Shown: positions 1 to 32,188 of the stretch, in pieces | Layout of the letters: the number at the start of each line of letters is the position of its first letter | How positions within the stretch are numbered: the stretch's first letter is position 1 | Position numbers and translations under genes: made by a program | Assembly: GCA_947471985.1 (NCBI GenBank) | Contig: CANIZL010000081.1 | Coordinates: forward strand, 1 to 32,188 | Source: Verrucomicrobiota bacterium | GTDB taxonomy: Bacteria > Verrucomicrobiota > Verrucomicrobiia > Limisphaerales > UBA9464 | Direction of reading: 5' to 3' | Length of the DNA: 32,188 nucleotides | Notes under the pieces: generated by a model | Databases searched by the model: none | The model's input: the letters and a program-made list of their open reading frames with translations, nothing else | Told to the model about the DNA's origin: nothing

Positions 1-510
1 AGTTCAACTATAGCATATTCGATGGAGTATGACGTGAAACATGGACCCACGGACAGTGCGCCGGCAATGCCCCGTGGCGCGTCGGGGTTCAAGTTGCGAC
101 CTGACTTGCTAAAGCGCAATCAAACGCGCCGGCAGCCCCCTTGCGGGGCCTGGGGATGGCAATTAAAGAAGCGGCCGGCCGATTTTTTATTCGATGCTCT
201 CAATTTAATCACCTCAGCGCGCATTTTCATCGAGTATCACTCGCGGTAGCCATCCTCGCGCTATTCCGCACAATCTTAATATTTAGTCTAGCTAACGCGC
301 CAGACACCGTTGGGCGGAGGTCATTGCTACAGGAGGTTCGCAAAGGGGCGACCACCTTTGAGCGCATTATTGGATATGCCATGCTTGAACTTTCTCATGC
401 CTCATCGGCCAAAACCTCAAATAAAACTCCCCCCCTCATCAGGAGGCCCGGGATTTGGCCATCGCCGATCTCGTTGTTTCAACACTGGTCGATTGATATA
501 CAAAGCCAAA
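1..510. other. Region without a supported gene
   Basis: Short open frames of 75 and 131 codons occur here, but neither has a recognisable motif or a good ribosome site. The stretch is visibly richer in A and T than the rest of the window. A GC hairpin (GCCCC, loop, GGGGC) lies near 136-152, and GGCCGGCC followed by six T lies near 173-188; either could be a weak terminator of something upstream, though this is not established. A short frame ending in a TGA about 15 bases before the GSCFA start reads like the tail of a protein, but it is too short to name. Confidence 0.4.
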
Positions 511-1536
511 ATGACACATCCGTACAAGGATCTTGAGCCTCGCGCCTACTGGCGAACCGCGGTTTCGGCAAAACACTTCTCGGAGCTGGTGGATATTGGA
601 GAGAAAATCCTTTTGTCACCGGGCGACCGGGTTGCCACTGCAGGAAGCTGCTTTGCCCAGCATATTGGCCGTGCTTTGAAAGCCGGAGGCATGGGCTACA
701 TGGACCTGGAGTTGCCCCCCGCCGACCTCACACCAGAAGAGGCCCAGCGTCACGGATTCGGCATCTATTCCTGCCGGTATGGAAATATTTATACCGTTCG
801 TCAACTCAGGCAGTTGGCTGAAGAGGCTTTGGGGGACCGAACGCCGGATGAGATTACTTGGAAGAGGGGGGATCGCTACTGCGACGCACTCCGGCCGTCG
901 GTTGACCCGGTGGGTCACAACTCCCCCGATACCATCCGGCATCTTCGGTCAAGGCACCTGCAAAAAGTCCGAAGGATGCTGGAAACGCTGGATGTATTCG
1001 TCTTCACCCTGGGTTTGACCGAGGCTTGGCAACTCCACAAGGATCAGACGGTATTTCCGGTCTGTCCCGGAACTGAAGCTGGCGTGTTCGAAAGCCTCAA
1101 GTACGGATTTGTGAATTTTCGCTACCCGGAAATTTTTGCGGACTTGGTGAGGTTTCGCGAAATTCTGAAGTCGATCAATGGAAGGGCGCGCATGATCCTG
1201 ACCGTCTCGCCGGTTTCGCTCGCGGCGACGGCCTCCGGCAAACACATTTTGTCTGCGAACACCTATTCGAAATCCACCTTGAGAGCGGTCGCCGGGGATG
1301 TCTCGGAGATGTTCTCCGATGTTGCATACTTTCCCAGCTATGAAATCATCACCGGGCACCCTATGCGCGCCACATTCTTTAATTCCGATCTTCGAACAGT
1401 GAGTCCGTACGGGGTGAATTATGTCATGAACCATTTTTTCTCGACTATCAACCGAGAGAAAACCACGCTCGCTGATACTTACGATAAGCTTGGGGTCGTA
1501 TGCGATGAGGATAAGCTGGCCGGACCAGGCGTTTGA
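511..1536 (+). CDS. GSCFA-domain protein
   Basis: This 341-residue protein carries the diagnostic GSCFA peptide at residues 45-49, in the context VATAGSCFAQHIG. It then has the family's conserved segments: an FTLGLTEAW stretch, a VSPVSLAAT stretch, and YFPSYEIITGHP near the end. GSCFA proteins are related to SGNH/GDSL esterases, and the Ser of GSCFA is the presumed nucleophile. They often sit near polysaccharide or glycosyltransferase genes, but the substrate is unknown. The open frame extends upstream to 310. I chose the ATG at 511 because homology begins with the typical MTHPYKDL N-terminus, and the upstream 67 codons are arginine- and proline-rich and look non-coding. There is no clear Shine-Dalgarno sequence. 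The gene is convergent with the next one, and its partner genes are probably outside the window. Confidence 0.88.
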   Translation: MTHPYKDLEPRAYWRTAVSAKHFSELVDIGEKILLSPGDRVATAGSCFAQHIGRALKAGGMGYMDLELPPADLTPEEAQRHGFGIYSCRYGNIYTVRQLRQLAEEALGDRTPDEITWKRGDRYCDALRPSVDPVGHNSPDTIRHLRSRHLQKVRRMLETLDVFVFTLGLTEAWQLHKDQTVFPVCPGTEAGVFESLKYGFVNFRYPEIFADLVRFREILKSINGRARMILTVSPVSLAATASGKHILSANTYSKSTLRAVAGDVSEMFSDVAYFPSYEIITGHPMRATFFNSDLRTVSPYGVNYVMNHFFSTINREKTTLADTYDKLGVVCDEDKLAGPGV

Positions 1537-1798
1537 GCCATGAAGCAAGTGTCCCGGTGCACCCTGCTACACTTTGCCGCCGGGAGGGTGGAAGCGGCTC
1601 CAACAGCGCGTCGTTATTTCTAAAACGTCGCGTTGCCCAATCCGCCCGCACGAGTTCGCCCGGTCGAGCATTCCTGGTTGGCGATGCGATGAATGCGCGC
1701 CGGAGACCGCTGGCGGGCGGGCATCGGAGGCGGCTGGCGGAATTTCATCTTCCACCCATTTCACGGTAGTGAGATTCGGCCCACCGCGGCCGCCGTTC

Positions 1799-3823
1799 TC
1801 ACTTGGCGGGTTTCGCCGGGTCCGGATGTTCCGGGTCGCGCTTCGGCGCCGCGGCGGGCACCGCTTTGGGATCCGCATCCCCACGCGCCGGCAGGGCTCC
1901 GGAGCCGTCATAACCCGTGTAGAGCGGCAGGGCGATGCCGCCGACCCGGACCGGCAGTTGCGCCTCCGCACCCAGGCCCCGTGGCGTCAGACGCCGCACC
2001 TGCGCGCCGCGCGTCTCCGCCACGAGGGTCTGATACGGATTCCCCGTGAAGGACGCCTCACCCACCACAAACGACGCCGAAGCATCGGTGATGGCAAACA
2101 TCGGGTCCTGCTTGTAACCGCCGCTGGAGAGACAAAGACCACCGAGCAATTCCGTGCGGCCCCGGGCCAGCGTATTGATGAAGGTCCCGGTCTTCTCCGC
2201 CCGCAGCCCCAATCCCCAGACCCGGCCGCCTTCATTCCGAATCTTCTCACCGTCACCCGTAAGATTCCATTGCCGCGCCCAGACCGCATTGCTGCGGACC
2301 GTCCAGGAACGGACGCTGCTCACGTCCTCCAGAAAAATATCACCCTTTCCCCCCAGGATCGCCCGCACACCCAAGCAGGAACTGATCACCACGGTGCGAT
2401 CCGAAGCCATTTCAAACAGGATCGCCTGCGGCGTCCGAATGGCCAACCGCTCGATGATCACCACCGGGGATTCACCGTTTTCAATGCGGAAACCAGGAAC
2501 GCCCTGGCCACCCACCATGCTGAGTTCGGCCTCACATCCAATGATCCGCCGCACCTTGCCGCGCACAATCACCGGGGCCATCAGATGCCAGGAACCGTGC
2601 GGCAGATAAACCGTGGTCGCCCCGGAATCGATCGCCTGCTGGAGCGCCGCACTGTCATCGCGGGAATCATTGGGAGCCCCGCCATATTTGAGCGGACTCG
2701 CCCACGCGGACACCGGATCCCAAGGCACTTCCGGCGTGTCCTTGATCTCGAGTCCGAGGGAAATCGGAGGAGCGGGGAAGAGGTTGAACGGTTGATTCAA
2801 GGGCGGCAGCAGGTGACTGCCGTACTCCTTGATGAACGGGCCCGCCGCTCCCGGAAAGTCCCCTACGCGATTCTCAATCGCATTCGTATATCCCGGCGTC
2901 CGGACATTCCGCGCAAAGAGCACGCCGCGATTGTAGATCGCCGGCACGGGCCGTTTCCCCGGCAGCCCCTGCAGGACTGAATCGATCAGGGTGACGAAGC
3001 CCATGGCATCGCGATTATCCACCGCCAGAACGTCGTTGGTGCTGCGCATGCCCCGGATGGACAGGAGCTGTCCCTGATTGCGGATGGCCGCCGATTTCTG
3101 CCCCACGAATTCGCAGTTCTCCAGCGTCAGCGAGTTTACGGTGTAGGCACAGCGGAGTCCGGTCTCGAAGCCCTCGATCCGGACGTCCCGAATCAGACAG
3201 GGGCCGATGCGCGGAACATAGGCCGCATCAATGCCGCTGACGCCACTTCCGGTGCCGCCCGCGACGATTTTAACCTGCCGGATACAACCCTGTTCCGAGG
3301 TATTCAACTGGATGCCCACGGCCCCGGTGTTGCCCATGCCCGTGTTGATCGAAAGATTGCGCACCGAATTGCGCTCGTGGGTGTAATGTTCGTCTCCGAG
3401 CCACAACACCGCACGCGGCCGGCCAATGGCGCCATAGCCCGGCGCGAAGTCGGACAGTTGAATGAGCGTGCCCTCCCGACTTTGTCCCTGCAGGATGGTC
3501 GCCCGCTGGGGTCCCTGCGTCGTGGACGTCGCAAACGGCCAGCGCAGCGGACGCGAGATCCGGTACGTTCCGTTCGGCAGATAAATGATCCGATTCTGAT
3601 CCGGATGATCCTGCAGCGCCTGCTGGATCGCCTCCGAGCAGTCCATCTTGCCGTCACCCCGGGCATTGTACGGTGGCAGGGTGACGTCGATGAGGCCCGC
3701 ATCCGCCGGGAAGGTCATATCTTCCGCCCGCACGACGCCCATCAGGGCCAAAAGGCCCACCAAGGCCGCCCGATGGCACCGATCGTTTGCCCCACCCCAC
3801 AAGAAACGGATCCAACTGCTCAT
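1799..3823 (-). CDS. Secreted tandem beta-helix protein, pectate-lyase-3 / GH55-like
   Basis: This 674-residue protein has a signal peptide (hydrophobic ALVGLLALMGVV, likely cleavage after VRA near residue 33). Two pectate_lyase_3-type openings follow. The first is at about 47-90 (YNARGDGKMDCSEAIQQAL, then IIYLPNGTYRIS). The second is at about 384-422 (NDSRDDSAALQQAIDSG, then TVYLPHGSWHL). Two such modules in one chain is the plan of GH55-type double right-handed beta-helices, which act on beta-1,3-glucans, but I cannot assign a catalytic residue or substrate. The last ~35 residues are a Pro/Ala/Lys/Asp-rich tail. The frame is open to 4021, but that extension would run through the tetR operator, and the ATG at 3823 puts the signal peptide in the right place. 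It is divergent from tetR (about 180 bases apart), so shared regulation is plausible. It could instead be a lyase or a structural beta-helix. Confidence 0.82.
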   Translation of the reverse strand: MSSWIRFLWGGANDRCHRAALVGLLALMGVVRAEDMTFPADAGLIDVTLPPYNARGDGKMDCSEAIQQALQDHPDQNRIIYLPNGTYRISRPLRWPFATSTTQGPQRATILQGQSREGTLIQLSDFAPGYGAIGRPRAVLWLGDEHYTHERNSVRNLSINTGMGNTGAVGIQLNTSEQGCIRQVKIVAGGTGSGVSGIDAAYVPRIGPCLIRDVRIEGFETGLRCAYTVNSLTLENCEFVGQKSAAIRNQGQLLSIRGMRSTNDVLAVDNRDAMGFVTLIDSVLQGLPGKRPVPAIYNRGVLFARNVRTPGYTNAIENRVGDFPGAAGPFIKEYGSHLLPPLNQPFNLFPAPPISLGLEIKDTPEVPWDPVSAWASPLKYGGAPNDSRDDSAALQQAIDSGATTVYLPHGSWHLMAPVIVRGKVRRIIGCEAELSMVGGQGVPGFRIENGESPVVIIERLAIRTPQAILFEMASDRTVVISSCLGVRAILGGKGDIFLEDVSSVRSWTVRSNAVWARQWNLTGDGEKIRNEGGRVWGLGLRAEKTGTFINTLARGRTELLGGLCLSSGGYKQDPMFAITDASASFVVGEASFTGNPYQTLVAETRGAQVRRLTPRGLGAEAQLPVRVGGIALPLYTGYDGSGALPARGDADPKAVPAAAPKRDPEHPDPAKPAK

Positions 3824-3973
3824 GTTTGCCGGGAACTGTACGCATGGAACCGCCCGGGTCACGTGCCGAAATCGGGAACCAGCGCCCCCCCGGGAAGGGC
3901 ATCGCCCCGTCCCAACAGCCCATCGGCCAGCGAAACGGCCAAATCCCGGGGCAGCCGACCTCCGGGTTGACAT

Positions 3974-3997
3974 ATTTGTAAGTGTTCGCTTACAAAT
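3974..3997. promoter_or_regulatory. Palindromic operator of the TetR-family regulator
   Basis: A perfect 9-base inverted repeat, ATTTGTAAG and CTTACAAAT, is separated by six bases (TGTTCG). It ends five bases before the GTG start of the tetR gene and lies in the divergent region shared with the beta-helix gene. Position and shape are those of an autoregulatory TetR operator. A related site with the shared pattern AGTGnnnGCTTACnAA lies before the propeller gene at 4746. Binding is inferred, not shown. Confidence 0.72.
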
Positions 3998-4002
3998 GAG
4001 GC

Positions 4003-4704
4003 GTGGCGGCCAAAAAAACAACTCCGCGGCTCCGCGGGGAAGATCGGCGCCGGGCGATCCTGCGCGCGGCGCTTCAGGTCTTTGCCGCCACCGGGTTCCA
4101 CGGCTCCACCACCAAGGCCCTAGCCAAGGCCGCCGGGGTTTCCGAAGCCCTCCTGTTCCGGCACTTTCCCAGCAAGGACCATCTCTACACCGCGCTGCAG
4201 GAGGAATGCTGCCAGCTCAAGACGAACGAGGAGTCCACCCGGGTCCTGAGCCTCGATCCCTCCACCTCGACCCTGGTGATCATGGTCCATTTTCTGATGG
4301 CGAAGATGCTGCGTCCACCGAAGTCGGTCGACGTGGTCGAGCAGGGCCTTCACCGCATGATGGTCCATAGTTTTATGGAGGACGGTCACTTCGCGCGCCA
4401 GTTCATGGATCATCTGGCCCACGATCTGATCGCCAAACTCGAAGCGAGCGTCAAGGCGGCGGGCCGGGCCGGGGATCTGGTCGAGAGTCCGGTCCGCCTC
4501 GACCTGCGGGCGTGGTTCACCGAGCACCTCGCCGCCATGCTGATGCTCAATCAGCTACCGGGTCAGCCGGTCGTCGACTTTGCCGCCACCACGCCCACCC
4601 AGGTCGAGCAGGCCACCTGGTTCGCCCTGCTGGGCATGGGGCTCAAATCGGAAGCCATCCGCCGGTACTACAATCCCAAGGCCTTCGCGCTGCTCCAACC
4701 CTGA
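4003..4704 (+). CDS. TetR/AcrR-family transcriptional regulator
   Basis: This 233-residue protein has the classic TetR N-terminal helix-turn-helix. Residues ~14-60 read RRRAILRAALQVFAATGFHG, then TTKALAKAAGVSEALLFRHF and PSKDHLYTAL. The rest is a helical ligand-binding and dimerisation domain with no recognisable ligand signature. The start is a GTG at 4003; no upstream in-frame start is compatible with the palindrome at 3974-3997. TetR proteins are usually repressors released by a small molecule. Autoregulation is likely, and the divergent beta-helix gene and the propeller gene 41 bases downstream are the natural targets. The recognition helix region (SEALLFRHF) is intact, so the protein is probably functional. 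Confidence 0.95.
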   Translation: MAAKKTTPRLRGEDRRRAILRAALQVFAATGFHGSTTKALAKAAGVSEALLFRHFPSKDHLYTALQEECCQLKTNEESTRVLSLDPSTSTLVIMVHFLMAKMLRPPKSVDVVEQGLHRMMVHSFMEDGHFARQFMDHLAHDLIAKLEASVKAAGRAGDLVESPVRLDLRAWFTEHLAAMLMLNQLPGQPVVDFAATTPTQVEQATWFALLGMGLKSEAIRRYYNPKAFALLQP

Positions 4705-4727
4705 GGTTTTCTTATTCCTTCAATAGT

Positions 4728-4745
4728 TAGTAAGCACTCACTCCT
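4728..4745. promoter_or_regulatory. Second probable TetR operator
   Basis: The sequence before the ATG at 4746 includes TTAGTAAGCACTC. On the minus strand it reads GAGTGAGTGCTTACTAA, which matches the palindrome at 3974-3997 (AAGTGTTCGCTTACAAA) at AGTG and GCTTAC with the same three-base spacer, and at the following AA. It is less symmetric than the first site. Its place directly against the start codon suggests that bound regulator would block initiation of the propeller gene. Confidence 0.5.
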
Positions 4746-6350
4746 ATGCCTAAAACAGACTCAAACCCCGCCGCCGATGCCCGCCCGCGCACCGGCCATC
4801 GCTACTGGTTTCCCGTCACCGTCGGCCTCCTGACGTGGGCGGGAATCGTAACGATCCGTCTCCAACCGGAGATGGAACGAAACTTCCAGGGCTGGCTGAC
4901 GGCGGCGTTGATCCTGCTGGCGAGCCTCCTGGGGTTGATCTGGTTTTTCGGCTTCAGCCGTTTCTCCGGCAAACTGCGTCTGGGCACCTTCGGCCTGCTA
5001 CTCCTTGCCGCTTTCGGCGGGACCCGGTTGCTGCGGGTGGACGGCACGGTGGATGGCACCGGCTTGCCGAAATTGGTGTGGCGTTGGACCTCCCCCCGGA
5101 CGGTGCGATCGGAGTCCGCAACGACAAGCCCGTCGGCCACCCCAGCGGCCCCGAACACCCAGACCGTCGCCACGACCGCGCCCGCCAGCCAGCACCCCGA
5201 TGTGCCGCAGTTCTTCGGCGCCCGGCGCGACGGCACTGCGCTCCAAGTGAACCTGGCCCGTGATTGGAGTGCCACCCCGCCCCGGCAACTTTGGCGACAA
5301 CCGGTTGGCCTCGGCTGGTCCGCTTTCGCCGTGGTGGGGGAGCGGGCGTACACGCAGGAACAACGGGGCGACTCCGAGTGCGTCACCTGTTACGCACTCC
5401 GGACGGGACAACAAATCTGGGCGCAAACCAATGCCGTGCGCTTCAGTGAATGGCAGGGCGGCGACGGTCCCCGGGCCACGCCCACGGTTCATGAAGGGCG
5501 GGTCTACACCCTGGGCGCCACCGGCCTGCTCAATTGCCTCGACGCCGAATCCGGCGGACTGAAGTGGTCCCGCTCCGTCTTGAGCGAAAACCAACTGGCC
5601 AACCTCATCTGGGGCGTCAGTGCGTCACCATTGGTCTTTGAGGACACCGTGGTCGTGACCGGTGGATTCACCAAGGGACCCACCGTCCTGGCCTATCGTC
5701 GCTCGACGGGCGAGCCGCTCTGGCAGGCGGGTACGGACAAGGCCAGCTACGCCTCGCCCGTGCTGGTGACCCTCGCGGGTCAACGCGTGGTCCTCTCCGC
5801 CAACGCCGCCTCCCTGACCGCCCACGACCCCACCACGGGTGCACTGCGCCTGGACTACCCATGGGGCGACGACAAGTGGCCCAAGGCTTCCCAACCGGTC
5901 GTGCTCCCAGGCGACCGCATTTTCCTCTCGGCGGGCTACGGCGCCGGGTGCTCCCTGCTGGAGGTGAAACCGGGTACGAACGGGAAATTGGCGGCGACGC
6001 AGGTTTGGAAGAACCTGCACATGAAGACCCAGTTCAACAGCGTCGCGGCCCGCGACGGTTTTCTTTATGGACTCGACGACGGCCTGCTCGCGTGCGTCGA
6101 AATCGCCACCGGCGCGCGCAAATGGAAGGACGGTCGCTACGGCTCCGGACAAACACTCCTGGTGGACGATCTCATCTTGATTCAAAGCGAGCCCGGGGCC
6201 GTGATTCTCGCGGCGGCGCAGCCCGGTGGTTTTCAGGAACTCGGTCGTCTCCCCGCCCTCAGCAGCAAAACCTGGAACCACCCCACGCTGGCCGGAAAGT
6301 ATCTGCTCGTCCGCAACAACGAAGAAATGGCCGCCTACGAGTTGCCTTGA
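4746..6350 (+). CDS. Membrane-anchored PQQ-like beta-propeller repeat protein
   Basis: The protein has 534 residues. The N-terminus has three hydrophobic segments (about 20-38, 48-70 and 77-95), then a Ser/Thr/Ala/Pro-rich linker (~105-155), then a C-terminal domain of about 370 residues. That domain shows repeated propeller blades: VVGERAYTQEQ, VTCYALRTGQQIW, VHEGRVYTLGATGLLNCLD, VLAYRRSTGEPLWQAG and GLLACVEIATGARKW. These are the W-docking blades of PQQ/BamB-like eight-bladed propellers. Such single-domain proteins are abundant in Verrucomicrobia and Planctomycetes. They mostly lack a proven quinone cofactor, so enzymatic activity is not assured. The gene starts 41 bases after tetR with a probable operator in the gap, so it is likely under that regulator. 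No good Shine-Dalgarno is visible because the operator-like site occupies that position. Confidence 0.85.
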   Translation: MPKTDSNPAADARPRTGHRYWFPVTVGLLTWAGIVTIRLQPEMERNFQGWLTAALILLASLLGLIWFFGFSRFSGKLRLGTFGLLLLAAFGGTRLLRVDGTVDGTGLPKLVWRWTSPRTVRSESATTSPSATPAAPNTQTVATTAPASQHPDVPQFFGARRDGTALQVNLARDWSATPPRQLWRQPVGLGWSAFAVVGERAYTQEQRGDSECVTCYALRTGQQIWAQTNAVRFSEWQGGDGPRATPTVHEGRVYTLGATGLLNCLDAESGGLKWSRSVLSENQLANLIWGVSASPLVFEDTVVVTGGFTKGPTVLAYRRSTGEPLWQAGTDKASYASPVLVTLAGQRVVLSANAASLTAHDPTTGALRLDYPWGDDKWPKASQPVVLPGDRIFLSAGYGAGCSLLEVKPGTNGKLAATQVWKNLHMKTQFNSVAARDGFLYGLDDGLLACVEIATGARKWKDGRYGSGQTLLVDDLILIQSEPGAVILAAAQPGGFQELGRLPALSSKTWNHPTLAGKYLLVRNNEEMAAYELP

Positions 6351-6367
6351 GCACGGCCCCGTCCGCC

Positions 6368-9300
6368 TCAGGGCAGGCGCAATCGAAAATAGCGAACCGG
6401 CTCCGACGCGTCATCGCTGACCCGAAAGCGTCCGCCCGAGAGGGCCGGGGGACGCGTCACGGCTGTCCACGGCCCCGCGCCCAGATCCGCCGTTGCCTCG
6501 AGTTCATAACCGTTCGCGGCGTCGGTCCACGAGAGCACCGTCGAACCCTCGACGGATTCCGCCAGCAACCCGGGCGACGCCAGTGAGTAGAAGCGGAATC
6601 CACCGACGCGGACAGTGATGTCCGAGTTCCCTGCATCGGTCATGGCAAACGTGAACTCGCGGTTCCCGCCCACCGGAAGCGGCACGGCGAAAAGCGGCGA
6701 AGTCTGCGGTTCGTCCCGCGGCACGACGTTCTGCGGCAGCGCGAAGAGCGTGTTGGTCTCCATCCCAAAGACCAGCACCCCCGACTCCGCGTCGCCGTGC
6801 ACCACATAGTCGAACGAAAAACGATCCACCCCGGCCGGAACCGTCAGCGTCACCACCGCCGCGGAGAGTCCCGTCGCGCTGCCCATCAATGCAAAACCGG
6901 GCCCGGGATCCGCCCCCAGATTCCACACGGTGGTCACTCCGGAACGCGCCCGGTCCGCGAGGGAATCGTAAGCCTCGTTCAACGCACGAACGGATTCACC
7001 CGCTGGCAATACCGTCGCGCCCCCCAACAACCGCACCGCGGCAACCGTTACCGGCCGCGGCACGGCGGCCGACGCCACAGTCCGCCGACCAATCAGCCCC
7101 TTCACCTCCGAGCCAAACGCGGGGAAAAAGCAACTGTCCGCGCCCGGGGCGGAAACGGATTGGAGCTCCAATTCCTCCGCCGACATCGGGACTTGTTGAA
7201 AGAAATGCCCGGCCGTCAGCGGTGACGGCGGCGGGAACACTCCGGAAATCGCGGGATCCTTCCGGTGTTGTTCCTCCGAGCGACGGAAGCCCGCCAGACT
7301 GGCCGTCGGCAGCGCCACGCTTCGCTGATACCACTTCGGCGAATAGTCATGTCCCCCGCTGGCCGGATCCAACAGCGCACCTCGTTGAAGGCAAACATTG
7401 ACGGCCTCCGGATGGCTCCAACCGAACCCGGAGACATAATTCTCCACGTACCCACCGCCCCCGGCCAAGAGCGGCATCGACTGGCGCCAACGCGGCGCAT
7501 CCGCTCCATAGGGCAGGCTCAGGTAGAGGGACGCCAAACGACGATTTCGCGGCCCTTCCAGATTCACCAATCCCGCCAGCTCTCCCGGTTCGGTCCAGTG
7601 AGCGATCTCCGCTTCGTCAAACACCGTCACATGCGGGCGAAAGTCCGTCCACGGACGCGCCGCCGTGGGTTGGACGCCGGTACGTTCGCCGCGCAGAGAG
7701 TCGACCGCGTATCGATTCACCAGCGTGCCCAAACTGTGGCCGATGAAATGCACCGGCTGGCGGTAATCCTCGCCCAGGGCCAATTGCAATTCCCGTCCCA
7801 ACGCCCCGCCTTGCCGCGACGTCACCGCTTCGGCCAGCAACCCGGGACGCGCCGCGACCGTGGGCCAGTCCCACGCCACAATATTGACCGACGCTGAAAT
7901 TCCCCGCGCGGCGAGTTCGCGAGCCAATGGCAGGGCCCAGGCTTGCGGATCGGATCGCCATCCATGTGTCAGCACCAGCAGCATGGATGCTTTATTGAGC
8001 AGCGCCGGCCGATTGGTGAAGGCTTCCCCATCGAAAACCAGCAACCGACTGCCTTCGCTCGCGTCGGCTGGAGTCGCGTACGGAATGGGTAACGGGGCAT
8101 CCACCGTCGTCACCGGGAACGGCGGGGGCGACGGCAACAACTGGAACGTCTGTTGCCGGGTGGTCGGGGCGAGATGGATGACCCGATGATCGGACCGCTT
8201 TCCGTCCAACTCGGCACTCAGGTGATAAATCTGTTCCGGGAGCGCCGGCAGTTGGTAATGACCGTCGGCATCCGTCTGGACCGAGGCGACGGATCGATGG
8301 AACAACGCCGCACGCACCGTGGCCCCGGCCACGGCAATTCCCGCATCATTCACCACGCGTCCCTCCAAAACCAGGGACGCAGCACCCGTCGGAAGTACGG
8401 CAAGGTACGCGTTGTCGCTGGCCGCGAATCCCGTGGCACTGCGGACCTCGACGATGTAGTTCCCGGAATCCGCGATACCCGCAGCGGTGAATTCCAGCGT
8501 GGACTGGGTGGCCCCCGCCAGTCGCTCGCCGTTCTTGAACCACTGATACTCCAGCGGGGGCGCCCCGACCGCCCCGACGGAAAGGCTCGCAAGATTCCCA
8601 GCTTCGCGCGTCTGCGCCAACGGTTGAACCAAAATCGCCGTGCGCGGCGCCAGGCGCACGTTGTCAAAATACAGCGTATTGTCCCCGGCATCCGACAGCG
8701 AGGCCGCCGTCACGGTATAATCGGAACCAAAGGACACCAGATTCGCCGTCGCCTGGCCGACCAAAGCGCCGGAGAAACGGAACGGCGCGCCAAAGTCGGC
8801 ACCCACGGTGAAGACCACGAGCGCGTCCGCACCGCTTCGCGTGACCTGCACGTGCAGGTGATAGATGGTGTTATAAGCCAACTTCTTCGCCAACCCGTGG
8901 CGTTGGCCTCCGGCATCGTACCACACGATTTCCAACAGTTGCTCATTCGTCGGATCCGGTTCCGCGGCAACCCGCAGGAGATCTCCGGTGGCCGACTGAA
9001 AGGACCAGCCAAATTGATCCCGGCTGCCGATAGTGCTGGAGCTAATCGAGAAATCGACGGAGAAATCCAGGCCGGCGAACGGCAGGTCGACCGCGTGTCC
9101 CAGCGAAACCAAGGCCCGGGTGGGGATCGAAAAACGACCGCCCAGCGCCGCCCAGACATTGTCGGGCGCCACCAGCACATTGTAGTTGTAGAAAAAGGAC
9201 AACTGGTCCGCGGCGGGCGGCGGTCCCGGCGGGTCATTGATCACCCATCCGTTCTGTCCCGCCAGGTTCTCGGTGGGCCCGACGGCGTAACCTTCCCCGA

Positions 9301-9394
9301 GTTCAAATCCCGTGGTGACGGTGGTGGCTGCCCGCAGCCCCCCGCTCGCGGTCAACACCAGTGCCGCCCCCATCATTGCTGCCGAACGTTTCAT
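6368..9394 (-). CDS. Secreted multidomain lipase-like alpha/beta hydrolase
   Basis: This 1008-residue exported protein has a clear signal peptide (MKRSAAMMGAALVLTASGG, cut near AA at ~23). A concanavalin-like beta-sandwich follows at ~28-250, with the VYFDNVRL-type ending LYFDNVRLAP. Next are an Ig-like domain at ~255-334 (YQWFKNGERLAG, then DSGNYIVEV), a carboxypeptidase-regulatory-like fold at ~340-410 (GRVVNDAGIAVAGATV, DADGHYQLPAL), and an alpha/beta hydrolase from ~465. The hydrolase has HGW (477-479) at the oxyanion position and the nucleophile elbow GHSLG (552-556, Ser554), then C-terminal beta domains. The start at 9394 is supported by a strong Shine-Dalgarno (GGGAGGT, about 8 bases upstream); the frame is open to 9472. 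The substrate is unknown; lipase or esterase is the family inference. It is convergent with the propeller gene, with only 17 bases between stops. Confidence 0.8.
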   Translation of the reverse strand: MKRSAAMMGAALVLTASGGLRAATTVTTGFELGEGYAVGPTENLAGQNGWVINDPPGPPPAADQLSFFYNYNVLVAPDNVWAALGGRFSIPTRALVSLGHAVDLPFAGLDFSVDFSISSSTIGSRDQFGWSFQSATGDLLRVAAEPDPTNEQLLEIVWYDAGGQRHGLAKKLAYNTIYHLHVQVTRSGADALVVFTVGADFGAPFRFSGALVGQATANLVSFGSDYTVTAASLSDAGDNTLYFDNVRLAPRTAILVQPLAQTREAGNLASLSVGAVGAPPLEYQWFKNGERLAGATQSTLEFTAAGIADSGNYIVEVRSATGFAASDNAYLAVLPTGAASLVLEGRVVNDAGIAVAGATVRAALFHRSVASVQTDADGHYQLPALPEQIYHLSAELDGKRSDHRVIHLAPTTRQQTFQLLPSPPPFPVTTVDAPLPIPYATPADASEGSRLLVFDGEAFTNRPALLNKASMLLVLTHGWRSDPQAWALPLARELAARGISASVNIVAWDWPTVAARPGLLAEAVTSRQGGALGRELQLALGEDYRQPVHFIGHSLGTLVNRYAVDSLRGERTGVQPTAARPWTDFRPHVTVFDEAEIAHWTEPGELAGLVNLEGPRNRRLASLYLSLPYGADAPRWRQSMPLLAGGGGYVENYVSGFGWSHPEAVNVCLQRGALLDPASGGHDYSPKWYQRSVALPTASLAGFRRSEEQHRKDPAISGVFPPPSPLTAGHFFQQVPMSAEELELQSVSAPGADSCFFPAFGSEVKGLIGRRTVASAAVPRPVTVAAVRLLGGATVLPAGESVRALNEAYDSLADRARSGVTTVWNLGADPGPGFALMGSATGLSAAVVTLTVPAGVDRFSFDYVVHGDAESGVLVFGMETNTLFALPQNVVPRDEPQTSPLFAVPLPVGGNREFTFAMTDAGNSDITVRVGGFRFYSLASPGLLAESVEGSTVLSWTDAANGYELEATADLGAGPWTAVTRPPALSGGRFRVSDDASEPVRYFRLRLP

Positions 9395-9499
9395 AGTTTT
9401 GGACCTCCCGGGAGAATTTCGGGAGCGGCTGCGTTCGCATCTCGTGAACGTTCCGCCCCCCGAATCTCCCACCCGCCGCGCGGGAATTTCACTCCCCGG

Positions 9500-10951
9500 C
9501 TAGGCCAGAATTCCCCGGATCAATTCGCCTTCGACATCGGTCAACCGATAGTCCCGGCCCTGAAAGCGATACGTCAGGCGTTCGTGATTGAATCCCAGTT
9601 GATGCAACAACGTGGCCTGCAAATCATGCACCGTGGTCTTGTTCCGCGCGACGCTGAAGCCGAGTTCATCCGATTCACCGTACATCATCCCGCCCCGGAT
9701 CCCGCCGCCCGCCATCACCATCGAATAACAGTCCGGGAAATGGTCGCGTCCGAGAATGTCGCTCTTGGCCGTGCGCCCTTCGCGGAACGGTGTGCGACCA
9801 AACTCGCCGCCCAACACGATGAGGGTCTCGTCCAACAACCCCCGTTGCCGCAGGTCCTTGATCAAGGCCGCTACCGGGCGGTCCATCGTCGCACACTTGC
9901 GCGTCAAACCGTCGCGGATGTCCTCGCCGGGCCCCGTGCCGTGGAAGTCCCAGCCCCAATCGAAAAGCTGCACGTACCGCACGCCCTGTTCCACCAGTCG
10001 GCGGGCCAGCAGACAATTGTTGGCGAAACTCGATTCGCCCGGCTTGGCCCCGTAATCCGCCAGGGTCCCCGCGGATTCGCGGTTGATGTCCATCACCTCC
10101 GGCACCGACATCTGCATGCGAAAGGCGAGTTCGTATTGGGCGATCCGGGTCTGGGTCTCCGGATGACCCAGTTCCCGTCCCTGGATCTCATTCAATTCGC
10201 GCAGCGTATCGAGACTCATCCGACGCACGTCCCGATCCAGGCCCGCCGGATCCGATGCGTAGAGCACCGGGTCGCCCTTCGAACGGCATTGCACGCCCTG
10301 ATACACCGACGGCAGAAACCCATTCCCGTACGAGTTCTTGCCGCCGTTGGGTTGCACGCCGCTGGAGATGAGCACCACGAATCCCGGCAGATTTTGATTC
10401 TCCGTGCCCAGTCCGTAGGTCACCCACGAGCCGATCGACGGCCGACCCGACCGCGGCGAGCCGGTGTAAACCAGCAATTCGGCCGGGGCGTGATTGAACT
10501 GGTCCGTGGTCATGGATCGGATGACGCACAATTCATCCGCCACGGTTTGCAGCTGCGGAATGGCATCGGACAACCAAACCCCGCCCTGACCGCATTGGGT
10601 GAAGGTGCGCGGTGTGCCGAGAAGTTTCGGCACGCCGGAGGTGAAGGCGAAACGCTTCCCTTTCAGAAACGCATCCGGGCAATCCTGGCCGTTGCGCTTC
10701 ACCAGTTCCGGCTTGTAGTCGAAAAGATCCAGGTGCGGCGGCGAACCGGTCAGGTGCAGATAGATGACCCGCTTCGCCCGCGCGGCGAAATGCGGCAGGC
10801 GCGGGGCCATCGGATCCGCGGCCACCGGCGCCGCGGCCCCCAACGTCCGGCCGAGCAGCGAGGACAGGGCAAGCGCCCCAACACCGTGCGCGGATTTCCC
10901 GAAAAAATGCCGGCGGGTCAGGCGTTGGAGCTGTTCAATTTGAGGATTCAT
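9500..10951 (-). CDS. DUF1501 Tat-exported protein (sulfatase-like fold)
   Basis: The 483-residue protein begins with a twin-arginine signal (LTRRHFFGKSAHGVGALALS). It then shows the DUF1501 hallmarks: VIYLHLTGSPPHLDLFDYKP, DQFNHAPAELLVYTGSPR, YVQLFDWGWDFHG, LIVLGGEFGRTPF, GRDHFPDCYSMVMAGGGI, and the C-terminal LQATLLHQLGFNHERLTYRFQ block. DUF1501 proteins belong to the alkaline phosphatase/sulfatase superfamily. They are almost always paired with DUF1549/DUF1553 cytochrome genes in Planctomycetes and Verrucomicrobia, and their reaction is not established. The start lies 15 bases after the stop of the DUF1549/DUF1553 gene, with GGAAG upstream, so the two genes form one operon. Confidence 0.95.
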   Translation of the reverse strand: MNPQIEQLQRLTRRHFFGKSAHGVGALALSSLLGRTLGAAAPVAADPMAPRLPHFAARAKRVIYLHLTGSPPHLDLFDYKPELVKRNGQDCPDAFLKGKRFAFTSGVPKLLGTPRTFTQCGQGGVWLSDAIPQLQTVADELCVIRSMTTDQFNHAPAELLVYTGSPRSGRPSIGSWVTYGLGTENQNLPGFVVLISSGVQPNGGKNSYGNGFLPSVYQGVQCRSKGDPVLYASDPAGLDRDVRRMSLDTLRELNEIQGRELGHPETQTRIAQYELAFRMQMSVPEVMDINRESAGTLADYGAKPGESSFANNCLLARRLVEQGVRYVQLFDWGWDFHGTGPGEDIRDGLTRKCATMDRPVAALIKDLRQRGLLDETLIVLGGEFGRTPFREGRTAKSDILGRDHFPDCYSMVMAGGGIRGGMMYGESDELGFSVARNKTTVHDLQATLLHQLGFNHERLTYRFQGRDYRLTDVEGELIRGILA

Positions 10952-10966
10952 GGTCCAGGCTTCCGG

Positions 10967-14500
<3,534 letters not shown>

Positions 14501-14742
14501 AAGGAATCAGCTGTTCCCGCCACTCATGCCGCGCCGCTCACGATTCCGTCGCCACACCTACCGCCGCAGGGCGGCAGCACGCACGGAATCTCGCTGAGAC
14601 AGGGCAGCTTCATGGGCAATCAAACGGGATCGTATCACTCAACCGAAGCAATTCCACCCGCTTCTGGTGTCCGCCGGACTTTTCCAACGCTGTCGGCGTC
14701 GGAATTCCCCGGTGGCGAAGCCGACGCTCCGCCACACGCGCC
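14501..14742. other. Intergenic gap with possible terminator hairpin
   Basis: No gene is seen here. The gap should hold the promoter of the DUF1549/DUF1501 operon. A 7-base inverted repeat (GCGTCGG at 14696-14702 and CCGACGC at 14721-14727) lies just beyond the stop of the DUF2127 gene. It has no T tract, so a terminator role is weakly supported. Confidence 0.25.
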
Positions 14743-15294
14743 CTATTCACTTTCGCTCCCCCGACCCGGCGTCGACGGCACCGCCGGTCGCACCCGCCGT
14801 CGCTCGGCCCGCAAAAGCTTCACCAGATAAGCCACGACCAGTACGTTGATGCCCAGCACCAGGACCCGGGCCCAGGTCAGGTGGCGGCTCAGCTCATAAA
14901 GTTCCAGGGGAATCAGGGAGCTGGTGGCCACGACGGTCAGGTATTCCGCCCACGCCTTGCCCCGCCATAACCCCACGCCTTCCGTCAGCTGCACCGCGGC
15001 ATACACAAAACTGCCCAGACTCAATTCCTGCAGCTGGCGATCCGTCATCAAGCCCAGGCGGGCGATGAGCTTATGCAGGTACCGATTCTCGGGATCCACG
15101 TGCAACGCCGCCACGAGCTGCCGCAACACCTGGGCCAGGTCCTGATGCACGAGCGTGAGCACACCCACACCCACCGCCAGCAGCAACAGGGCTTTCCCCA
15201 GCTTGAACAGGGCGATCCAACGAAGTCCGGAATGACGCGAGGTGGAAGTGTTCACAGCAACGGTATCTCTCGCTGCCCCAGCCCGGTGCAGCAT
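14743..15294 (-). CDS. DUF2127 family membrane protein
   Basis: This protein of about 183 residues (170 if the GTG at 15255 is the start) matches the DUF2127 pattern. The core runs LRWIALFKLGKALLLLAVGV, DPENRYLHKLIARLGLM, LQLTEGVGLWRGKAWAEYL and SSLIPLELYELSRH, then a last membrane helix VLVLGINVLVVAYLVKLL and a basic C-terminus. It has three or four membrane segments and an unknown function. The open frame continues to 15867, but that part is rich in Arg, Cys and Trp and antisense to the CotH gene, so it is not coding. The ATG at 15294 is preceded by AAAAGG; the GTG at 15255 is the alternative and starts closer to the conserved core. Its stop is a TAG at 14743-14745. Confidence 0.82.
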   Translation of the reverse strand: MLHRAGAARDTVAVNTSTSRHSGLRWIALFKLGKALLLLAVGVGVLTLVHQDLAQVLRQLVAALHVDPENRYLHKLIARLGLMTDRQLQELSLGSFVYAAVQLTEGVGLWRGKAWAEYLTVVATSSLIPLELYELSRHLTWARVLVLGINVLVVAYLVKLLRAERRRVRPAVPSTPGRGSESE

Positions 15295-15370
15295 CCTTTT
15301 GTGCCACCGGGAAAGACCCCAGGGCTTCAGCGGAAATCCCGCCTCGCGTCCGCGCCCCGCGCACCCATCG

Positions 15371-18300
15371 TTATTGGGCCACCGCCCGGAAATAGCGTTG
15401 GGCCTGTCCGGCGGGCACCTCGAGAAGACCGGACGACAAGCCGGTCTGCACGGTCTGCCACGCTTGCAAATCATCCGACGCCTCCAAGCGGACCAGTTGC
15501 CCGGGACTGTGCAGAAGTCGCAATTGCAGCCGACCGTCCACGACCGCGGGCTCAGACCACGCCACCGGCAAAACCAAGTCGCTTTCCCCGCGTCCCGGGG
15601 AACCGAAGGGATCCAAACTCGCCCGCCAATCCGTCGCCACCGAACTGTTCGCGGGGGCACCGGGCCGGGGCACCAGACTCCGCCCGGTATCCACCACCGA
15701 CGTCGGCCACGGCGCCCGGGCGCCGTAGGTGACGGAGAACACCGGCGCCGCTCCCACCCGCGGCAACACCGCAATGCTGTCCCCGGAATTCGACAGCGAA
15801 CGGCTGTAGGGCCCCAAAACCGGCACCGTGCGCGGCAGGCGATGGTAGGCGCGGAGTCCGCTCGCACTGCCGGACCGCGTCACCACCAGATACCCATTCG
15901 GTGGCAGCACCGTCCCGGTCGGGAACGGGTAGTCGATGCCCCCCGCCAGCACCACGCCCTCGAGATTCAGGCTCCGAAACAGATTCCGATTATGCAGCTC
16001 AATGAATTCATATCCGCCGGTGGCCGGGGCGTACAAAATCTCCGTCAGCTCCAGATTCTCCCGCAACGCCGCCGTCGGATCGGCCACGCCCGCCGTGAAT
16101 TCCACCGGAGCCGACCAGTGACTCGCCCGCCCCGTGGCATCCCAATGCCGCACCCGCGCGCGGTAAAGCCGTCCCGCCCGGAGAAATTCGCCGGGCACCG
16201 TGATGTTCCGCGTAGGCTGCGCAAATCGGGGCGATTCCCAGGCCGCCTGAATCTCGTAATGCCAGGGTTTCCCCGCTTCATAGCCGGGATGATCCAAACG
16301 GGTGATCTCCGCGATACGATACTGCACCGACCCAAATCCATCCACTCCTTCAAACCGGCTGGACGTGAATCGCAGCGCATCACTCGGGAAACCGTCCGGA
16401 CCGCTATACTGCAACTCCGGGGTCGTCGGAATATTCACCTCGCGGGCAATCGTATCCAAAGAGTACGTGGTACTGGTGGCCCGGAATTTGACGTAATTCT
16501 TCATGAGCTGAACCATTCCGGCGAAGGTCTTGGACCCGACGCCTTTCTGATAAAACCGGCCCGTCCCCGCCTTGCTCGCCAGGGTGATGGAGCCATTGAG
16601 CATCACCGGATTGTAATCCCATTGCGCCCGATCGGCGTCGGTGAAGGAAACCAGATTGGTTCCGTGGATCAGCAACGCCTGCTCATCGATGACCTGCCCC
16701 GCCTGCTCGGGATTGAACAACAGATCGCGCACCTCCCGGACGCGATTGCGAAATTCCCGACGGATATTGGGCAGACGATTGCCCGTCCAATTGAACCCGT
16801 TGAGCACGGGCGTCAGAAACGGTTCAAAGCCCGACCGGTTTCCTCCCCGGTACATGCTGTCCGCCCAGGTCAGATCCAGATCCCACGGTTGCACCGACCA
16901 TTGGCCGGTCGCGCTGTTGTGGTAGTAAAAATAATTCTTCCCGTCCTGGATGTCGTAGTGATGGATTCCCTGCAGGATGATCTGGTAACCGAAATACGAC
17001 GGCAGATTGAGGTTGGTGCGCCACCAGGATTCCGAAAGGCTTCCACTGTTCGCTCCGGTATAGGTCCCCAGGAACGTGCTCAAATCCGAGGAATCCACCG
17101 GCCCATCCTGTCCGAGATGATTCGGGGCGCCGAAGAAGTTCTCCATGTCATAGATATTCCCATCCGGCAAACCCCGCTCATCCAACCAACGACCGTCCTG
17201 TTCCTCCACCGCGAGATACTTGCCCCAAAGATCGCCATTGAACTGATTCGCCGCCGGCGCCTCCTCCGCGCGATCCACCACCCGGAGCTGCACATGAACA
17301 CAGTTGTTGGCATCGGTGCCCGCGAGTTGAAACAGCCGATAACCCACACTCTCAAACAGTCCCTGTTCCCCCCGGTGTTCGTAGTCACCCTGCTGGATAT
17401 CGGGACGCAGGCTGAGCTTGCCCCACGTGACATTGAAAGGCCCGCCCCAGTTGTTCTGCATCGCCAGTTCGTGTCCGTGATTGAAGTCGAATTTCCAGGC
17501 GTTCTTCCCCATGGAATACCGCCACACACCGCCCCGCATGCGGAAATGAATATGATCGTAAACCGTGCCCTGATACACCAAGGCCCCGGTCCAGAGATAA
17601 TCATCGCCGCGATACTGATTATTCGGCTTGCCGGGCGACCACCCGGTGGCGACCAGCACCTCGGATTCCCGCGCGATCAGGTGGAAGGTCGGCAGCCGAT
17701 TCATCTCTTCGGCCGGCACCGTGAAGGGTTGCCCCAACACCCCCGCCACCCCGGGACGCACGGCGCCCGTCCACGCCGGAACACCGTTATAAACAAAATA
17801 GGCGAAATTCGGACAGGTATCATCCGGCAGCGGCGCCCGAACCACGGCCCCGAGGGTGTCCTTGGCGATGAACCGATACCGAACCATTCGTCGATGCTGC
17901 TGCACCTCCGCAGGCAGCGTGACCTGATAATCCTGGGTGTTGACCGGAACCATCGTCACCCGCGTCCACTGGGTCGCGTAGGCGGGATCGTTGCTCTGAA
18001 TGAAACTGCCCGGCTCCACGATCTGGTACTCGACCTCCACCGAGGCCACGCCATCGGGATCCTCCGCCCGCACGGTCAGGACCACGGGTTCCCCCGCGTG
18101 CGGCACCTGCGGCGAGTGACCGGCCTTCGAAAGCGCGGGGGGCGCATTCACGATCTGCACCGAATTACGTCGCCCCGGACTGGGCGCCGCACTACTCGGA
18201 CGCCAATGGCCGCCGAGACTGTTGTCCAAGGCGGGATTGAGCAACTCGAGGGAGGCATCCGTGACCCCACCCACCGTCGGCCACGGGAAGGAGCGACCGA

Positions 18301-18703
18301 AATCCACCACCTGCACCTCCTGATTGCCGGGATTGAACAAGCGCAGCCGATCGTTCTCGCTGCTCAACGTTCCGACCCACGGACCCACCACATTGGTCGC
18401 CGCATAACGAAGTCGAACCCGGGCGGGATTCTGCGCGATGACAACGAAGCCCCCGGCCGGCAGCGTGGCCCCGCCGGCAAAGGTGTAATCGACCCCGCCC
18501 GCGAGCCGCCACCCCGCCAGCGGAACAGCCGCGCCGGAGCGATTGTGCAGCTCAACGAACTCGGACCGCTCCTGGCGGGGCACGGGTGAATGATGGATTT
18601 CATTGATCACCAACGGCGCCTCCGCCGCCATCAGCGAACCGACCGAGGCCAGTGCCAGCGACCGCGCCAACGACGCAACGCGCAGGAAAGGAGAGGAGAA
18701 CAC
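15371..18703 (-). CDS. Secreted CotH-kinase-like protein with two lamin-tail domains
   Basis: The protein has about 1110 residues. A lamin-tail domain (PLVINEIHHSPVPRQERSEF onward, ~30-150) is followed by an Ig/fibronectin-like region, then a large CotH-related region. That region contains YDHIHFRMRGGVWRYSMGKN, KFDFNHGHELAM, LAGTDANNCVHVQLRV, YYYHNSATGQW and VQPWDLDLTWADSMY, whose Asp residues fit the CotH metal and catalytic sites. A second lamin-tail domain comes near 885-1000 (LELTEILYAPATGGYEFIEL), with the same LAGGxDYxF motif as the first, then a C-terminal beta segment. CotH kinases phosphorylate secreted proteins in spore formers; a role here is inference only. The open frame extends to 18814 through a REP-like repeat. 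The GTG at 18703 gives a good signal peptide (LARSLALASVGSLMAAEA), so it is preferred; an alternative GTG or TTG lies slightly upstream. Confidence 0.83.
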   Translation of the reverse strand: MFSSPFLRVASLARSLALASVGSLMAAEAPLVINEIHHSPVPRQERSEFVELHNRSGAAVPLAGWRLAGGVDYTFAGGATLPAGGFVVIAQNPARVRLRYAATNVVGPWVGTLSSENDRLRLFNPGNQEVQVVDFGRSFPWPTVGGVTDASLELLNPALDNSLGGHWRPSSAAPSPGRRNSVQIVNAPPALSKAGHSPQVPHAGEPVVLTVRAEDPDGVASVEVEYQIVEPGSFIQSNDPAYATQWTRVTMVPVNTQDYQVTLPAEVQQHRRMVRYRFIAKDTLGAVVRAPLPDDTCPNFAYFVYNGVPAWTGAVRPGVAGVLGQPFTVPAEEMNRLPTFHLIARESEVLVATGWSPGKPNNQYRGDDYLWTGALVYQGTVYDHIHFRMRGGVWRYSMGKNAWKFDFNHGHELAMQNNWGGPFNVTWGKLSLRPDIQQGDYEHRGEQGLFESVGYRLFQLAGTDANNCVHVQLRVVDRAEEAPAANQFNGDLWGKYLAVEEQDGRWLDERGLPDGNIYDMENFFGAPNHLGQDGPVDSSDLSTFLGTYTGANSGSLSESWWRTNLNLPSYFGYQIILQGIHHYDIQDGKNYFYYHNSATGQWSVQPWDLDLTWADSMYRGGNRSGFEPFLTPVLNGFNWTGNRLPNIRREFRNRVREVRDLLFNPEQAGQVIDEQALLIHGTNLVSFTDADRAQWDYNPVMLNGSITLASKAGTGRFYQKGVGSKTFAGMVQLMKNYVKFRATSTTYSLDTIAREVNIPTTPELQYSGPDGFPSDALRFTSSRFEGVDGFGSVQYRIAEITRLDHPGYEAGKPWHYEIQAAWESPRFAQPTRNITVPGEFLRAGRLYRARVRHWDATGRASHWSAPVEFTAGVADPTAALRENLELTEILYAPATGGYEFIELHNRNLFRSLNLEGVVLAGGIDYPFPTGTVLPPNGYLVVTRSGSASGLRAYHRLPRTVPVLGPYSRSLSNSGDSIAVLPRVGAAPVFSVTYGARAPWPTSVVDTGRSLVPRPGAPANSSVATDWRASLDPFGSPGRGESDLVLPVAWSEPAVVDGRLQLRLLHSPGQLVRLEASDDLQAWQTVQTGLSSGLLEVPAGQAQRYFRAVAQ

Positions 18704-18747
18704 CTGGCGACCGTATACCAATCGGTCCACGGACTCAACCCGGGCCC

Positions 18748-18809
18748 AGGGTGGCAGCGCCTTCCCGGCGCTGTTCGTCAAACCAGCGGCGGGACGCCGC
18801 TGCCACCCT
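18748..18809. repeat. Twin-hairpin REP-like element (full copy)
   Basis: Two perfect hairpins lie side by side: CAGCGCC, TTCCC, GGCGCTG (18755-18773) and CAGCGGCG, GGA, CGCCGCTG (18784-18802). The ends of the element are themselves a 12-base inverted repeat (AGGGTGGCAGCG at 18748-18759 and CGCTGCCACCCT at 18798-18809). The second half recurs exactly at 21992-22018. The structure resembles paired REP sequences (BIMEs). It sits between the divergent CotH and helicase genes. Confidence 0.8.
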
Positions 18810-18892
18810 CCCATTCGGCCAGTCCGGAGTGCCCACTGTCTCCGAAGAATCCCGCTGTTTCCTCCGTAACATTCTGCGCCACAATTATCGGG

Positions 18893-21751
18893 ATGGAGGT
18901 TAGCGCCAAGACTCGCCGGCTTGCACGGTTCCTGGGTTGTTCCGAGACACTCCTGACCATCAGTGCCGGGCTGCTGCGGATTGCCGGCCCCGGCGACGAA
19001 GTCGCGGTCGATCTGACCTCCCTAAAGGACTTTCAGGTCAAGCAGCGCTGGTTGTGGAGTGATGTCTCGGTCACGACCCCGGACGGCTTTACCCAGGTAC
19101 TGCGAGGTTTCCCGAAAGCAGACGCCGAGCGCCTTTCGGTAATCGCCCGGCTGCATTCGCTGGATCCCGCCGTGACCAAACTCCTGGACGAATATGCCGC
19201 CGTCCGAGGCTATTTAACGAAGTCGCAGCAGGAGTCCTGGATCAATCGGGCCGCTCCTCTGACCACTCTTCTCACGGATCAACTCGGCAATCCGTCGTTG
19301 CCGACCGAACCTGTCCGCCGACTTCGCCAGCTCCGGGAGATCGTGAAGGGTGGTGAAGCCACCCGAACGGCCCGAAACGCGCTTTACGTGCAGCAGCAGC
19401 GGGCAAAGCATGCGGACCTATTCTCTGGCGGGCTGGGCTATCCTCTCAATTACGATCAAATGGAAGCCATCCTGCACGATGAGGATCGCGCTCTGGTTGT
19501 AGCGGGCGCCGGCTCCGGGAAGACCAGTACAATTATCGGCAAAACGCTGCATTTACTACGTGAGGGATTGGCCACCGAACGGGAGATCCTACTCGTCGCT
19601 TACACCCGCAAGGCTGCCGAAGAAATGGAGGAGCGATTAGCCTCCTTCTCGGTCACCGGGCTCTCGGTGAAAACGTTCCACGCCTTGGGGAATGAAGGCA
19701 TTGCCCAGGCGACGGGCAAAAAGCCCAGCATTTCTAAATTGGCGGAGGACAACTGGGCACTACCGGGCGCCATCAAGAACTTCGTCAGTGAAATCATCAG
19801 CGACCGATCCCAACAGCTTTCCCTGACAGAATACCTCGCCCATTTCCGCTATGCGTATCGCGCACCGGAATCCTTTCCCACAGAACATGCCTATCTCCAG
19901 CACATCCAGGGGCAGAACGTTCGAACCCTGCGCGGCGAGCAGGTGAAAAGCGTGGAGGAGTGCATGATCGCCGATTGGCTCACCACTCACGGAATCCGCT
20001 ACGAGTACGAGCGCCGCTACGAACACGACACCGCATCGATCCAGTATCGGCAATACCAACCGGACTTTTTTCTACCCGACTACGACATCTACCTCGAGCA
20101 CTTTGGCATCAATCGGAAGGGACAACCTGCTCCATTCGTCGACGATCCCCAAGGTTACCGCGACGGAATCGCCTGGAAGCGGGAGCTGCATCAAAGGCAC
20201 CGCACCAAACTCATCGAAACCTTCTCCTATTTCGCGGCGGAGGGTCGTCTCACTGAGGAGCTTGAACGGCTCCTGCGCTCCGCCGGCGTGAGCATTTCCG
20301 CGATAAATCCCGACGAATTCGTTCCCTTGCTCACCCAAAACGACGTTCTCGAACCTTTTGTCCAAACGGTCACAACGTTTCTCAACCTCTACAAGGCGAA
20401 CGGCTGGACGGTGTCCGAAGTTCGCCGACGGGCCGCGGACGCAGGAAACACCCGCGCGCTAAAGTTCCTCGAAATTTTCCACACCATTTTCGCGAAGTAC
20501 GAAGCCGCCCTGCAACGGGAGGGCGCCATTGATTTCCATGACATGATCAATGAGACGGTCGCCCATATCCGAAGCGGGCGCTTCTCACCCGGTTATCGGT
20601 ACGTTTTGGTCGATGAATTTCAGGATATCTCCCGCGGGCGGGCCCGTTTGATTCAGGCGCTCTTGGAACAAGTACCGGAGGCCCGGCTTTTCGCAGTGGG
20701 GGACGACTGGCAATCCATCTACCGTTTCGCCGGGAGTGACATCGATTTGATGACGCGCTTCGCGGAGCATTTTGGCCACACCCGGCGAACCGATCTGCGG
20801 ACCACCCACCGCTTTAATAAACGGCTTCTGCAAGCCAGTTCGCAGTTTGTCTCAGCCAACCCGCAGCAATTGGCGAAGCAGCTGATCGCGACCCGGGAAC
20901 GACTGACCCCGGCGATGGCCGTTGTCGCCGGCCCAAGAGTCGGAAGGGCGAAGGGTGAAGGGGCCGACTCCTCGGGTAACCCGGGTTTATTGTCCCGCAC
21001 CCTCGAGGCCATTGCCCGGGAAACTACCGCGGACAGGGTCGATGTTTTGGTCATGAGTCGGTACCACCATGTCCACCGGGGCCAACAAACGGTAGAGCTG
21101 CCCGACCGCCGCTTGAAGCTGCGCTTTCTGACGGTGCATGCCGCGAAGGGGTTGGAGGCGGATTACGCGATTATTCTCGAAGTGGTCCGGGGAAAATTCG
21201 GCTTCCCCAATGAAATCGCAGATGACCCGTTGCTGGATCTCGTCTTGGCCGGTGAAGGCGCGTTTCCTCATGCGGAAGAACGCCGACTTTTCTACGTCGC
21301 GCTGACGCGGGCTCGCCACAAAACCTTCATCCTCACGGAGACCCAGCGGCGTTCCGTATTCGTGGACGAGCTCGAAGGCGACACCTTTCGAGAATTGGTT
21401 ATCCCGTCGAGGGATCACCGGGAATCTCCGACCTGTCCTCGCTGCAAGGGAGGGCAGTTGTTACACCGCCACGGCAAATGGGGTCCGTTCTATGGCTGTT
21501 CCAATTATCCACTCTGTGAATCCATTGCTGAGCTGTGTCCCGAATGTGAATCCGGCGCCCTCGTCCGGGGACAGGACACGTTTTCCTGCTCCAATTCAAA
21601 ATGTGGCCATCGCCAACCGGTGTGTCCCAGTTGCCGGGTGGGCGCTCTCGTGCCCCGCCAGGGACCGTGGGGAAAATTTCTCGGCTGCACCCAGTGGAGA
21701 GCCAACGGTGTGTCCTGTAACTTCACGCGTAACATCCGCCCTCCCTCATAG
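18893..21751 (+). CDS. helD: Helicase IV-like (HelD) UvrD-family DNA helicase with C-terminal zinc fingers
   Basis: The 952-residue protein has an N-terminal HelD-type domain (~1-180, including FQVKQRWLWSDVSVTTPDGF), then an SF1 helicase core. Core motifs are Walker A GAGSGKT (205-211), AYTRKAAEEM, DEFQD (574-578), GDDWQSIYRF (603-612), TVHAAKGLEAD (747-757) and VALTRAR (802-808). An insert at ~355-450 carries QYQPDFFLPDYDIYLEHFG and KLIETFSYF; it recalls a PD-(D/E)XK-like fold seen in many helicase IV relatives. After residue 847 come three CxxC-type topoisomerase-like zinc fingers (CPRCKGG, CPECESG, CPSCRVG). The role is DNA unwinding in repair. The ATG at 18893 matches the usual N-terminus; the open frame to 18590 includes the REP repeat and CotH antisense. 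No strong ribosome site is visible. Confidence 0.9.
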   Translation: MEVSAKTRRLARFLGCSETLLTISAGLLRIAGPGDEVAVDLTSLKDFQVKQRWLWSDVSVTTPDGFTQVLRGFPKADAERLSVIARLHSLDPAVTKLLDEYAAVRGYLTKSQQESWINRAAPLTTLLTDQLGNPSLPTEPVRRLRQLREIVKGGEATRTARNALYVQQQRAKHADLFSGGLGYPLNYDQMEAILHDEDRALVVAGAGSGKTSTIIGKTLHLLREGLATEREILLVAYTRKAAEEMEERLASFSVTGLSVKTFHALGNEGIAQATGKKPSISKLAEDNWALPGAIKNFVSEIISDRSQQLSLTEYLAHFRYAYRAPESFPTEHAYLQHIQGQNVRTLRGEQVKSVEECMIADWLTTHGIRYEYERRYEHDTASIQYRQYQPDFFLPDYDIYLEHFGINRKGQPAPFVDDPQGYRDGIAWKRELHQRHRTKLIETFSYFAAEGRLTEELERLLRSAGVSISAINPDEFVPLLTQNDVLEPFVQTVTTFLNLYKANGWTVSEVRRRAADAGNTRALKFLEIFHTIFAKYEAALQREGAIDFHDMINETVAHIRSGRFSPGYRYVLVDEFQDISRGRARLIQALLEQVPEARLFAVGDDWQSIYRFAGSDIDLMTRFAEHFGHTRRTDLRTTHRFNKRLLQASSQFVSANPQQLAKQLIATRERLTPAMAVVAGPRVGRAKGEGADSSGNPGLLSRTLEAIARETTADRVDVLVMSRYHHVHRGQQTVELPDRRLKLRFLTVHAAKGLEADYAIILEVVRGKFGFPNEIADDPLLDLVLAGEGAFPHAEERRLFYVALTRARHKTFILTETQRRSVFVDELEGDTFRELVIPSRDHRESPTCPRCKGGQLLHRHGKWGPFYGCSNYPLCESIAELCPECESGALVRGQDTFSCSNSKCGHRQPVCPSCRVGALVPRQGPWGKFLGCTQWRANGVSCNFTRNIRPPS

Positions 21752-21760
21752 TCCCGAACA

Positions 21761-21985
21761 TGAATTCACCCTTTTCCATCCGCATTTTCCTTCCGGGCGG
21801 GGATCCGGACGGTTTGCGGACCATCGAGATATCCAACTGGAGTGGACGGGTGTCGCCATACCCCGGGCCTTGACGGGAACGGCGAGGCGGCGTCCGAATC
21901 TGGCGCGCAGCGGGGTTTACATGCTCGTGGGGCCCGCGGAGGAGTCCGCCCTGCCGACTATTTAAGTGGGCGATTTCCAGGCTCC
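21761..21985 (+). pseudogene. Broken GIY-YIG nuclease-like gene
   Basis: The ATG at 21761 opens MNSPFSIRIFLPGGDPDGLR then TIEISNW, the typical start of a bacterial GIY-YIG family protein. After about 21838 the homologous reading moves to the next frame: EWTGVAIPRALTG, then LARSGVYMLVGPAEESALPT. GVY is the GIY element. A TAA at 21963-21965 stands where the Tyr of the YVG/YIG element is expected, followed by GTG GGC GAT (VGD). Homology then stops close to the REP repeat at 21992. So there is one frameshift, one nonsense codon and a 3' truncation, leaving about a quarter of the gene. The family assignment is from memory of the conserved N-terminus. Confidence 0.75.
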
Positions 21986-21991
21986 GGGCCC

Positions 21992-22018
21992 AAACCAGCG
22001 GCGGGACGCCGCTGCCAC
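21992..22018. repeat. REP-like element (half copy)
   Basis: These 27 bases are identical to 18780-18806: AAACCAGCGGCG, GGA, then CGCCGCTGCCAC, a perfect hairpin. The other half of the twin element is absent. It lies immediately after the truncated GIY-YIG gene and before the stop of the minus-strand DUF4239 gene. Confidence 0.8.
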
Positions 22019-22039
22019 TGTGCCACTCTGCACCCAACG

Positions 22040-22819
22040 TCACGGCGACGGCGTTCGTTCCAGACTTGTCTGCAAATCCAACATGGGCTGCTGGCCGACC
22101 CGAATCAGGCCCTTGCGCGGATGATCCATGTCGATGATCGCCCAAAGCGTTCCGGCGATGAGAAAGGCCAGGGCCGTCGTCAGCACCTCATTGCGCTTGC
22201 CCGCCACCCCGCAGCCGTAACCCACCGAGGCGACCGATACGGCGGAACAGGTGATCAACAACCCCAGCAAAACCATCGGCATGTGCCGGGCCGACGCCGC
22301 CACCCGCGATCCATGCAGATCGATCAACTCGTTGACCGGCGGCAGCAGGACGTCCGCCCGTTCCGGCGCCGCCTTGGACACCCGCACAAACAACGCCCAG
22401 ATGCGCCGCTGCAACGCCTCCGATTCCGTGACGGCGACCCCGCGCGCCGCCGGATCCGTCGCGTTATAGAAGCCGATGCGCGCGGCTGTGTAAGCGCGCA
22501 ACAACTTGCGGGTCGCCTCCCGCTCCGCCTCCGGCAGCAGATCGCACCGCAACCAAACGGTGCCAATGGAATTGGCTTCGCGGTTGATCAATTGGACCCG
22601 ATCATTGAAACGACCCGCGGCCAGCGCGAAACTGAAACCCAGCAGCAACGCAAGCAGCCCCAACGTTGCCCCCTGAATGTTGGACAGAGGATCCGGGTGA
22701 TCCGACCGCCGTTGGCGGGCCCGGGTGCCGAGGCGAAACCAAAGTTCCAAACACACCAGCAAACCCAGGAACAGCCCCACAGCGGTCAAAACGTCGAGAA
22801 AGATGGAGGCGGGAAACAT
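22040..22819 (-). CDS. DUF4239 (bestrophin-like) membrane protein
   Basis: The 259-residue protein has two N-terminal membrane helices (FLDVLTAVGLFLGLLVCLEL and ATLGLLALLLGFSFALAAGR). A soluble middle follows with VQLINREANSIGTVWLRCDL and LRAYTAARIGFYN, then two C-terminal helices (PMVLLGLLITCSAVSVASVG and TTALAFLIAGTLWAIIDMDH, PRKG). This is the DUF4239 plan, including the NREANxIGT element and DxDxPRxG near the end; the family is related to bestrophin-like channels and its function is unknown. The open frame extends to 23116, but the extra part is antisense to a real gene, so the ATG at 22819 is used. No strong ribosome site is visible. Confidence 0.8.
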   Translation of the reverse strand: MFPASIFLDVLTAVGLFLGLLVCLELWFRLGTRARQRRSDHPDPLSNIQGATLGLLALLLGFSFALAAGRFNDRVQLINREANSIGTVWLRCDLLPEAEREATRKLLRAYTAARIGFYNATDPAARGVAVTESEALQRRIWALFVRVSKAAPERADVLLPPVNELIDLHGSRVAASARHMPMVLLGLLITCSAVSVASVGYGCGVAGKRNEVLTTALAFLIAGTLWAIIDMDHPRKGLIRVGQQPMLDLQTSLERTPSP

Positions 22820-22959
22820 ACGACCCGACGCAGGATATCCAAGAATGCCGTCCGCTGGCCAGAAAATTGAAAACACCTGCCGGGGTCCGCCACGCCCATG
22901 CGCCCCCCCCCGGCCCGAGCGGGCCCGAGCCGGCCCCGGTAGCGGCCGCACAGACCGCG
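22820..22959. other. GC-rich gap with C tract and short repeats
   Basis: No gene is seen. Near 22905-22945 there is a run of about ten C, then GGCCCGAGC occurring twice in succession, then CCGGCCCCGG. This could fold strongly just beyond the DUF4242 stop and may act as a terminator, but no T tract follows. Confidence 0.25.
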
Positions 22960-23235
22960 CTAGGCTTCCGCTGTGGTAGGATCGATGATGCTTTTCACCT
23001 CGGAGACCCGGTTGGCCGGGAAGCCGCCCTGCTTCGCGTGCTCGCGCACAGTCGCCTCGTCCGGGGCGATATACACGCAATAGACCTTGTCGTCGGTGAC
23101 ATAACTTTCGAGCCATTGAATCTGTGGCCCGAGTCGGCTGAGGACACCGCAGGACGTCTGCGAGATGCCCCGCAATTGTTCCGGGGTGAGTTTCCCGGCT
23201 CCGGCGATTTCACGTTCGATGAGGTATTTTGGCAT
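22960..23235 (-). CDS. DUF4242 small protein (SCO4226-like)
   Basis: This 91-residue protein reads MPKYLIEREIAGAGKLTPEQ, then WLESYVTDDKVYCVYIAPDE and VREHAKQGGFPANRVSEVKS, ending IIDPTTAEA. This is the DUF4242 ferredoxin-like alpha/beta barrel; the Streptomyces member SCO4226 binds nickel. Met1, the ExE element and the HA.QGGFP segment are conserved. A role in metal binding is family inference only. The start at 23235 is the first Met of the conserved block; the longer open frame to 23340 is the tail of a DUF1501 fragment read through in the same frame. Confidence 0.85.
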   Translation of the reverse strand: MPKYLIEREIAGAGKLTPEQLRGISQTSCGVLSRLGPQIQWLESYVTDDKVYCVYIAPDEATVREHAKQGGFPANRVSEVKSIIDPTTAEA

Positions 23236-23304
23236 AAGCGTTGTGGACGGAAAATTACCAACGATTGACCTTGGAATCCGAAACGCACGACGCCAGGGAA
23301 GTCT

Positions 23305-23467
23305 TCCGGCAATCAGCTCGTAGACCACCTCGCCCCTCAACCTCGGTGAGCCGGAAATCCCGCCCTTGGCAGCGATCAGTCACGGCCGTGTGGTCGATGC
23401 CCAAAAGTTGCCGGATCGTCGCCTGCAATACCTGCACTTCGCCCCGGTTCTCAACGATGTCGTAACT
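23305..23467 (-). pseudogene. C-terminal fragment of a second DUF1501 gene
   Basis: Read on the minus strand this gives SYDIVENRGEVQ, VLQATIRQLLGIDH, then CQGRDFRLTEVEG, the same block that ends the intact DUF1501 gene at 9500 (LQATLLHQLGFNHERLTY, FQGRDYRLTDVEG). The final GEVVYELIAG lies in the next frame, so there is a one-base shift in the GAGGGGCGAG stretch near 23335. Everything upstream of SYD is missing. The fragment is therefore a relic, not a gene. Its presence just before the DUF4242 gene marks a rearrangement. Confidence 0.75.
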
Positions 23468-23499
23468 AGAGTTCCCCGCCTGACGCGTACGTGGCAGTG

Positions 23500-25929
23500 C
23501 TACTCGCGCGCCACCGCCCGGAGGAATCGGTGATCGGACGGCGAAGCCAGCACCCCATCGAAGTGGACCTCATCCGCCAAATCCGGCCACGTGCGTTGGG
23601 TCAATACCTGCCACACCCGCAGATCATCCGACCCCTGCAGTTCAACCTCGCGCCCGCCGGAACCGGAAACCCTCACCGCCGCCTTGGCCGGGTCCCCCGG
23701 CGACACTTCTACCTTGAGGTGGATGGGCGCCGGGGTCTGGTAGAAGAAAAAACCACCTGTATCGGGCATTCCCTCCCCCAAATCCGCCACGCGAATCAGG
23801 TATCGGCTGCCACCCCGAACATCCGCCAATAACGAATTCGGCGCACCCACGGCCGTCGCCAAGGGCGGCAGCCGCGGATTGCCATCCTCCTCCTGAACAA
23901 AGAACGCACTTTCCACCGGTCTCAGTCCGTAGACCGACGTTACCAATTCCAGCCGTCCATTGAATCGGGCCTTCCAAGAAAACCACACGGAATGCTGCTG
24001 ATTGGTCGGCCCCAATTGCGGCTCATCCCGATCAAACGTGGAACCCATAAGAGCGATTTGAGCATCGCATTGACTGCACGCCAGTGTGGCGCCGGACGGG
24101 CGGTCGTTGGTGGGTGTCGGGATAAATTCGATTCCGAAATTCGCTATCAAGGCCACCTGTTCCGCCTCACCCAGGACAACATAATCCTCCCCGGGATTGA
24201 CGCGTGCGAACGGCGATCCCGGGCCCTTCGAACTCACCAAACTCTTCAGGCCCGGCAGGCTGTTGCCGGAAAAAAGGCTCAACGTGGTGCCACCTGGCCA
24301 ACCGCCGGAACTCAAGCGGACTTCGCCCGCCGAGGGTGCCCGCCAGGTCCACCAAACCGAGCCCCCGTCCAGCGAACGATTCTCCAACGCCTCCCGGGTC
24401 GTTCCGGCGAATCCCGCCCTCCAGTTGGTGGTTCCCAACCCAATATATTGCCGATCCGCAAACGCGTCATTCGAAGGCATCACCCGCAGGGGGAATTCCG
24501 TCGGGTTGATTGGTCTTATGATTCCCAGATCCCAGTTGGCACGGATCGAGAGGTCACCGGTAATCCACGTGCTGATGCGGCCCGTTAGATGCCCGTTCTC
24601 GAGCCGTGCTGTGCCCATAACAGTTTCACTCGCGGAAAGGCCCAAGGATTCAATTGTCACCCCCAATGGCTCACCGACTCCCTCCACCGGGATGTCGGTG
24701 CCAGTGAGATAGGACACACCCACGCGCGGGCTGGAGAGTTCCATCGGCGGCATCGGAACAGTCAACACGACGGACAAATTGAAGCCATTCCCAAAATCCC
24801 CGAACGGTCCTTCGTGAGTCCGGCCGATCACCGAAATATGATACGCTTTACCTTTTTCCGCCTGAAACGTCTCCCTTGAAACACGGGAGGTATCAAATTG
24901 CAGCGTGTTGAGGACGAACACTCGATCCACATAGTAACCCTCAATATCGATCACCGCCGTACCGGAAAGCGGGGCCCGCCAGAGGTACCAACGACTTCCC
25001 GATTCAGGATACAACGAGGCAGCGGCTTGATCACCAGGCGCGTTACTAAACGTGCCGCCCGACGTGGAGTCGGACACTTCCCGGACAAAGGGTTTGGCAT
25101 GGAGAATCTCATCATTTGGCGGTAGAATCGTAAAGGCCTTCGCTGTCTCCACGAAGGTCGGTTCACCACGATCCGTATAAATAACGGCGGAGGCATCGAT
25201 ATCGCCGCAGCACAGATCGGCGGGCACAACCGGTTTGAAGCGAAACGGGGCCGTCTCCACACAGGTCGAAGGAAGATACGAGAGCCTCCAACAGATTCTA
25301 TCCACCGGAGTCGCACTGTTCGCCACCTCCAGGGTCGGATCGGTTGCCGTTCCGACATTAAGAATCTGGGCGTTGCTGGGAATGGCGTAGAGCTGATATT
25401 CGACCCCTGGTGTCCCCGAGACGCGCACGAAAAGGGTTCGTCCGGAGAATTCCGTCACCACCGCCGCGCCCCGGTAGGCTCCTCCTCCTCCATCCGGAGT
25501 GCCCAAAATTGCCAACGGCGTCCGATGACGCTTGAACACGGAGGGCGGCCACGATGTCACCATGTAGATCTGTCTATCCGTCGGGTCGCGCGATTCTTCA
25601 TAGATGGTTACGTCCCCGGGCGAATTGGTGTCACCACCCTTGACTCCGAAGGAATAGATATCGGCGACCGCCCGCACTTTCCACCAGAGACTCGGCGCCC
25701 CGGACCAATCGCCGGGGTACGATAACGGTCCCTCGTTGGTCGTGGCTCCCTCCAACCGGGTGGTCCAGCGCACGATCCCGGGCGGCAGCGTCGTGGCGCC
25801 GGACCAAACATCGTTGGTGGGTGTCGCGCCGTGGACCTGCGGCAGCCCGAACAGCAGGACGGCCCAGGTCAGAAACCGACCGTAAAGGCGAAGGCCCTGG
25901 GCCGGAATCGGCAACCACACGGGGAGCAT
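23500..25929 (-). CDS. Large secreted protein of repeated beta-sandwich modules
   Basis: This 809-residue protein has a signal peptide (FLTWAVLLFGLPQVHG, cleavage near ATPTND). At least three repeats of a verrucomicrobial module follow, each opening with (P/T)xND: TPTNDVWSGATTL, MPSNDAFADRQYIGLGTTNW and TPTNDRPSGATLACSQC. Each repeat leads to a Trp-rich strand (SLWWKVRA, SVWWTWRAPSAG, SVWFSWKARFNG). The C-terminus (VELQGSDDLRVWQVLTQRTW, then DHRFLRAVARE) resembles the ends of the lipase and CotH proteins in this window, suggesting a shared sorting or adhesion module. The function is unknown. The start at 25929 has GGGGGAAG 8-9 bases upstream, so it is preferred over the open frame to 26016. 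Confidence 0.8.
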   Translation of the reverse strand: MLPVWLPIPAQGLRLYGRFLTWAVLLFGLPQVHGATPTNDVWSGATTLPPGIVRWTTRLEGATTNEGPLSYPGDWSGAPSLWWKVRAVADIYSFGVKGGDTNSPGDVTIYEESRDPTDRQIYMVTSWPPSVFKRHRTPLAILGTPDGGGGAYRGAAVVTEFSGRTLFVRVSGTPGVEYQLYAIPSNAQILNVGTATDPTLEVANSATPVDRICWRLSYLPSTCVETAPFRFKPVVPADLCCGDIDASAVIYTDRGEPTFVETAKAFTILPPNDEILHAKPFVREVSDSTSGGTFSNAPGDQAAASLYPESGSRWYLWRAPLSGTAVIDIEGYYVDRVFVLNTLQFDTSRVSRETFQAEKGKAYHISVIGRTHEGPFGDFGNGFNLSVVLTVPMPPMELSSPRVGVSYLTGTDIPVEGVGEPLGVTIESLGLSASETVMGTARLENGHLTGRISTWITGDLSIRANWDLGIIRPINPTEFPLRVMPSNDAFADRQYIGLGTTNWRAGFAGTTREALENRSLDGGSVWWTWRAPSAGEVRLSSGGWPGGTTLSLFSGNSLPGLKSLVSSKGPGSPFARVNPGEDYVVLGEAEQVALIANFGIEFIPTPTNDRPSGATLACSQCDAQIALMGSTFDRDEPQLGPTNQQHSVWFSWKARFNGRLELVTSVYGLRPVESAFFVQEEDGNPRLPPLATAVGAPNSLLADVRGGSRYLIRVADLGEGMPDTGGFFFYQTPAPIHLKVEVSPGDPAKAAVRVSGSGGREVELQGSDDLRVWQVLTQRTWPDLADEVHFDGVLASPSDHRFLRAVARE

Positions 25930-26006
25930 GTCGCAATCTTCCCCCGCTCTGGCAAAAGGTCCAACGCGAAGTGGGACTGTAATGACCCAGTGGTGCCGAA
26001 CATGGG

Positions 26007-26435
26007 TCACAGCCACACCGCTCCGTTGGATTTCCCAAGCAACCCACCGATAACCATTAAGATTATGGGGGATCTCACGCTCTCTTTGATCTTGTGGGAT
26101 CTCAATGATCCGGGATCCGCCTCGTGGCGATATGGGGGGCGGCCATCTGCTTCACGATGCTGGAACGGAGGGCAGTGGAGGGGAAAGAGCCGCGGCAATC
26201 GCTGGGCCTCAACCAGCACCACCAACCCCTTCAACGGCTCCAGCCGGGTCGCCGGCTCCTGCAGCAACTCCTGCGTGGCGGGGCTTTCCTGGTCGAAGTA
26301 ATGCGCGTCTCGCCCGGCGACGAATTGCCGGGCTAACGTCGTCTTTCCGACCTGCCTGGCACCCAGCAAAGCGACCACCGGCGACCAACCCAACCGCTGT
26401 TCGATCTGCTCCAGAAACCGGCGGCGTTCAATCAT
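26007..26435 (-). pseudogene. Truncated AAA+ ATPase (DUF4143-type, N-terminal part)
   Basis: From MIERRRFLEQIEQ the reading is a recognisable ATP-binding protein of the DUF4143/ATPase_2 type. Walker A is at residues ~25-33 (GARQVGKTT), followed by HYFDQESPATQELLQEP and LVVLVEAQRLPRLFPL near 70-86. In the Walker B region the expected Asp is replaced by Val (LVVLVEAQ). After about 26178 the homology ends and the frame wanders to a stop at 26007. Intact relatives have about 380 residues. The gene is therefore a relic. Its first 12 codons also lie in the direct repeat, where a second copy has been joined to antitoxin sequence. Confidence 0.72.
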
Positions 26436-26800
26436 GGAGCCCATCATCCATGAAAACTCGCCTCGACCAGGCGAATATTCATGAATGTCTGGCAAGTAAC
26501 TGTAGTTCAGCGAGATATTAGGACGCCACCAACTGTCAGCCGCCCAGCGCTGCCCGAAGCCGGACAAGAACCCGGGCGGGTTTACGGAGGTCGTGTTCCC
26601 AGATTCGCACGACCCGCCAGCCGGCCGTGCGAAGCGTCTTGGTCACAAGGCGATCCCGCGCCTGATTGGCGGTGAGTTTCTTTTTCCAGAAAGCCCGATT
26701 GTTGGCGGGCATATGGAAATGCTTCGGGCACATATGCCAGAAACAGCCATCGACAAACACGACCACGCGCTCCGCCCGAAAGGCAAAATCGGGCCGGCCG
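26399..26800. repeat. Imperfect direct repeat, copy 1
   Basis: By eye this aligns with 27379-27780 at a constant offset of 980 bases and no gaps. I counted about 26 mismatches in 400 bases, so roughly 93-94 percent identity. It spans the 3' part of vsr, the 100-base spacer after the vsr stop, and the first 12 codons of the ATPase. Homology ends abruptly at 26800. Confidence 0.9.
26536..26799 (-). pseudogene. Truncated vsr (second copy, 3' part only)
   Basis: The reading GRPDFAFRAERVVVFVDGCF, WHMCPKHFHMP and KLTANQARDRLVTKTL matches the last ~85 residues of the intact Vsr at 27516. It keeps the catalytic Asp (RPDF) and the WHMCPKH block. The N-terminal ~50 residues are missing: upstream of the GRPDF point the frame continues into sequence antisense to, or out of frame with, the PIN gene. 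It has no proper start. The cut lies within one base of the end of the direct repeat at 26800, so truncation and repeat arose in one event. Confidence 0.8.
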
Positions 26801-26812
26801 CTTTCGTCCGGC

Positions 26813-27216
26813 TCACGCAGCCGGCGGGAATTCGCAGGGCACGATTTGTCGGCCATGCCTTCGGTAGGCGGTGAAGTCTGATCGATCCACCGTCCACACC
26901 TTGCACCGCTCATTTAGTTCCGTCATGCGCACCACACAGGCGTCCGCCAAGTCCATCGGCTGATCGGCATATTTGGTGACGAGGGCCAGTACTTTGGGCA
27001 TCTCGGCGGCAAGGTCGAAGGACAGCTCCAGATCCCCGCCGGCCACGAGCGTCAGCACGGGACGCGGATCATCGAAGAAGCTGCACGCTTCGGCCAGGAC
27101 GGCATCACAGGTGTGGAAAGGACTGTGTTTCCGGAATGCCTCGGCCGCCCAGGCATGGGCCGGGTCATCGGCTGCCAGCAGGGCGACAATAATTCGGAAT
27201 CAGCGATGCACTTCAT
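26813..27216 (-). pseudogene. Frameshifted PIN-domain (VapC-like) toxin
   Basis: The ATG at 27216 reads MKCIADS. Then one base is missing near 27195 (GATTCCGAATTATT where D-S-G-I-I needs an extra G). In the shifted frame the protein continues VALLAADDPAHAWAAEAF, HTCDAVLAEAC, then MPKVLALVTKYADQPMDLAD, ACVVRMTELNERC and KVWTVDRSDFTAYRRHGRQ. The acidic PIN residues (IADS, CDAVLAEA, DLADACVV, TVDRSDF) are all present. The total span of 404 bases is exactly one short of 135 codons. The gene is thus a single deletion away from intact. It overlaps the upstream antitoxin remnant by 17 bases, as in coupled toxin-antitoxin pairs. Confidence 0.85.
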
Positions 27217-27415
27217 TTCCCGCACGTCGACGCAAGCTTTCCCGAACCCGCTGGTTGGTCGCGGATTGTCCACCCAGCCGGAACCGTCCCACCAGATCCT
27301 CGGAAGCAAACTGTCGCCGGGTCCCCGCCGCGCCGGCCTCGACGTCGCGCTCAATCAGACCGCGGACATAACGAGCACGTTCGATCTGCTCCAGAGACCG
27401 GGGGCGTTCAATCAT
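27200..27415 (-). pseudogene. Chimeric antitoxin remnant fused to ATPase start
   Basis: The reading frame begins MIERPRSLEQIE, the first 12 codons of the AAA+ ATPase. From 27378 it continues RARYVRGLIERDVEAG, ASEDLVGRFRLGG and RRRAGNEVHR, which resembles the C-terminal half of a ribbon-helix-helix antitoxin. The switch coincides with the end of the direct repeat at 27379. It overlaps the start of the PIN gene, as an antitoxin should. The DNA-binding strand and first helix of the antitoxin are missing, so repression is unlikely; whether it is translated from the ATPase start is unknown. The antitoxin assignment is an inference from position and the YVRxLIERD pattern. Confidence 0.55.
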
Positions 27416-27780
27416 GGAGCCCATCATCCATGAAAACTCGCCTCAACCAAGCGAATATTCATGAATGTCTGGTAAGTAACTGCAGTTCAGCGAGATATTA
27501 GGACGCCACCAACTGTCAGCCGCCCAGCGCTGCCCGAATCCGGGCAAGAACCCGGGCGGGTTTACGCAGGTCGTGTTCCCAAATTCGCACCACCCGCCAA
27601 TCGGCTGCACGGAGCGTCTTGGTGACAAGGCGATCCCGCGCCTGATTGGCGGTGAGTTTCTTTCTCCCGAACGCCCGATTGTTGGCGGGCATATGGAAAT
27701 GCTTCGGGCACATATGCCAGAAACAGCCATCGACAAACACGACCACGCGCTGCGCCCGGAAGGTAAAATCCGGCCGTCCG
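27379..27780. repeat. Imperfect direct repeat, copy 2
   Basis: This is the partner of 26399-26800. It includes the 3' two thirds of the intact vsr, the 100-base spacer and the 12 ATPase codons. The spacer is the best conserved part (about four differences in 100) and holds the palindrome ATTCATGAAT (27457-27466; 26477-26486 in copy 1). Between the two copies lie exactly the antitoxin and PIN remnants. Confidence 0.9.
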
Positions 27781-27923
27781 ACCAGGGCGGCATGACGACG
27801 CCAACCCGTGATGCCCTCCGCCCGAAATAGCCGGACGAGCACAAGTTCCGTTTCCTTGTTCCCACGTCCCTTGATGCGGGACATGACCTCCGACCGCTTC
27901 GCCGTGGTAAAAACGTCAGGCAT
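27516..27923 (-). CDS. vsr: Vsr very short patch repair endonuclease
   Basis: This 135-residue protein starts MPDVFTTAKRSEVMSRIKGR, the standard Vsr opening. It then has GNKETELVLVRLFRAEGI, GRPDFTFRAQRVVVFVDGCF, WHMCPKHFHMPANN and a C-terminal WRVVRIWEHDLRK. In E. coli Vsr the metal-binding Asp of RPDF and the aromatic and His residues of the GCFWHxCP block form the active site; all are present here, and length is normal. Vsr nicks T:G mismatches that arise by deamination of 5-methylcytosine and normally accompanies a cytosine methyltransferase. No methyltransferase is visible in the window. Its ATG overlaps the stop of the preceding (decayed) frame by 8 bases, so it was translationally coupled to it. 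Confidence 0.93.
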   Translation of the reverse strand: MPDVFTTAKRSEVMSRIKGRGNKETELVLVRLFRAEGITGWRRHAALVGRPDFTFRAQRVVVFVDGCFWHMCPKHFHMPANNRAFGRKKLTANQARDRLVTKTLRAADWRVVRIWEHDLRKPARVLARIRAALGG

Positions 27924-28258
27924 CGGCGAACTGACCGAAGGCTTTTGCAATCTCAATGCGGCGCTCCGTTTCGTCTTCGGTACCATTCATCATGCGGTCG
28001 TGAAGGCCCGACCACTGTGCGCGCTTGCGAGGTGAATCGCATCCCTAGCCGCGAGAACAATTCGGCGAGATGATTCTGCAGGGCGAAACCCATCCGCGAC
28101 TTGCGCTGGTTCTGTACCGAAAACGAATACTAAATGAAGTCGTCCACCTACTTCAAATTCTACGCCAACCGTTCTCGGATAATGACGTTCTCCAGTGCGT
28201 AGAGAATCTGCTCCTCACGTTCCAGCCGCCAAATCTTGCGCCGTTCGCTGGCGGAGAA
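27916..28258 (-). pseudogene. Decayed EcoRII-C-like restriction endonuclease
   Basis: In one minus-strand frame, from 28258 down, I read ERRKIWRLEREEQILYALEN then VIIRERLA, a stop, NLK, a stop, VDDFI, a stop, then YSFSVQNQRKSRMGFALQNH, LAELFSRLGMRFTSQART. The block from VQNQRKSR to NHLAELF is the hallmark of the EcoRII C-terminal nuclease domain. Three TAG codons interrupt it (28160-28162, 28148-28150, 28130-28132). The KPDF-type catalytic part is absent. Near 28000 the reading changes frame to QWSGLHDRMMNGTEDETERR, IEIAKAFGQFADA and a stop overlapping vsr; I do not recognise this tail. The call rests on one conserved motif and on the vsr neighbour. Confidence 0.62.
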
Positions 28259-28466
28259 TGTCGTCGGTGATTCGGTCGTAATGAGCCGAAATTTTCTCTG
28301 CCTCCTCTGCATCCGAACATTCCTCCAGAACAAAAGTCTCCTCAGTCATGTTCCCTGAGCGCAGAAATTCCGCGGTGTCACGCCACGCTTTGGCGCGGAC
28401 CTCTAAAGCATCCAGAAGCTGGCCGAGGTCGAGGTCATCCAGTTCAATGCGGTAAGTGATTGCCAT
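28215..28466 (-). CDS. Small acidic conserved protein of unknown function
   Basis: The reading MAITYRIELDDLDLGQLLDA, LEVRAKAWRDTAEFLRSGN, then FVLEECSDAEEAEKISAHYD, RITDDILRQR gives an 83-residue acidic helical protein. I recall similar small proteins beside restriction and methylase genes, but I do not know a function. The ATG at 28466 begins the conserved part; the frame is open to 28580 with no plausible extension. The last ~10 residues may differ from relatives because the next frame overlaps. It lies between the helicase gene and the decayed endonuclease, probably in one former operon. Confidence 0.6.
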   Translation of the reverse strand: MAITYRIELDDLDLGQLLDALEVRAKAWRDTAEFLRSGNMTEETFVLEECSDAEEAEKISAHYDRITDDILRQRTAQDLAAGT

Positions 28467-28615
28467 AATCTGGCGATAAAACCTGGCCAGGTTTGCTCGC
28501 GGCGACAAGCCCTTTCGTGCTTCGCTCGCCGCTGTGAACCTGGCACACTGTTCGCATAGCCGCCGGAAGACGATGGACACGCGATGAGTTGCGCCAACGG
28601 TTACCAGAAAGGTGG

Positions 28616-31600
28616 CTAAACTGTCCGCGCCGCCTCAAATAGCGCTGCAGGGATGGGATGGGCGAGTTCCCAGACAAAGGAAATGGGGCGATTGCCTTCG
28701 GCGCTGATGAGATGATTAACGGGGCCAAGGAAGATGAAGGGAGCGGTCTCGTCTTCGATGTTCTTTTCCAGTCGGGCGAAAAACAGGATGGTGTACCCGC
28801 GTTCCTGATACTTGAGGAGGTTTTGTCCGCTGGGGCTGATTTGCGTTGTGGTGGATTGGCTTTCCCAGTGCAGTTGCGTGCGGCTTATTGGATAGTCCCG
28901 ATACTGGGTCGTGGGAGAAAAATCCCGATCGGATTTCCGAAACGTTACGAGATGAATGTAGCATTTGAGGGATTCGGCGTGGAAAACACCAACACCTGTG
29001 GGTCCGGATCGTTCCAGTGTGCAGAGGCCGAATGCCGTTTTGACTTCGGCGGAACCATAGGCCGCATGGAGATGGAGTTGGCAGGGGAACGGCAATTGGA
29101 TCGGAGGAGTAGGATAAGCGTGTTGCCGTTGGACGTAATCGACGATTTCTCTAAGGTCGCGCATCGCGGTCGGATTCCGGCGCCATTTGTCCAATGACTG
29201 GGCTAGTGTGGACACTCCAATGTCGCTGCCCTTCTTTCCCCACAGGAGGTAGTGGAGCAGGAGAGCGTCCGTATCGCTGGTGGGTTCAGTGTGGCCGTCG
29301 AGATTGGGTTTGTCGGCGGCAAACGCCGCCAGTTTCGCCAGTGTTTCTGGGTCGGTTCGAAGCAGGATGCGACGATGAGCTTGTCGGCAGGCTTTAAGGT
29401 CTGGGTCAGCCGGCAGCTGGGCGTGGTGAGCGAGGGCTTGCCATTCGGACCACGACTTGTTTCTCAGAAGCTCGAGTGGCGAGATGCCGGTGGCGCGAAT
29501 GAAGTTCGTGAAGGTTGGGGGGCAGTCGTGGTCCTGACGGAAGGTCGCGATGCTTTCGGTGACGAGTGTGGCCAGGTTCTTAAGGTTCTCGCGGATATTG
29601 GCCAGAACGTGCTCGCGGGCTATCCGTTCGAGTTGAATGTTGCAACCGGGCGGAAGATGTGGGAAGTCGTTCTCGGCTTCCTGATCCATGCGCTGACGAT
29701 CGCGGGTCAGTAGAGTCGCAAACTTGCGGTCGATTCGGTATCGGCGGTGGCTCTGGCCGATGAAATCAAGGACCGTGAGGCATTCCTTGTCTCGATGGTG
29801 GCGAAGCCCGCGCCCTAGTTGCTGGAGAAAGACCGTAAGGCTTTCGGTGGGGCGGAGGAACATTACGAGGTTTATCTCCGGCACGTCCACGCCTTCGCTG
29901 AACACATCCACCGTGAAGACATAGGGTAGGTGTCCGGCGCGGAAGTCGCGGACACGTTCGGCGCGGACGTCACCTGGCGTGTCGCCGACGATGACTGCGG
30001 CTTTCAGCCCTTTTTGGTTGAAGGCGGCGGCCATGAAAGTGGCGTGGTCCACACTGGCGCAGAAACCGATGCAGCGAACCTGGCTGAGGTCGGGTTGGTA
30101 TCGGCGGAGGCTGGTGAGAATGACGTCAAGGCGCTGGCGGGCGCGAAGATCATCGCCGGTGTAGACTGCCGTAAGGGCGGTAACGTCATACTTACCGGCT
30201 TTCCAGAAGCGTTCGTCGGCGAGTGGGACAGGGTCGGTGACCCCAAAATAGTGGAAAGGACAGAGCAGCTTTTCTTCGAGCGCTTCAGGAAGGCGGATTT
30301 CGGCGGTAAACTCGCCCCCGAAGTCCGGCAGGATTGACGAACCATCCATACGTTCGGGTGTGGCGGTAAGCCCGAGTAAGACTGTCGGTTTGTAATGTTC
30401 AAAGATCGGTCGGTAGCTGTTGGCGCTGCTGTGGTGCGCTTCGTCGATGACGATGAACGGGTAACGGACGGCATCGGCGTGGATCCAAGGCTTCACCGAG
30501 TTCAGGCTTTGGACGGAGGCGAAGAGGTAGCGCCAGTCCTGCGGGAGTTCGCCGCCAATAAGGATTTCGCCGAAATTGGGATCCCGGAGGAGGGTGCGGA
30601 AGCAGTCGCGGGCTTGTTCGAGGATTTCTCGACGGTGGGCGACGAAGAGGAGCGCGGGCCGTGGCGCGGTTGGAGAGAGGGAGGTGGCGTGAGCGACGAA
30701 GCGGGCGTAGTCGAAACCGGCGACGACGGTCTTTCCGGTGCCGGTGGCGGCAACGACGAGGTTGCGGGACTGACCAGCGGCACGCGCGGCGGCGAGGGCT
30801 TCGAGGATGCGTTCCTGGAAAGGATGCGGGCGCAGGTCCGCGAAGAAGCGGCGTTCGGTTCGGTTGTCTCCAATTCTGGCGTGCCGGATGGCGTCTGAGA
30901 GTCGGTTGGCCTGGGTCGCGTCATAGGATTCAAAATCGGGACTGGCCCAGTAAGTCGAGAACTCGGCGGTGAAGCGTTGGAGGATATGGGGAAGGTCGTG
31001 CTCGGTGACTTTGACGGTCCACTCGAGGCCGCTGGTCATGGCGGCCTGAGACATATTGGCGGAGCCGATGTAAGCAGCGGAAAAGCCGCTGCTACGGTGG
31101 AAGTGGTAGGCCTTGGCGTGGAGACGGGTGCGCTCAGTGTCGTAGGAAACCTTGACCGAGACGCCCGGAAGATCGGCAAGCCAAGCGATGGCGGCGGGAT
31201 CGGAGGCGCCCATGTAGGACGTCGTGACGATGCGCACAGGTATATTGCGGACAGCAAGGGCTTTAAAAGCCGGTTGAAGCAGTCGGAGGCCGGACCATTT
31301 GACGAATGAGACGAGGATATCGACGCGGTCGGCAGTGGCCATTTCCTGCCGCAGTTCGTGCTCGAGTTGTGGGTCGTGGCGGGCGCCTGTAAGAAGGCTG
31401 CTGGTGGTGAGTGGCGTCTCGGGACGTTTGAGCGCAGGCGGGATGGCTTCGCCGGGACCGGGGACTTGAAGGGAAAGGAGGACTGGCGCGGAGGAGCCGA
31501 GCAGAGTCTTTCGTTGGAGGTAGTCGAGACCGTCGGTAGCGGCGATGAGCTCGATCAGGCGATTGACGAGCGGGAGTCGTTCATCCGGACTTCGGGTGCG

Positions 31601-31774
31601 CAACGCATGGGCGAGGAGATGGGAGACAAACTGACTGTAGGCGTGGGGGGTGTCTTCGTCGTCCAGTTTGCCGAGCAAAGACTTGAGCTCGGGTTGAGCG
31701 GTCAGTGCCTCGGCGAGTTCAGTGTCGAGCAGTTGCTCGTAAAGACCTGGGACCAAGCGAGCAGCGGCAGGCAT
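28616..31774 (-). CDS. PLD-nuclease / SF2 helicase with DUF3427 C-terminus
   Basis: The 1052-residue protein has an N-terminal helical region (~1-125), then a phospholipase-D-like nuclease domain with LHAKAYHFH (His219, Lys221) and IGSANMSQAAMTSGLEW (from ~236). An SF2 helicase core follows: LRPHPFQERIL (Q-motif area), Walker A ATGTGKT (343-349), DEAH (444-447), LTATPERMD (~469-477), TVDVFSEGVDVPEINLVMFL, and QLGRGLRHH (652-660). The C-terminus fits DUF3427 (LKYQERGYTILFFARLEKN near the end). All key residues are present and there is no frameshift, so the gene looks intact. Relatives occur in restriction and defence loci and are presumed to cut or translocate on DNA, but activity is not established. 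The ATG at 31774 has AGGGA about 11 bases upstream. Confidence 0.92.
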   Translation of the reverse strand: MPAAARLVPGLYEQLLDTELAEALTAQPELKSLLGKLDDEDTPHAYSQFVSHLLAHALRTRSPDERLPLVNRLIELIAATDGLDYLQRKTLLGSSAPVLLSLQVPGPGEAIPPALKRPETPLTTSSLLTGARHDPQLEHELRQEMATADRVDILVSFVKWSGLRLLQPAFKALAVRNIPVRIVTTSYMGASDPAAIAWLADLPGVSVKVSYDTERTRLHAKAYHFHRSSGFSAAYIGSANMSQAAMTSGLEWTVKVTEHDLPHILQRFTAEFSTYWASPDFESYDATQANRLSDAIRHARIGDNRTERRFFADLRPHPFQERILEALAAARAAGQSRNLVVAATGTGKTVVAGFDYARFVAHATSLSPTAPRPALLFVAHRREILEQARDCFRTLLRDPNFGEILIGGELPQDWRYLFASVQSLNSVKPWIHADAVRYPFIVIDEAHHSSANSYRPIFEHYKPTVLLGLTATPERMDGSSILPDFGGEFTAEIRLPEALEEKLLCPFHYFGVTDPVPLADERFWKAGKYDVTALTAVYTGDDLRARQRLDVILTSLRRYQPDLSQVRCIGFCASVDHATFMAAAFNQKGLKAAVIVGDTPGDVRAERVRDFRAGHLPYVFTVDVFSEGVDVPEINLVMFLRPTESLTVFLQQLGRGLRHHRDKECLTVLDFIGQSHRRYRIDRKFATLLTRDRQRMDQEAENDFPHLPPGCNIQLERIAREHVLANIRENLKNLATLVTESIATFRQDHDCPPTFTNFIRATGISPLELLRNKSWSEWQALAHHAQLPADPDLKACRQAHRRILLRTDPETLAKLAAFAADKPNLDGHTEPTSDTDALLLHYLLWGKKGSDIGVSTLAQSLDKWRRNPTAMRDLREIVDYVQRQHAYPTPPIQLPFPCQLHLHAAYGSAEVKTAFGLCTLERSGPTGVGVFHAESLKCYIHLVTFRKSDRDFSPTTQYRDYPISRTQLHWESQSTTTQISPSGQNLLKYQERGYTILFFARLEKNIEDETAPFIFLGPVNHLISAEGNRPISFVWELAHPIPAALFEAARTV

Positions 31775-32188
31775 GTCCCGAAATTTCCCTCAAGGTGGCC
31801 ACCAATCAAGACATGATCGCATCAGTTGGCGAGGTTGAGGCGGTAGGGAGGAAACTTGGATGAGTGAGATTTGGTACTGGAGAACTTGCGGGCTGACGTT
31901 CCCGAAACGGCGGCCGCGCGGCTGCGTTTGATCCGCTTTCCCACTGTTTTGTGGCTGTTGAAGGGTGATCGAAGGGAGAGCCCAATTCTGACACTGGCCG
32001 GTCTTTTGGGGCTACCTAATTGATCCACAAGGTAAGTCACTGTAGCGCTTCGCGGTAATTCGAGGAGTGATTCCCAAATTTGTTCGTGGTGAAAGTGGGA
32101 GTGATGTCGCAATGGTCCGTGGGAGCAGTTGCAAATAGGTCCGTAGATTCACCGGAAGTGCGTGGGAATGATGCCACGACGGTATTTG
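31775..32188. other. Upstream region of helicase gene; possible partial ORFs
   Basis: Nothing here is firmly recognisable. On the minus strand one frame (31822-32112, TTG start) gives 96 residues ending RKFSSTKSHSSKFPPYRLNL, Ser- and Lys-rich, with reasonable third-position GC. In another frame an open reading from the window edge to a TGA at 32037 ends TPTFTTNKFGNHSSNYREAL, as the tail of a gene beyond the edge might. They overlap, so at most one is real. The helicase promoter should lie here. Confidence 0.3.

Follow-up and report, generated by a model that had tools for sequence, protein, structure and literature searches.

A REPIN-like hairpin pair in a verrucomicrobial genome, probably tied to a RAYT clade whose members lie mostly in frame inside host genes

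What is the palindromic element that occurs once in full and once by half in a verrucomicrobial contig, and what could have moved it? We examined the window, that is the whole stretch of 32,188 nucleotides analysed, together with the rest of its own genome and the genomes of the same order. The full element (18748..18809; sequence, repeat search, fold) is a REPIN-like inverted pair. Read directly and by repeat search, it consists of two hairpins that face each other, and its outer ends, AGGGTGGCAGCG...CGCTGCCACCCT, form a perfect 12-base inverted repeat; this much the first-pass annotation had described correctly. The left hairpin GTGGCAGCGCCTTCCCGGCGCTG (18751..18773, plus strand) carries its GTGG tag at 18751-18754. 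A linker (18774..18783) follows, and then the right hairpin (18784..18806) which, read on the minus strand as GTGGCAGCGGCGTCCCGCCGCTG, is the unit of the family recovered in the copy searches and has its GTGG tag at 18803-18806. The repeat search finds the arms 18748-18773 and 18784-18809 to be 88% complementary. The half copy (21991..22018, minus strand) repeats 18779-18806, the right half of the full element, and takes in the last five bases of the linker. Its identity, claimed earlier over 27 bases, is indeed exact but extends over 28.

How well do these structures stand out? With up to three mismatches allowed, the window contains a 22-base core three times, against none in 100 shuffles; the left hairpin is one of the three, at exactly three mismatches. 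A scan of the whole window for GTGG-tagged hairpins likewise returned three, each with GTGG at its outer end and a stem of 7–8 bp, and none beyond the full-element pair and the half copy. The fold of a 69-nt stretch has z-scores of −6.15 and −5.85 on the two strands, with none of 200 shuffles as good, and the minimum-energy fold of the full element is one long hairpin, not two. The 32-nt half copy folds modestly (z −2.05 and −2.12; 10 and 9 of 200 shuffles as good). REPINs, as described in excerpts from Bertels and Rainey (2011, PMC3116915), are inverted REP pairs with a spacer and outward tags, single REPs being their remnants. That anatomy, including the one-hairpin fold, is found in the full copy only. 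The half copy lacks it and equals a single REP; it would be a REPIN minus one hairpin.

Where do the two copies lie? The full copy was said to stand between divergent genes, and it does: on one side is a gene for an LTD/CotH protein (15371..18814, minus strand; Pfam LTD and CotH), its longest reading starting from the ATG at 18814, and on the other a gene for a UvrD/REP-type helicase with a C-terminal Top1 zinc ribbon (18893..21751, plus strand; domain search and reading frame). The minus-strand CotH frame runs uninterrupted across the full element, which leaves the start of the gene uncertain; the true one may lie further down. The half copy begins 30 bases past a gene remnant recognized from the sequence (21761..21961, plus strand), which is split over two frames and which we take to be GIY-YIG-like, so that to say it ends a dead gene is fair. 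A bestrophin-like gene (22040..23116, minus strand; domain search) turns its 3' end toward it. Both copies sit between called genes, yet frames are open through them, and elsewhere some units lie within genes.

Do the copies belong to a larger family? The genome-wide count of the unit that had been set as a test gave 12 hairpins at up to three mismatches, against none for a reversed control, and so not two copies only. At least seven further places hold the unit at up to one mismatch. The window copy is the sole clear pair in its genome, most other copies being single. A looser pattern (four free positions, three mismatches) adds little, because its 39 matches compare with 23 in its control. 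Across the order the exact unit, here a 22-mer with G or T at one position, occurs in 18 of 320 genomes and in no control. Beside the small family of 12 in the own genome, a relative (G001) has 92 exact copies. The exact 23-mer is present in at least 80 stretches in named genomes. Some odd phyla among these 23-mer matches may be binning errors, many of the records being metagenome bins. Inspected by eye in 140 distinct contexts, the family has a common anatomy, GTGGCA-stem-TCY-stem'-TG, in pairs. GTGG is given as a variant of the GTAG tag in the available part of PMC3733652. Two marks of a REP are present: a short palindrome with a GTAG or GTGG tag, and many copies per genome.

If the family is mobile, which transposase could serve it? 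In the own genome (G000, 96.25% complete), where a RAYT was to be looked for, none of the matching group was found, either at 1e-8 among 8 candidates scored or, in a second search, at 1e-15 with 10 of 44 candidates scored; such RAYTs were met in relatives only. The genome's own Y1_Tnp genes (38 matches) were considered as partners and rejected: a family of 348 residues, 83–94% alike in DNA, has end repeats that differ from the unit, and the unit is absent from all 30 of its loci. Sixty other Y1_Tnp loci also lack it, the loci of two unit-flanked RAYTs lying outside that scan. In the relative with 92 copies a RAYT (G001:C272) lies between two exact units, and its gene holds two in-frame unit copies. 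With G014:C98, G226:C65, G255:C44 and G163:C328, unit-flanked RAYTs occur in 5 of the 18 unit-bearing genomes. Among the matches listed the remaining 13 have none, and some unit-rich genomes, such as G045 with 11 copies, are among those without. The four unit-flanked RAYTs placed in a tree form one group (support 99/90), whose flanking repeat is the window unit or its one-base variant.

Are these proteins RAYTs? The HUH motif with its tyrosine, the fold and the family model all point that way. The NCBIfam REP_Tyr_transpos match has an E-value of 1e-10 and 41.7 of 80 bits, under the curated cut-off; most proteins scanned are likewise significant but under it, L327 reaching 82 of 80. Pfam Y1_Tnp gives 24 against 23. 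HVH and one tyrosine are invariant in an alignment of 45 rows, and we take that tyrosine to be the catalytic one. The RAYT structure model (pLDDT 81) matches the ISDra2 and IS608 transposases and the RAYT–REP complex 4er8 (E 1.8e-4).

The proposal of a REP-like, mobile element thus appears sound as far as sequence comparison goes, given the 12 hairpins of the own genome, the 18 of 320 genomes and the unit-flanked RAYTs of relatives. We conclude, with a probability of about 0.84 for the whole reading, that a GTGG-tagged REP family is represented in the window by one REPIN, the full copy, and one single REP, the half copy, and is best explained by its link to a RAYT. By analogy with what has been proposed for other REPINs, the RAYT would move the REPIN in trans, and its HUH and tyrosine residues would nick single-stranded DNA at the hairpin tags. 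As the matching RAYT was found in relatives and not in G000, we file the window copy as an orphan; probably it is an ordinary REPIN that has been orphaned. The copies in its genome would be leftovers, or would await a RAYT that this genome lacks or that its assembly misses.

Where do the RAYTs themselves reside? The unit-flanked group is part of a larger clade of RAYTs, and 22 of the 32 members sampled from that clade are preceded and followed by host protein in the same reading frame. GTGG hairpins lie within 320 bases of 15 of the 32; a strict scan finds none at the other 17, some of which have other repeats. The hosts are DnaE, ClpB, YoaA, PriA, SNF2, HsdR, PglX and others, with LeuRS from a wider search; where leuS or dnaE is interrupted, no second copy of the gene was found in the genome. 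A comparison of relatives at one loop in ClpB and one in DnaE shows three states: a short site, an inserted hairpin, and an insertion that includes a RAYT. These classes depend on thresholds specific to this analysis (insert length, a perfect stem of 7), and since such a stem is present also in two short native sites (L347, L315) and absent in seven longer inserts, the class ‘hairpin insert’ is a guide and not proof of a REP. We think it likely that members of this clade are translated in frame, without splicing, as a domain of proteins that are conserved or even essential, among them DnaE, LeuRS, ClpB and PriA. REP-encoded linkers would bound this domain, the host gene would supply expression of the transposase, and the smaller inserts in these loops, which consist of REPs only, would be the non-autonomous forms. 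Most of the sampled RAYTs, standing between such linkers in conserved host genes, are probably translated together with the host protein as one of its domains, and the product would be an unspliced host–RAYT fusion.

Might the host protein instead be restored by splicing, as with an intein or intron, or might the fusions be artefacts of assembly or frame? Inteins likewise occupy conserved DNA enzymes, and most genomes here are draft bins, but we consider this unlikely. No intein model (splicing or Hint domain) appears among the NCBIfam or Pfam matches of the proteins scanned, and nine in-frame RAYT loci have no Rfam match and so no known intron. Within one order, 17 host-matched cases are in frame on both sides, with several contigs per host type. 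The dN/dS of the RAYTs is 0.09–0.20 in seven pairs, and one and the same site occurs in a short form, with an insert only, and with a RAYT.

Could the unit, for its part, have spread chiefly not by transposition but along with the genes that carry it, type I restriction genes foremost, as these recombined and were transferred horizontally? It does occupy identical in-frame sites of one MADEQ-type gene, presumably HsdM-like, in several genomes (L084, L089 and L124), and a Chromatiales bin (L166) likewise contains the unit together with an HsdM-like start. The many unrelated places of the copies in G001 and the own genome, and the association of the unit with RAYTs, nevertheless make this quite unlikely. 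Local duplication, private to this window, we regard as a very unlikely origin of its two copies: they have in common five linker bases not seen in the other own-genome copies read, but their flanks differ outside the 28 bases and the unit recurs at those seven or more other places. An immobile RNA hairpin with a local regulatory role, as a terminator, an attenuator or an mRNA stabilizer, would suit the intergenic position and the very stable fold on both strands. It is highly improbable, however, for a unit found in many unrelated places and genomes, sometimes within reading frames; moreover, no T-run follows the element in the sequence read, and Rfam gives no match above threshold in 15000-24000, the sole one reaching 29.2 of 100 bits. 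Any regulatory effect may be secondary to mobility. Least probable of all is a MITE mobilized by a DDE transposase from some ordinary insertion sequence. It would suit the short, non-coding element and its terminal inverted repeats, but in five genomes it is Y1-type RAYTs that the unit flanks.

What would the in-frame RAYTs mean? The window copy alone is of ordinary interest; the novelty lies in the RAYT system behind the repeat. In-frame residence of a transposase in host genes seems to be an undescribed life style for a mobile element. If true, it explains why RAYTs are not lost although they stay at low copy number, do not multiply and have no obvious promoter: their carriers are genes that the cell cannot do without. 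In-gene REPs, known since Rickettsia and Opitutus, would gain a concrete source, and loops of a replicative polymerase, a tRNA synthetase and a chaperone would tolerate a whole transposase domain. Annotators, too, would be warned against dismissing long RAYT proteins as mere errors.

How do these elements compare with known systems? Inteins are inserted in frame into conserved genes, most of them for handling DNA or tRNA, have a nuclease-like domain and are absent in relatives. The in-frame RAYTs resemble them in all three respects; however, a splicing domain was not found, the linkers are REP-encoded and the nuclease is a Y1 HUH transposase. Rickettsia palindromic elements (RPE) are palindromic repeats in frame in protein genes. 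They and the present elements are alike in-frame palindromic inserts, but only the latter are, as far as seen, tied to a RAYT. RPE are named in the available part of PMC3733652 (Di Nocera et al. 2013), which reports REPs and REP pairs of Opitutus terrae within reading frames, many in genes of DNA synthesis and repair, and suggests loops as neutral sites. The likeness, drawn for the unit by description only, is that of GTGG-tagged REPs in a verrucomicrobial genome, also within genes; but the inserts described in that part are REP-only, of 20–30 and up to 82 residues, whereas here a RAYT lies inside the host gene. In the open PMC papers we found no RAYT inside a host gene, in-gene REPs being already known. 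The TnpA-Y1 classification (PMC6006769) treats the same HUH/Y1 superfamily as the present RAYTs; according to its accessible sections, proteins longer than expected were set aside there as fused genes or faulty annotation, which may have hidden in-gene RAYTs. Another close system is that of REPINs and RAYTs in PMC3116915, as excerpted: there too the RAYT is flanked by its own repeat, the repeats outnumber the transposase and the anatomy is paired, but its REPs are extragenic and its RAYTs separate genes, whereas here the RAYTs of the clade lie mostly in frame inside genes.

The full element, at 18748-18809, consists of two hairpins in inverted order enclosed by a perfect 12-base inverted repeat, an arrangement proposed by the first-pass annotation and borne out here by sequence reading and a repeat search. 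Each window hairpin has the form GTGGCA-stem-loop-stem-TG with the GTGG outermost; the left hairpin is GTGGCAGCGCCTTCCCGGCGCTG and the right one, on the minus strand, is GTGGCAGCGGCGTCCCGCCGCTG. The pair is predicted to fold very stably on either strand. The right half recurs at 21991-22018, and the identity claimed for this half copy is real, at a length of 28 bases rather than 27. The full element is flanked by an LTD/CotH gene (minus strand) and a UvrD-type helicase gene (plus strand). Since the CotH reading frame is uninterrupted across it, the element may lie in the leader or in the coding part of that gene. The half copy directly follows a gene remnant (21761-21961) that is split over two frames and that we take to be GIY-YIG-like; on its other side, a bestrophin-like gene faces it with its 3' end. 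The window also contains a PSD1/PSCyt protein (10967-14500) and a helicase that carries PLD and DUF3427 domains (28616-31774). At 18742-18823 Rfam gives a microRNA family below threshold (29.2 of 100 bits), a match taken as a chance product of the hairpin. We conclude with high confidence that the window holds an orphan REPIN, the full element, and a single REP, the half copy.

How far has this repeat spread? With the right hairpin of the full element as the unit, the genome of the window (6.38 Mb in 180 contigs, completeness 96.25%) contains 12 hairpins when up to three mismatches are allowed (three exact, six with one, one with two and two with three), not just the two copies from which the first-pass annotation had suspected spread. 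A reversed control pattern had no match in this genome; a looser pattern gave 39 matches versus 23 for its control. The full element is the sole clear pair among these copies, and on contig C92 two hairpins share one orientation and are separated by 46 bases. At up to one mismatch the unit occurs in 11 of 58 genomes, this one included, reaching 115 copies in the related genome G001. An exact 22-mer (one position G or T) is present in 18 of the 320 genomes of the order, with 92 copies in G001, 19 in G091, 11 in G045 and eight in the genome of the window, and control patterns matched nowhere in the 320. Named genomes contain the exact 23-mer in no fewer than 80 stretches; the majority are Verrucomicrobiota, and others are bins assigned to Planctomycetota, Lentisphaerae, Sumerlaeaceae, Acidobacteria, Desulfobacterales and Chromatiales, assignments that are possibly binning errors. 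A partner hairpin of like build that differs in its stem bases, for example GTGGCAGAGCCGTCTCGGCTCTG, was seen by eye in many of 140 distinct contexts. In translation, the unit stands in frame at matching places of an HsdM-like gene (loci L084, L089/L098, L078 and L124); at the HsdR site in L172 it forms an insert of REP alone. These host names are presumed from inspection. The unit or a close variant lies in frame in restriction-modification genes at L084, L089, L124, L078 and L166, which belong to several genomes and some of which share a site.

Which transposase accompanies the unit? On contig C272 of G001 a Y1-type gene is flanked by units on either side, and a reading of the DNA places two further units in frame within it. 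Its protein, used as a query at 1e-8, matched in 20 of 58 relatives and not in the genome of the window, where the RAYT envisaged by the first-pass annotation was, in this matching kind, not found. A RAYT of the G001 kind lies within 200 bases of the unit in five of the 18 unit-bearing genomes (G001, G014, G226, G255 and G163); G014, G226 and G163 carry mostly a one-base (T) variant. The unit was absent from 60 other Y1_Tnp loci (30 own, 30 from relatives), a scan that left out the two unit-flanked genes. The four unit-flanked RAYTs in a tree of 52 RAYT domains, which does not include that of G163, form one group (support 99/90). HVH and one tyrosine are invariant across 45 rows. With the predicted structure of the G001 RAYT (pLDDT 81.4, pTM 0.70), Foldseek retrieved transposases of ISDra2 and IS608 as well as the RAYT-REP complex 4er8 (E 1.8e-4, TM 0.59 by target). 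The genome of the window also has a second, larger Y1-type family (e.g. L049, L054) of 348 residues, with 38 Pfam matches including split ones, DNA about 83-94% alike and different end repeats of the GCCAGGCTCCCTAT type; contigs end at several of its copies.

The RAYT alignment matched in 141 of 320 genomes of the order at 1e-15. Among the matches listed, open frames of at least 550 residues occurred in 40 of the 47 best rows (at least 231 bits) and six of the next 103. In GC-rich DNA a long open frame is no proof by itself, and hosts were therefore checked. In the tree of 52 domains, 32 rows form a clade (support 98/97), a status that depends on the root, here the midpoint. In 22 of these 32 host protein precedes and follows the RAYT within a single frame: YoaA/DinG helicase (eight), ClpB (three), fucokinase/pyrophosphorylase-like (three), SNF2 helicase (two), DnaE (two), and PglX, HsdR, PriA and a methylase-like gene (one each). 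Family models identify 17 of the 22 hosts; L274, L281, L291, L293 and L295 were assigned by likeness to model-matched cases or by reading. L228, L256, L290 and L286 have host on one side and a contig end on the other. In L288, L282 and L285 host is present on one side and the frame stops near the RAYT, so the host gene may be broken; in L227, L232 and L292 the RAYT is free-standing. The unit or its variant is present at L228, L279 and L288, all in HsdR. GTGG hairpins lie within 320 bases of 15 clade members, and none was found within that distance of the other 17.

Across the phylum sample, 61 of 387 genomes have a RAYT match at 1e-60. Frames reach at least 550 residues in 40 of 89 rows among the matches listed, which makes free-standing genes roughly as frequent as long frames in this sample. 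Ten proteins, from 20 loci, were scanned for host domains: the RAYT lies inside LeuRS (three), PriA, HsdR and XseA, while for a PglX-like protein, adenosine deaminase, a RarA-type ATPase and a radical SAM protein the clear host match is one-sided or the RAYT is near an end. One LeuRS-RAYT open frame (L340, G559:C9) spans 2175 residues, exceeding the length required by both parts.

Insertion sites were compared in two hosts, in genomes picked to include known RAYT carriers, so that the counts are not frequencies. From 30 genomes of one genus, 25 close ClpB orthologues were taken; of the 22 readable across the site, 15 are short (14-18 residues), three have in-frame inserts with a strong hairpin, one has a similar peptide without a hairpin and three carry the RAYT. 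For DnaE, a chosen set of 30 genomes gave 29 loci, of which 26 were readable: 13 are short, four have hairpin inserts, three carry the RAYT and six, including that of the window's genome, are longer without a hairpin; a fourth RAYT case beyond these 26 is G036, whose contig begins within the RAYT. Two copies of one REPIN, GTGGCACGGGCGTCCCGCCCGTG and its partner, bracket the RAYT in DnaE of G278. The ClpB alignment also revealed another insert of variable length, containing REP-like peptides, in the C-terminal part of L289 and L304, near SPIIQEYF.

What is the state of these host genes? The RAYT-bearing leuS locus is the sole match in three of three genomes (97-98% complete), and dnaE gives a single match each in G278, G123, G122 and G036. 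RAYT dN/dS values of 0.09-0.20 in seven pairs (one further pair being saturated) indicate purifying selection on the inserted domain. Protein domain scans of the RAYT-host proteins contained no intein model, and the RAYT loci searched had no Rfam intron match. Judged from sequence, host and RAYT would be made as one unspliced protein.

Searches of open-access papers listed no report of RAYTs inside host genes. In PMC6006769 unexpectedly long proteins were discarded as fusions or annotation errors. According to PMC3733652, GTGG is a tag variant of REPs, and DNA repair genes of Opitutus terrae have REPs within their reading frames. Good comparative evidence points to the partner RAYT system as a variant form of the known REPIN/RAYT kind, with putative translation, cutting and movement; REPINs, as described in PMC3116915, have the same anatomy and the same RAYT link as the window family.
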